A DNA stretch of 46,411 nt from a virus. Below are positions 1 to 46,411 of this stretch, one piece after another. Both the position numbers and the translations under genes were made by a program. Position 1 is the stretch's first letter. Each line of letters starts with the position of its first letter. The notes under the pieces were generated by a model. It made no database searches. It was not told the DNA's origin and saw only the letters and a program-made list of their open reading frames with translations. The DNA is taken from IMG/VR virus record IMGVR_UViG_3300019926_000277, positions 1 to 46,411 of that record; one strand, 5' to 3'.

Positions 1-927
1 ATGACTGACACAGACCTCCGAGAGCGCGTTCCAGACAGCGTGCCCGAGCACGTCGAGCTATTCGAGCGCGAGGAGGGTGTGTGGGGCCGTGACGACCACG
101 GCGAGTTTCGACTCAACCCGATGGCGGGGGCCGCAGAACCGCCTGACGACGACACGAAGTGTGGCGTCCCGCTACGACACTACGAGGACCGCTACGGACA
201 GATTCGCTTTTGTACGGCGCTGAAGGTCGGCAATTTTCCCGACCACAACTACGAGTACGACGACTACTGCCGCAACCACCAAAGTAGACACGCACTCATG
301 GAACGAGCACACGAACTCTTCGAGCACGGTTACTTCGCAACGAACTTTGTCAACTTCGCCAGCAAGCTGCCCGCCGACCGTTTCATCTTTGCTGTAGAGA
401 TGTTCCGCGGGCTGCTCCAGCAGTCGACCCACGACTTCGACGTGGAACAGGAGGTCCGCGTCATCGACACTGCCGAGTCCGACATCATCGTGGAAGACGA
501 GGTCGCCGTCGAACTCTGGATACCCAGCGCGGAGAAATATGCGTTCCAGGCCAACGAACTCTGGACGGCCGCGCTGAAGGAGGTCCAGGTCCAGAACATG
601 CAGGAGGTCGTGTTCGAGGACGGTATGCAGACGCGCACGCTGACCGAGTCGGCCGACATGGAGGGACAGATTACTGACACGCACTACGAGCGCCAAGAGC
701 ACCACCTCCACCTGCCGCTGTCGCGCCTGGCAAAGGACATCAAGGAACATCTCCAGAACGGTGGCGTTGCCGTAGACGACGATGACAGCGCCGCTGTGAC
801 GTTCCAGCAGAACGACTACACGATGGACGTATCGCCCAAAGAAAGCGACTCTGGCGGCGCTGAAGACGCCTCTGCGGTCGCTGAAGAGTTCGCCGAAGAA
901 ATGCAAGAGCCTATCGACATCGAGTAA
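1..927 (+). CDS. putative terminase small subunit or packaging-associated zinc protein
   Basis: 308 residues, lying 6 bp upstream of the large terminase gene, which is where small terminase subunits usually sit. I do not recognise the family from sequence alone. The N-terminal third carries C54, C71, C90 and H93, a spacing that could bind one zinc ion, followed by a helical region rich in Phe and Glu. The C-terminal 50 residues are acidic and Ala/Glu-rich, and probably flexible. The assignment rests mainly on position. It could instead be another packaging or head accessory protein. The reading frame begins at base 1 with ATG, so the promoter, if any, lies outside the window. Confidence 0.45.
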   Translation: MTDTDLRERVPDSVPEHVELFEREEGVWGRDDHGEFRLNPMAGAAEPPDDDTKCGVPLRHYEDRYGQIRFCTALKVGNFPDHNYEYDDYCRNHQSRHALMERAHELFEHGYFATNFVNFASKLPADRFIFAVEMFRGLLQQSTHDFDVEQEVRVIDTAESDIIVEDEVAVELWIPSAEKYAFQANELWTAALKEVQVQNMQEVVFEDGMQTRTLTESADMEGQITDTHYERQEHHLHLPLSRLAKDIKEHLQNGGVAVDDDDSAAVTFQQNDYTMDVSPKESDSGGAEDASAVAEEFAEEMQEPIDIE

Positions 928-933
928 CGCCGT

Positions 934-2769
934 ATGTACGACGACATCCCACCAGAGCTACGGCGGAAGCTGCCACACGACATACGTCTCTATCTCAGGA
1001 ACTTTTGGCAACATCCCAACGACCCGACACGTCGCTACGACTTCTACGACGACGTGGGCCCTATCGACCCCGACAAACCCGAAGACGAGCAAGAGGAAGG
1101 CGAGTTCCTCCACTACCTCGCCGACGACGAGGGACCGCTGGTTCCAGGCAACTGGGGTGACATCGTGCTGCTGAACTTCTGTCGTGGCGGACTGAAAACG
1201 ACCACGGCCGTTGCCATCGCGGACTGGGGTGTAAGCCAGTTCCCGATGATTGAGTTCGACATCACGGCACCCCGCGAGGACCAGTTTGCCGAGGTGATGG
1301 ACCGTTTTAAAGGTGCCATCAAAAACTCGGGGATGGAGCAGCTACGCACCAAAAACAACGTCAGCCACCAGAAGTTCGAGCGCCAACTCGAACGTGAGAG
1401 TGGCAGCCCTGTCCACGTCGAGGCCGACGTGAAGGCGCGGACGGCCTACGGTGGTGGAGACGCGCTGCGTGGGCTGCACGGGCACGGGGGCATTATTGAC
1501 GAGTTTCAGGACGTTGACGAGTCGATGTTCTCCACGTTCCTCGAAGCCATCGACCAGAGCGTGCCCCAGGTTGACTACTTCCCGACCATCTTCATCATTG
1601 GCACGCCCAAGATGGCCAACTCCTTCTTCCACGAACTGTGGAAAATGTCGGACCAGAAGGACTGGCAGCCCCACGACGACGAAGAGGGCGGCGAGTGGGT
1701 GGCCGAGGACGAGGGCGACGAGTTCATCCCCCGCGAACTCAAGGAGCGGCGTGAAGAGCTACGCGAGGAGATTGACGCCCTCGAAGAAATGTTGGACGAC
1801 GGCGAGGGCGACGAGGGCGCCATCGAGGCCGAAATCGAGTCCAAGCGTGAGGCCCTGGACAGTATCGAAGGCTACACCGTCACTGGCTGGCACATCGACC
1901 AGTACGCCAGCCCGCTGCACGACAACGCAAAAATCGAGTTCAAGCGCCAGAAGTACACGGAAAAGAAATTCAAGAACGAGGTGCTGGCGCAGTTCTACAC
2001 GCCCGAAAACGACTTGCTGTCGGACGACCACGTCGCGGAAGCGTTCGACCACGACGCTGGCTTCGAGCGGGCACGCGTCTACGACGACAGCGAGGTCGTG
2101 ATGGGCGTCGACTGGGGTGGCGGCTCGTCCCAGGACGCGTCGGACACGGTCATCGTGGTCGGCGAGCGCATCGAGGAAGACGACGACCAGTACCGCATCG
2201 TGCTGCGCGACATCGAGTTCCTCGACCCCGACCTCAACAAACAGGACGAACTGGAGGAGGTCGAACGGCGGATGCGAGACTACCAGGTCGACCGCGTGGC
2301 CGTGGACGAGGGGTACGGCGCCAAGCAGCGCGAGGACCTGCAAGAGGGCAACAACATCTGGAAATCCGACGGCTGGGACAACGTTTGTGGCGTTATCTAC
2401 GGCAACATCAAAGATAAGGACGAACCCAAGTTCTCCGACTCCAGCTTCGACAATTCTGCCTACTGCACGGTCGCCCGCACCCACATGATAGAGAATATGG
2501 TCTCGGACTTCAAGGACGGCCGTATCGAAATTCCCGCTGGCGACCTGACCGACGGCCGCGATGGCACCCAGCAAAAGCTGGTCGACCACCTGACTGCGCC
2601 CTACACAGACCGCACCGAGACCAGTGACGGCAAGAAAAAGCTCAAGGTGATGGCCGACCGCAACGACGACGCCTTCCAGGCATTTACGTACATGTGGATA
2701 GCTGCCGAGAAGTTCGGCACGACGAGAACGCTGACGAAAGTCGGCGCCCACAACCGCAGTGGCTACTAA
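934..2769 (+). CDS. terL: terminase large subunit (packaging ATPase-nuclease)
   Basis: 611 residues, the usual length for TerL. It powers DNA translocation into the prohead and cuts the concatemer. The ATPase domain shows a Walker A-type loop C83-R-G-G-L-K-T-T and a Walker B strand G186-I-I-D189-E190. The C-terminal RNase H-like nuclease shows the three expected acidic clusters: V-D393-W-G-G-G, V-D458-E459-G, and D575-R-N-D578-D579-A-F. The Walker A is the deviant type common in terminases, with R84 and K88. A long charged helical stretch (about residues 260-310) links the two domains. The gene is followed 15 bp later by the portal gene. Confidence 0.93.
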   Translation: MYDDIPPELRRKLPHDIRLYLRNFWQHPNDPTRRYDFYDDVGPIDPDKPEDEQEEGEFLHYLADDEGPLVPGNWGDIVLLNFCRGGLKTTTAVAIADWGVSQFPMIEFDITAPREDQFAEVMDRFKGAIKNSGMEQLRTKNNVSHQKFERQLERESGSPVHVEADVKARTAYGGGDALRGLHGHGGIIDEFQDVDESMFSTFLEAIDQSVPQVDYFPTIFIIGTPKMANSFFHELWKMSDQKDWQPHDDEEGGEWVAEDEGDEFIPRELKERREELREEIDALEEMLDDGEGDEGAIEAEIESKREALDSIEGYTVTGWHIDQYASPLHDNAKIEFKRQKYTEKKFKNEVLAQFYTPENDLLSDDHVAEAFDHDAGFERARVYDDSEVVMGVDWGGGSSQDASDTVIVVGERIEEDDDQYRIVLRDIEFLDPDLNKQDELEEVERRMRDYQVDRVAVDEGYGAKQREDLQEGNNIWKSDGWDNVCGVIYGNIKDKDEPKFSDSSFDNSAYCTVARTHMIENMVSDFKDGRIEIPAGDLTDGRDGTQQKLVDHLTAPYTDRTETSDGKKKLKVMADRNDDAFQAFTYMWIAAEKFGTTRTLTKVGAHNRSGY

Positions 2770-2784
2770 TGACAGTGATTACCC

Positions 2785-4446
2785 ATGACTGACGACCCAG
2801 AGGAAACGACAGACACGAACGTCTCTTTCGACATCAAAGAGGGGATGCACACGTACGGCGAAGACACGGCAGCGCGGACCCCAGGTGTGGGCACCGACCC
2901 AGGCGACAGCGCCGACAACGTCGACCCGCGCAAGCTGATGGGCGACCCGCACCTCAACGAACTGCGCTGGCTGTATCGCACGAGCCTGGCCAAAACGCTG
3001 GTCGACAAGCCCGTCGAGGACGCGTTTAAGCACGGCTTCGAGATTAAGGAAGACGAGACCGACCGCGACGTGCGTGCGCTGATGGACGACCTCGGTTTCG
3101 AGTCCCACTACAAGCGGGTCAAGAAAAAGGCCCGCCGTGACGGCTTCGCGCTGACGTACTTCGTGCTCGAAGACGACACGGACCACGTCGGCGAGGACCC
3201 CGTCGAGGCCAACGTCACAGAGATTAAAAAGGTCGAGGACATCACACTGGACGACCTCGCCCGCTACGACACGAGCTTCGGTTCTATCCCCGCTGGCGCC
3301 GACGCCGACCCGCTGGAGGACCTGGACTACTACGACTACCAGGTTCGCCCCACGGGCATCGTAATGGACACAGACCCACAGAGCGAGACCTACAAGGAGC
3401 CGCTGGGCTACCTGATTGGGCCGCCCGACTGGGTTGACGAGGAGGACCCCGAGGAACTGGTGCGGTTCTACCACCGTAACCGCTTCATCCACCACGTCGA
3501 GAACCCCGAGGTTGACGGCGACCTGGACCAGGACGCGCTCGGGCGGCTGGAGGGCGACTCCATCCTCGTGTCCATCTACCACATTCTCCGCGGCCTCAAA
3601 AAGGGCAACTGGGCGCTGATGCAGACCATCTTCCGCTACGCCGCCAAGCTGTATCACGTCGAACTGCCCGAGGACGCCGACGAGGACGACTGGGAGGAAG
3701 CAAACGAAAATATGCAAAATCTTAACGCCAAGTCCGAACTCGTCACACCATTCGGCTACGAAATCGAAGACTTCCAAACGGACGGGCAACTCGACCCCGA
3801 GGAATACTTCGATGTTATCTTCGAACAGATTTGTGCGGGCATCGAGATGACCAAGTCCGTGCTCTTTGGCACGCAGACGGGCACGGTCTCGGGTTCGGAG
3901 ACGGACATCAAAAACTACTTCAACAAGGTCGAGCGCCTCCGAAACGACGAGTTCACGAACGACATGCACCGCTTCGTCAACACGGCGGTGCAGCTATCGG
4001 ACGGCCGTGCCAGCGAGGACTACGACCTGGACTTCGAGGTTGAGTGGGCGCCTATGTTCGAGTTGTCGGAACTGGACAACGCCGAACGCCTGTCGCGGGT
4101 CATGCAAAGCGTCTCCGCCGCAGTCAACGACTTCGTGCTTACGCCTGGCGAGGCGCGTGCCATCCTGCAAGAGGAGTGGGCCGAGGTCGACATCGACTGG
4201 GAGTCCAGCTTTACCGAGGAAGAGCGCGACTGGCTCAAGACCCTCAACATCGCCCAGATGGGGACCGAAGCAGCACTGCCAGGCAGTGAGGGCGAAGACA
4301 TGGGCGGCAACCCTCGCGTCGGCCAGAACGGTGGCGGCATGGAACAGGGCACGTCGACGGCGGCCGAAGACCCGACATCTGACGGGCTGACCGACCGTGA
4401 GATGGACCAGATTGCGGACCGCGTGGCGGAGCGACTTGCGGAGTAA
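2785..4446 (+). CDS. portal protein (DUF1073-like)
   Basis: 553 residues directly after TerL, where the portal is expected. The dodecameric portal forms the DNA entry vertex and binds terminase and neck. The N-terminal part (about residues 48-85) has the pattern L-R-W-L-Y-R-x-S-L-A-K-T-L-V-D-K-P-V-E-D-A followed by G-F-E-I, typical of DUF1073-type portals. A later segment, L-F-G-T-Q-T-G-T-V-S-G-S-E-T-D then N-Y-F (about residues 360-380), matches the conserved 'G-x-S-x-x-G-x-x-x-x-x-D-x-x-x-Y-Y' region of the same family. The C-terminal 70 residues are Gly/Glu-rich and probably disordered. Context and motifs agree. Confidence 0.88.
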   Translation: MTDDPEETTDTNVSFDIKEGMHTYGEDTAARTPGVGTDPGDSADNVDPRKLMGDPHLNELRWLYRTSLAKTLVDKPVEDAFKHGFEIKEDETDRDVRALMDDLGFESHYKRVKKKARRDGFALTYFVLEDDTDHVGEDPVEANVTEIKKVEDITLDDLARYDTSFGSIPAGADADPLEDLDYYDYQVRPTGIVMDTDPQSETYKEPLGYLIGPPDWVDEEDPEELVRFYHRNRFIHHVENPEVDGDLDQDALGRLEGDSILVSIYHILRGLKKGNWALMQTIFRYAAKLYHVELPEDADEDDWEEANENMQNLNAKSELVTPFGYEIEDFQTDGQLDPEEYFDVIFEQICAGIEMTKSVLFGTQTGTVSGSETDIKNYFNKVERLRNDEFTNDMHRFVNTAVQLSDGRASEDYDLDFEVEWAPMFELSELDNAERLSRVMQSVSAAVNDFVLTPGEARAILQEEWAEVDIDWESSFTEEERDWLKTLNIAQMGTEAALPGSEGEDMGGNPRVGQNGGGMEQGTSTAAEDPTSDGLTDREMDQIADRVAERLAE

Positions 4447-4472
4447 CTTAAACCAATCGCTGTGACTACTAC
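4447..4472 (+). promoter_or_regulatory. late-type promoter (TATA-like plus GACTACTAC)
   Basis: A TATA-like CTTAAAC (4447-4453) starts 17 bp before GACTACTAC (4464-4472). The ATG of the next gene is at 4494. The same pair recurs in front of other left-arm operons. Confidence 0.55.
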
Positions 4473-4493
4473 AAAACCGAGAGCGACTAACCC

Positions 4494-4943
4494 ATGACGA
4501 CCCAACTACACGACACTGGAGAAGAATTTGTCATCGACGTGGTGTTCCGCAGTGACACCGTCACGAAGCCGAATAGCGTGAGCGTCGGCCTGTTCAACGA
4601 CAGCGTCGACGCGCTGTCCGACGGGTCCGACATCGGAGACATCACGACTGAGCCCAGCGGGGGCTCGTATGCCGCTCAGTCGGCTTCCCTCGACGGTTCG
4701 GACTTCTCGAACACCGACGCTGGAGGTGACTGGCAGACCACCATCACCGACCAGTCGTTCGACACGTCGGACTCTTCGCAGGACGTTGACGCATACTACG
4801 TGTCTGTAACCTTTACGGCAGATGACACTGGTGACGGTGGCGATACCGAGCACCTGTTCTGGACGGGGCAACTCGACCAGACCTACGACCTCAACTCGGT
4901 CGACACCCTCACACTGTCGGGCGCTGGTCTGAAGGTCAACTGA
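4494..4943 (+). CDS. small structural protein of the head or fibre module
   Basis: 149 residues, Ser/Asp/Thr-rich and strongly beta-predicted by eye, with no Cys. The N-terminal part (E-E-F-V-I-D-V-V-F then P-N-S-V-S-V-G-L-F-N-D) resembles a domain found in many phage virion proteins of unknown role, in which a 'LxDxLF...VGLF' core is conserved. That resemblance is from memory and is weak. It opens an operon with its own promoter, between portal and protease, together with the large fibre-like gene at 5112. A minor head or head-fibre component is the likeliest role. Confidence 0.55.
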   Translation: MTTQLHDTGEEFVIDVVFRSDTVTKPNSVSVGLFNDSVDALSDGSDIGDITTEPSGGSYAAQSASLDGSDFSNTDAGGDWQTTITDQSFDTSDSSQDVDAYYVSVTFTADDTGDGGDTEHLFWTGQLDQTYDLNSVDTLTLSGAGLKVN

Positions 4944-4949
4944 TTGACC

Positions 4950-5087
4950 ATGGACGCTGAAGAAGAGGCCCTGTTCCTGCTGACGCTGGCCGCGCTTGGT
5001 GGGCAGCAGTCGGGCAGTGCCCAGCCAGGGCTTATCGAGGACGCGGAACCGATGACCGCGACCTGCACGGTCGAGCGGTCCGAGTAA
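4950..5087 (+). CDS. small hypothetical protein
   Basis: 45 residues, ATG 6 bp after the preceding stop. The N-terminus has a short hydrophobic run (A-L-F-L-L-T-L-A-A-L) flanked by acidic residues. The C-terminal end is polar with one Cys. There is no recognisable family. Position in a compact operon and GC-rich third positions suggest a real gene. Confidence 0.45.
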   Translation: MDAEEEALFLLTLAALGGQQSGSAQPGLIEDAEPMTATCTVERSE

Positions 5088-5111
5088 CAGCGGTTCTTTC
5101 AGGCAGTTGTA

Positions 5112-7655
5112 ATGCCCCAGTATCTGACGCTAAAGCCAAAGAGGCTGTTTGAAGAAGACTTTAGTGACGGGACACTTGGACAGTTTTCTGTTTACGGAAA
5201 TAATAATGGTACAGTGTCAGTATCTGGTGAAGAAGTTACAATAAGCAACACGTCTGGCAGTTCCACTTCGTATATCGGTATAGAAACAGACGTTAAGTTT
5301 CCAGTTGGCACAAAACTTATTGCACAATCCAAAAACACTGAAGGTAGACACGCGGCAGTTGTTGGGCTATCAGACCCACGTGAACGAGAACCGTATCCAC
5401 ATGCTGAAAATAACCCTGGACCTGCCGCTTCAATCTACGCCAGAGCGGATACACCAGACTCTGTAACAAGCGTTGATTCCGATACTGACCAAACGCGGTT
5501 TTCTGTTTTTTCACAAGACCCAAGAAATTACCAAGTTTGGGAAATAGAACGTCCAGACAGTGATACGGTAAAATATTACGTTAATGGAGAACTCGTAAAA
5601 ACCTATAACGTAAATTTTGGTCGGGATTGTCGAGTATATTTTTGTGCTGATGGATACAGCAACCCGTGTTCTCTCGTAATAAATGAAGTTTTTGTTACAG
5701 AAATAGACACATCCAGCGACGAGGCACAGTACGGTGTCACCGCAGACGACACGAGTAACAACGGGGTACTCGGGGGCGACACGTACACGGCGTCACGTAC
5801 CGTTAGCGGACTGTTTCCTGGGCGTGGCGACATCAAAACCGAGACGATTAATGGCAAGACCGTCACCGTCGAGAACGACCAGTACGGCAAGTGGGTCTGC
5901 GTGCTCAACTACGAGCACTATGGCGGTGAAAACCCCACGGTCGCACCTGGCTCGACGTTTCCACAGCTTCCCAACGGCCTATCCCGCGTCGAAGACGTAC
6001 AGGCGCTGGGCACGAGCGGCGAGCTTCGCCACGTCGACAACATCACGCAATATGGCACGTGGTCGGTCGACGCGGTGCGCCTGGAGGCCGAGACGGAAAA
6101 CCACGGCCGTCGCATTAACTACTTTACGACCGACCAGACGGCCATCGACGCCATCGTAGATAACTCGACGCAGGATGGTGGTACGGCTTTACAGGCGGAC
6201 ACATACTATTCTGACCATACCGCGGCGCTGCCTGACGTAGGAAATAGTGCTACTTCAACTGACAGTAATCACATTTTCGGATACGAGTTCCCGATGTACC
6301 AGGGTGGCGAGCACCACTGGGCGTTGGCGGGGTCGGGCAACCGTTGGGAAGTGGACGACTTTCCTGGTGATGAAAGCCAAACGACCGTCCACCGCGTATG
6401 GGTGCGCGTCAACAGCACGCCCAAAGGTGGTGGTGGCGACGTAACAACCACAAGCACCACTGAAACGATTGGCGCAACGGGTGTGGCTTCGCTGGGAAGT
6501 GCGCTCTTTAGTGCACGTGGTAGTCCAGTTGATACCAGCACAACGCTGTCTGCTGATACAACGCTGACCACCGCTAACGGCACGACAAGTGTAGGAAATA
6601 TCTTACTACAGGTTTCTGCCGTTCAGCAGCAGGCGGTGCTATCGAGTGTGGCTGGTGACCAGACGGTCGGGTCTGCGGTTGCTGAGGCTGTGGAGGGCAC
6701 AGCCCTAAGTATCGAGACTGTCGCCACCTTCGCAAACTCGGCTGTCGTGTCGTTGGGGCAGGTCGAAGGCGCACAACTCGACGGTGTTGCCGCTGGTGCG
6801 ACCGCCGACGTGTTTGCCGTGCTGTCCGCACAGAGCGCCACAGCGGGCGCACAGACGGCTTCGTTGTCTACCGAGACCCAGGCATCGGCCCTGGCCCAGG
6901 ACGCCACTCACGCGCCGCTCACGCCGACTATGAGCATCGTGATACGCGTGGAGTCCAGCGACCTGCGCGTGGACGGGAAGTTCTCGGACAGCCTGGCAGC
7001 AAGCGTCGGCGCGCAGACGTTTATCAAGGTCGCCAAAACTGTTGGGTCGACAGACACGTTCGAGAGTACTGGTACAGCCAGCGCCACACCACTGCTGGCA
7101 CCCACGACGGCGCTGCTTACGGGGCAAGCTGGTGACAACACGACAACCACATCGACGCTGGGTGCGCTTCCACACGAGTTTGCTGGTACTGGCTTGGTTG
7201 CTGACCCACCCACTTCGTCTGGGGCAACTGGCAGCGTCGTGAACGCCGCGCCGACCGACCAGGTTGCCAGCGGGTCCCAGTCGTCTTCGCGTGGCGGAAC
7301 GCGGACCAGCACGACGCCGACCGCGCTGACCAGCGTGGCGAATACGGCGGCGGTAAGCGACATCGCACCGACCGTGGCCTCGGCGTTGGTCCAGAGTGGG
7401 ATTGTCGACAGTAAGGCCGACGCTGCGGCCGCCGTCGCCCACCTTGTTGCGCGGACGGCCCGAGACGATGGGTTCAGCACCGCCGACGCAGTGGGGCTGT
7501 TGGGTGAGATTGACACGACGAACCTCACTGCCCGCACGGCAGCGTTCTTCCTGCTGTTCGCTTCACTGACAGGAGCCAACGAGGCCGTCATCCAAAACGA
7601 GTCGACGGTGGCCGACCTGGACGAAAGCAGGACCACAGTCACAATCATGGAATAA
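5112..7655 (+). CDS. large multidomain fibre or adhesin-like virion protein
   Basis: 847 residues. Residues 1-200 look like a LamG/concanavalin A-type jelly roll (starts E-E-D-F-S-D-G-T-L-G-Q-F, ends with a Y-Y-V-N-G-E-L strand pattern). Residues about 215-360 contain W-V-C-V-L-N-Y-E-H-Y-G-G and later H-G-R-R-I-N-Y-F-T, which recall a fibrinogen or intelectin-like domain seen in phage structural proteins (recognition from memory). The last about 400 residues are Ala/Ser/Thr/Val-rich with few aromatics, suggesting a repetitive fibrous rod. The first 600 bases are AT-rich (33% GC in 5581-5640) against about 70% GC in neighbouring genes, and composition switches near 5715 at the domain boundary. 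It sits in the head module, so a capsid-attached fibre is as likely as a tail fibre. Confidence 0.6.
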   Translation: MPQYLTLKPKRLFEEDFSDGTLGQFSVYGNNNGTVSVSGEEVTISNTSGSSTSYIGIETDVKFPVGTKLIAQSKNTEGRHAAVVGLSDPREREPYPHAENNPGPAASIYARADTPDSVTSVDSDTDQTRFSVFSQDPRNYQVWEIERPDSDTVKYYVNGELVKTYNVNFGRDCRVYFCADGYSNPCSLVINEVFVTEIDTSSDEAQYGVTADDTSNNGVLGGDTYTASRTVSGLFPGRGDIKTETINGKTVTVENDQYGKWVCVLNYEHYGGENPTVAPGSTFPQLPNGLSRVEDVQALGTSGELRHVDNITQYGTWSVDAVRLEAETENHGRRINYFTTDQTAIDAIVDNSTQDGGTALQADTYYSDHTAALPDVGNSATSTDSNHIFGYEFPMYQGGEHHWALAGSGNRWEVDDFPGDESQTTVHRVWVRVNSTPKGGGGDVTTTSTTETIGATGVASLGSALFSARGSPVDTSTTLSADTTLTTANGTTSVGNILLQVSAVQQQAVLSSVAGDQTVGSAVAEAVEGTALSIETVATFANSAVVSLGQVEGAQLDGVAAGATADVFAVLSAQSATAGAQTASLSTETQASALAQDATHAPLTPTMSIVIRVESSDLRVDGKFSDSLAASVGAQTFIKVAKTVGSTDTFESTGTASATPLLAPTTALLTGQAGDNTTTTSTLGALPHEFAGTGLVADPPTSSGATGSVVNAAPTDQVASGSQSSSRGGTRTSTTPTALTSVANTAAVSDIAPTVASALVQSGIVDSKADAAAAVAHLVARTARDDGFSTADAVGLLGEIDTTNLTARTAAFFLLFASLTGANEAVIQNESTVADLDESRTTVTIME

Positions 7656-7984
7656 TGCACGATTTTTACATCAAGCGCGGTGACACGCGCCCCGCAATCA
7701 AAGCACAGCTTCGAGAAGACTTTGGTGACCCACGAGACCTGAGCGATGCAACGGAAGTCAGGTTCCACATGGAGTCCGTCGATACGGGTGACGTAATTGT
7801 CGATGAACCAGCGTCGATTATTAACGCTGACGACGGTCGAGTCACCTACGCCTGGCAGGACGGTGACACGGACACGGTCGGTCGCTATTCCGCCGAGTTC
7901 GAGGTCGAGTACACCGATGGCAGCGTCGAAACCTTCCCCAACAATACTGACATCACGGTGAGCGTCGATGAAGACATCGCGTAG
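7655..7984 (+). CDS. BppU N-terminal-like virion protein
   Basis: 109 residues, beginning within the stop of the previous gene (TAATG), so translation is coupled. The pattern F-Y-I-K-R-G-D-T-R-P then a predicted strand, D-L-S-D-A-T-E-V-R-F-H-M, D-G-R-V-T-Y-A-W and G-R-Y-S-A-E-F-E-V-E-Y-x-D-G matches the small Ig-like domain at the N-terminus of phage baseplate upper proteins (BppU/DUF2479), which also occurs alone in many phages. It is probably an accessory structural domain that partners the large protein encoded just upstream. Confidence 0.6.
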   Translation: MHDFYIKRGDTRPAIKAQLREDFGDPRDLSDATEVRFHMESVDTGDVIVDEPASIINADDGRVTYAWQDGDTDTVGRYSAEFEVEYTDGSVETFPNNTDITVSVDEDIA

Positions 7985-7985
7985 C

Positions 7986-8012
7986 CTTTTAACCCCCCAC
8001 TTAGACTACTAC
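7986..8012 (+). promoter_or_regulatory. late-type promoter for the protease gene
   Basis: CTTTTAA (7986-7992) and GACTACTAC (8004-8012) are 18 bp apart, start to start. The ATG at 8032 follows 20 bp after the element. Confidence 0.6.
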
Positions 8013-8031
8013 GTCAACAGGACGGTGGCAC

Positions 8032-9819
8032 ATGACTGACCCAATTTTTACACGCGATGCTGGCGTCTCGGCGTTCGAAGATGCCGAGGGCGTCGTATCG
8101 AGTGCCGACGATGGCGTGTCCTTTTCCTGGGACGAGGAGCACGTCGTCCGCGTCGACGCGCCGTCCGACCTGGAGGGGGCGTTCGACACAGACCGCTTCT
8201 ACAAGATAGCGGGTGCCACCATCGCTCGTCCCATCAAGCAGCCCTACATGGTCGGTGATGGCGTCGAGTGGTACAAGAAGCCCGCCGACGAACTCAAGCA
8301 GGCCGCCTGGTCGTTCGACAACGCGCCCTACACCGTGACCCACCCCGACACGGGGATGGTCAAGGACGTGGACGACATCCACGGCTTTTGGCGCGGCGTC
8401 CACTACGACGAGGACGAAGACCGCCTCCGCGGTGACCTGTACGTTCCGACCGAGGACGACGAGGCGCTGGCGTTCATCGAAGAAAACCAGGATGTGTCAC
8501 CTGGCTTTTACAACCGTGTTTACGCGGAGTACGACGGTGACACGGGCGACCTGACCGACGACAACGTCGATGGCTTCCAGGTCAACATCTACGGTGACCA
8601 CATCGCGGGCGTCGAACAGGGTCGGTGCTCTGGTGAAGACGGTTGTGGACTCAATCACGACAGTCAGCACGTGTATAACGAAGGTACTGTTGTCTCTTGG
8701 CAAGGTGGAGACGCCCGTGGGAAAATTGTCGACAGTAAAACAGACGGTTGTTTCAGTGACCGCATCGACGGTGACCACGAAATCTGTGCAGGCGACGAAC
8801 CTGTCTACTTGATTGAAGAAGACGACGGAAAGACGGTTGCCCACAAACACGGTACGCTGACCGTCGAGTCGAACGACACTGGCACTATCGTATCTGTCGA
8901 CGCGTCGACCAGCTTCCACTCCATGGAGGACTTCACCGAGGAAGAGCTTATCGAGATGGAAGACCACGAGCGGGCGTACGTCATCAACCCGCCGATGATG
9001 GACTACGAGGAAGATGGGCAGTTCTTTGCTATCGCACCCGACGAAACGGGCGATGATGAGCCCAAGTATCCCATCAACAACTGCTCGGACGTGGACGACG
9101 CCTGGCACCTTCGTGGGCATGGCGACTACAGCATCGAGCAGTCGACGCTCGAATCCCGCATCAAAGAGCGGGCTCGGGAACTGGACTGCGAGGTGCCAGG
9201 CGGGGACATGGAAGAGTCGAGCGACGGGGCCTGCGGCTGCGGTTCTACAAACACTACTTCAAACAGTACAAACATGGCAGACGACAACGGAAACGACTTC
9301 GACATCCCGTCCCTTAGTGTTGACGCTCTCGCCGACAAGAACGACGCTGTGTCGGAACTTGTCGAGGAGCGTGACGCGCTGCGGGAGGATGTTGACGAGA
9401 TGGAAGAGACGCTTACTGAGGCCTTCGACCAGGCCGAGCACTTCTCGGTCGAACTGGAGGAAGACGAGTGTCCGTGCGAGGCCGTCGAGGACCTCGTTGC
9501 GGACCTTGACGCCAAGGCCACCGAGGTCGAGGACCTCCGAGACGAACTTGCGGAGTATCGGGAGGCTGACATCGAAGACCGCCTTGACACGCTGGAGGAC
9601 CTCGGTGCCGAGCGCGAAGAGTGGGAGGAGACGGCCGACGAGGCTGACGACCCGCTCGACGTGCTGGACGAGGAAATCGAGCGTCGGGAGGAGGTTCTCG
9701 AAGCCGCCGACACGTCCGTCAAGACGATTGACGAGACCACCGACGGCGGCGAAGACGAGGAAACGGCCGACCGCACCATGAGTGGTACCCGCAGCTTCGG
9801 CCGCGGGCACGGGGCCTGA
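8032..9819 (+). CDS. prohead protease (DUF2213-like) fused to Tudor-like insert and scaffold-like C-terminus
   Basis: 595 residues. Residues about 40-205 resemble DUF2213 phage proteases: T-H104-P-D, Q-D-V-S156-P-G-F and Y-G-D-H190-I-A-G-V-E-Q-G-R supply candidate His/Ser/His catalytic residues. Residues about 213-285 (G-T-V-V-S-W ... G-K-I-V ... Y-L-I-E-E-D-D-G-K-T-V) resemble the small Tudor-like HVA1/DUF2945 domain. Residues about 323-393 resemble a DUF6582-type segment (Y-P-I-N-N-C-S-D-V-D-D-A-W then a short Arg-rich helix). A Cys-rich linker (C-G-C-G) follows, then an acidic coiled coil (about 430-570) typical of scaffolding. Protease-scaffold fusion next to the capsid gene is a known arrangement. 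The Tudor-like insert is unusual. Confidence 0.72.
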   Translation: MTDPIFTRDAGVSAFEDAEGVVSSADDGVSFSWDEEHVVRVDAPSDLEGAFDTDRFYKIAGATIARPIKQPYMVGDGVEWYKKPADELKQAAWSFDNAPYTVTHPDTGMVKDVDDIHGFWRGVHYDEDEDRLRGDLYVPTEDDEALAFIEENQDVSPGFYNRVYAEYDGDTGDLTDDNVDGFQVNIYGDHIAGVEQGRCSGEDGCGLNHDSQHVYNEGTVVSWQGGDARGKIVDSKTDGCFSDRIDGDHEICAGDEPVYLIEEDDGKTVAHKHGTLTVESNDTGTIVSVDASTSFHSMEDFTEEELIEMEDHERAYVINPPMMDYEEDGQFFAIAPDETGDDEPKYPINNCSDVDDAWHLRGHGDYSIEQSTLESRIKERARELDCEVPGGDMEESSDGACGCGSTNTTSNSTNMADDNGNDFDIPSLSVDALADKNDAVSELVEERDALREDVDEMEETLTEAFDQAEHFSVELEEDECPCEAVEDLVADLDAKATEVEDLRDELAEYREADIEDRLDTLEDLGAEREEWEETADEADDPLDVLDEEIERREEVLEAADTSVKTIDETTDGGEDEETADRTMSGTRSFGRGHGA

Positions 9820-9823
9820 CGGC

Positions 9824-9849
9824 CTTTTAAAAGCCACTCGGACTACTAC
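9824..9849 (+). promoter_or_regulatory. late-type promoter for the capsid operon
   Basis: CTTTTAA (9824-9830) lies 17 bp before GACTACTAC (9841-9849), upstream of the ATG at 9878. Confidence 0.6.
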
Positions 9850-9877
9850 CACATAGAACACAACGAGGATACAATTC

Positions 9878-10444
9878 ATGGCACTCGAATTTTACGTCGA
9901 GCAGGCTGACCGTTCCCCGCAGTCGGGACTTGCGACCGAGGTTGTCGAACCTGGGGAGCTTGTCCACGACGACGGTGACGGCGTCACGGTGCTGACGTTC
10001 GCCGACGCTGGCGAAAACGCAGCCCTGGCCCGCTACGACGCACAAGCATTTGCTCGGGAGTACGACGACGACGTTGTCCCCGAGGAGTACGACCCGAACG
10101 ACGAACAGCGCAATCGCGTGCAGTACCAGCCTTTCGAGGACTCGGCCGTGGTCAAGGTCAAGACCCCGAAAGACAACGGTACTGACCCCGCCCCGACCGT
10201 CTCCCACCGAGACGTTGTGGGCTACGTTGACGCGTCGGCCGTGCAGGGGTCGGCTGACGAGTTCGAAGGGCGGGTTGTCGAAGAGGGGTACTCGGACGGG
10301 ACCACCACGTTCAACCGCTCGAACAACAACTTCAAGGCTATCGGCGTGGCCTATCGTCCCGCTGGCCCGCTGAACAAGGGCGGCGACGTGTCGGAGTACG
10401 ACGACCCCACGCGGGTTGTGCTCTTCAGCGAGCCCCAGGAGTAA
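9878..10444 (+). CDS. putative head decoration protein
   Basis: 188 residues between the protease and the major capsid gene, the classic position of a decoration or capsid-stabilising protein. The sequence is acidic and beta-rich with no Cys. The opening (E-P-G-E-L-V, then V-T-V-L-T-F-A-D-A-G) suggests a small beta-barrel like lambda gpD or DUF2190-type cement proteins, but I cannot match it to a specific family. The central part has several V-V-x-V-K-T strands. Confidence 0.5.
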   Translation: MALEFYVEQADRSPQSGLATEVVEPGELVHDDGDGVTVLTFADAGENAALARYDAQAFAREYDDDVVPEEYDPNDEQRNRVQYQPFEDSAVVKVKTPKDNGTDPAPTVSHRDVVGYVDASAVQGSADEFEGRVVEEGYSDGTTTFNRSNNNFKAIGVAYRPAGPLNKGGDVSEYDDPTRVVLFSEPQE

Positions 10445-10461
10445 CACAGAGGTAACATAAC

Positions 10462-11547
10462 ATGGCAACGACTTCTTTCCACCACGAAGACGACTTCACT
10501 GAGCAGGTTGAGCCCGACGAAGACGTGATGCTGGCCCGTGAGGGCCGTGACCGTCGGGGCCTGCGCCGAGAGGTTGCCCCGCTCACCGAGATGGAGCGTG
10601 GCACCCGCAAGATTGAAGAGGGTGACGGCGTCTACGTCACTCCCGACTCCGACATGCCCGAGGGGACCACTGGCGTTGGCGAGGTCCTGGGCAACGTCGA
10701 CATCCAGCGGTACATCGGGGACGAGGTCCTCATTCCGCGGATGACCCACAGCATGACTGTGGACGCGGAGGACCTCGAAATCGGCCAGGCACAGGAAAAG
10801 GTGAACCGCGGCCAGGACGCCGTCATGGAGATGTTCGACATCCAGGCCGACCTCCAGTTCATGCTCGGCATCACGGACGAGCAGGGCAACGAGGTCCAGC
10901 CTGGCATCTTCGACTGGCTCGATGACAACATCCCCGCCAGCAACGTCATCAACGCTGGGGACGCCAACTACGACAACTACCGCCTCTCGAACGGCGGGCA
11001 GCCGTCGAACATCGTCCAGCGGGTCGCCTACGAGCAGACGAGCGGTATCTACGCCGACGACTCGTGGGACTTTGCGATGTACCCGCACAACGTCCGTGCG
11101 CTGTGGAACACGATTGACGACAACAGCGGCGCCGCGCTCAAGTCCCAGATTATGGACCTGGGCGACGACGCCGCGAACGTCGGGCAGTCCATTGTCGGTG
11201 GCGAGTTCCTGATTCCCAGCCAGACTGGGCTACGGACCGCCCCCGACCAGCCCGAGACGCTCCAGTTCGACCTCACGGGCAACCTGCCCGCCGCGTCGAA
11301 CGGTGCCGACGACGACGTGATGTACCTTATCCCCGACCACGGTGGGGACTTCTTCGAGGTCTACGAGCAGCCCGAGCCGACGCTCATTCAGGAGCCCATC
11401 CGCAAGAACGGTGGGGCCCTGGAGTACGAGTACTATTGGCGCGCTGGCCAGGCCTTCGGCTTCGGCTCGCACCAGACCGACGACGGGTCGGGCGGCGACA
11501 TCGCCTACGACGCCATCAAAATCGAGAACGTCTCGACGCTGTTCTAA
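10462..11547 (+). CDS. major capsid protein (HK97 fold)
   Basis: 361 residues, 17 bp after the decoration gene. Features consistent with an HK97-fold capsid are an N-terminal charged arm (residues about 10-60), a segment I-G-D-E-V-L-I-P-R-M-T-H-S-M-T-V-D-A-E-D-L then E-I-G-Q-A-Q (extended strand into the spine helix) at about residues 80-115, and a long helix with D-A-V-M-E-M-F-D-I. The C-terminal half is beta-rich with P-domain-like strands. There is no sign of a cleaved scaffold domain, which agrees with the scaffold being fused to the protease. Position and length are the main support. Confidence 0.8.
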   Translation: MATTSFHHEDDFTEQVEPDEDVMLAREGRDRRGLRREVAPLTEMERGTRKIEEGDGVYVTPDSDMPEGTTGVGEVLGNVDIQRYIGDEVLIPRMTHSMTVDAEDLEIGQAQEKVNRGQDAVMEMFDIQADLQFMLGITDEQGNEVQPGIFDWLDDNIPASNVINAGDANYDNYRLSNGGQPSNIVQRVAYEQTSGIYADDSWDFAMYPHNVRALWNTIDDNSGAALKSQIMDLGDDAANVGQSIVGGEFLIPSQTGLRTAPDQPETLQFDLTGNLPAASNGADDDVMYLIPDHGGDFFEVYEQPEPTLIQEPIRKNGGALEYEYYWRAGQAFGFGSHQTDDGSGGDIAYDAIKIENVSTLF

Positions 11548-11565
11548 GGCGTCGAGGTGATGGTC

Positions 11566-11739
11566 ATGTCGTCTGACGGGTCGGCCGACGGGCTCACGTA
11601 CCGTGAGCGCGACGTAGACGATACGCTGGACGACCACGAAGGTCGCATCAGCCGCCTTGAAAAGGTTGCCCTCGTTGGCGTGGGCTACGGGCTCGCGTCG
11701 GGGGCGAACATTATCACCGACGTAGTGAGCATCTTATGA
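11566..11739 (+). CDS. small membrane-associated protein
   Basis: 57 residues from ATG 11566; an upstream in-frame ATG at 11560 would add two. GAGGTG at 11554-11559 is a clear Shine-Dalgarno sequence 6 bp before 11566, which favours that start. The N-terminal half is an acidic coiled coil (R-I-S-R-L-E-K-V). The C-terminal half (V-A-L-V-G-V-G-Y-G-L-A-S-G-A-N-I-I) is one hydrophobic helix. This architecture resembles haemolysin XhlA-like phage proteins. Its position between capsid and neck genes is odd for a lysis protein, so a structural role is possible. Confidence 0.5.
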   Translation: MSSDGSADGLTYRERDVDDTLDDHEGRISRLEKVALVGVGYGLASGANIITDVVSIL

Positions 11740-12158
11740 GCCTGCCAGATTTCGCGGTCACGAACGACAACGAACTGTTATTCGCCGTCCGTGACAAGAC
11801 CTCGTACGCCGACAACGGCGACGAGTGGCCAGACGAACAGGCCAAGGGCAACCTCGAAGACGCCAAGCGGATTCTCTACATGAAGACGGGCTCGACGGAG
11901 TGGTACGCGGACCTTGCCTACGGGCAGGCCCTCGTCGCCATGACGGCCATGAAGGCCAAAGAAGCCGTCGAAAACGTCAACATCGAGTCTTACGGCATCG
12001 GTGACGAGTCGTTGACTTTTCACAACGCTGACCCCGAGGACTCCCAGCAGTTGCAGTCCTGGGGCAGCGAGGTGAACCAGGGACTTTCGAAGGCCGAAGT
12101 GCAATTTGACCACGAACAGGACCTGCAATTCCGCAACACGGCTGGGTATATCGGATGA
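11736..12158 (+). CDS. head-tail connector (adaptor) protein
   Basis: 140 residues, ATGA overlap with the preceding gene. Mostly alpha-helical by eye: W-P-D-E-Q-A-K-G-N-L-E-D-A-K-R-I-L, then W-Y-A-D-L-A-Y-G-Q-A-L-V-A-M-T-A-M-K-A-K-E-A-V. Helical bundles of this size immediately after the capsid gene are usually the gp6/gp15-type adaptor that docks on the portal. The assignment is by position and secondary structure. Confidence 0.5.
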   Translation: MSLPDFAVTNDNELLFAVRDKTSYADNGDEWPDEQAKGNLEDAKRILYMKTGSTEWYADLAYGQALVAMTAMKAKEAVENVNIESYGIGDESLTFHNADPEDSQQLQSWGSEVNQGLSKAEVQFDHEQDLQFRNTAGYIG

Positions 12159-12556
12159 CGGTCTCGACGGGTATTCCACGGCGGCGCGGGCTGGGCGGCA
12201 TCAGCCGCGTCATTCGCTCGCACCAGCGCCGCGTGACCGTCGAACGACCGACCGAGACCCAGGGGTCGCTGGATGATACGCAGACGACCACGAGCGAGCA
12301 CACGGAGTCTCTGTGGCTGTTTGAACCGCGTGAGAGCGTCGGCAAAGAGCTTGCAGGCGAACAGGTTGATGGCAGCCTTGGTGGCCTTGCGGCGGCCGAT
12401 GGCAGCGTCGACATGGCGCTCAACGACCGTATCGTTCACGGTGGCGTCAAGTACGAGGTGGACACGGTCGTCGGACATCCCGACGACGGTGACGCCGACG
12501 GCACGCCGTCGCCAGACACGGACTTTTGGGTTATCTCCTTCGTGAGGCGACAGTAA
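12155..12556 (+). CDS. head closure (stopper) protein
   Basis: 133 residues, ATGA overlap upstream and TAATG overlap downstream. The sequence is a small beta-barrel candidate: an N-terminal basic R-R-R-V-T-V-E-R-P segment, a loop rich in Thr/Ser, and a C-terminal I-V-H-G-G-V-K-Y-E-V-D-T-V ... F-W-V-I-S-F-V-R-R strand pair. This is the usual look of SPP1 gp16 / phage head-tail joining proteins, and it lies in the correct position between adaptor and gp10-like protein. Confidence 0.55.
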   Translation: MTVSTGIPRRRGLGGISRVIRSHQRRVTVERPTETQGSLDDTQTTTSEHTESLWLFEPRESVGKELAGEQVDGSLGGLAAADGSVDMALNDRIVHGGVKYEVDTVVGHPDDGDADGTPSPDTDFWVISFVRRQ

Positions 12557-13185
12557 TGGTCGTGGACTTTGACCACAACGTGCCACAAGTTGTGGCCAGC
12601 GTGGACGACGTAAAAGACGACCTGCGAAAGGAACTCCACAAGCGTGTCGGCGCGGCCATGAACCTGCTCTACCGTGACGCCCAGCAGTATATTCTCAACG
12701 ACGCTGACTGGAGTGGGCAACTTTACCACGCGCTCACCCAAGAGACTGGCCATCTGGAGTGGTCGGTCGGCGTCGACATGGGGCTGGCCGAGTACGCCGC
12801 GATTGTCGAGTTCGGGTCGGGCAAACGGACCAACATCGCAAAAGGGCGCTCTGCGCAGCACGGGCTCCAGTTTACCGACACTGGGAGCGCGGTGCCCGTT
12901 GGCTTCCCGTTCGAGTCGCCAGACATCGACTTCAACGACCAGGACCCGACAGAGACAGAGGGCTACGAGACCTTCTACGGCTTCGTGAAATACATCGAAG
13001 AGTGGATGCGCAGCAAGCCTGTCGAGCCTCGGTTGGGCGACTACTTCGTCTCGGCGGCGTATATCGCAGCCGCCATCGTGGAAAAGGGCAACTACGCACA
13101 CCCGTACCTACGGCCCGCGTGGTTCGACAACGAGTACAAAATCAGGCGCGCCGCACGTAACGCGCTGAAGAACGCAGTCCGATGA
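12556..13185 (+). CDS. HK97 gp10-like neck/tail-completion protein
   Basis: 209 residues. The start at 12556 overlaps the upstream stop (TAATG); the frame is open further upstream (to 12526), but that would overlap the previous gene. The protein has an N-terminal helix (V-D-D-V-K-D-D-L-R-K-E-L-H-K-R-V-G-A-A), then W-S-V-G-V-D-M-G-L-A-E-Y-A-A-I-V-E-F-G-S-G, which closely resembles the 'G...YA.yvEfGtg' signature of the HK97-gp10 family. The C-terminus ends with A-H-P-Y-L-R-P-A-W, the matching 'pqPFlrPA' motif. A helical insertion of about 70 residues separates the two. Confidence 0.75.
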   Translation: MVVDFDHNVPQVVASVDDVKDDLRKELHKRVGAAMNLLYRDAQQYILNDADWSGQLYHALTQETGHLEWSVGVDMGLAEYAAIVEFGSGKRTNIAKGRSAQHGLQFTDTGSAVPVGFPFESPDIDFNDQDPTETEGYETFYGFVKYIEEWMRSKPVEPRLGDYFVSAAYIAAAIVEKGNYAHPYLRPAWFDNEYKIRRAARNALKNAVR

Positions 13186-13760
13186 CACGACGCGAGGTCC
13201 GCGAAGGCTTCTACGACGAACTCGAAGCGGCGGCACCTGGTTCGGTGAACTACGTCGGACAGGAAGAGCCCAACAGGAAGGAAGACCTACCCGCTATCGT
13301 CCACAACGACGCCCAGCGGCGTGACCCCATGAACAACGGGGCTGCGCCCACCAAGGTCGTCCGTGACAACAGTGGGCGCGTCGAGCGCCTGGAATTTAGT
13401 CGGACGATGCAGGCCCGCTTTACACTGTCTATCAAAGCCCAAGACGAGCAGGTCAAAGAAGACATCTACGAGACAGTGCGCTCACACTTTGAGCAGTACA
13501 CGCACAGTGCGTCGGTGTTTCCAGACCCGTCCGCCATCGCGGACCCGATACACAACATCGACGTGACGAGCAACGACTCTAACGACGTGACCGAGCGTAG
13601 CCCGCCCGCCCGCGTCGACGTGCTGACCGTCGATGCTGGGTTCGAGCGCCTCCAGGTGCTTGAGCGTGGCAGCGACTTCGAGACCATCAGCGAGGTCGAC
13701 CACCTGCTCGACGCTGGGCTGGACGGGTCGACAGACGAAACCTACACCACTACAGGATAA
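13182..13760 (+). CDS. tail terminator protein
   Basis: 192 residues, ATGA overlap with the gp10-like gene and 3 bp before the sheath gene. Position after the neck protein and before the sheath is that of the tail terminator. The sequence has an N-terminal helix, a strand region R-T-M-Q-A-R-F-T-L-S-I-K-A then a helix K-E-D-I-Y-E-T-V-R-S-H-F-E-Q-Y, consistent with the alpha/beta fold of lambda gpU-type terminators. No firm family match. Confidence 0.5.
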   Translation: MTRREVREGFYDELEAAAPGSVNYVGQEEPNRKEDLPAIVHNDAQRRDPMNNGAAPTKVVRDNSGRVERLEFSRTMQARFTLSIKAQDEQVKEDIYETVRSHFEQYTHSASVFPDPSAIADPIHNIDVTSNDSNDVTERSPPARVDVLTVDAGFERLQVLERGSDFETISEVDHLLDAGLDGSTDETYTTTG

Positions 13761-13763
13761 CAC

Positions 13764-15059
13764 ATGGCAGAACTTTACGGAACAACTGGCATCCCTGGCA
13801 CGAGCGCCACCGTTCGGAGTGGGGGCACCACCGCAGTCGGTGCGGCCTTCACGACCACCGCGGCCCTTGTGGGCGTGATGGATACCGACAACGGTGACGC
13901 CACGCCTGGGGATGTGTACACGATTGAATCGTCCAGTGAAGCTGGGACGCAGTTCGGGGAAGGCTCCGAACTCAAGGAGCAGACCGACCTGGCCTACCTC
14001 AACGGGGCTGGCCTGGTCTACGCCTACCCAGTCACTGAAACAGAAACGACTGAGAGCTTTTCGGGGTCCAGTTCGGGGACGCTGGCGGAGGCGCCCGCAC
14101 TCGACCCGACGCTGCACGACCACCTCGACATCACGGCGGAGGACACCACGACTTCCACCTCTGTCGACGTGGTTGTCGACCCCGACCCCACGACGCCCGC
14201 AGACGCGGACACCATAGAACTCAACCCCGAGACGGGCAACTGGGAGGCCGACGAGTCGAGTGACTACGACATCACCTACACGCACGGTGACTACGACAAC
14301 GGCATCCAAGAGACCGCAAAGTTGGTCCCTCGTTCTCTCGGTGTGCTGACCGAAAACACGAGCGTCATCAACGACCTGTTGACCGAACTCAACAGCTACG
14401 ACGTGGACTTCGACTTCATGCACGGCTACGCTGGTGCGCCCGCGGAGACCACGGCGGCCGATTACAGCGACAACGTGGACGACCGCCGACAGGTTATCGT
14501 CGCCCCGTCGCGTGGCTACCTCGACAGCGCCGAGACCAACGAGGCTCGGACCGTCGGGGCCGTGGCTGGTAAGCAGGCTGGCAAGCCACTTGGGGACTCC
14601 ACCACTTACGAGGACCTGGATGGCTTCGCCTCGCTGCGGACCGCCTACACCAACAGCGAGCTTGCCACGCTTATCGACAAGCAGGTCTACCCCATCAAGC
14701 AGGGTGGGGGTGTGAAGGTCATCAAGGACATGACGACGAGCACCGACACGCGCTTCGAGCGGGTGTACGCCTCCGAGATTGTGGACGAGGTGACTCAGAT
14801 TAGCAACGACATTGCCCAGCAGTTCATCGGCAACGTCAACAGCGAGGACGAGCGGATTCTGCTGGCCGAATCCCACCGCACCTCCTACAGCCAGCTTGAG
14901 CGCGACGAGCTACTCGAAGACTACTTCGTCGGGGTGTCGAAGGGTGCTGACGACTTCGAGGTCGACGTGGAAATCGGCATCGACGTTATCGGCATCATGG
15001 ACACTATCGACGTGACCGTCACCGTGGGTGACATAATCACCAACGGAGGGGCGGCCTAA
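13764..15059 (+). CDS. tail sheath protein
   Basis: 431 residues; its presence makes this a contractile-tailed virus. The N-terminus is a typical sheath arm (Y-G-T-T-G-I-P-G-T-S-A-T-V then a Thr/Ala-rich stretch). Residues about 240-300 carry V-I-V-A-P-S-R-G-Y-L. The C-terminal domain has K-V-I-K-D-M-T-T-S, then R-V-Y-A-S-E-I-V-D-E-V and a late D-D-F-E-V-D-V-E-I-G-I-D-V-I-G-I, the beta-hairpin arm that interlocks sheath subunits. An acidic insertion near residues 95-175 is probably a surface domain. Confidence 0.85.
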   Translation: MAELYGTTGIPGTSATVRSGGTTAVGAAFTTTAALVGVMDTDNGDATPGDVYTIESSSEAGTQFGEGSELKEQTDLAYLNGAGLVYAYPVTETETTESFSGSSSGTLAEAPALDPTLHDHLDITAEDTTTSTSVDVVVDPDPTTPADADTIELNPETGNWEADESSDYDITYTHGDYDNGIQETAKLVPRSLGVLTENTSVINDLLTELNSYDVDFDFMHGYAGAPAETTAADYSDNVDDRRQVIVAPSRGYLDSAETNEARTVGAVAGKQAGKPLGDSTTYEDLDGFASLRTAYTNSELATLIDKQVYPIKQGGGVKVIKDMTTSTDTRFERVYASEIVDEVTQISNDIAQQFIGNVNSEDERILLAESHRTSYSQLERDELLEDYFVGVSKGADDFEVDVEIGIDVIGIMDTIDVTVTVGDIITNGGAA

Positions 15060-15071
15060 CGGAGGTAAACC

Positions 15072-15500
15072 ATGGCATGGAATCCTACTAACGCGAACGA
15101 CGTTCGGCTCGTGATTAGCCGCGTTGACGAAGATGGCGACCTTGTGAAGACGGGGACCACGTCCATCGTCGTTGACGACTTCTCTATCGAAACCGAGGAA
15201 GACCTCCAGAGCCTGAGTGGCATCGGCAACCGCAAGCCACAGGGTATCTCGAAGGGGGACATCGACTACAGCTTCTCGTTTACCGTGCAGGGTGAAGACG
15301 AGGATACGATGCTCGACCTTTCCGAGGACGGCGAGGCTGTCGAACTGGAACTCAAGGCCCTGTTCGACGCCGTCACCATCGTCCTCGAAGGTGCGTGGGC
15401 TGGCACCCGCAACGCCTCTGGCTCGTCGGGTGACCCCGTCGAGTACGAGGTCGAGGGCATGGCGACGAACCGCCGCAACGAAGCGCAGTCCGACGGATAA
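15072..15500 (+). CDS. tail tube protein
   Basis: 142 residues, immediately after the sheath with GGAGGT (15061-15066) in front of ATG 15072. A small beta-sandwich: V-R-L-V-I-S-R-V-D-E-D-G-D, T-S-I-V-V-D-D-F-S-I-E-T-E-E-D, then D-I-D-Y-S-F-S-F-T-V-Q-G-E-D. This strand pattern and the sheath-tube order are those of myovirus tube proteins. Confidence 0.78.
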   Translation: MAWNPTNANDVRLVISRVDEDGDLVKTGTTSIVVDDFSIETEEDLQSLSGIGNRKPQGISKGDIDYSFSFTVQGEDEDTMLDLSEDGEAVELELKALFDAVTIVLEGAWAGTRNASGSSGDPVEYEVEGMATNRRNEAQSDG

Positions 15501-15518
15501 CCGCGCTGTTCCCACCAA

Positions 15519-15527
15519 GACTACTAC
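15519..15527 (+). promoter_or_regulatory. late-type promoter element
   Basis: GACTACTAC, 19 bp before ATG 15538 and 65 bp before ATG 15592. The TATA box is weak here. Members with better TATA boxes occur at 7986 and 9824. Confidence 0.45.
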
Positions 15528-15537
15528 TGATACAGTA

Positions 15538-15600
15538 TGAGCGACCTTACAGCACTCCGTACTGTTTCGGTAACCCATCGGAGGGTCTCCGATGAGTGAC
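15538..15600 (+). CDS. 20-residue leader peptide candidate
   Basis: A 20-codon frame starts 11 bp after the promoter element and ends at TGA 15598-15600, overlapping the first 9 bases of the tail chaperone gene. It reads straight through the hairpin at 15577-15593 that covers the chaperone start. Its translation would open that hairpin, so a coupling role fits better than a protein function. No family is recognised. Confidence 0.4.
15577..15593 (+). promoter_or_regulatory. hairpin sequestering the chaperone Shine-Dalgarno and start codon
   Basis: Perfect inverted repeat ATCGGAG-GGT-CTCCGAT (7-bp arms, 3-base loop). The left arm holds the GGAG of the Shine-Dalgarno sequence, and the right arm ends on the AT of ATG 15592. 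Folded in mRNA, it would block initiation unless the upstream leader frame is translated. Confidence 0.55.
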
Positions 15601-16158
15601 CTGTTCGAACTCCGAGAAAAAGTCGAAGACGGAGCGCAGTGGCGTGGCAGCATCAACGTCGAGGTCGATGGCGAGGTCCAGACGCTGACCGTTCGCCAGC
15701 TTCGTGACCCCGAGTTCTGGGAGGTCATGTCGAAAATCGACACCGACGAACTCGAAGGCCTGCAAGACGACATCCCAGACGACGTATCCGAAGAACTCCG
15801 CGAGCTACAGGAGGAGGATAACCTCGACGCCGAGCAGGAAGAGCGCCTCGAAGAGCTACAGGAGCGTATCGAGGACGACGGTGTCAACATGTTCGACAAA
15901 ATCTCGCGGGAAACCTTCGAGGGCATCAAGCAGTGCGCCAAGTACGGCGTCGAGCCCGACGAGAAAGACGTGAAGCACGTGCTGACTACCCAGGCTGGCG
16001 AGATACAGGAGCAGTACGGTGGCACGGGCAACGACGAGGCGCGACAGTACGTCAACGACCACGTCATCGAGCCGATGGTCGAGCAGTCGACCGACTTCAC
16101 CTCCTTTGCTATTGGCATCCGTGTCCTCTCCGAAACGCTGGAGGACGAGGGAAACTGA
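15592..16158 (+). CDS. tail assembly chaperone, short form (gpG-like)
   Basis: 188 residues between the tail tube and the tape measure, the position of lambda gpG-type chaperones. The fold appears alpha/beta at the N-terminus (I-N-V-E-V-D-G-E-V-Q-T-L-T-V-R-Q-L-R-D) and very acidic and helical in the middle (a Glu/Leu coiled coil around residues 65-95). It ends at TGA 16156-16158, which directly follows the slippery heptamer GGGAAAC. A second frame, -1 relative to this one, continues to 16364. Such two-frame chaperones bind the tape measure during tail assembly and are not part of the finished virion. Confidence 0.8.
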   Translation: MSDLFELREKVEDGAQWRGSINVEVDGEVQTLTVRQLRDPEFWEVMSKIDTDELEGLQDDIPDDVSEELRELQEEDNLDAEQEERLEELQERIEDDGVNMFDKISRETFEGIKQCAKYGVEPDEKDVKHVLTTQAGEIQEQYGGTGNDEARQYVNDHVIEPMVEQSTDFTSFAIGIRVLSETLEDEGN

Positions 16159-16364
16159 AGGAACTCGCCCACTCGCAGATGGGCGAGGAAATTTACTCGC
16201 TGCACGACAACGGCCGTAAGCTATTCACCACGGCCCGCGAGTGCACGCCGATTCAGCGGTTCGTCTACGTGTTTGCCAAAAGCGAGCACACCGACGACGT
16301 AGACACCGACCCAGGCGGGATGGACAAAGTCAATCGCTTCAACGACGCGACTGGCAAATTCTGA
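15592..16364 (+). CDS. tail assembly chaperone, -1 frameshift product (gpGT-like)
   Basis: Predicted 257-residue fusion: all 188 codons of the short form, then a slip back of one base at 16155 and 69 more codons to TGA 16362-16364. The extension has a protein-like sequence (E-E-I-Y-S-L-H-D-N-G-R-K-L-F, then C-T-P-I-Q-R-F-V-Y-V-F-A-K-S-E) and no start codon of its own suitably placed near its beginning, which supports expression only by frameshifting. In lambda the equivalent fusion recruits tube subunits while the common N-terminal part holds the tape measure. Confidence 0.75.
16149..16187 (+). promoter_or_regulatory. programmed -1 ribosomal frameshift signal
   Basis: Slippery heptamer G-GGA-AAC (16149-16155) in the correct phase, stop TGA in the zero frame immediately after it, an 8-base spacer (16156-16163), then a perfect 7-bp stem CTCGCCC (16164-16170) / GGGCGAG (16181-16187) with a 10-base loop. 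All canonical parts are present. Confidence 0.8.
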
Positions 16365-16395
16365 CCGCCAATCCTGTAGTGGCTGTAGACGTTCT

Positions 16396-16427
16396 CTTTT
16401 TGCCGTACACGCCACTTGGACTACTAC
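16396..16427 (+). promoter_or_regulatory. late-type promoter for the tape measure operon
   Basis: CTTTTTG (16396-16402) and GACTACTAC (16419-16427), with ATG 16445 following. Spacing is 23 bp rather than the usual 17-18, so the exact TATA is uncertain. Confidence 0.5.
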
Positions 16428-16444
16428 TCACCTGAACGAGTCCT

Positions 16445-18160
16445 ATGGCCGCCATCGAAAATCTCAAGCTACAGGTTACGGCGGACATCGCCAAAGCCGT
16501 AGCAAAGCTCGAAGACCTACAAGAAGAGCTACAGGACGTAGCTGAATCTATCGAGGCGGTCGACGCAGTCGGTGACGAGGGCGTAACGGTTCGCACCCAC
16601 GTCGACGGCGTCACCGACGACCTTGCCCGCATCCGCGCCCAGTTAGCGGCGTTCGAGGCGGGCACACATCTGAACGTTGACAGTAGCGTCGACGCTGCTG
16701 GTGGTGCGTTGCCAGGCCCCAATATCGCTGGCGCGCTCCCAGCACCGCCTGGCTTTACGCCAGACGCCGACCGCGGTGGCGGTGATGGGTTCAACTTTTC
16801 GCGTGTGTTCCGACGCCTCAAAGGAAGTCTAAGTGACACAGTCGAGAGTGTCCGCGACGTGGACATCCGTATGTCGGACCTGCACAACCTGCTGGCAACA
16901 CTCGTCCCGCTGATGGTCGTCTTCATCGGTGCCATCCCCGCCGCCATCACGGCCATCTATGGCCTGGCAGCCGCCGCTGTCACCGCCGCAGGGGCGATGG
17001 CGGCGCTGGCTGGCTTTGGCGCACTCGGTGTGGGCCTGGAAGATGGACAGTTCCAAATGGAAAACCTCAGCGAAGTGGTAGACGAGGTCCGCAACGACTT
17101 TATCGACGCCTTCGCACCCTTGGCCGAGCGGCTGGAGCCGTTGTTCCGTGACGCGATTGACGGTCTCGACCCGTTCTTCCAGGCCATCGCCAACACGGGA
17201 GATGCGCTGATGGAACTCACCGACGAGGCACGCGCCTTCGGGGCCTTTATCATGGACTTCGTGCCTGGCGCGCTCACGGCACTGGCTGGCCTGGTCGAGT
17301 CGTTGTCTCCCGTGCTGGCCGACATCGGCCGTGCGATAAACGAAAACTTTAATACCTTTGTTAGGCAACTCGTCTTCTGGACTAAGCAAGCTGTTCCCGT
17401 CGTTGCTTCACTTGTCCAGACGATTATCAACGCACTGCCGACCATCGTAGACCTCGGCATCCAGTTTGCCGTCGTTGCGAACGCGGTACTGAACGTCGTC
17501 GGGCTGCTTTGGCGGTTGCTGACCATCAACGGCCTTCTCGCCGAAGGGATGGGGCTATTGATTGGTGCGCTCCTCGTCGCAGCCACGGCATTTTCGCTGC
17601 TTAACAAGGTCATATTCGGCTTTGTTGCCAAGGCGATGACATCGGCAATTGCGTCGGTGTATCGCTTTATGGTCGCCTTAGCGACCGCGAGCAGCCAGAT
17701 GACGCTCTTCGGCTCGACCGCGCTGGCAAATGCTATCAGTTCTCTTATCGGCTTTACAGCAAGCATCTTTAGCTCCATCGCTGGTCTGCTTGGGTTCCAG
17801 GTGGCAGCCTGGAAAGCCGCTATCGCGGCAGCAGCGTTCTGGACAGCAGTGACTGTTGGCCTCGCACTCCCACTGCTCGGTATGATTAGCGGCATGGCGG
17901 CAGGCTTTCTCGGACTCTCAGACTCTGTCGACCAGGCGACAAGCTCACTGAAAGAGTTTGACCGCGTATCCAGCCGTACGAGTGGTGGATTCAACCCGTA
18001 CAGCGGCAATCCGCCCGACGAGGGTGCGGCAGCAGCGGGGGTCGTTGGGCGCAACGGCACGGTCATCAACTTCGAGGGCAACGGTGACCCCGACGACGAC
18101 GCCAGCACCGCACGCTACACGTCGTTCCGCCAGGGTCGCACGACGGGAGGCGTAAACTAA
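16445..18160 (+). CDS. tape measure protein
   Basis: 571 residues after the chaperone pair. The N-terminus is a coiled coil (A-K-A-V-A-K-L-E-D-L-Q-E-E-L). Long hydrophobic helices follow: about residues 145-195 (L-A-T-L-V-P-L-M-V-V-F-I-G-A-I), about 330-390, and 455-490. This mix of coiled coil and membrane-like segments is the hallmark of tape measure proteins, which fix tail length and enter the host envelope. At about 1.5 angstrom per residue a tail near 85 nm is expected (inference). The C-terminal about 60 residues are polar and probably docked at the tail tip. Confidence 0.85.
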   Translation: MAAIENLKLQVTADIAKAVAKLEDLQEELQDVAESIEAVDAVGDEGVTVRTHVDGVTDDLARIRAQLAAFEAGTHLNVDSSVDAAGGALPGPNIAGALPAPPGFTPDADRGGGDGFNFSRVFRRLKGSLSDTVESVRDVDIRMSDLHNLLATLVPLMVVFIGAIPAAITAIYGLAAAAVTAAGAMAALAGFGALGVGLEDGQFQMENLSEVVDEVRNDFIDAFAPLAERLEPLFRDAIDGLDPFFQAIANTGDALMELTDEARAFGAFIMDFVPGALTALAGLVESLSPVLADIGRAINENFNTFVRQLVFWTKQAVPVVASLVQTIINALPTIVDLGIQFAVVANAVLNVVGLLWRLLTINGLLAEGMGLLIGALLVAATAFSLLNKVIFGFVAKAMTSAIASVYRFMVALATASSQMTLFGSTALANAISSLIGFTASIFSSIAGLLGFQVAAWKAAIAAAAFWTAVTVGLALPLLGMISGMAAGFLGLSDSVDQATSSLKEFDRVSSRTSGGFNPYSGNPPDEGAAAAGVVGRNGTVINFEGNGDPDDDASTARYTSFRQGRTTGGVN

Positions 18161-18600
18161 TGGCAAGTCTTGTAATTGTAAACGAACTGGGAGAACAGAC
18201 GCAACAAGAGGTTATCAGCCGCGAGTTCCTCGTTGAGGTCGAGGATGGAGCGAACTTCGACCCCGCAGTCACCCAGCGTGTGGAGTACGACCATCGTGGA
18301 CAGACCTCCAGTATCACGACGGTCTGCGGTGAGACAGAGAACCGCCGTGAGAGCGACGAGCAGCCCGACATCACGGCCGAGGGTGTCGTCACACAAAGCC
18401 AGTTGCAGGACCTCAAAGACCTCAAGCGCGGCCAGCAAATAACGGTCATCAGCGACATTCACAGCGGCCAGGTCCTCGTCAAACGCGTGACCATCGAACA
18501 GAGTAGCGACATCGTGAGCTACATCCCCGACGGGTCCGACGAGGAAGAGTTGGCATTTTCGTTCCAGCTACAGCTTGGCCAGCCAGGTGATGAACTGTGA
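18160..18600 (+). CDS. tail/baseplate protein of unknown type
   Basis: 146 residues starting in the stop of the tape measure gene (TAATG). Beta-rich and acidic, with one Cys, patterns F-L-V-E-V-E-D-G, R-G-Q-Q-I-T-V-I-S-D-I and V-L-V-K-R-V-T-I-E-Q, ending in A-F-S-F-Q-L-Q-L-G. Position between tape measure and hub suggests a baseplate initiator or LysM-like adaptor. I do not recognise the family. Confidence 0.5.
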   Translation: MASLVIVNELGEQTQQEVISREFLVEVEDGANFDPAVTQRVEYDHRGQTSSITTVCGETENRRESDEQPDITAEGVVTQSQLQDLKDLKRGQQITVISDIHSGQVLVKRVTIEQSSDIVSYIPDGSDEEELAFSFQLQLGQPGDEL

Positions 18601-20357
18601 CGGAGCTTGACGCGAACTTTAGCGGCACCAGTGGCACGGGCCTGCCCGAAGCCGACCTCGACTTTTCGTGTAAGGACGGTGGCGTCACCAACCCCGAGGT
18701 CGTGGTCGACGTAAAGCAGGATACGCTACCCGACGACCCCGAGGCCGCCGCAGCCGCGCAAATCGGGTTCGACACGCAGGACGAGGCCTGGATACGGATT
18801 CCCGTGACTGGCGTCGAGCAGTGGATTAACAAGGACGGCCCCGCAGACATCACGCGCACCGCGAAGGTGCACTTTCCGTACGAGTGGGGGAACCACACCA
18901 TCCTCCAGTACATCAACGGGTTCAACAGCCAAAACAACCTTGCCGACCAGGCCGACCCCTACGACGAGTGCCGTATCTTCTTTTACGACCACGACATCGA
19001 CCAGTGGGTACAGGCCCACTACGGCTACGTCGGTGGCATCGGCCCCGCGGCCGAGTCGACAGGCGTTGGCAAGTTCTGGGTGTACGACCCTGCCGACCTG
19101 ATGAAGGGCATCCAGGTGTCAAAGTCCTTTACCGAGCCCTCCATCGCCAGCGTCATCGATTTCGCACTCCGCGGCATAGACGACCAGGGCGACATCGTCG
19201 GTCTCGAACGCCGCTCAGTCTTTGACGGCCTGATTGGCCACACCATTCTCGGCGAATCCAACATTCCACAGGCTAAGGAGGAGAACGTCACTGGCCAAGG
19301 CGTTGGTGAGTTGACAAACATAGGTGCGCTGGGCTTCGAGGGCGACGACGTAGTCGAAGACACCTTCGAAAGGGCGTTGGACACCGTTTCCCGCGCCGCG
19401 ACGGAGAGTCAAAAGCGGTTCCAGTTGAACCGCCACAACATGGTCGACGTGATGGACTGGTTCGTAAACCTGCTCGACGGACGCTGGTGGTTCGAGCCTG
19501 GTCCCGAGTCGCCCACACTGGTGGTCGACGCCTCGGCCTACAAGGAGGGGCCCGAAGACGGTGACTTCGACCGACGCTATTTCGTGGACCGCGCTGCCGT
19601 GGACGACTGGTCGGACATCCAGATTCAGCTTCGTAAGCAGGCCTACATCCAACAGGAGTTTGACTTTTCGCAAGACAACCTGCTCGAACAGGCCGAGCAA
19701 ATTGGTGAGACAGTCAACACGGAGTTCAACGGAGAGGAGGTCACCCTCGACTTTAGCGCGAAACAGCTTATCGAGAACGGAGATGTGGAAGCCAACGTCT
19801 TACCGCCGCACAACTACAACATCTTCGCACAGGTCGAGACGCTCAACAATAGCGCACTGGCCGACATCAAGCCGTTCAACACGCTATATCTCTACGGTGA
19901 ATCAACCACGCTCCGCTCGAAGCTGGACAGGTTTCGTGACTCCGCGGCCCCTGGCATGGAGACCGCCGAGTTTCCGTGGGTCAAGGTCACGTACCCGCCA
20001 CTTATCGAGCGGTCTGGCGGCTTCGAATACTCCGCCCAGCCTATCGAGTCCGACAAACTCTTCCTCCAGCAGGCCGAGCAACAGGCGCGCAAGGAGTTTC
20101 GCAAGCACCTTGCCGAACAAACTGAGGGCGAGATTACGCTGCTTGGCGAGCCCTATATCCTCCCGTACGACTACATCGTCAGCCTACCGACCTGCAACGG
20201 GACCTACGAAAACGCCAACGCCAACCCCATCACCTGGGAGGTCAACGGCGTCAAGCACACACGAAAGGCGGGCGAACGACACAAAACCAAGCTGGGCGTC
20301 AGCATGACGCTGGAAGAGTCGCTCATGCGCGTCGAGTCCGAATACAAGGAGGCCTAA
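18597..20357 (+). CDS. baseplate hub protein (gp27/gpD-like)
   Basis: 586 residues from GTG 18597, overlapping the previous stop as GTGA; no suitable ATG is nearby. The N-terminal half has strands with W-I-R-I-P-V-T-G-V-E-Q and a block D-P-Y-D-E-C-R-I-F-F-Y-D then W-V-Q-A-H-Y-G-Y-V-G-G-I, like hub proteins in which the domain begins with an 'a.v.l.G..W...f.G.V' pattern. Residues about 290-315 have D-G-R-W-W-F-E-P-G. Length and place, directly before the spike gene, fit the trimeric hub through which the tube opens. Confidence 0.72.
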   Translation: MTELDANFSGTSGTGLPEADLDFSCKDGGVTNPEVVVDVKQDTLPDDPEAAAAAQIGFDTQDEAWIRIPVTGVEQWINKDGPADITRTAKVHFPYEWGNHTILQYINGFNSQNNLADQADPYDECRIFFYDHDIDQWVQAHYGYVGGIGPAAESTGVGKFWVYDPADLMKGIQVSKSFTEPSIASVIDFALRGIDDQGDIVGLERRSVFDGLIGHTILGESNIPQAKEENVTGQGVGELTNIGALGFEGDDVVEDTFERALDTVSRAATESQKRFQLNRHNMVDVMDWFVNLLDGRWWFEPGPESPTLVVDASAYKEGPEDGDFDRRYFVDRAAVDDWSDIQIQLRKQAYIQQEFDFSQDNLLEQAEQIGETVNTEFNGEEVTLDFSAKQLIENGDVEANVLPPHNYNIFAQVETLNNSALADIKPFNTLYLYGESTTLRSKLDRFRDSAAPGMETAEFPWVKVTYPPLIERSGGFEYSAQPIESDKLFLQQAEQQARKEFRKHLAEQTEGEITLLGEPYILPYDYIVSLPTCNGTYENANANPITWEVNGVKHTRKAGERHKTKLGVSMTLEESLMRVESEYKEA

Positions 20358-20358
20358 G

Positions 20359-20808
20359 ATGGGACGAGGAAACACGACGAACCCTCACGACACTGACCCG
20401 AACCGCGTCCGCAAGCAGACACCGCTGCCCGTCCAGAAGGCACGCGTGGTCGACGCCAGCGGGATGCCCGACGACAACGGCTTCCACACCGTCCGCATCA
20501 AGGTGTACGGCGACGACGCGCCCTACGATGCGCCCGTCATCACGCCGATGCACGGGTCAGTCTGGGTGCCCGAGCCCGACACGGACGTTGCCGTCATCTT
20601 CGCCGAGGCCGATAAGCCGTGGGTCGTAGGCGCCTGGTACGCCGTCGACCGCATCGACAGCGGTGAGGTCGACCTCCCCGACTACGAGCCTGGCGACATC
20701 CGCGTGGGCAACAGCACGGGTGCTCACGTCACGGTCACGAAAGATGGTAATGTACGCATCGAGAGTGCGGACGATGGCGACGTATATATCGACGGAGTGA
20801 AACAATAA
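20359..20808 (+). CDS. baseplate spike (gpV/gp5-like)
   Basis: 149 residues. An OB-fold domain (residues about 25-100) carries V-W-V-P-E-P-D-T-D-V-A-V-I-F-A-E-A-D-K-P then V-V-G-A-W-Y, the classic gpV signature 'vPe.gd.V.V.F..gd...pvvlG.ly'. The C-terminal 45 residues alternate Gly/Asp/Val with V-T-V-T-K-D-G-N-V-R-I-E-S-A-D-D-G-D-V-Y, a short beta-helix for the membrane- or S-layer-piercing tip. There is no lysozyme domain. It follows the hub gene by 1 bp. Confidence 0.85.
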   Translation: MGRGNTTNPHDTDPNRVRKQTPLPVQKARVVDASGMPDDNGFHTVRIKVYGDDAPYDAPVITPMHGSVWVPEPDTDVAVIFAEADKPWVVGAWYAVDRIDSGEVDLPDYEPGDIRVGNSTGAHVTVTKDGNVRIESADDGDVYIDGVKQ

Positions 20809-21140
20809 TGCACCACCCAATCGACCTCCACCTGAACGAAGACCTCGACATCCACCTCGACGGTGGCAACGACCTGGCGACGGTGAGCGACCGCAGGCAA
20901 CTCGAACAGTCGACGGCGCTGGACGTGCTCAACGTCCTCCGAGAGTTTGTCGGCGAGTCCGTCACGGGCCGCACCATCGGCCTGCTCGAAGAGCGCGTGC
21001 GGCAGTCGCTCAACCGCGACGAGCAGTTATCGACCGTCACAAACGTCGCGGTCGAGGAGTATCAGCCCGACAGCGGCCGTGTAACGATGGCAGTCAGCGT
21101 CGTGGAAAACGAGGACTTCGAACTGGACCTCACAGTCTAA
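20808..21140 (+). CDS. baseplate wedge protein (gp25/gpW-like)
   Basis: 110 residues, TAATG overlap with the spike. The fold pattern L-A-T-V-S-D-R-R-Q-L-E-Q-S, then a helix V-L-N-V-L-R-E-F-V-G-E and L-L-E-E-R-V-R-Q-S-L-N-R-D, ending in strands V-T-M-A-V-S-V-V, matches gp25-like wedge proteins, which start sheath polymerisation. The order spike, gp25-like, baseplate J supports it. Confidence 0.78.
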   Translation: MHHPIDLHLNEDLDIHLDGGNDLATVSDRRQLEQSTALDVLNVLREFVGESVTGRTIGLLEERVRQSLNRDEQLSTVTNVAVEEYQPDSGRVTMAVSVVENEDFELDLTV

Positions 21141-21147
21141 CTACTAC
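21139..21147 (+). promoter_or_regulatory. late-type promoter element
   Basis: AACTACTAC overlapping the stop of the previous gene, 23 bp before ATG 21162. The TATA would lie in coding sequence and is not obvious. Confidence 0.35.
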
Positions 21148-21161
21148 ACACATAGCAACTC

Positions 21162-22997
21162 ATGCCCATCGTCAACGGAGACTACAATCAGCTATCGGCG
21201 GCCCAGATTCGGGACGCCCTGGAGGACGAGCTACAGCAGGAGTTCGGCGAGGACATCGACCTCACGCAGTCGTCGGTGTTCTCGACGCTGGCCGAGACGC
21301 TGGCGACCGTCCTTTCGGAAAACCAGGAGCAGAGCCTACAGGACGTGTACGAGGCCGCGTTCCTCGACACGGCCACGGGCGTCGACCTCAACCGCGTCGT
21401 GGAGATTATCGGCATCCAGCGCCGTCCAGCGGTCAACGCGACTGGTGTCCAGCGGTTCTCGGCACCTCAAAAGGTAACCCAGGACTACGTCATCCAGGGC
21501 GGCACGCAGGTCCAGACCGACAGCGAGACGCCTATCATTTTCGAGACCACCGAGACCACCACGCTCGAACTGATTAGCTCGTTCGAGGGCGGCGACCTCT
21601 CGGCGTTTGCGGGCGACACGGGCTCGGGAACGGTCGTGTCGGACAGCAACGCACCAGATGGCTCAAACGCGCTTGAGATGGCCGCCACGGCCGACCAGCA
21701 CATCTACGATACTTCCATCGCGCTCCAGCGAGGAACCACACTGCACGGCTCTGTGCGCCCAGAAAGCGGTGCTGTGGCTGCCCTCACGTTCGGTGTGCAG
21801 CCCGACGACGCGACCGACTACTACCAGTGTGTCGTGGACGAGCCCAGCGACGAGGTGCGTCTGGAGGTCGTCGTAGATGGCAGCGTCGACAGCACCGTCG
21901 ACACCCTCACGAGTGCTGGCCTGACCGCGGGCGAGTACCACGAGCTTGAGTGGGATTGGCAGATTACTGATAACATCGGCGTCACGCTCTATGCGCCCGA
22001 CGGCAGCGAGTTGGGTACGCTGGGCGGTGCGGACGCGACCTACACCTCGGGTGGAGCAGGCTTCAAGAGCCTGGACGGCACCACGACTAAGCGGTTCGAC
22101 TGGTACACCACCAGCGCGGTAAGCGCCAACATCCGCGCGCTGCGGGGCGGCACGCAGGGCAACGTCGGCTCGAACAGCATCACGCGACTGCCGAGCCCGC
22201 CCGTCGGTGTGGACACGACCACCAATCTGTACCCGACAGCCGACCCCACGTACAGTGACACCGACGGCAACGGCTTCATCATCGGCCGCGACGAGGAGTC
22301 GGACGACACCCTCCGCGAGCGGGCCCGTGAGACCGTGACGGGCGGTGGGGCGGGGACGCACGACGCCCTCGTCGCCGCGCTGGTCAACGAGGTCCAGGGC
22401 GTCAGCAGCGTAACGGTCTTCGAGAACAAGACCGACGCCGACAACACGGGCTCGGGCGGCCTGCCCCCGCACTCGTTCGAGGCGGTTGTCTTCGGCGGTG
22501 ACGACGAAGACGTGGCCAAAACTATCTTCGACACGAAGGCTATCACCGCCCGCGACTACGGTGGCGCCAACGGCACGGCCGTGAGCCAGCAGGTCACCAG
22601 CGACGTGAACGACAACACGCGAACCATTACGTGGTCGCGGCCGACCCGTGTGGACGTTGACATGACGCTGGACATCGTCGTCGGCGACTCTTACATCGGC
22701 GACGACGAACTCCGCAACGAGATTGCCCGTTACATCGGCGGCACGCTGGCCAACGGCACCGAAACAGAGGGCCTCGGCGTCGGTGAGGACGTGCGCATCG
22801 ACCAACTGCGCGATATCGTGGTAGGCGACGACACGGGCGTCATCGGCTTCGACCAGTCCGTTGACAGTAACCCCGTCGAGACTACACCGTCGACCACGAC
22901 CGTCAACGGCCTCAACGTGGTCGAGATTGGCGGTACGGAGGTTGCACAGGTCGACGCCAGTGACGCGTCCATTACACTCAACAAGGTCGAACTGTAA
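21162..22997 (+). CDS. baseplate J-like wedge protein with inserted lectin-like domain
   Basis: 611 residues. Residues 1-135 are a typical baseplate J N-terminus (D-A-L-E-D-E-L-Q-Q-E-F-G then V-F-S-T-L-A-E-T-L-A, and A-T-G-V-D-L-N-R-V-V-E-I-I-G-I-x-R). Residues about 320-480 resume with A-L-R-G-G-T-Q-G-N-V-G and E-E-S-D-D-T-L-R-E-R-A-R-E-T, the conserved 'G..END..fR.R' region. Between them, about residues 140-315, is a LamG-like jelly roll (S-F-E-G-G-D-L-S-A-F ... L-E-V-V-V-D-G-S-V-D ... Y-H-E-L-E-W-D-W). The core wedge role is well supported; the insert suggests a surface-exposed binding domain on the baseplate. Confidence 0.85.
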   Translation: MPIVNGDYNQLSAAQIRDALEDELQQEFGEDIDLTQSSVFSTLAETLATVLSENQEQSLQDVYEAAFLDTATGVDLNRVVEIIGIQRRPAVNATGVQRFSAPQKVTQDYVIQGGTQVQTDSETPIIFETTETTTLELISSFEGGDLSAFAGDTGSGTVVSDSNAPDGSNALEMAATADQHIYDTSIALQRGTTLHGSVRPESGAVAALTFGVQPDDATDYYQCVVDEPSDEVRLEVVVDGSVDSTVDTLTSAGLTAGEYHELEWDWQITDNIGVTLYAPDGSELGTLGGADATYTSGGAGFKSLDGTTTKRFDWYTTSAVSANIRALRGGTQGNVGSNSITRLPSPPVGVDTTTNLYPTADPTYSDTDGNGFIIGRDEESDDTLRERARETVTGGGAGTHDALVAALVNEVQGVSSVTVFENKTDADNTGSGGLPPHSFEAVVFGGDDEDVAKTIFDTKAITARDYGGANGTAVSQQVTSDVNDNTRTITWSRPTRVDVDMTLDIVVGDSYIGDDELRNEIARYIGGTLANGTETEGLGVGEDVRIDQLRDIVVGDDTGVIGFDQSVDSNPVETTPSTTTVNGLNVVEIGGTEVAQVDASDASITLNKVEL

Positions 22998-23624
22998 ATG
23001 ACTGACACGTACGACCGCATCGAGGACGACCGCAACATCGGCGAGGCCACCGACGAGTGGCAAAGCGCCATCGACATCGCGCCGCAGTCGAACACGTACC
23101 AGTTGCTGCGGGCGCTGCTCTCCCAGGCCGACCGTATCGACGCCGACCTGGAAGACATCTACAACGACCACCACATCGACAGCGCGGACGGCACGGCGCT
23201 GGACGTGTTCGGGTCGCTGGTCAACATCGACCGCAACACCGACGAGTCCGATAACAAGTTCCGCGCCCGCATCAAGGCGCAGTTCCGTGCCAGCACCATC
23301 GGCACGACCTACGACGAGTACCTCCAGTTTGTGGCCGCGGTGCTCCAGACCAACGTCGGCAACATCGAACTCTCGACCAACTACGACGGTAACCCAGCCA
23401 CGGTCAGTGTCAGTACACAGTCGTCGGTCTACGAGAACATCGACCTGACGCCGACAGAGACGCAGGAAATTCTCGGCTCTGGCGTGCCCGCTGGCCACGA
23501 GGTTAACGCGCTGGAGATTGGCACGTTCCGCCTCAAGCAAGACGGTGAGACCGACACGGCCGAAAACGGGCTCACGAGCGACAGCATCAGTACAGGCGGC
23601 ACGCTCGCCGCCGACCTCACATGA
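22998..23624 (+). CDS. baseplate protein gpI-like
   Basis: 208 residues starting directly after the stop of baseplate J. The N-terminal helices (L-L-R-A-L-L-S-Q-A-D-R-I-D-A-D-L-E-D-I-Y) and T-A-L-D-V-F-G-S-L-V-N-I-D-R, then D-N-K-F-R-A-R-I-K-A-Q-F match the phage tail protein I / DUF2313-type wedge partner ('L..lG..lgv.R...esD..fR.rl'). The C-terminal 80 residues are beta-rich and may anchor fibres. Confidence 0.72.
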   Translation: MTDTYDRIEDDRNIGEATDEWQSAIDIAPQSNTYQLLRALLSQADRIDADLEDIYNDHHIDSADGTALDVFGSLVNIDRNTDESDNKFRARIKAQFRASTIGTTYDEYLQFVAAVLQTNVGNIELSTNYDGNPATVSVSTQSSVYENIDLTPTETQEILGSGVPAGHEVNALEIGTFRLKQDGETDTAENGLTSDSISTGGTLAADLT

Positions 23625-23632
23625 CCTCTCGG

Positions 23633-23650
23633 CCGAATCGACCGATTCGG
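23633..23650 (+). terminator. hairpin after the baseplate operon
   Basis: Inverted repeat CCGAATCG-AC-CGATTCGG (8-bp arms) 8 bp after the stop of the gpI-like gene. No T-run follows; the loop must open by a few bases. It could reduce read-through or act as an RNA processing site. Confidence 0.4.
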
Positions 23651-23688
23651 GTGAGAACTCGACAGACGCTGAGTCCGTCACCCACCAT

Positions 23689-23697
23689 GACTACTAC
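23689..23697 (+). promoter_or_regulatory. late-type promoter element for the fibre genes
   Basis: GACTACTAC 23 bp before ATG 23712. No clear TATA at the usual distance, so it is weaker than the sites at 7986 and 9824. Confidence 0.4.
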
Positions 23698-23711
23698 CAA
23701 TACAGACACCC

Positions 23712-24275
23712 ATGTCCTGGTCCGTTTCTGACCGCTTCCCCTCGTGGGGAGAGACTGGCGAGTCCCCAGGCTCTGGTTTCTTCTACGAGGGCGGCGACCA
23801 GGTGAATGAAAAGCACCTGGACTACCTTTGGAATAGCCTGAAAGGGCTCGAAGACGACGTACAGTCCGCACTCAACGACATCGACAGCAACAGCGACGGT
23901 GTTGTCGACAAGGCAGACGCGGGTGCGGCGGGGTTCGACCTCAACGGAGACCTCGTTGCCGCGGACGGTGAGGTTATTTGGGACGAGTCAGCGAATTACA
24001 TTCCACAGAGTCGCCTTCAGAACGACAGCATCACCGTCAACGGCAATACAGTATCGCTCGGCGGTTCGACCACTGTCAACACGTTTAGCGGAAGCCACAA
24101 CGACCTGAGCAACGTTGCTGCTGGCGACCACCGCAGCGACACGAACATCGTCAACACGGTCGAAGGAGCTGGCACGCTGTCAGTCAACATCAGCGGTGAC
24201 GCCGACACGGTTGACGGGTACGATATTCAGAAAAATGGGAGCGACGGCTCGGGCGTCATTAACTTCAAGACATAA
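23712..24275 (+). CDS. tail fibre protein
   Basis: 187 residues. The N-terminus (F-F-Y-E-G-G-D-Q-V-N-E-K-H-L-D-Y-L-W-N, then D-D-V-Q-S-A-L-N-D-I-D-S) is a short adsorption or attachment helix seen in many fibre proteins. The centre is an Asn/Ser/Asp-rich beta region with S-G-S-H-N-D-L-S-N-V, a motif frequent in phage fibres. The C-terminus has short repeats (D-A-D-T-V-D-G-Y). Length suggests a short fibre or the base to which the next gene product attaches. GC-rich, unlike the next gene. Confidence 0.68.
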   Translation: MSWSVSDRFPSWGETGESPGSGFFYEGGDQVNEKHLDYLWNSLKGLEDDVQSALNDIDSNSDGVVDKADAGAAGFDLNGDLVAADGEVIWDESANYIPQSRLQNDSITVNGNTVSLGGSTTVNTFSGSHNDLSNVAAGDHRSDTNIVNTVEGAGTLSVNISGDADTVDGYDIQKNGSDGSGVINFKT

Positions 24276-24277
24276 TC

Positions 24278-25252
24278 ATGCCGATAAACATTGACGGCAC
24301 GGAAATCAGTACCGCAACCATCGACGGGACCGAAGTGAAAGAAATAACCGCCGATGGTGATGTGGTGTTTACGGCTACTCCACAAGTGTTGGTCATTAAT
24401 TTTGGTAATTCCTTTGACGTATATGAGCTTGGGACATGGAATAAGCTTGATGACATAAGCGCGAGTATCTATATTAGTTCTTGGGACATAAATACAGCAG
24501 GGAACTATCTTGCTACGGGAGGGTATGGAAAAATAGAAATTTATAACACAAGTGAATGGTCGGTCGAACAAACAATAACCCCTTACACCAAAACAGTTAA
24601 TGATATAGATTTTTCACCGAACAACCAATATTTAGTGCATTGTGAAAATCATTGGGACGGCACTTTCGACAAAGTTTATGTTGTCGATACGTCAAACTGG
24701 TCAAGAGTAAAAACCTTGACTGGCGGTTCACCTACTCAATACGTCGCTATAGGTAATAACTATGTCGCAGGAGCCAGCAATGAAGAAACATACGTCTGGT
24801 CACTCGGAAACTGGAATGAGCAGTTGTCCTTTAGCCACACTTCTGACTTCTCGGACGGCATAGCGTTCGATGATACAGAAGATAATTTTGTCTTCACTCA
24901 GAATCAAAATCCAACACGCGTATATGATACGTCTACTTGGACCAAAACAACAGAAATAAACGACGCAAGCCAACCATCATTCTCCCCAAGTGGCGACGAG
25001 CTTGTTTTTGTAGAAGCCTCTGACGTGCGTGTATGGGACACAACAAGTACAAATCCAACGAACTGGACACAAACACAGTACTTGAATGATGGTGACGTTA
25101 CATATGACGCTTGTTGGGCAGACGGTGGAAACTACTTGGCGTTCACAAGCCGAGACAATAATACCGTCTACGTCTACGAAACAACAAACTGGACCTTAGA
25201 AACGAGCATTTCCGTCCCTTCGTCGCCATATGCCGTGCAAGCAACAATATAA
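24278..25252 (+). CDS. beta-propeller receptor-binding protein candidate
   Basis: 324 residues, 2 bp after the fibre gene. Residues 1-33 form a short tag (I-N-I-D-G-T-E-I-S-T-A-T-I-D-G-T-E-V, then E-I-T-A-D-G-D-V-V-F), probably the virion anchor. The rest holds seven repeats, each with a strand like V-Y-D-T-S-x-W-T: D-V-Y-E-L-G-T-W, E-I-Y-N-T-S-E-W, V-V-D-T-S-N-W, V-W-S-L-G-N-W, V-Y-D-T-S-T-W, V-W-D-T-T...N-W and V-Y-E-T-T-N-W. This is the layout of a seven-bladed WD40-like propeller. From about 24380 the DNA is AT-rich (40% GC in 24481-24540), unlike its surroundings. Last of the tail genes, so a receptor-binding role is likely. Confidence 0.7.
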   Translation: MPINIDGTEISTATIDGTEVKEITADGDVVFTATPQVLVINFGNSFDVYELGTWNKLDDISASIYISSWDINTAGNYLATGGYGKIEIYNTSEWSVEQTITPYTKTVNDIDFSPNNQYLVHCENHWDGTFDKVYVVDTSNWSRVKTLTGGSPTQYVAIGNNYVAGASNEETYVWSLGNWNEQLSFSHTSDFSDGIAFDDTEDNFVFTQNQNPTRVYDTSTWTKTTEINDASQPSFSPSGDELVFVEASDVRVWDTTSTNPTNWTQTQYLNDGDVTYDACWADGGNYLAFTSRDNNTVYVYETTNWTLETSISVPSSPYAVQATI

Positions 25253-25253
25253 A

Positions 25254-25263
25254 CTTATAAATT
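25254..25263 (+). promoter_or_regulatory. possible promoter TATA (CTTATAAATT)
   Basis: An AT-rich TATA-like box just after the propeller stop, about 63 bp upstream of ATG 25326. A start site near 25285 would leave an untranslated leader of about 40 bases. Confidence 0.35.
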
Positions 25264-25325
25264 AAACTTAATGTCTCTCGAAAACAAGTTCATCAAACGA
25301 GTAGCACCCGCTCTCACCACATCTC

Positions 25326-25859
25326 ATGTTTAACGTCTCACTCGCTCGCCGCTTCCGCAAGCCGCTGTCGAAGATTCTCGGTGCTGTGCGCCTCGTAGAG
25401 CGATTCCTTGGACCTGAAGATGATTGGGTCGAAGACGACAGGCGGCGCCTCTTCGAGTGGCTGGATGGGAAGTTCGGCCACTCGTTTACGATGGAAAAGA
25501 CCGCACGCGACTATATCACCACGGTTCGTGCCTCGCCCGATGCGGTCGAGCGAGCGTTAGCGAGCGCGGGCTACCAGCGCAACCTCGTATCGACGCGCAA
25601 ATACCGTACCCATCACGGCGGCGGAAAGCAATGGGCGGTCGGCAGCTACGTGTACGACCCAGTAGATACTGATTGGCAACACCACGTGTTCCTCTTCCCC
25701 GCCCCCGATGGGAAAACGGATGTGTACGGCCACAGAGAGGCGACCGTGCGGGACCCCGTCGACCACGTGACCGACGGCGTCATCCCTGGTGACCCACACG
25801 ACCACGCCCGTGACGCGCTCGACGCGGCGGGGGTGAGGTACGGACAGCGAAACCTTTAA
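25326..25859 (+). CDS. hypothetical protein
   Basis: 177 residues. The N-terminal 35 residues are basic and amphipathic (S-L-A-R-R-F-R-K-P-L-S-K-I-L-G), followed by acidic helices and a beta-rich half with many His (Y-R-T-H-H-G-G-G-K-Q-W, then D-T-D-W-Q-H-H-V-F-L-F). The last part, D-P-H-D-H-A-R-D-A-L-D-A-A-G-V, is a helix with a possible metal-binding DxHDH. I do not recognise it. It lies after the fibre genes, where fibre chaperones or lysis functions are often found, but neither is shown here. Confidence 0.55.
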   Translation: MFNVSLARRFRKPLSKILGAVRLVERFLGPEDDWVEDDRRRLFEWLDGKFGHSFTMEKTARDYITTVRASPDAVERALASAGYQRNLVSTRKYRTHHGGGKQWAVGSYVYDPVDTDWQHHVFLFPAPDGKTDVYGHREATVRDPVDHVTDGVIPGDPHDHARDALDAAGVRYGQRNL

Positions 25860-25861
25860 AC
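25855..25861 (+). promoter_or_regulatory. TATA box giving a near-leaderless transcript
   Basis: CTTTAAA overlaps the preceding stop and is centred about 24 bp before ATG 25882, the spacing expected for a leaderless archaeal mRNA. Confidence 0.4.
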
Positions 25862-25881
25862 CGTTATAGTACATAACAACA

Positions 25882-26070
25882 ATGAGGGCGGTCGGGGAGA
25901 AAGTCCTTGACACGATAACGGACTTGGCTGCGGTGGGGTCGTTAACGTACCTTGCTGCTGTCAGTTCCGAGCCGTTAGGAGCGGAGGTCGTGGGAGCGAT
26001 TACCACAATTGCGATTGGTCAGCGATACGCGAAGTACAAGTGGCTCGACCGTGGCGAGCCGAAGCAGTAG
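25882..26070 (+). CDS. small membrane protein
   Basis: 62 residues, with a hydrophobic N-terminal two-thirds (L-A-A-V-G-S-L-T-Y-L-A-A-V and V-V-G-A-I-T-T-I-A-I) that could form two short membrane helices, then a basic tail (R-Y-A-K-Y-K-W-L-D-R). It is the last late gene. A holin-like role in virus release is a reasonable guess from size and place but is not demonstrated. Confidence 0.5.
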   Translation: MRAVGEKVLDTITDLAAVGSLTYLAAVSSEPLGAEVVGAITTIAIGQRYAKYKWLDRGEPKQ

Positions 26071-26088
26071 CGGCAGCGACAGAATTTG

Positions 26089-26138
26089 CCCCGAGTCACA
26101 GAGTCGGGGCTCAGAGAGTCTTCGCTACCCGAAGACTC
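26089..26138 (+). terminator. tandem hairpins ending the late region
   Basis: First stem CCCCGA (26089-26094) / TCGGGG (26104-26109) with a 9-base loop. Second stem GAGTCTTCG (26116-26124) / CGAAGACTC (26130-26138), nine perfect pairs around CTACC. A T-run (26151-26155) follows and also forms the TATA box of the next promoter. Confidence 0.6.
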
Positions 26139-26149
26139 GAAAGCGGAGC

Positions 26150-26175
26150 CTTTTTATGCGCGCAGTCCCTACTAC
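26150..26175 (+). promoter_or_regulatory. promoter for the RecB-like nuclease
   Basis: CTTTTTA (26150-26156) and CCTACTAC (26168-26175), about 17 bp apart, then ATG 26188. Same layout as the late promoters, with C in place of the leading GA. Confidence 0.5.
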
Positions 26176-26187
26176 CAATACACGCAC

Positions 26188-27213
26188 ATGGATATCACCA
26201 GAGAGACGTTGGACGGTATCGGACCAGACGGTGTGGACGTTCGGTTGTACACGTGGAACGGTGATAGGTTGCCCTCCGTCACGAGCATCCTGAAAACTCG
26301 GGAGGACGACAAGAGCAACCTCTACGACTGGCAGGACCGCAACGACGGTACAGGCAACGCAGCCGACCACAAACACCTTTTCTGGTATTCACGCCACCTC
26401 GGGACGCTCGGCCACTGGCACGCGCTCCACGAACTCGACCCCGACCTCGACTGGACTGACGACGAGGCCAGGTCCTTGGCGGCGCTCGGGCACGTGGGCG
26501 ACATCACCGACGACGAACTTTACCAGTTCTACGACGAGCGCCTCGACAAGTACGTGACCATCGACGGTGAGGGCCACGAGGAAATCTGGGACGCCAGCCC
26601 GCGTGAAGTGCTGTACAGCGCCATGCGCGGCGACAAGAACAAGGGTGGCGGCACCGTCGCCTCGTGGGGCGAGTTCTACGACAAACACAACCCGTTCAAG
26701 CAGAACGACTATTATACCGAGGCACTGCTGGACTGGGCCCAGCGTGACATCGAGTTCTTCGTGGACGGCCAGACCCGCCTGTGGGACCGCCTCGACGTGA
26801 CCCAGGACAGCGTCATCGCCGTCGAGCAGTACCTGTTCAACGACGAGGTCGGGTACGCGGGCCAGGTCGACCTGGTCTACGAGGACGCCGACGGGCACAT
26901 CGTCGTGGCCGACCTCAAGTCCAGTTCGGGCTGCTACGACAAGCACCAGATTCAGGGAGCCGCCTACGCCGCCGCCGTCGAGTACAGTGACGACGTGGCC
27001 GTCAAGGATGTCGACCGCCTGGAGGTGCACCGTGCTCACCCGCGGACGGGCCAGGTCGCTGCCCACACCCACAGTGGTGCGCCAGGCGAGCAGCCCGTTC
27101 ACACCACCCAGTACTGGAACGAGGGTATCGACCCGCTGGTCGAGCGATTCACCGACCTCGCACAGGCCTTCACCTACGTCGACCCTGACGAAGACATCGA
27201 CCTCAACCTATGA
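26188..27213 (+). CDS. RecB/Cas4-like PD-(D/E)XK nuclease
   Basis: 341 residues from ATG 26188, chosen because the promoter lies just upstream; the frame stays open to 26086 across the terminator hairpins and that part is unlikely to be translated. Nuclease core: G-T-L-G-H76-W-H (motif with His before the core), V-E213-Q-Y-L-F, G-Q-V-D228-L-V-Y, A-D242-L-K244-S-S-S, then Q254-I-Q-G-A-A-Y260. This order of H, E, D, DxK, QxxxY is that of RecB-family exonucleases including Cas4. There is no four-Cys cluster as in Cas4. Likely roles are end processing in replication or recombination. Confidence 0.75.
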   Translation: MDITRETLDGIGPDGVDVRLYTWNGDRLPSVTSILKTREDDKSNLYDWQDRNDGTGNAADHKHLFWYSRHLGTLGHWHALHELDPDLDWTDDEARSLAALGHVGDITDDELYQFYDERLDKYVTIDGEGHEEIWDASPREVLYSAMRGDKNKGGGTVASWGEFYDKHNPFKQNDYYTEALLDWAQRDIEFFVDGQTRLWDRLDVTQDSVIAVEQYLFNDEVGYAGQVDLVYEDADGHIVVADLKSSSGCYDKHQIQGAAYAAAVEYSDDVAVKDVDRLEVHRAHPRTGQVAAHTHSGAPGEQPVHTTQYWNEGIDPLVERFTDLAQAFTYVDPDEDIDLNL

Positions 27214-27485
27214 CAGGCGGACTGACCATCGAGACGGCGCCCGTCGCGGACGACAACGACGACCGAGACTGCCCCATCTGCGCTGACGGTGGGTGTTACG
27301 TCCGCTACGACGGAGATACGGTGTGTAGAGGCTGCGGACACGTGGCGGGGTCGAGGAAGCCGTCCTCGGACGGTCAGACCCCATGGTCTGCGTGGTGGGA
27401 ACACCGCGCCGACGAGTACGATGGGAAAACAGGCGACGGTCGGGTGCGGTGCGTCGGCGGATTTATCAGCGCGTACGAATATTAG
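27210..27485 (+). CDS. zinc-ribbon protein
   Basis: 91 residues, ATGA overlap with the nuclease gene. Two Cys pairs, C-P-I-C (residues about 21-24) and C-R-G-C-G (about 39-43), with an intervening Y-D-G-D-T-V, form a TFIIB-like zinc ribbon. The C-terminus has Trp-rich W-S-A-W-W-E-H-R. It may bind nucleic acid or a transcription factor. Its stop overlaps the stop of the minus-strand gene at 27482 by four bases, marking the switch between arms. Confidence 0.65.
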   Translation: MTGGLTIETAPVADDNDDRDCPICADGGCYVRYDGDTVCRGCGHVAGSRKPSSDGQTPWSAWWEHRADEYDGKTGDGRVRCVGGFISAYEY

Positions 27486-27862
27486 TCGTCCACGCCCACC
27501 GCGGAGTGGTCTTCGCGGTAGAACGTGCGGAAGGCGTCACACTCGCCACGACACCAGTGGTCTGTTTTGCGCTTCGGTGTCTCGATGGCCGTGACGTAGT
27601 CACAGACGCCGCAGACGAACTTGAGATAATCCTCCGACCCATCCCCCTCGTCATCTGATTCAGCCTCGTCAGCGTCTTCGCGGCGAGTCTTTGAGTCGCC
27701 GCTCACCGAGGACACGCTGCCCGAGTCCTCGGAGTCTGCGTCGGTGTCAGTGGACCCTGCGCGCTGACTCTCGGCCTCCTCCCAGGCCTCTACCTCTTCC
27801 TTCGTTGGCCCATGTCCACCAGTTGGTGCACCGAAAAACTGAGCGATGACGTGGTCAGACAT
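27482..27862 (-). CDS. zinc-binding protein with acidic linker
   Basis: 126 residues from the ATG at 27862. The first 25 residues are a short helix (M-S-D-H-V-I-A-Q-F-F-G-A-P), the middle is a long Asp/Ser/Glu linker, and the end has C-G-V-C-D-Y, W-C and a final C in an arrangement C-x2-C ... C-x3-C that could hold one zinc. Last gene of the operon that starts at 29844. Function unknown. Confidence 0.55.
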   Translation of the reverse strand: MSDHVIAQFFGAPTGGHGPTKEEVEAWEEAESQRAGSTDTDADSEDSGSVSSVSGDSKTRREDADEAESDDEGDGSEDYLKFVCGVCDYVTAIETPKRKTDHWCRGECDAFRTFYREDHSAVGVDD

Positions 27863-28115
27863 AATAGACCCCCGAGATGACCGTCTCGCAGTTGGGCGGT
27901 GCGCCACGAATCTGGCCCTTTTCCTCGTAGGTTTCGGCCGACGCCACGTGGATGTGCTCGGCGTTCCAGTCGAGTGCGTCGGCCAGCGCCTTTTCGAGCA
28001 CCGCCGTATCGACCGCTGGGACGTAGGTGTCGACCAGTATCTCGAAGTCGATGGCGAACGCCTCGTCGCTCAGGTCGAGTTTGACGGTCTCGCCACGCTG
28101 CGTTAGTTCGACCAT
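27855..28115 (-). CDS. hypothetical protein
   Basis: 86 residues from ATG 28115, overlapping both neighbours by a few bases. It begins M-V-E-L-T-Q-R-G-E-T-V-K-L-D-L-S-D and has a ferredoxin-like beta-alpha-beta pattern (D-F-E-I-L-V-D-T-Y-V-P-A-V then a helix of Ala/Leu). No family recognised. Confidence 0.5.
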   Translation of the reverse strand: MVELTQRGETVKLDLSDEAFAIDFEILVDTYVPAVDTAVLEKALADALDWNAEHIHVASAETYEEKGQIRGAPPNCETVISGVYYV

Positions 28116-28447
28116 CCGTCGGGCACCTCCGTGATAGAAAACGACGTGGCCCCGAGCACCTGCTCCGAGCAGTCGCACTCGACGTAGGCCTCGAACAGCA
28201 CCGCGCGGTCGACGTTGGGATGCGCTGTGAGGCGCTCACGGCGGCGCAGTGCCGTTCCGCACTGGTCGCACGTGGTGTCCATCGTCTGCACCGAGGAACC
28301 GTCTGACGCGCCACTCTCGTCCTCTATGACGGTCGTGGAAAAGTCGTCGTGCCACTCCTCGGCCTGCTGTGTATCCTCGTGCAGGTGACAGAAGGGGTCT
28401 GTATCGATACCACACTGTTCACCGTCGTCTTTGATGTATTGACACAT
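28103..28447 (-). CDS. protein with two zinc sites
   Basis: 114 residues from ATG 28447. N-terminal C2-Q-Y-I-K-D-D-G-E-Q-C with a later F-C-H-L-H gives one zinc site. The C-terminal half has C-D-Q-C-G and, after about 30 residues, E-C-D-C, a second ribbon. A Ser/Asp linker separates them. The overlap with the next gene is 13 bases. It may act as a small regulator or adaptor; no specific function can be given. Confidence 0.6.
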   Translation of the reverse strand: MCQYIKDDGEQCGIDTDPFCHLHEDTQQAEEWHDDFSTTVIEDESGASDGSSVQTMDTTCDQCGTALRRRERLTAHPNVDRAVLFEAYVECDCSEQVLGATSFSITEVPDGWSN

Positions 28448-28449
28448 GG

Positions 28450-29055
28450 TTATCGGAAGTCGTATGGTTCGAGGCCGACCGCCCGTGCGAATTTTTCCCA
28501 CGGGTCCAGCCCCGCACTTTGTGTCGGCCAATTGTCTTTTTCGGGCATCACCATCGAGATGTTGTCCGATGGCGTGAGGCGGATGCCGTGACGTTCGCAC
28601 GCTTGCCAGTCCGACTCGAAGTCTGAAAGCAGGTCTTTTCCCCACCCTTCCTGCTCTCGCTTGAGCCAGTGTTCGACTACCTCTGCATCGAGCACAACCA
28701 TTTCACGCCGTGGGAACTTGATGCCGAGCACCTTTCTCGTCCACGCGGGTGTTTCGCTGTTGAGTTCGTGGAGTTCGTCCAGCCCGCTCTGGTCCTGCGA
28801 GCTACCCGACATGACGGTACTACGGTACCCCTCGTCACCATCGCGCTTTTTGAGTTCCCCGTACGCGACGTGGCGCTCTGGGTGACCGCTGGGTCGCTGT
28901 GGCGAGTAGCGGTCTGCCTGCCAGACCACCATGATGTCCGCCACCTCGCCCGCCGAGGACCCTGAGAAGTCGGGGCGGTGAGCCTTGACCCAGGACTCCG
29001 TGTTGTCGTTGAGGGCGTTTTTGCTGTCGAGTTCGAACCGTTTACCCTTACCCAT
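28450..29055 (-). CDS. Hjc-like PD-(D/E)XK nuclease
   Basis: 201 residues from ATG 29055. Residues 1-70 look like archaeal Holliday junction resolvase: K-G-K-R-F-E-L-D-S-K-N near the start, then F-S-G-S-S-A-G-E-V-A-D40-I-M-V-V-W and Y-G-E67-L-K69-K. The D...ExK triad with a preceding Ser/Gly loop fits the core. The C-terminal half (A-W-T-R-K-V-L-G-I-K-F-P, then V-V-E-H-W-L-K-R-E) is not part of the classic fold. Resolution of replication or recombination intermediates before packaging is the likely role. Confidence 0.6.
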   Translation of the reverse strand: MGKGKRFELDSKNALNDNTESWVKAHRPDFSGSSAGEVADIMVVWQADRYSPQRPSGHPERHVAYGELKKRDGDEGYRSTVMSGSSQDQSGLDELHELNSETPAWTRKVLGIKFPRREMVVLDAEVVEHWLKREQEGWGKDLLSDFESDWQACERHGIRLTPSDNISMVMPEKDNWPTQSAGLDPWEKFARAVGLEPYDFR

Positions 29056-29230
29056 CGTTCTCACCCATGAACGCGTCGAAGTCCTCTGCACAGGGTCGAC
29101 ATAGCCAGTGCTCACCTTTTCGTGCGATAGCAGGCTTGGTACCGAACCCACCCTCGTAGTCTTCGAGGCGTCGACCAGGGTCCCGTTCCGAGTAGTTCCC
29201 ACACCTGTCGCAACGGTAGGCCTTACCCAT
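29048..29230 (-). CDS. zinc-finger microprotein
   Basis: 60 residues from ATG 29230. C-D-R-C-G-N-Y near the start and C-R-P-C-A-E-D-F later form a C-x2-C ... C-x2-C ribbon. Overlaps its neighbours by 8 bases on each side, in the operon starting at 29844. Confidence 0.6.
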   Translation of the reverse strand: MGKAYRCDRCGNYSERDPGRRLEDYEGGFGTKPAIARKGEHWLCRPCAEDFDAFMGENDG

Positions 29231-29408
29231 CGTTGTCCTCCAGCAGTTTGTAGGTGTCGAGGTACTCACCACACTCCCCACATTTCGGCCCTTTGCTACT
29301 GTAGCGACCAGTTACCGCCTGTAGGTACTGGCAGTTCCAGCACACTTGGACGGTGACGAGTGGCAGGCCAAACGTCGTATCTAACCCCTCGAACAGTGCG
29401 CTACCCAT
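29223..29408 (-). CDS. zinc-finger microprotein
   Basis: 61 residues from ATG 29408. C-W-N-C-Q-Y and C-G-E-C-G-E-Y pairs, about 16 residues apart, form a rubredoxin-like zinc knuckle. The N-terminal 20 residues are hydrophobic. Confidence 0.6.
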   Translation of the reverse strand: MGSALFEGLDTTFGLPLVTVQVCWNCQYLQAVTGRYSSKGPKCGECGEYLDTYKLLEDNDG

Positions 29409-29844
29409 CGTCGCCCACCCGCTCACGCTTGGCTGCCACCGACTTACGGTCGATGATGTCGAGATGTTCGAGGCTGTTCCAGCAGTACATCGCGGCGATG
29501 TTGACCGTCTTGAGGTCGCCCGTCACCTTCGTGCCGAGGTGGTGGACCAGGCCTTTGAACGCGTACTCCACGACCTCACCGTCGTCGTCGCGGGCGGCCA
29601 GGACGAACTCTTCGACGTTGTCCCACGGCGGCAGGTCCGAGCGGTACTTGTTGAAGTTCAGGAAGACGGTCGGTTTCGAGTGCGTGCCCGTCCACGCCGT
29701 ACCGTACTGGACGTGCTTGGGGTTGAGCGGCCCGACTATCTCCTCGTCGTTCTCCAGCAACTCGTGGGTCACGACGCCGAACGTGACCGTCGGCTCGCGG
29801 CCGAGGCGCTCGAACGCGTCTCTGTTATCGACAATTCCTGCCAT
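29401..29844 (-). CDS. hypothetical protein
   Basis: 147 residues from ATG 29844, first gene of its operon. It has a mixed alpha/beta sequence: P-T-V-T-F-G-V-V-T-H-E-L-L, T-V-F-L-N-F-N-K-Y-R, then V-V-E-Y-A-F-K-G-L-V-H-H-L-G and a basic C-terminus (D-R-K-S-V-A-A-K-R-E-R). One Cys. No family recognised. Its position ahead of the Hjc-like nuclease suggests a replication-related or early role. Confidence 0.55.
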   Translation of the reverse strand: MAGIVDNRDAFERLGREPTVTFGVVTHELLENDEEIVGPLNPKHVQYGTAWTGTHSKPTVFLNFNKYRSDLPPWDNVEEFVLAARDDDGEVVEYAFKGLVHHLGTKVTGDLKTVNIAAMYCWNSLEHLDIIDRKSVAAKRERVGDDG

Positions 29845-29881
29845 CCTACCCCATGGTAGGGGCTGCGCGTATAAAAAAGCT
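29845..29881 (-). promoter_or_regulatory. early-type promoter with dyad CCTACC-N4-GGTAGG
   Basis: TATA box on the minus strand (29870-29880) and the dyad at 29845-29860, which touches the ATG at 29844. Confidence 0.6.
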
Positions 29882-29892
29882 CCGATTACAGC

Positions 29893-29941
29893 GCGTACCG
29901 AAACGGTACGCTTCGTGCGCGTGCAGAGCGTGCCTGCACGC
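29893..29941 (-). terminator. tandem hairpins between two early operons
   Basis: Arms GCGTACCG (29893-29900) / CGGTACGC (29904-29911) with an AAA loop, and GCGTGCAG (29919-29926) / CTGCACGC (29934-29941) with a 7-base loop. Reading the minus strand, they lie right after the stop of the gene at 29942 and before a T-run that is also the TATA of the next operon. Confidence 0.6.
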
Positions 29942-30046
29942 TCACAGCGTGCCGACGCCGACGCCGACCAGCACGAGCACACCAACCGCCAGCAGCGTGT
30001 AGCCCGTCGCAGCCAGCAGCCAGGACGCAATTTCACGCCAGGTCAT
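29942..30046 (-). CDS. tiny single-pass membrane protein
   Basis: 34 residues; ATGA overlap with the gene upstream. T-W-R-E-I-A then one long hydrophobic helix of Leu/Val/Ala/Gly covering nearly the whole protein. Too short for a family match. Last gene of the operon beginning at 31279. Confidence 0.5.
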   Translation of the reverse strand: MTWREIASWLLAATGYTLLAVGVLVLVGVGVGTL

Positions 30047-30168
30047 ATGGCACTCATGCCCAGCAGGAAGCCCAGCCCGACGAGGCCGAAGCGGAGGCCC
30101 CACCACTTGCACTTTACCCAGAGCCCCGCGTCGGCTGCTGGGAGGGTGGGCTCGTAGGCTGCGGTCAT
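30043..30168 (-). CDS. tiny membrane protein
   Basis: 41 residues. A polar start, then W-V-K-C-K-W-W-G-L-R and a hydrophobic segment G-L-V-G-L-G-F-L-L-G. A positive, Trp-rich stretch before the helix suggests an inward-facing N-terminus. Overlaps the next gene by four bases. Confidence 0.45.
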   Translation of the reverse strand: MTAAYEPTLPAADAGLWVKCKWWGLRFGLVGLGFLLGMSAI

Positions 30169-30172
30169 GGTA

Positions 30173-30307
30173 TCACCGTTTCACCCGCCTCCGTTGTTCA
30201 CCGCACCGCGTGCAGTACTCGATGACGACGTTGCGAGACGCCTTGCTCGACAGCGTCAGGTTCTTGCGCCACTCGTGTCCGTACCATTTGCACATAGCGT
30301 GTGTCAT
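30173..30307 (-). CDS. DUF1660-like zinc-finger microprotein
   Basis: 44 residues; ATG 30295 (starting M-C-K-W) is an alternative start. C-K-W-Y-G-H-E-W then, after 20 residues, Y-C-T-R-C-G-E-Q. The 'C-x3-GH ... YC-x-RCG' layout is that of small prophage proteins of the DUF1660 type and is repeated in the gene at 36844. Strongly basic C-terminus. Confidence 0.6.
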   Translation of the reverse strand: MTHAMCKWYGHEWRKNLTLSSKASRNVVIEYCTRCGEQRRRVKR

Positions 30308-30495
30308 AGGTTGTCGTTGTGTTCTGGACAGCGTATTTCGCGGTCTACGATGCCCCAGTCGTGATTGTCACGTTCGATGGCCGCTTTCGGTGTCTCGTAC
30401 AGGTCGATGCTGACCACGAACGCCCTGTTGCAGTGAGCGTGGTTCGTGCTCACATGTTCACAGTGTAGTCGCACCCCACTGATGCCAGTTGTCAT
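30304..30495 (-). CDS. zinc-binding microprotein
   Basis: 63 residues. C-E-H (residues 12-14), H-C (about 21-22) and C-P-E-H near the C-terminus (about 56-59) give a Cys/His set able to bind zinc. Also has F-V-V-S-I-D-L-Y in the middle. Overlaps the neighbouring genes by 4 bases each. Confidence 0.55.
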   Translation of the reverse strand: MTTGISGVRLHCEHVSTNHAHCNRAFVVSIDLYETPKAAIERDNHDWGIVDREIRCPEHNDNL

Positions 30496-31196
30496 GCTTT
30501 CACTACCTCCGAGACGAACCAGTCCCAGTTGTACCGCTGGTCGTCGGGGACCTCGATGACGAGATTGCCGTCGGGGGCCCGAAACGTCCGCTCGACCACG
30601 TCGGCGCCCCGTGCGATGTCCTTGATGTCCCCGTACGACAACTCCCTGTCATTATCGTAGTAGTCTAAGAGAGCCTCGAACTCCCAGTCCGTGTCCAGGG
30701 GTGTGAGAAACTCCATCTCACCCACCTGCTCGGCGTCAGGGTCGACCATCGTCATGTAGACGAAGGCGGGCACGTCGTAGTGGTCGGCCCAGTGCGTGTA
30801 GTGGGCCAGGTGGCGCAGGTTGAAGCGGCCGAACCAGGACTTACTGGCCTTCGTTTTCACGTCTGTGACGGCCCGTAGCTCCCACTCGCGCTCGATGGTG
30901 TCGATGCCGATGTCGAACGTCTCGGTAACGCGCTCGGCGTCGGGGCTGTCGGGCCACTCGGGGCTCATGTCCTGTCCACCAAGCGGCTCCCACAGCCGCA
31001 GGTCCATCTTGTCGTCAAAGATAAGGTGGTCGTCGTGGTGCCGTCGGTCGATACCCCAGTGCTCGACGTGGTAGCCAATCTGCTCGACGCGGCCCTTGAA
31101 GTACGCTTCGCCGATGTCGTGTTTGCTGTAGTTGTTCAGCAGGCTGTTCCAGTCGGGCCGCTCCAGGTCGTCGGGGTTGATGTTCTTGTGTTGCAT
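30492..31196 (-). CDS. PD-(D/E)XK nuclease-like protein
   Basis: 234 residues. Core elements: a helix with G-E30-A-Y-F-K-G-R-V-E38-Q-I-G-Y, then D65-L-R-L-W, a strand with T-D112-V-K114-T-K, and W-F-G-R-F-N-L-R-H-L followed by a strand V-P-A-F-V-Y-M-T. This E...D...DxK order is typical of restriction-endonuclease-like folds such as viral Hjc or DUF-type nucleases. The substrate is unknown. It lies upstream of the small zinc and membrane proteins and next to the polymerase operon. Confidence 0.6.
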   Translation of the reverse strand: MQHKNINPDDLERPDWNSLLNNYSKHDIGEAYFKGRVEQIGYHVEHWGIDRRHHDDHLIFDDKMDLRLWEPLGGQDMSPEWPDSPDAERVTETFDIGIDTIEREWELRAVTDVKTKASKSWFGRFNLRHLAHYTHWADHYDVPAFVYMTMVDPDAEQVGEMEFLTPLDTDWEFEALLDYYDNDRELSYGDIKDIARGADVVERTFRAPDGNLVIEVPDDQRYNWDWFVSEVVKA

Positions 31197-31279
31197 CAGT
31201 ACACGACGACCTCTGGGTCGTGTGCTGTGAAGCCTGGCAGTTCCAGCGGCAGTGGTATCGCTCTGGTGGGGGTCAACAT
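31196..31279 (-). CDS. small leader protein
   Basis: 27 residues, first frame after an early promoter, with its stop overlapping the ATG of the nuclease gene by one base (TGATG). Pro-rich sequence. May serve mainly to couple translation. Confidence 0.4.
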   Translation of the reverse strand: MLTPTRAIPLPLELPGFTAHDPEVVVY

Positions 31280-31311
31280 ACCCGATAGTAGGTGACCCTC
31301 GTATAAAAAGG
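31280..31311 (-). promoter_or_regulatory. early-type promoter
   Basis: Minus-strand TATA (31301-31310) and the element ACCTACTATCGGGT (31280-31293), whose ends ACC/GGT form a short dyad next to ATG 31279. Confidence 0.55.
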
Positions 31312-31323
31312 TTGCGAAAGGTG

Positions 31324-34206
31324 CTACATGAAGTCGTCCACGGTCACCTGCGTGCTGTCGGCCATCGCCTCGTCAAAGTCCCAGCGCATGGCGTTCAGAA
31401 TGGGCGTTAGGGGGTCTCGCAGCACCTTGTCGACCATCTTGTCCGTGTCGACCACGAACGCGTCGGGCACCTCGTTGGGGTGTTCGCCCGCCACGGCGTC
31501 GACCGTGGTGCCGTCCTCCTTCGGGGCCGCCGAATAGGTGCGTGGCCAGTCCCCACGGACCTGCTCGATGTACAGCAGTTGGGGTTTCGACCCCTCACCC
31601 ATGCGTTCCCACTCGAAGTGTTCGTTGGCGTATTTCGCGCCACGGTAGGTCGGCTGGGGACGTTTGTCGATAGTGCCGTACTCGGTCGGGTGCTTGCTCA
31701 TGCCCTTGGGGCGGGCGATGTAGCTGTTGGGCACCTCCCGCTCGTTGATGGCCTCGACCTCGTTGCTAATCCGCTCGTAGACGTGGTCTCGTGCCACGAC
31801 ACGCTCGTCCACGCGGAGGATGGTCTGGAGCGTGTGCTCCGAGACCTCCCGTGTCACCTCCGCACGGTCCGAGCGGACGATGTCGATGCCCGTGACCGAG
31901 AACTCGCCTGGCGACAGCGACGAGTCGAGCGACCGCAAGTGGTCGGGGATGGTGTTCTCGCTGTCGACCCACTCGCCCTCGTCCCAGGCGATAATCTCGG
32001 CATACCGCTTTTTGGCCTTTTCCTTGGTTTTGCCCTCGGGCACGAACGCCCACGGTGCGTAGGACTCTATCTCAAGCTCGCAATAGTGGTCCACCTTTTC
32101 GAGGGCGTCTGCCTCGGAGAGGTCCTCGAACTCGTCGGGCGTATGGCCGATGGGCGTGAGATTGAACGTCTCTGCGGTCCACTCGTCGTACCAGTCGTTG
32201 ACGCGCTCGGCGGCCTCGGTGGCCAGCGAGACCACCTGCTCGTAATCGTCACGCGTCTGGGCGTCGATGAAAGGCACGCTGGTCATTACCGAGTCCGTGT
32301 CACCGCCGACCAGGTACGCCTTATTGCCCTCGTAACCGCGCTCGCCCTTAATGTCGTTCATCGCGTCGATGAACCTGTCGGCGGAGTCCTGAATCATCTT
32401 GCGGCCGCCCAGCGTGATGCCCTCGGCAATCCGCCAGTCGAACAGGCGGTAACCCTTGCCGTAGGAGTCGGAGTCGCCGTACACGCCGTAGACGCTGTTG
32501 ACGATGCGCTTGACGGCGTCGTAGAGCGCCGTGCCGTCGTAGTGGTCCTTGAGCCCCATCAGGTCGTCCACGACCTCCGTCATAAATCCCGTCTCGACCG
32601 AGGGCTTGACGAAGTACAGCTTTTCGTAGCGGGGCTCGGCGGCGCCAGTACGGCTGTCGGGATTTTTCACGTTCGTCGGCCGCGTGTCCACGTATGTCCA
32701 CCGACAGTCCTCTTCAGTGTACTTGGAATCAGCAAGGTCTTCGGCAGTCCCGACCAGCGTCTCGGGAGACATGTTGACGTTCCGAATCATGTTCGGGTAC
32801 ATGCTCCAGAGGTCGGGGTAGACGACGTTCTTGTGGCGGCCAATCTTCGGTTCGAAGACGTGGGCGCCGAAGTACCAGCCCCGCTCGGGTTCCTCGTTGG
32901 TGGGCAGGGCCACGCCCATCTCCTTCGCGTACCGCAGGATGAACACGTCCAGCAGGTCGATGTTGTTGTGGCAATTCTCGAACTGGACGCCAGCCAGCGA
33001 GCGGATGTTCTGGAAGAGTTCCACGACCTCGGCGGCCTGGTCGATGCCGACGACGGCCTGCACGTCGCGCATGTTGTATTTCAGGAACGTGGCGGGGTCG
33101 TCACGCCAGGCCGTGTCGATGTCGTCAATGTCCTCCTTCCCCATGTCGAGTTCCTTACTGGCGATGTTCTCCAGTGAGTAGCCGCCCTTGGGCTTTTGCC
33201 ACTGCGTCTTTTTGTAGGCCTTGAGCATGTCGAAGAAACCGACACCCTTGCCGTCGGGACCCCAATTCCCGTCCCACACCTGACCCATCGGGGACCAGTC
33301 ACGGTAGGACATGGCGTTCTTGGCCTGGCAACGGTTAATCAGATACGGGTAGTCGAACGGGCGACCGTTGTCTGTCGTACTGGAGTTCCACCCGCTCAAC
33401 AGGTCTGGCTGTCGGTCGGCCACCCAGGTGTTGAAGTCGTCCAACATGGCCGCCTCGTTACCGAACACGCGGGTCTCGGCGATGTGGGCACCCTCGGGCC
33501 GTTCCTCGACGGCCATGTTCTGAAGTTCCGTATCGCTGTGCACCCAGCCGTCGTAGCGCAGCAGCCAGACCGTGTATTCGTCGGAGTAGTTGTCGTAGGC
33601 AGTGATGGCCGTGACGGGCTGGGCAGCGTCGTCGGGCTCGGGGAAGCCGTCGGGGGAGAGCACCTCGATGTCGATGGTGACCAGCCGCGGTTCGACCGAC
33701 CAGTCGGGGTCCTCGATGGGCTCGATGTCGTCCACGTCGACGCGGTAGTCACCATCCATCGACTGGTGCTCCCAGGACTCGCTCGTGTCGACCTCGAAGT
33801 GCGTCTTGATGCCAGTGTCGATTAGGAACCGAGAGTCGTAGAACACGTCGGCCTCCCACGTCTGGTCGAAGTACTCGCGCAGCCCCTGCTTGTCGCGCTT
33901 CCCACCGACGTGCCAGGGTAGACGCGTCTCGACACGGACCAGGTCGTGGCCGTGGATAGACTCGTAGCCCGACCCGACCGACTCGACCCAGTCGTGGTTC
34001 TTGACGCGCTTGACGTTGGCGTCACCCTCGATGTAGAAGGAGGGGTTGTGGCCTTCGACCTCGACCCAGCGGCGGTTGCCGTCCTCGTCGCGGCAAAACA
34101 GGTGGACGATGGCCTCGTCGTACACCTCTTCATACTCAATCTGCATGAGGTGCAACTGTTCGGTGTCGTCGTCCTCTGAGTCAACGAAGTCGGCAAGCCC
34201 GCCCAT
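31324..34206 (-). CDS. polB: family B DNA polymerase
   Basis: 960 residues from ATG 34206, preceded by its promoter; a GTG at 34230 in frame is less likely. Proofreading motifs: I-D179-I-E181, N-x...F-D285-Y, and Y-N-M-R-D381. Polymerase motifs: motif A D465-L-W-S-M-Y-P-N-M-I, motif B K566-R-I-V-N-S-V-Y573-G-V-Y-G, motif C G-D636-T-D638-S-V. All catalytic residues are present, so exonuclease and polymerase should be active. Length and the large N-terminal domain fit an RNA-primed rather than protein-primed enzyme. No intein. No PCNA or clamp loader gene is seen, so host factors are probably used. Confidence 0.96.
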   Translation of the reverse strand: MGGLADFVDSEDDDTEQLHLMQIEYEEVYDEAIVHLFCRDEDGNRRWVEVEGHNPSFYIEGDANVKRVKNHDWVESVGSGYESIHGHDLVRVETRLPWHVGGKRDKQGLREYFDQTWEADVFYDSRFLIDTGIKTHFEVDTSESWEHQSMDGDYRVDVDDIEPIEDPDWSVEPRLVTIDIEVLSPDGFPEPDDAAQPVTAITAYDNYSDEYTVWLLRYDGWVHSDTELQNMAVEERPEGAHIAETRVFGNEAAMLDDFNTWVADRQPDLLSGWNSSTTDNGRPFDYPYLINRCQAKNAMSYRDWSPMGQVWDGNWGPDGKGVGFFDMLKAYKKTQWQKPKGGYSLENIASKELDMGKEDIDDIDTAWRDDPATFLKYNMRDVQAVVGIDQAAEVVELFQNIRSLAGVQFENCHNNIDLLDVFILRYAKEMGVALPTNEEPERGWYFGAHVFEPKIGRHKNVVYPDLWSMYPNMIRNVNMSPETLVGTAEDLADSKYTEEDCRWTYVDTRPTNVKNPDSRTGAAEPRYEKLYFVKPSVETGFMTEVVDDLMGLKDHYDGTALYDAVKRIVNSVYGVYGDSDSYGKGYRLFDWRIAEGITLGGRKMIQDSADRFIDAMNDIKGERGYEGNKAYLVGGDTDSVMTSVPFIDAQTRDDYEQVVSLATEAAERVNDWYDEWTAETFNLTPIGHTPDEFEDLSEADALEKVDHYCELEIESYAPWAFVPEGKTKEKAKKRYAEIIAWDEGEWVDSENTIPDHLRSLDSSLSPGEFSVTGIDIVRSDRAEVTREVSEHTLQTILRVDERVVARDHVYERISNEVEAINEREVPNSYIARPKGMSKHPTEYGTIDKRPQPTYRGAKYANEHFEWERMGEGSKPQLLYIEQVRGDWPRTYSAAPKEDGTTVDAVAGEHPNEVPDAFVVDTDKMVDKVLRDPLTPILNAMRWDFDEAMADSTQVTVDDFM

Positions 34207-34241
34207 GTTACCGTAACGTAGGGCGGCCACCCATAAAAGGC
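34207..34241 (-). promoter_or_regulatory. early-type promoter for the DNA polymerase
   Basis: Minus-strand TATA CTTTTATG (34232-34239), then CCCTACG (34217-34223) and the tight dyad GTTAC-G-GTAAC (34207-34217) touching the ATG. Confidence 0.6.
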
Positions 34242-34691
34242 TTACGTTCTCTCCGCGACGAACCGCTCTGCGTGCTCGCGCATCAGCGTGCTGGGGTTGA
34301 CCATCGGTCTGGCCTCGACAACACGGCCGTACGCTTTGTAGTACGGGATGTGGTCGTACACCGACAGTGCAGCCGCACAGACGGCCGCAGAGCGGTTTTT
34401 TCCGACGTGGCAGTGCACCAGGACGTTCTCGTCCTCGGGGCGCTCAAGCGCGTCCAAGACGCTCTCAGCGGCACGTGCGAACATCGGGTAGCCGTGCGAG
34501 CCACCCCAGTTGTCGCGGCTACTCTCGTCGTCCGCAAGCATGAAGTGTTCGTACGGCGTGTCGTCGGAGACGTTCTGCGAGACGATGTCCTGGCAGACGC
34601 TGATGACACGGTCGAACCTGGTGGTCTCTTCGGACTGCACGCTTCGGATGCTCGTGATGTGCAGCCCGTGGTCGATATGGTCTATCGCCAT
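34242..34691 (-). CDS. dual-specificity-type protein phosphatase
   Basis: 149 residues from ATG 34691; frames extending further upstream overlap the next gene and look like out-of-frame sequence. Signature V-H93-C94-H-V-G97-K-N-R100-S101, the CX5R phosphate loop, followed by A-A-V-C-A-A-A-L helix. A-D54-D55-E lies in the position of the general acid. This is a compact Cys-based phosphatase acting on phosphoproteins, RNA 5' ends, or nucleotides; the substrate cannot be told. It is the last gene in an operon with the DUF4406 gene. Confidence 0.8.
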   Translation of the reverse strand: MAIDHIDHGLHITSIRSVQSEETTRFDRVISVCQDIVSQNVSDDTPYEHFMLADDESSRDNWGGSHGYPMFARAAESVLDALERPEDENVLVHCHVGKNRSAAVCAAALSVYDHIPYYKAYGRVVEARPMVNPSTLMREHAERFVAERT

Positions 34692-34743
34692 CGTCCTCGA
34701 TGCGATAGGCCGAGACGGCCACTTGTGGCCGTGAGTTCGATGC

Positions 34744-35097
34744 TCATAGGTCGTCGTACCAGGCGTCTTGCACGAGATGGTCGACGTTGAAGTAGACGGG
34801 GATGTCGAGTTCCCGCGCGAACGCCACCTCTTCGTCACCGCCAGGACTCTCCCCGTCGAGGCGGAGCAGTGCGTCACACCGCTCCACGAACGCCAGGTCG
34901 AGTTCCATCCAGTCGTCGTGGTCGCGCTCGGGGTACACCAGGCTCCACAGTGCCGACATGGTGTGTGGCACGAACGGATACACGTTCTCGGTCTCGTCCA
35001 CGATGTACTGCGCGGCGTCGATGGCGTTGCGGACGTTTGCACCCCATTTGCCCGTGCTGTACGGGCCCGACACGTACACGATGGTGTTGTCGCTCAT
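34744..35097 (-). CDS. DUF4406-like (nucleoside 2-deoxyribosyltransferase-related) protein
   Basis: 117 residues. Opening I-V-Y-V-S-G-P-Y-S-T-G, then N-V-R-N-A-I-D-A-A-Q-Y, P-F-V-P-H-T, D-W-M-E-L-D-L-A-F-V-E-R-C-D-A-L-L-R-L-D-G-E-S, G-D-E-E-V-A-F-A-R-E-L-D-I-P-V. This order (YxSGP, NV..A, PH, DL..v..cDal..l.gs.s.G...E...A...giPv) is that of DUF4406, related to nucleoside 2-deoxyribosyltransferases. Expected chemistry is glycosyl transfer or hydrolysis on nucleosides or nucleotides, but enzymes of this branch are poorly characterised. Confidence 0.75.
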   Translation of the reverse strand: MSDNTIVYVSGPYSTGKWGANVRNAIDAAQYIVDETENVYPFVPHTMSALWSLVYPERDHDDWMELDLAFVERCDALLRLDGESPGGDEEVAFARELDIPVYFNVDHLVQDAWYDDL

Positions 35098-35132
35098 TAC
35101 ACCCTAATTACGGGGTCCGCGTATAAAAAAGT
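35098..35132 (-). promoter_or_regulatory. early-type promoter
   Basis: Minus-strand TATA (35121-35131) and dyad ACCC-N8-GGGT (35101-35116) just before ATG 35097. Confidence 0.55.
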
Positions 35133-35146
35133 GTCGCTACGCCGCG

Positions 35147-35551
35147 CTACTCGCTATCTTCGTAGTCGATGCCGCCGATGTCCTCCCGAATTTGCTCGAC
35201 CGAGGTTGGGCCAAGCTGATGGACAGCCTCCAGGTTTTCGTCACTGGCGAAGTACAGGTCGGCGGCCGTGTCGAAGCCAGCCTCGCGGAGGTTCTCGGCA
35301 CGGGTCTCCTGAATACCCTTGATGTCGGTCAGGCTGTCGACCTCGGCAACCTCGTCAGGCACCTCGGCAACCTGCGGTTCAGCCTTGGCAGTCTCGTCGG
35401 CACCGCCACCAAACTCGACGGTCGCTTCGTCGGTGCCGTCGTCGTCCAGGTCGACGCTCGCGGACGTACCCACACCTTTGACGTAGGCGTAGACGGCCGC
35501 GGAGCCGATGGCCAGGACAGCGGTCCCGAGCACGACAGGGTCGATGTTCAT
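35147..35551 (-). CDS. membrane-anchored helix-hairpin-helix protein
   Basis: 134 residues. One membrane helix at residues about 5-23 (V-V-L-G-T-A-V-L-A-I-G-S-A-A-V), a Gly/Ser hinge and acidic linker, then a helix-hairpin-helix domain: L-T-D-I-K-G-I-Q-E-T-R-A-E-N-L-R-E-A-G-F and L-G-P-T-S-V-E-Q-I-R-E-D-I-G-G. HhH domains bind DNA non-specifically; here one is apparently tethered to the membrane, which could attach viral DNA to the envelope. Confidence 0.7.
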   Translation of the reverse strand: MNIDPVVLGTAVLAIGSAAVYAYVKGVGTSASVDLDDDGTDEATVEFGGGADETAKAEPQVAEVPDEVAEVDSLTDIKGIQETRAENLREAGFDTAADLYFASDENLEAVHQLGPTSVEQIREDIGGIDYEDSE

Positions 35552-35937
35552 TTTCCGCCCCCCACGATGATGTCGCCACCCTCTGTCAGCGAAGCCTCGG
35601 CCGTTTCGCCCTCGACGGCCAACAGGGTCTCGAAAGTGACCTCGTCGGCGCCCGTGACGTTCGCCACGAAGGCCGTGAGGGCGCTGTCTTCGGTCAGCCC
35701 GTCGTCGGGGATGGGGAACTCCTTGCGGCCCGTCGAGTACACGTCACCGTCGGCGAAGACCGTGTACGGGAACACGGCCGTCGGCTCGTCGGTGGTGTTC
35801 GCGTAGGGTGTGCCATACGCCGCCGTCAGGTTGAGGGTTGCCTCCCGTTCCTGAATCAGGCGTCGGAGTGTTTCGGTACCGTCGTCGTCGCTGGCAGGCT
35901 GTCCGAACAGCCTGCGAACCTTGGTCAGTAGGCTCAT
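35548..35937 (-). CDS. hypothetical protein
   Basis: 129 residues, first gene after its promoter, ATGA overlap with the HhH gene. A basic start (L-L-T-K-V-R-R-L-F), then a beta-rich acidic body (A-V-F-P-Y-T-V-F-A-D-G-D-V-Y, then V-T-F-E-T-L-L-A-V-E-G) and a Gly-rich end. Not recognised. Co-transcription with the membrane-tethered HhH protein suggests a joint function. Confidence 0.5.
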   Translation of the reverse strand: MSLLTKVRRLFGQPASDDDGTETLRRLIQEREATLNLTAAYGTPYANTTDEPTAVFPYTVFADGDVYSTGRKEFPIPDDGLTEDSALTAFVANVTGADEVTFETLLAVEGETAEASLTEGGDIIVGGGK

Positions 35938-35972
35938 TACATCCCTACGTAGGGTCTGGATACACTTAAACC
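35938..35972 (-). promoter_or_regulatory. early-type promoter with perfect palindrome
   Basis: GTTTAAG TATA (35965-35971) and the perfect 12-bp palindrome CCCTACGTAGGG (35943-35954), 6 bp before ATG 35937. Best example of the early element. Confidence 0.65.
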
Positions 35973-35984
35973 CTTTGGAGGGGT

Positions 35985-36254
35985 CTACAGAAGGGTGGCG
36001 TCGATGTCGCGCTCGTACTCTTCGAGGTGCTGTGTAAGGTCGAGGTACTCGCCAAGGGTGATAACGTTGTCCTCGAACATGCGGCCGAACATCACAGCCG
36101 CTCCGTAGAGTTCGAACAGGGCGTGCATGTCACCGACCTCGTCACGGAACTCGTCTTCGGCAGCGAACTCGTCGTCGTCCACCTCGTCCATCTCCAGCAA
36201 CTCGTCGTGGGTCTTGTCGAGCCACTCGTCGGGAACGCGCTCTTCGATAGTCAT
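35985..36254 (-). CDS. hypothetical acidic helical protein
   Basis: 89 residues from ATG 36254 (ATGA overlap). Very acidic and alpha-helical: T-H-D-E-L-L-E-M-D-E-V, then M-F-G-R-M-F-E-D-N-V and L-T-Q-H-L-E-E-Y. No metal-binding residues stand out. Acidic helical proteins of this size in viral early regions often bind host proteins or mimic DNA; that is speculation here. Confidence 0.5.
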   Translation of the reverse strand: MTIEERVPDEWLDKTHDELLEMDEVDDDEFAAEDEFRDEVGDMHALFELYGAAVMFGRMFEDNVITLGEYLDLTQHLEEYERDIDATLL

Positions 36255-36571
36255 TCCTCCACCTCGTCCAGCTTGTCGGCGAGGCGCTGCACGAGCTTTT
36301 TGCGCAGCCACCACACCTTGAGGTCGTCACCAGCACGGTCGAGGTTGCGCACGATGGCCCGCCAGTCGTCTGCGGGCATGGACACCATACCAGGACCGTC
36401 GAGGCCGTAAAGGTGTTCGTCGTAGACCCGATTCAGCGTCTCGGCATCCTCAACAAGGGTGTCCACGTCGGTCTCACGGAGGTGATGTGCCGCGTCGGGC
36501 ACCATCGTCTGTAGCTGCTGGACCTCGTGCGTGCGCAGGTCGACGGGCACGTTCATGGCAGTGTCTCCCAT
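36251..36571 (-). CDS. hypothetical protein
   Basis: 106 residues from ATG 36571. Helical throughout (H-E-V-Q-Q-L-Q-T-M-V-P-D-A-A-H-H-L-R, then V-D-T-L-V-E-D-A-E-T-L-N-R-V) with a C-terminal basic patch V-W-W-L-R-K-K-L-V-Q-R-L. The pattern is somewhat coiled-coil-like. First gene of a two-gene operon. Confidence 0.5.
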   Translation of the reverse strand: MGDTAMNVPVDLRTHEVQQLQTMVPDAAHHLRETDVDTLVEDAETLNRVYDEHLYGLDGPGMVSMPADDWRAIVRNLDRAGDDLKVWWLRKKLVQRLADKLDEVEE

Positions 36572-36607
36572 TACACCCACACCTATGGGGTGGGTACGTA
36601 AAAAAGT
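36572..36607 (-). promoter_or_regulatory. early-type promoter
   Basis: Minus-strand CTTTTTTA (36599-36606) and a dyad of CCCAC/GTGGG type around CATAGG (36575-36594), before ATG 36571. The same T-run may terminate the transcript from upstream. Confidence 0.55.
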
Positions 36608-36825
36608 GTTGGTCGGAGAGTGCCAGAATCGTGCTCGCCGTGAAGTGACCAGCCTGCGGGTTGCGCGGTGGAGGCCCAGATGGTGTGACTGGGCCAGAGA
36701 GTTATCGTTCCCGATGTATCCTTTTTCCCGCTGTCGTCACAGCGGTACGTCCGCCGTCGGGCACGGCGCGGCCGTTGGTTTGTCGCCAGCCAGGGAAACG
36801 GCCCAAACCTCCGCTGGCAAGTAAA
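36607..36825 (-). ncRNA. candidate structured non-coding RNA
   Basis: An approximately 220-base stretch without a credible ATG frame in an otherwise gapless arm. It follows an early-type promoter (36826-36849) and ends at a T-run (36599-36606). Three perfect inverted repeats: 36673-36679/36689-36695 (GGCCCAG/CTGGGCC), 36728-36734/36739-36745 (CCGCTGT/ACAGCGG, 4-base loop) and 36785-36790/36813-36818 (GCCAGC/GCTGGC). A frame of 86 codons beginning with GTG at 36843 overlaps the promoter itself and ends in the next one, so I do not favour it. A decayed gene is an alternative. Confidence 0.4.
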
Positions 36826-36850
36826 CCTACGTCCTGAAACCACTTAAAGG
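36826..36850 (-). promoter_or_regulatory. early-type promoter upstream of the intergenic RNA candidate
   Basis: Minus-strand CTTTAAG (36843-36849) followed 15 bp later by GGACGTAGG (36826-36834), which matches the right half of the early element CCTACGTAGG. It overlaps the stop of the gene at 36844. Confidence 0.5.
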
Positions 36851-36963
36851 TTTTGTTCTCCACAGCGACGACAGTACACGTCGTAGCAGCCCGTTCGCAT
36901 CCCGTGGATAGTGACCTCTTCCTGTACGATGTCGTGGCCGAACAGCCAGCAGCGCAGCGCCAT
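36844..36963 (-). CDS. DUF1660-like zinc-finger microprotein
   Basis: 39 residues, starting in the stop of the RNA ligase gene (TGATG). C-W-L-F-G-H-D then, after 20 residues, Y-C-R-R-C-G-E-Q. It shares the 'C-x3-GH ... YC-x-RCGEQ' plan with the gene at 30173, so the two are likely paralogues. Coupled translation with the ligase suggests a linked function. Confidence 0.6.
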   Translation of the reverse strand: MALRCWLFGHDIVQEEVTIHGMRTGCYDVYCRRCGEQNL

Positions 36964-37901
36964 CAGAACTCCTGGCAGAGGTTCTTGAGCGTGCGGGCAC
37001 ACGACTTGCTGGCCTTCGAGCGGACCTCAGCCTTGAAGTCGTCGTCCCACTCGGCCTCGAAGCCGCCGTCAGCAAGCAGGCTGGACCACGCCTCTTCGGC
37101 CAGCACGTCGACCAACACCTCGCGGGGCAGGTCTTCCATCATCTCCATGCGGAGGCGGTCGTACTCACCCTCGTCCACGAGCTTGTGGGCGACGTTCTCG
37201 ATGCGCTGGGGCGTGACGAAGGCCGCCACGAACTCCGCGGCGTCGGACTGGGCCTTCGTGGGGTTGTTGAACGAAGACGTGTTCTTTTCACGGAGGTCCT
37301 CCGACACCTTTTTGGCGCGGACAGTCCCGTCGACACGACGGACCACGACGCCCTCGGGCGGCCCACCGAACATCGACTGTTCGGGAATTTCGATGCCGTG
37401 GTCCTGTAGCGTGTCACCATCGCCACGGCGCAGCACGGGCGCGTGCTGGAGTGGGCTGTCGGCAATCAGGTCAGTAAACCTATCCCAGTCAGCCCACCCC
37501 TCGTGCTCGTGCCATGCGTCGAACAATACGACGTTGGGCTGGTCAGCGTCCAGCGGAACGTGCGGACTGCCCTTGTGTGGCTGCTGCCAATTGATGTCTT
37601 CGTAGTCGAGACTGTGCAGGTGCATGGCCTCACCAAAAAACGTCCACTCGTGGGCCATGAACGCGTCGAACCACCCCTGCTGTCGTTTGATATACTCGAC
37701 GGCGTGCCCGAACGCCTTGGGCAGGTTCTCGTCATCGTGGTCGTAGGTGTGGTTCCGCGTCCCGACCACGAGGTTACCGTCCTCGTCCCACGTGAAGCGG
37801 AAGTTGGCGCCGTCCAGCTTTTCGGTGACGACGGCCTCACCGCCGAGGACGCCGTCTGTCTCTGGGTCGTTGGGGTAATGAAGTTTTGGAAACTTGCGCA
37901 T
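36963..37901 (-). CDS. RNA ligase (Rnl2-like nucleotidyltransferase)
   Basis: 312 residues. Motif I T-E-K28-L-D-G-A-N (adenylated Lys), a segment F-F-G-E-A-M-H (motif III/IIIa region), motif IV E-G-V-V-V-R-R and motif V V-R-A-K-K-V-S-E. This set and the size fit the T4 Rnl2-like RNA ligase family, which seals nicks in RNA, often to repair tRNAs cut by host defence nucleases. The C-terminal about 90 residues are helical, as in Rnl2. There is no partner kinase-phosphatase beside it. Confidence 0.82.
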   Translation of the reverse strand: MRKFPKLHYPNDPETDGVLGGEAVVTEKLDGANFRFTWDEDGNLVVGTRNHTYDHDDENLPKAFGHAVEYIKRQQGWFDAFMAHEWTFFGEAMHLHSLDYEDINWQQPHKGSPHVPLDADQPNVVLFDAWHEHEGWADWDRFTDLIADSPLQHAPVLRRGDGDTLQDHGIEIPEQSMFGGPPEGVVVRRVDGTVRAKKVSEDLREKNTSSFNNPTKAQSDAAEFVAAFVTPQRIENVAHKLVDEGEYDRLRMEMMEDLPREVLVDVLAEEAWSSLLADGGFEAEWDDDFKAEVRSKASKSCARTLKNLCQEF

Positions 37902-37936
37902 GTCACCCCACCTATGTGACGGCTGCTAAAAAAACT
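37902..37936 (-). promoter_or_regulatory. early-type promoter for the RNA ligase
   Basis: Minus-strand T-rich TATA (37927-37935) and dyad GTCAC (37902-37906) / GTGAC (37916-37920) touching ATG 37901. Confidence 0.55.
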
Positions 37937-37941
37937 TTCGA

Positions 37942-38199
37942 CTATTCTTCGACGGTCTGGATGTCTTCGATATTGACCTCCCACTCGCTGTCGCCGTCGA
38001 GATGCGAGACTACCGCCGTGTCCGAGTGCGTGGCCCACTCGATGGCGTACCGCTCACAGCCGCTCAGGAGCGTCACACCGACGACCTGTGTGATGCCGAT
38101 GTCTTCCACGACCGTGTCCGAAACTCGGAACGTGGCGTCGTTGAGCGGCTCTGTGTCGATGCTGATGCGCTGCTCGTCGTCCAGGGTGTTGGGTTTCAT
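37942..38199 (-). CDS. hypothetical beta-rich protein
   Basis: 85 residues from ATG 38199. Strands R-I-S-I-D-T, A-T-F-R-V-S-D-T, Y-A-I-E-W-A, W-E-V-N-I-E-D-I and few helices suggest a small beta-barrel. Last gene of the operon starting at 39158. One Cys. Confidence 0.5.
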   Translation of the reverse strand: MKPNTLDDEQRISIDTEPLNDATFRVSDTVVEDIGITQVVGVTLLSGCERYAIEWATHSDTAVVSHLDGDSEWEVNIEDIQTVEE

Positions 38200-38306
38200 A
38201 GGTCTTTGAGGGAGTTGCTGTGTGTTCCGCGTGCCAGGTAGCCAGCAACGAAGCCACCGATGGCACCGCACCACATAGCTATCATCGCCAACTCAACGGG
38301 TATCAT
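38196..38306 (-). CDS. tiny membrane protein
   Basis: 36 residues, ATGA overlap. L-A-M-I-A-M-W-C-G-A-I-G-G-F-V-A-G-Y-L is one membrane helix with a GxxxG-like motif, then a short polar tail. Confidence 0.45.
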   Translation of the reverse strand: MIPVELAMIAMWCGAIGGFVAGYLARGTHSNSLKDL

Positions 38307-38559
38307 CAGACTCCACCTCGTGATTGCAGTTGTCACAGAGGTATGCGTCAGGGTTCTCCGCCCACGTGGGAATGTCGAGTAGCGTTCGGCAGTGGTCGCA
38401 GACGACATGTCCCCCCATGTCGATGTACTGCGTTGGGAGCGGAAACTCCATGTGTCCGCCGAGGTCGACGTATGCGACATTCTCGAACTCGTCCTGGTCC
38501 ATGTTGGCGAACAGGCTCTCAACCAGGAACCGCTCGCCCGCCTCGTTCAGCACTGTCAT
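38293..38559 (-). CDS. zinc-ribbon protein
   Basis: 88 residues. C-terminal C-D-H-C (about residues 54-57) and C-D-N-C (about 75-78) form a zinc ribbon; the N-terminal half is acidic with G-G-H twice. Overlaps genes on both sides. Confidence 0.6.
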   Translation of the reverse strand: MTVLNEAGERFLVESLFANMDQDEFENVAYVDLGGHMEFPLPTQYIDMGGHVVCDHCRTLLDIPTWAENPDAYLCDNCNHEVESDDTR

Positions 38560-39158
38560 CGCTCACCCACCCGCGGGAACTGTTCGCGCAGTATCGGGTG
38601 CGGGTCCTTGACGGCGATGCGGCTGTGCTCGTCGGAGGCGTGCAAGTCGGCCACGTGCACCATCTGCGAGAGGTGGCTGTCGGGCATGGCACCCGCGTAC
38701 CAGGCACCGTTGTGCTGTTCGACAGCGTCGATAACGGGCTGGGGAAGCTGCGTGTGCTCGTCCAGCCACGTGGCGGCCACACGGTCGTGGTTGTTGACCG
38801 TGCTGTCGACGCTGGTGGGCGGCTCGCCGTACTTGAGCATGTCGTGCAGAAGACAAGCCGCTCGGCCGTAATCCACGTCTTCCCACTCGAAGTGGCCCTG
38901 CTTAACCATCGAGGTGGCCTGACGTTCCCACTTGGTGCAGACACGCTTCGTGTGCAGCCAGAGGCCGTGGCGCTGGCGGTGCTCGGGCGGGTGATGGCGC
39001 GTCGAGGCGGGTGCCGTCCAGAAATAGGCTGGGAACGACTGGATGGCGCCTATCACCATCTCCCGCAGCGTCTCGTCGCGGATATCCTCGACCTCTGGCA
39101 GGCGAGCGATGGCCTCGTCTCGGTCGATGTCTTCGTGGTTGGCGGTGTCGATGTTCAC
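38556..39158 (-). CDS. HD-domain phosphohydrolase
   Basis: 200 residues from GTG 39158; no ATG occurs before the conserved core, and the promoter sits just upstream. Metal-binding set: H64-G-L-W-L-H-T-K-R, A-C-L-L-H105-D106-M-L-K-Y-G, a conserved N-N-H124-D, V-E-Q-H149-N-G-A-W, and V-A-D171-L. The H...HD...H...D order identifies an HD hydrolase, probably a nucleotidase, dNTPase or cyclic-nucleotide phosphodiesterase. Viral homologues may adjust nucleotide pools or remove signalling nucleotides. Confidence 0.75.
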   Translation of the reverse strand: MNIDTANHEDIDRDEAIARLPEVEDIRDETLREMVIGAIQSFPAYFWTAPASTRHHPPEHRQRHGLWLHTKRVCTKWERQATSMVKQGHFEWEDVDYGRAACLLHDMLKYGEPPTSVDSTVNNHDRVAATWLDEHTQLPQPVIDAVEQHNGAWYAGAMPDSHLSQMVHVADLHASDEHSRIAVKDPHPILREQFPRVGER

Positions 39159-39188
39159 ACGCGCACTACGGTGTCCAGCTATAAAAGA
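39159..39188 (-). promoter_or_regulatory. early-type promoter
   Basis: Minus-strand CTTTTATA (39180-39187) and CACCGTAGTG element (about 39163-39172) before GTG 39158. Confidence 0.5.
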
Positions 39189-39194
39189 GTTGCG

Positions 39195-39299
39195 TTAGTA
39201 GCCGTACTCGACGTACACGTCCTGGTCACGCGTACACGGCGGACACATCGACCCAATTTCGCAGTGCTCGTTGTTGTAGGGGCACTCGTGCTCGGTCAT
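39195..39299 (-). CDS. zinc-finger microprotein
   Basis: 34 residues. Four Cys (residues 6, 13, 19, 22) plus His residues in a tight spacing; last gene of the operon from 39590. ATGA overlap with the next gene. Confidence 0.5.
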   Translation of the reverse strand: MTEHECPYNNEHCEIGSMCPPCTRDQDVYVEYGY

Positions 39300-39448
39300 T
39301 CTCGTATGCGCGTCTTCGGCCGACTGTCGCAGGTCGAGAGGATGTGGTCCTCGAAGTCGTCCAGTGCCTCTCTGTCGGTACCGCAGTACGGGCAACGGTC
39401 GTTGGTCGCTTCCTCCGAGACGAGTTGTCCCTCGTCATTCCGCTGCAT
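39296..39448 (-). CDS. C2HC-type zinc-finger microprotein
   Basis: 50 residues from ATG 39448. C-P-Y-C-G then D-H-I-L-S-T-C, giving C-x2-C ... H-x4-C, a C2HC finger. The start overlaps the upstream gene by 14 bases. Confidence 0.55.
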   Translation of the reverse strand: MQRNDEGQLVSEEATNDRCPYCGTDREALDDFEDHILSTCDSRPKTRIRE

Positions 39449-39590
39449 TTGCTTTCCACCACCGTTCGAACCGCGTCCGTGCCGTACGCCGCAGCACATC
39501 CTCGTAGAACTCGACACCACGGCCGAGTTTGAAGCCCTCCCAGTACACCTGCCAGCACATCTGCTTGATGGAGTCGTCGTATTCAGTCAT
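39435..39590 (-). CDS. small basic-helix protein
   Basis: 51 residues from ATG 39590. Helical with aromatic N-terminal part (M-C-W-Q-V-Y-W-E-G-F) and basic C-terminus (L-R-R-T-A-R-T-R-F-E-R-W-W-K). May bind nucleic acid. First gene of its operon; transcript is likely leaderless because the TATA box is 26 bp upstream. Confidence 0.5.
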   Translation of the reverse strand: MTEYDDSIKQMCWQVYWEGFKLGRGVEFYEDVLRRTARTRFERWWKANAAE

Positions 39591-39615
39591 GTCGCGCTCG
39601 CCCCCGCAGCGCGAC
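39591..39615 (-). promoter_or_regulatory. operator-like dyad between TATA and start
   Basis: Inverted repeat GTCGCGCT (39591-39598) / AGCGCGAC (39608-39615), 8-bp arms with a 9-bp spacer, filling the space between the TATATAG box (39613-39620) and ATG 39590. Good size and place for a repressor site. Confidence 0.5.
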
Positions 39616-39621
39616 TATATA

Positions 39622-39644
39622 GCGCCGACTCCATGACTCGGCGC
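39622..39644 (-). terminator. hairpin downstream of the DUF1599-like gene
   Basis: GCGCCGA / TCGGCGC (7-bp arms, 9-base loop) directly after the stop at 39646. No T-run, so termination strength is uncertain. Confidence 0.45.
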
Positions 39645-39645
39645 A

Positions 39646-40035
39646 TCATGCGTCACCGTGTCGCAGCAGCCACTCGACCATGAACCAGTACACCGCAGCG
39701 TCACCCGCAGTCTCGGCCGTGGACTCGCCGACAAGGTCCTGCCCGCCACAGAACACCTGTTGGTAGAACCGCTGGTCCTTGTCCTGTATGCGGGTGAACA
39801 GCTTGTAGAGGTTGGCCTCCCTGGCGCTCTCGAAAGGACCACCGTGCTCGCCGCCCAACGCCTGGTCAACCTCGCCAGCGGTCAGGAACGAGGACCCGTA
39901 GTCGATGTTCTTTTCGACAAACGTCTCGAAACGGTCGCCGAAAAGCTGTGCCATCTGCTGGTACATGGCGACCTGCTCGTCGCTGGCCTCACTCACGTCG
40001 ACGGTGACCGACAACTGGACAGTATCCTCAACCAT
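39646..40035 (-). CDS. DUF1599-like nucleotide-modification-associated protein
   Basis: 129 residues from ATG 40035 (overlaps the upstream gene by 8 bases); an ATG pair at 40059 is possible. Core: E-K-N-I-D-Y-G-S-S-F, then L-F-T-R-I-Q-D-K-D-Q-R-F-Y-Q, and E-S-T-A-E-T-A-G-D-A-A-V-Y-W. The order 'K..DYG.s ... ri.dk..R ... es..et..D...Y' matches DUF1599, found near phage nucleotide-modification genes. The biochemical role is not established. Confidence 0.6.
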   Translation of the reverse strand: MVEDTVQLSVTVDVSEASDEQVAMYQQMAQLFGDRFETFVEKNIDYGSSFLTAGEVDQALGGEHGGPFESAREANLYKLFTRIQDKDQRFYQQVFCGGQDLVGESTAETAGDAAVYWFMVEWLLRHGDA

Positions 40036-40168
40036 CGTCCTCGGATTCACCACCATCATCCAGCGTGAGCAGTGGCTCGTCAGTACTGTCAGTGTCCTCG
40101 CCGAGCACGCCCTCGGCCTCTTCGGCTATCTCTTCGGTCTTATCGTTCGTGTCGCTATCGTCGCCCAT
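40028..40168 (-). CDS. small acidic protein
   Basis: 46 residues, almost half Asp/Glu, no hydrophobic core. Probably disordered. First gene after the early promoter at 40165-40201. Confidence 0.4.
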   Translation of the reverse strand: MGDDSDTNDKTEEIAEEAEGVLGEDTDSTDEPLLTLDDGGESEDDG

Positions 40169-40201
40169 ACAGTGACTAATAGGACACGAACTCTAAAAAG
40201 G
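40165..40201 (-). promoter_or_regulatory. early-type promoter
   Basis: Minus-strand TATA CCTTTTTAGA (40192-40201) and element CCATACAGTGACTAATAGG on the plus strand (40165-40183), overlapping the ATG. Confidence 0.55.
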
Positions 40202-40233
40202 CTTACGGTCGTTCCGTAGGATGACCGTCGCGG

Positions 40234-40755
40234 TCAGGCGTACGACTTGTCCTCGTGGTCGTGCTCGTACTCGTCGTCGTCCACGTTGTCGCCAGGCTCG
40301 ATGCTGGTCATGTCCATGGTCTGTCCCGCCTCGGCGATGGGGTTAGCCTCGGCGTGGTCACCCATGTGCTCGTCAAAGACCTCGGCGGCCTCGTCCTGGG
40401 TCTCGGCGTCCTGCAACGCCTCGTGCATGGCGTGGTAGTCACGCACGAACTCGATGTGCTCGGCCGCCGCGTCACCCAGGTCCACATCGTGCTCCAGCGC
40501 CGTGGCCATGACCGCCATCAGCACATTGACGAGGTCGTCGGCCACCGCCTCGCTGATGTACTCGTCGCTGGGGTCGTCCACGTCCTCGCGGGCCTCCTGC
40601 ACCTCGATGTTCGACAGCGTCTGGAGCAGGTCCGTGCTGTACGACGCTATCATGCGGGCGCCGTGGTCGGGGATGTCGCCCTCGAACCCCTCGGTCTCGC
40701 TGTCGATACGGTCCTCGGAGAACGCCAGCAACTCTTCGATGGTAACGTCACTCAC
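40234..40755 (-). CDS. MazG-like nucleotide pyrophosphohydrolase
   Basis: 173 residues. Helical core with E51-V-Q-E54 and, one helix later, E69-A-V-A-D73-D-L-V-N-V-L-M-A-V-M, then H-D-V-D-L-G-D-A-A-A-E-H, the EExxE...ExxD arrangement of all-alpha NTP pyrophosphatases. The C-terminal 60 residues are acidic and poorly conserved looking. Expected role is removing nucleoside triphosphates, for example to spare the virus from alarmone or modified nucleotides. Confidence 0.6.
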   Translation of the reverse strand: MSDVTIEELLAFSEDRIDSETEGFEGDIPDHGARMIASYSTDLLQTLSNIEVQEAREDVDDPSDEYISEAVADDLVNVLMAVMATALEHDVDLGDAAAEHIEFVRDYHAMHEALQDAETQDEAAEVFDEHMGDHAEANPIAEAGQTMDMTSIEPGDNVDDDEYEHDHEDKSYA

Positions 40756-41074
40756 CCGTCATCACCTCTGGGTCCTCGTCAGTCTCGCCCGTTGGCTCTT
40801 CGCCGCCATCCAGGTCGAGCACATCCAGGTTGGTGAGCGCCACCAGCCCCGCCTGAAGCGGAAGGTGGAACTCCACGTACTGGTGCTCCAGGTCGGGCTG
40901 CTCGCCACGGGCCAACTTGCCGAGTTGTTCGTCAGTCAGGTCGCACTCACCCCTCTGGGCCAGCATGAACGCCTGCTGGGGTGGAAGGTTGTCGAGACGG
41001 AACGAGACCGCCACGTCAGGGTCGTCCATGACGGTGTCGTCGCCGTCACGGTCGCTTACGTAGCCTTGTGCCAT
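40748..41074 (-). CDS. hypothetical protein
   Basis: 108 residues. Acidic, with V-A-V-S-F-R-L-D-N-L and F-H-L-P-L-Q-A-G-L-V-A-L strands and helix, one Cys. First gene of the operon with MazG. Not recognised. Confidence 0.45.
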   Translation of the reverse strand: MAQGYVSDRDGDDTVMDDPDVAVSFRLDNLPPQQAFMLAQRGECDLTDEQLGKLARGEQPDLEHQYVEFHLPLQAGLVALTNLDVLDLDGGEEPTGETDEDPEVMTGE

Positions 41075-41108
41075 ACGTCAGCACATAGGCACTGCGGGTA
41101 TAAAAGAG
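41071..41108 (-). promoter_or_regulatory. early-type promoter
   Basis: Minus-strand CTCTTTTATAC (41098-41108) and plus-strand element CCATACGTCAGCACATAGG (41071-41089), same length and ends as the one at 40165. Confidence 0.55.
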
Positions 41109-41158
41109 TTTTGCTTGTCGGGCGATACGGTCAAACGGCCAAAATCCCGATTAGGGCG

Positions 41159-41257
41159 TTAGCAGAGGCTGAATCCACAGCCCGCCGCGCACCGCTCGCA
41201 GCCCTCGATGAAGGCCAGCGGTGCGCCGCACTCGGGACACGCGTCGAGATGTGCCAT
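41159..41257 (-). CDS. zinc-ribbon microprotein
   Basis: 32 residues. C-P-E-C-G, then C-E-R-C-A-A-G-C-G-F: three or more Cys pairs in a very small protein. Lies 16 bp after the helicase stop, in the same operon. Confidence 0.55.
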   Translation of the reverse strand: MAHLDACPECGAPLAFIEGCERCAAGCGFSLC

Positions 41258-41273
41258 GGGATGTTCGTAGTAG

Positions 41274-43238
41274 TTAGAGTTCGTTGTCGTGGATGACGAT
41301 GTACTTGTGGCCGTCCTTGTCCTGGTCCTCGTGGACCTCGAACACGTCGTTGGCCCGCAGCTTGGCGATGCTGTTCTCGACGCGGGACTCGACCTGCTCG
41401 TCGCTCTTGTCACCCCACAGGTGGTGGCTGTTGTCCAGCAGCGTGCCCTCGCGGTCACCGTCCTCGCGTGGCCGCTTGGCAGCCACGTAGGGCATCCCGC
41501 GGTCGTCCTGCTCGTACTCGACGGGGCTGATACCGAGCATGTGCTGGATAGTGGGCAGGTCGTCCAGGCTGGTCACGCGCTTGTCGTCAATTGTCTCTGA
41601 CAGGCGCTCTGCGACCGCTGAGTCGATTTCGTCGTAGGTTTCGTCCCCACCGTCGTCCTCGTCTGTGAAACTACTCAGCGTGCCGCTCTCGTCGCTCTCG
41701 GCGTCGTCAGTGTCGTCGGTGTCCCCACCACTGTCGCCGCTGTCGAACGTCGAGGACATGATGTCGTCGGTCTCGACCACCGTGTCCGACAGCATCTCCT
41801 TGTGCTCGCGGACGGTCTCGCTGATGTGGTGGTCGCGGATGGGGTCGGTGACGTTCTCGAAGGCCTCGGGGTACATGTCGAGGTTCGGGTGCCCGAAGGC
41901 AGAGCCACCGTGGTACTCGTAGAGGTGGGCGCCGTTCTGGCCCTCACCCTCGTGAATCGTCATCAGGAAGCGGTTGGCCATCTGCGCCAGGATGGGGCGA
42001 AGCTGGTCCTCCGTCAGGCTGGAGATGTCAGCGTATTCATCGATGTATTCGGCGATGTCCTGCACCGTGGCCTGGACACCGTCGTTAGGACCAGGTGCCC
42101 CAACGCCGTTGTGCTCGTCGGTGAGCGCGTCGATGACGGCCATCTTTTTGCCGTCGATGTCGTGGGTGAGCGACATGAGCGTGGCCCGCACCGCGATGAC
42201 GTTGCCCAGGTCCTGGGGTTCGGCGATGTAGTAGTCCAGCCCGTTGATGGTCGTCGTCTCACGGTTGTGGTAGTTCAACAGCGTCGAACCGCGGGTCAGG
42301 TTGGCCATCAGCTTGGACGCCCGCTTGCTGTCGGACTCGCCGAAGGGCAGCATGGGCTTGGCCACGTTGTGGGCGTGCCACTTGACCATGCGTGAGCCGC
42401 CGTCGACGGGCCACTCCTTGCTGTCGTCGTGGGGGATGACTACGGGATTGGCGTATTCCTGGTTGGTCATCCATCCCTCGTGAACCTCGTCGCGGCTGTA
42501 GGGCCGCCGCGGAATGTTAGCGATGTGGTGGTCGATGGCCTGCTTGCCCTCTTCGAAGTTGAACTCGTACTCGTATTCGCGGTCGGGGACCGTGACGTGG
42601 TCCGCGTCCCACATGGTCTCCGAGACGGCCTCGTTGATGTCCTCGTCGGACTCGACCTTGGTCTCCATCATCCGCGTACTCAACTCCCAGTCCTTCGCCC
42701 CCGACTCGTTCTCGTCGGCCATCAGGACGGTGAAGGGCATCGTCTGCTTTTTCTTTTCCTCGTGGTCGGCGTCACCGTCCTCCTGGCTGGTGTTGCGGAC
42801 GTAGGTGTACCCCCACCCCTCTTCGTCGGCGTCGTCGCCGAACGTTGACTTGAGTATCTCGCGGGCGTTGCTGGGCAGCTTGTTGAGTTCGTCGCCCGCA
42901 AAGATGTAGCGGTTGTTGAAGCGCGTGTCGTCAATCGCGCCCTTTTCGGACATGTCCGTCAGGCGGAGCATCCAGTTGGGTGGCCAGCGACGGTCCACCT
43001 TTTGCTTGACCGCGGACTTGCCCTCGGAGGACGACCCAGTGATAATCTGGGCGTTGTAGTGGTCGGCCACGGGGAACAGCCCCGTCGCGTAGTTGAAGTG
43101 CGTGATTAGGTACACCTCTTCGTTGCCGACCATGTCCGCACGGATAGCGTCCACCAGGTTCTCCGCGAAGTTGTCAGCAATATCGTAGTCGGGCGCCGTC
43201 TCGTCTTTGACCTCGATGTCGAAGTCGTCCATCACCAT
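41274..43238 (-). CDS. P-loop ATPase, probable replicative helicase
   Basis: 654 residues (ATG 43238; ATG 43232 also possible). Walker A I-I-T-G68-S-S-S-E-G-K74-S75, Walker B Y-I-F-A-G-D116-E117-L-N-K-L, then K-S-T-F-G-D-D and M-P-F-T-V-L-M-A-D-E-N, which resembles the sensor region of AAA+ proteins. The acidic linker (about residues 490-530) leads to a C-terminal winged-helix-like domain. As the only large helicase candidate in a genome with its own polymerase, it most likely unwinds DNA at the fork. It is not clearly MCM or DnaB, so the fold class stays open. Confidence 0.65.
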   Translation of the reverse strand: MVMDDFDIEVKDETAPDYDIADNFAENLVDAIRADMVGNEEVYLITHFNYATGLFPVADHYNAQIITGSSSEGKSAVKQKVDRRWPPNWMLRLTDMSEKGAIDDTRFNNRYIFAGDELNKLPSNAREILKSTFGDDADEEGWGYTYVRNTSQEDGDADHEEKKKQTMPFTVLMADENESGAKDWELSTRMMETKVESDEDINEAVSETMWDADHVTVPDREYEYEFNFEEGKQAIDHHIANIPRRPYSRDEVHEGWMTNQEYANPVVIPHDDSKEWPVDGGSRMVKWHAHNVAKPMLPFGESDSKRASKLMANLTRGSTLLNYHNRETTTINGLDYYIAEPQDLGNVIAVRATLMSLTHDIDGKKMAVIDALTDEHNGVGAPGPNDGVQATVQDIAEYIDEYADISSLTEDQLRPILAQMANRFLMTIHEGEGQNGAHLYEYHGGSAFGHPNLDMYPEAFENVTDPIRDHHISETVREHKEMLSDTVVETDDIMSSTFDSGDSGGDTDDTDDAESDESGTLSSFTDEDDGGDETYDEIDSAVAERLSETIDDKRVTSLDDLPTIQHMLGISPVEYEQDDRGMPYVAAKRPREDGDREGTLLDNSHHLWGDKSDEQVESRVENSIAKLRANDVFEVHEDQDKDGHKYIVIHDNEL

Positions 43239-43272
43239 GTGCTCTATCGTAGGGCACCCGACGGTAAAAGAC
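43239..43272 (-). promoter_or_regulatory. early-type promoter for the helicase operon
   Basis: Minus-strand TCTTTTACC (43263-43271) and CCCTACGATAG (43243-43253) upstream of ATG 43238. Confidence 0.55.
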
Positions 43273-43286
43273 TTACGGTCGGCAGC

Positions 43287-43532
43287 CTACTCTTCGCGCA
43301 CGAACTCGACCGCCACACCGCCGTTCTCGCTCTCCGAGACGTTGTACACACGCCACGGCGTGTCGCCAAGCTCGAACTCGTGGACCCACCAGTGTTCCCC
43401 GTGCGGGTCCAAGCGGACGTGGTTCGACCCAGTCACGTCGAGACTGTGCGTGTCGCGGACGTTGATGGGCGTCTCGTCGTCAAACGCCTCGGTCAAGGAC
43501 ATTTCGACCTCTTTTGTAACAGTTGTTGCCAT
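43287..43532 (-). CDS. hypothetical protein
   Basis: 81 residues, single-gene operon. Beta-rich with W-W-V-H-E-F and W-R-V-Y-N-V-S-E-S, no Cys. Not recognised. Confidence 0.5.
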   Translation of the reverse strand: MATTVTKEVEMSLTEAFDDETPINVRDTHSLDVTGSNHVRLDPHGEHWWVHEFELGDTPWRVYNVSESENGGVAVEFVREE

Positions 43533-43566
43533 ACACTACTACGTATGGACTACAGGGTAAAAAAGG
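43529..43566 (-). promoter_or_regulatory. early-type promoter with CCATAC-N8-GTATGG dyad
   Basis: Minus-strand CTTTTTTA (43558-43565). The dyad spans 43529-43548 with 6-bp arms and overlaps the ATG. The same arms and spacing occur at 44474. Confidence 0.6.
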
Positions 43567-43575
43567 TTTCGAAGG

Positions 43576-43779
43576 TCAGGCTAAGGCCAGCGCGATAAAG
43601 ATATAGAGGAAGTGTGACAGGGCTGCCATCCCGACTCTCACCTTGCCCTGTGTACGGCTCCACGCGTACTGCATGTCTATGAGTCCGATGGGGATGGCCG
43701 CGAGCCCCGCCATCGGCATGACAGGGATGACCACGTCGAAGAAAAACTCTTCGAACCCCATCGTGTAGTCATCGTTCAT
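43576..43779 (-). CDS. small membrane protein
   Basis: 67 residues. Two hydrophobic helices (F-F-F-D-V-V-I-P-V-M-P-M-A-G-L and H-F-L-Y-I-F-I-A-L-A-L-A) joined by a basic loop. ATGA overlap with the kinase gene. Function unknown. Confidence 0.55.
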   Translation of the reverse strand: MNDDYTMGFEEFFFDVVIPVMPMAGLAAIPIGLIDMQYAWSRTQGKVRVGMAALSHFLYIFIALALA

Positions 43780-44477
43780 AGGAGGAACTCCGTCAACTCG
43801 ACGCGGTCGGGTTCCAGGTCGATGGCGCGGTTGTCAGCACCCTCGACCTGCGCGTAGATGTCCTGTAGCTTGGCCACGAACTGACCGACGCCGTCGTTGT
43901 TCGGCACGATGAAGTCCGCGACGTTGCCCGTGAAGTAGTCGAGGCAGTTCCACTCGTAGAGTTCGCGGTCGCGGCGCTCGATGAACGTGTCCCAGTCAGG
44001 GTGGTCGACACGCGGGTCGGCCCCGTACTTGCGCTTGAAGCGCAGCCCAGGCAGCGTCCAGATGGACAGGATAACCGTGCTGGTCTCGCCGAACGCGTCC
44101 CGCAGTGCCGTCGCCTCTTCGGGCGAGCGCAGCCCCGAGACGACCGTGTGCGGGCGGTCGGGGTCCTGCCAGGTCTCGGCAAGCTGGCGGGCGAAATAGC
44201 CCTGCCCGTACTCGGCCTTTTGCTCGGCAGCCCAGGCGCCAAGCTCGTTGTCGGTGACCTCGTCGTCGTGCTCGGCCTCGAATTTGCGAGAAGTCTTCGA
44301 GTTCGCGCTCAGAGAGGCGACTCCCTGACTCGCCTCGAACTTGGTGCGGACGAAGTCCGACATTTCGGTGGCCGTCGCCTCACCGTCGAGGATAGCGTCA
44401 GCGAGGTACTCGGCGGCCACGCTCTTGCCAGCGCCTGGCAGGCCAGCGATACCGAAGGTGTAGGTGGTGTCTCCCAT
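43776..44477 (-). CDS. P-loop nucleotide or dephospho-CoA kinase-like protein
   Basis: 233 residues from ATG 44477. Walker A F-G-I-A-G12-L-P-G-A-G-K18-S19 at the very N-terminus, then a helix, a NMP-binding-like region, V-V-S-G-L-R-S-P-E-E-A, and D-F-I-V-P-N-N-D-G-V near the C-terminus, typical of small kinases acting on nucleoside monophosphates or of archaeal dephospho-CoA kinase-related proteins. Supplying dNTP precursors is the most plausible role. Confidence 0.65.
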   Translation of the reverse strand: MGDTTYTFGIAGLPGAGKSVAAEYLADAILDGEATATEMSDFVRTKFEASQGVASLSANSKTSRKFEAEHDDEVTDNELGAWAAEQKAEYGQGYFARQLAETWQDPDRPHTVVSGLRSPEEATALRDAFGETSTVILSIWTLPGLRFKRKYGADPRVDHPDWDTFIERRDRELYEWNCLDYFTGNVADFIVPNNDGVGQFVAKLQDIYAQVEGADNRAIDLEPDRVELTEFLL

Positions 44478-44512
44478 ACAGTGCCACGTATGGTGCCGCC
44501 GCACTTAAAGGT
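44474..44512 (-). promoter_or_regulatory. early-type promoter with CCATAC-N8-GTATGG dyad
   Basis: Minus-strand CTTTAAG (44504-44510) and the dyad at 44474-44493 overlapping ATG 44477. Confidence 0.6.
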
Positions 44513-44681
44513 TGCGGAGCACCAGCAGCCAGCACAGCACGGCCGACAGCAACAGGAGTGCGCTGGTTAGCAACAGCGACCACGCGGCCAGGTCCGTGGC
44601 GACGTTGGCACACTCCCACATCTCGCGGGCAGCGGTGTTCGGGTCACCCGACCACGTGGGGCAACTAACCGTCATTCCCAT
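44505..44681 (-). CDS. small membrane protein
   Basis: 58 residues from ATG 44681 (ATG 44675 also possible). A polar, Cys-containing N-terminal half and one strong C-terminal membrane helix (L-L-L-T-S-A-L-L-L-L-S-A-V-L-C-W-L-L). Outward N-terminus with two Cys could form a disulfide. Confidence 0.5.
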   Translation of the reverse strand: MGMTVSCPTWSGDPNTAAREMWECANVATDLAAWSLLLTSALLLLSAVLCWLLVLRNL

Positions 44682-44883
44682 GGGTAATTTTGGCCGCCGT
44701 CTGGCGGAACGTAATGTCCTCGACAAGCTGCGGGCTGTCGAACTCCAGCGTCATCTCCTTGCCGCCGTCCTCGAAGGACTCGACAGCCTCACTGCCATCG
44801 GCGAAGGTGACGACCACCTCACCGTCGGTGTAGACCTGTAGCTGGTTGCCGTCCTCGTCCACGAGCTTGGGGAGGTCCGTCAT
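44665..44883 (-). CDS. hypothetical protein
   Basis: 72 residues, acidic beta-rich: Q-V-Y-T-D-G-E-V-V-V-T-F-A-D-G then M-T-L-E-F-D-S-P. Resembles a small beta-barrel. Overlaps both neighbours. Confidence 0.5.
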   Translation of the reverse strand: MTDLPKLVDEDGNQLQVYTDGEVVVTFADGSEAVESFEDGGKEMTLEFDSPQLVEDITFRQTAAKITHGNDG

Positions 44884-45365
44884 CGTTCCTCCGTGAACTC
44901 GTATCGCACCTGATAGATGTCCCCACCGTACGGCACCATGGTGGTGTGTGGCCCCTTGTCAACGTCGTCCCAGACGACCCAGTCGAGTGCAGCGGGCATC
45001 TCGTCGTCACCAGCGGGGCCACACAGGCGGTCAGCGGCGCGCTGTTCGATTTCCTCGACCAGCCTGGGGTGTTCATCGTGCAGCGAGAGGAACGACTCAC
45101 GCGAGTCTGCGAGCCACACAGAGCGGTCTGTGTGCATGTCGTTCAGTCCCCGCAGTTTTTTGACGCCCGTCAGGTCGAAGCGGAACGTGCGGGACCTGTC
45201 ACAGGACTGTCCCTCTTCGTAGTACACCTCGTCGCGGGCGTAGTCCGTGTAGCTGTCCAGTATCTCGACGTACTGACAGTACTGTCGAACGAACACCGCA
45301 CCGTCCTCGTAGAAGACGGCGCTGTCGTCGTGGGGCACCTCCCATTCGTGGTCGTGTGGTTGCAT
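44880..45365 (-). CDS. hypothetical protein
   Basis: 161 residues from ATG 45365, chosen because it follows the promoter. Contains V-F-V-R-Q-Y-C-Q-Y-V-E-I, D-L-T-G-V-K-K-L-R-G-L and W-V-V-W-D-D-V-D-K-G. Rich in acidic and aromatic residues, three Cys. No family recognised. Confidence 0.5.
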   Translation of the reverse strand: MQPHDHEWEVPHDDSAVFYEDGAVFVRQYCQYVEILDSYTDYARDEVYYEEGQSCDRSRTFRFDLTGVKKLRGLNDMHTDRSVWLADSRESFLSLHDEHPRLVEEIEQRAADRLCGPAGDDEMPAALDWVVWDDVDKGPHTTMVPYGGDIYQVRYEFTEER

Positions 45366-45400
45366 ACACGAACCACTTGCGTGGCTATCCACTTAAGCCC
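45366..45400 (-). promoter_or_regulatory. early-type promoter
   Basis: Minus-strand CTTAAG (45392-45397) and dyad CCAC-N4-GTGG (45373-45384) before ATG 45365. Confidence 0.5.
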
Positions 45401-45415
45401 TTCGATAACCAACCC

Positions 45416-45424
45416 AAAAAAAAA
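45416..45424 (-). terminator. T-run terminator
   Basis: Nine consecutive A on the plus strand (T9 in the minus-strand transcript) just after the stop of the gene at 45433, the typical archaeal oligo-T terminator. Confidence 0.6.
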
Positions 45425-45432
45425 CGCGGGAC

Positions 45433-45750
45433 CTACACGGTGTCTTCGATGTCGCCAGCGTCGTCGTCCTGCTCGGCGGGCTCGGCCGCGTCGAGGCGGT
45501 GGTCACTGTACTTGCGCTCGATGGCCGCACCCGTCGTGAAGCCAATCAGCGCCGCCAGCGCCCTGTCGTCCTCGTAGAACGGCAGCGTCTCGTCGGCCAG
45601 CCCCTCCACGTCAGCGTCCCCGTCCTCGTCGGTGGTGGCCAGGTCGTCCATCGTGTTGATGAACGCCAGCAGGTCACCCTGCTCAGCCTTTTCGGCGAGG
45701 GCGCGTGCCTCGTCCAGCGCCTCGTCGGGATGCTCGATGGTTGGTTCCAT
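45433..45750 (-). CDS. hypothetical acidic protein
   Basis: 105 residues. N-terminal helices (E-A-L-D-E-A-R-A-L-A-E-K-A), then acidic linkers and a semi-hydrophobic helix A-L-A-A-L-I-G-F-T-T-G-A-A-I-E-R-K. Not recognised. Last gene before the terminator. Confidence 0.5.
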   Translation of the reverse strand: MEPTIEHPDEALDEARALAEKAEQGDLLAFINTMDDLATTDEDGDADVEGLADETLPFYEDDRALAALIGFTTGAAIERKYSDHRLDAAEPAEQDDDAGDIEDTV

Positions 45751-45752
45751 CG

Positions 45753-45818
45753 CTACAGGTCGCCCGCGTCGAGTTCAGGTCGAGTCTTCGAGTCGACCTG
45801 TGCAGGACTCCGACTCAT
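45753..45818 (-). CDS. tiny hypothetical protein
   Basis: 21 residues filling the space between two genes with an ATGA overlap. Real only if the operon is as gapless as elsewhere; low support on its own. Confidence 0.25.
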   Translation of the reverse strand: MSRSPAQVDSKTRPELDAGDL

Positions 45819-46411
45819 AGGTCGTCGGAGTCCAAATGGCCGACGTTGTCGTAGATGATGGCGCGGATGGCGTCCACGTCGGGCTCGACCTGGAACGTGT
45901 CCGCGTTGTGCTCCACGACAGCGGCGAGGTCAGCGTCGTCGCCCTCGACCTCGAAGATGGGGTCGTCGGGGTCGGCACCTGTGCCCGCAAGCTGTTCGGC
46001 GATGCCCTCGGCGAAGGCCTGCTCCTGTTCGGTCGGGTGCTCGATACTGTCGTCGTCCACCGACACGCTGGGCATGTCGAAGTTGCCACCCGAGGTGTCA
46101 CCGCCAACACCCCAGTCAGCGTTGTCGGGGATGGTCTGCCAACCCTCACCCTCGTAGAAGCCGAAGACCTCCTTGGGGTTGTCGAACTCGTCGGCCAGGA
46201 CCTCGTCGGCGTCCTGGTCGTACTTGAGGTCAACCTCGTCGTAGTCGAGGTCGTCGTCGTTGTTGCGCAGCCCCTCCATGAACTCGGCGTAGTCGTCCAG
46301 CGCGCGGCCGACGTGGGTCTCGTACATGCCGCCGCCGTTGTAGCGGCCCATGGCGATGAACACACGCCCGTCGAGGTCGTCGCGCAGGATGGCGGGGCGG
46401 ACCACGCGGGG
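45815..46411 (-). CDS. hypothetical protein, 5' end beyond the window
   Basis: At least 198 residues; the frame stays open to the last base, with GTG 46405 and ATG 46350 as internal possible starts, so the true start may lie outside. V-F-I-A-M-G-R-Y-N-G-G-G-M, then acidic linkers, a D-W-G-V-G-G-D region and a C-terminal helix region. Very acidic (Asp-rich). No recognised family. Confidence 0.5.
   Translation of the reverse strand, partial: PRVVRPAILRDDLDGRVFIAMGRYNGGGMYETHVGRALDDYAEFMEGLRNNDDDLDYDEVDLKYDQDADEVLADEFDNPKEVFGFYEGEGWQTIPDNADWGVGGDTSGGNFDMPSVSVDDDSIEHPTEQEQAFAEGIAEQLAGTGADPDDPIFEVEGDDADLAAVVEHNADTFQVEPDVDAIRAIIYDNVGHLDSDDL

Follow-up and report, generated by a model that had tools for sequence, protein, structure and literature searches.

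In phage lambda, a -1 slip near the end of gene G, located between a tail protein gene and the tape measure gene, yields a low-level fusion, with GT and G at about 1:30 (PMC5009743). The same source describes -1 frameshifting in the tail chaperones of the archaeal viruses HVTV-1, HCTV-1, HCTV-2, and HCTV-5, with the slippery heptamer G_GGA_AAC in HCTV-1 and A_AAA_AAC in HCTV-2 (PMC5009743), and Hardycor1 carries G_GGA_AAT (PMC7911831). The one experimentally tested archaeal -1 frameshift is that of fucA1 (A_AAA_AAT) from the crenarchaeon Saccharolobus (PMC8211752), a cellular gene and no tail chaperone. In HATV-2, the GenBank record (MZ334525) joins both chaperone frames, gp21 and gp22, by a "putative programmed translational -1 frameshift". 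The -1 frameshift of an archaeal tail chaperone is already a known kind of signal, and less new than an earlier note on the present DNA had implied. The under-reported part seems to be a zero-frame stop codon set directly against the slippery site, which appears to be selected across a halovirus family and recurs in HCTV-2; no earlier mention of it was found in the literature searched.

The window, the whole stretch of DNA analyzed here, is the 46,411-base virus record IMGVR_UViG_3300019926_000277, with its head-tail gene arm on the plus strand. The virus is a halovirus with a contractile tail, and protein comparisons give HATV-2 (Thumleimavirales, Soleiviridae; host Halorubrum) as its closest named relative, the sheaths being 45% identical and the chaperone pairs 41%. 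Searches of phage and plasmid DNA at near identity gave no match, and two scans of genome contigs for provirus relatives found none. The gene order is sheath, tube, G/T, and tape measure, with the baseplate genes downstream, and the features are as follows.

13764-15059, plus strand: tail sheath gene (phrog_10244, E 1.6e-65; 45% identical to the HATV-2 sheath)
15072-15500, plus strand: tail tube gene (PF18906 Phage_tube_2, E 2.5e-7, above the cut-off)
15592-16158, plus strand: G, the zero-frame putative tail assembly chaperone ORF, 188 aa, homologous over its full length to HATV-2 gp22 "tail assembly chaperone"
16149-16155, plus strand: slippery heptamer G_GGA_AAC, in phase; GGGAAAC, AAAAAAC, or GGGAAAT in 18 of 18 related loci
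16156-16158, plus strand: zero-frame stop TGA, abutting the heptamer on its 3' side; abutting stop in 15 of 18 loci
16149-16364, plus strand: T, the -1 frame extension, 69 codons past the shift, for a predicted 257-aa GT fusion
16164-16187, plus strand: stem-loop, probably non-essential, 8 bp (16164-16171 with 16180-16187), 8 nt 3' of the heptamer
16445-18160, plus strand: tape measure gene (tape measure/tail PHROGs, best E 1.8e-7; position as HATV-2 gp23)

The earlier note had placed the junction in a "lambda-type" setting. This is correct for the location, since G/T lies between the tail tube and tape measure genes as in lambda G/GT-type chaperone pairs, but not for the tail, which must be contractile because a sheath gene is present. 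Lambda also differs as a bacterial siphovirus translated by a bacterial host ribosome, and its second slippery codon is AAG, where the window has AAC.

Several other regions of these genomes were recorded. Just beyond the baseplate genes, the window encodes a WD40 beta-propeller-like protein (24278-25252), matching a THOC3-type profile (E 4.3e-15, under that family's cut-off) and generic WD40 over its cut-off; the stretch is low in GC (46% vs about 61%) and is possibly a recent acquisition or a receptor-binding part. A second GC dip (50%, 5001-6000) falls at the start of an 847-aa ORF (5112-7655). The minus-strand replication-side arm carries a family B DNA polymerase (31324-34230), an RNA ligase (36963-37901), and a dual-specificity phosphatase-like protein (34242-35042). 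Two related loci, L005 (3081-3977) and L007 (3261-3980), have a LAGLIDADG-type endonuclease ORF (PF03161, E 2.7e-12 in L005) between the tube and chaperone genes; in the window, these two genes are separated by a short gap.

Read directly, the zero-frame ORF of the window ends in GAG GAC GAG GGA AAC TGA, and the -1 frame reads GGG AAA CTG AAG and onward; it is already open far upstream of the shift and ends with the TGA at 16362-16364. All coordinates given in the earlier note for the in-phase heptamer, the abutting TGA, the stem, the 69-codon -1 frame, and the 257-residue fusion hold. Of 7,983 other in-phase codon pairs from 25 left-arm genes, five had the pattern X_XXY_YYZ and none the pattern R_RRA_AAN; across the listed left-arm genes, with approximately 8,000 codon pairs, G_GGA_AAC is the sole purine-type in-phase slippery heptamer.

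In HATV-2, both G and T are homologous to those of the window (41% identity across 96%), and the gene order and the abutting TGA are shared; the heptamer there is A_AAA_AAC. The HCTV-2 chaperone (KC292028, Saparoviridae), with annotated G and GT products, also has TGA immediately after A_AAA_AAC; however, it belongs to another virus family and its extension spans 166 codons. The HCTV-1 chaperone (Druskaviridae) has the identical heptamer G_GGA_AAC, whereas its stop lies 27 nt downstream. No homology of the window G to the HCTV-2 and HCTV-1 chaperones was detected. Two further haloviruses came up beside these. HHTV-2 (L068:1280-1330), a relative of HCTV-2, is annotated as two separate ORFs with the junction GAG GAA AAC TGA GAG; AAAAC TGA is kept, the heptamer is the imperfect G_GAA_AAC, and the open -1 frame (GKLRAAVRRS...) matches that of HCTV-2 (KKLRKAVRSG...), so HHTV-2 probably holds an unannotated frameshift at this non-canonical site. 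The HRTV-25 record (L028:2357-3044) annotates a putative -2 frameshift in the chaperone, and no canonical heptamer was found near its stop; the direction of the shift seems to vary between halovirus families.

For the comparison with relatives, IMG/VR was scanned with chaperone and sheath profiles, which resulted in 18 junction loci including the window, or 15 after near-copy removal. A slippery heptamer closes G in all 18: GGGAAAC in twelve, AAAAAAC in five, and GGGAAAT in one. Each conforms to R_RRA_AAY, is in phase, and is accompanied by a homologous -1 frame. Bases 1-3 of the heptamer change between GGG and AAA as one block across two codons, mixed forms were never seen, and the tree of the loci needs at least three such switches, most of its branches being weakly supported. 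For the three synonymous heptamer positions in 10 genomes, codon usage gave a joint probability of about 10^-13, with positions and genomes treated as independent and shared ancestry ignored. The dS values in these genes range from 1.5 to above 2 or are saturated, and third codon positions elsewhere are near saturation. The heptamer is conserved beyond codon and protein constraint, and the alignment check suggested in the earlier note, whether the heptamer is kept while codons vary, was positive in the 18 loci.

The T extension was compared in the same way. In the -1 frame, relatives differ by 33/20/63% at the three codon positions, a pattern that argues for selection on T as a protein in this frame; coding selection is found on both frames, and T is under purifying selection. 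The invariant residues of T start at the first codons after the shift, including the early KLxELAxS. From the heptamer kept in 18 loci, the claim of a -1 frameshift signal in the tail assembly chaperone of an archaeal virus gains support, and we consider it very probable that -1 programmed ribosomal frameshifting makes the G and GT chaperones.

Other origins of T were weighed against frameshifting. T might be a separate gene, translated by re-initiation or from its own start after G stops, as G ends right where T begins and the window has an in-frame ATG (16179-16181) inside T with an AAGGA motif ahead of it. However, this ATG is missing in HATV-2 and in loci L011, L016, L036, L037, L046, L048, and L067, the T residues preceding it (KLxELAxS) are conserved, and every genome retains the heptamer, for which re-initiation would have no use. 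Across the related loci, no start codon belonging to T is conserved; internal initiation was rejected on this ground, and a separate gene is very unlikely. Transcriptional slippage on an A-run, with T made by the RNA polymerase rather than by ribosomes, appears more improbable still: an A6 run is present in five of the 18 loci, but the other 13 have G3A3 only, not long enough for RNA polymerase to slip efficiently, and in all loci the heptamer phase fits tandem tRNA re-pairing. A sequencing or assembly frame error in a single ORF would explain the frame break itself and nothing more. All 18 loci, one from an isolate genome and the others from separate assemblies, break frame at the corresponding heptamer, the stop lying farther downstream in three; none of them lacks the heptamer or has the frames merged in one ORF. 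A frame error is therefore already refuted, and its probability is negligible.

The full model of the earlier note goes further than a real frameshift, and takes the stem-loop downstream as a conserved stimulator that the slip depends on. The stem is present in the window after an 8-nt spacer, with a perfect 7-bp core of CTCGCCC (16164-16170) and GGGCGAG (16181-16187), extended to 8 bp by the inner A16171-T16180 pair. In its favor, L016 also forms a perfect 7-bp stem, in which changes in both arms have turned two C-G pairs into G-C, 6 bp form in L005, and the longest stems slightly exceed the synonymous expectation (z 2.25). However, the helix is broken by at least one mismatch in most relatives, and in HATV-2 at the same register. 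RNAalifold over the relatives found no consensus fold downstream of the heptamer, and the pairs at the stem register across relatives number 78 vs 72 expected from peptide and codon usage (z 1.7). When the stem region of the window was recoded synonymously, keeping the peptide and the virus's own codon usage, 7/7 pairs appeared in 5.5% of the recodings and 6/7 or more in 29%; GC-rich codons for the conserved L-A ... G-E peptide account for much of the pairing by themselves. An essential stem is thus unlikely, and we regard it as at most a genome-specific aid and not a defining part of the signal.

The stability of the downstream fold was in mild excess under synonymous recoding (Stouffer about -2.4 to -4.4); as a specific signal it was rejected because values down to -4.9 occur elsewhere in the same genes. 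The Rfam search gave no match. Upstream, a Shine-Dalgarno near the site occurs as GGAGG in the window and partially as GAGGA in L067, being absent in the other 16 loci, and GGAGG as a dnaX-like stimulator was rejected since it is unconserved. Neither of the usual stimulators, downstream structure or upstream Shine-Dalgarno, is conserved, and without a conserved stem the signal is not fully "textbook".

The position of the stop codon is conserved to a greater extent. In 13 of the 15 non-redundant genomes, the zero-frame stop follows the heptamer directly, against 4.1 expected from the codon usage of the two -1 codons (P 3e-9 if independent, shared ancestry ignored), and TGA, TAA, and TAG are all in use. 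The second -1 residue is Arg in six genomes. Five of these encode it by the rare AGA or AGG, which creates the stop; the remaining one, L011, has AGA but no stop. In L067, a Leu codon is shifted to TTA, by which TAG arises, and the site becomes GGGAAAT TAG. The exceptions are L011/L013, with the stop 9 nt on, and L048, with the stop 18 nt on, which indicate that the abutting stop is favored and not required. These counts point to selection on the abutting stop, which the earlier note had singled out as a notable feature from one sequence.

Slippery site and stop lie on average 26 nt apart in the SEA-PHAGES chaperones (PMC10885494), which makes a distance of zero unusual. Stops near slippery sites have been reported with different effects: in human cells, UGA directly after the HIV-1 slippery site, open to eRF1, lowered apparent frameshifting by about 70% (PMC4373837), and the frameshift of pea enation mosaic virus is supported by a stop located 3 nt downstream (PMC5009743). 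We infer that the abutting stop acts through competition that would keep the fusion at a low share, rather than as a simple termination pause of the kind the earlier note had suggested could help the slip.

Under the frameshift reading, most ribosomes would translate G (188 aa) and terminate at the TGA. A minority would slip back one base on G_GGA_AAC, the tRNAs on GGA and AAC re-pairing with GGG and AAA, and would read 69 further codons to give the 257-residue GT fusion. The G:GT ratio would most likely be fixed by the abutting stop, where a release factor and the -1 Leu-tRNA may compete at the slip step. By analogy with lambda gpG/gpGT, G would coat or chaperone the tape measure protein, with the T portion recruiting tail tube subunits, so that the G:GT ratio would set productive tail assembly.

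The putative chaperone function of G and T derives mainly from their position and from the HATV-2 annotation. Four of the 11 family members gave a weak match to PHROG 14268 (tail assembly chaperone; best E 0.012), and a PDB profile search with the chaperone gave no meaningful match. The top PDB match in Foldseek, from a query model with mean pLDDT 71, was YqbN (3klu), which we take to be a prophage-type protein, at a non-significant E of 0.89.

For this family, a comparative case replaces a single-sequence guess: 15 non-redundant halovirus genomes keep the heptamer, nearly always with the abutting stop, and vary in RNA structure. Experimental tests of archaeal -1 frameshifts are few, and these genomes offer a natural test set for archaeal ribosome slippage in which variants separate the elements: L011/L013 and L048 are without the abutting stop, L067 has GGGAAAT TAG, and several are without the stem. 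A broader and tentative reading, possible but still doubtful, is that selection keeps the abutting stop as a functional element, both in this family and, independently, in Saparoviridae (HCTV-2); in both, the archaeal release factor and the -1 Leu-tRNA competing at the adjoining codon would set the G:GT ratio and make a conserved RNA structure unnecessary. If true, competition at the abutting stop would be a termination-gated -1 frameshift, so described for archaea nowhere in the literature searched.
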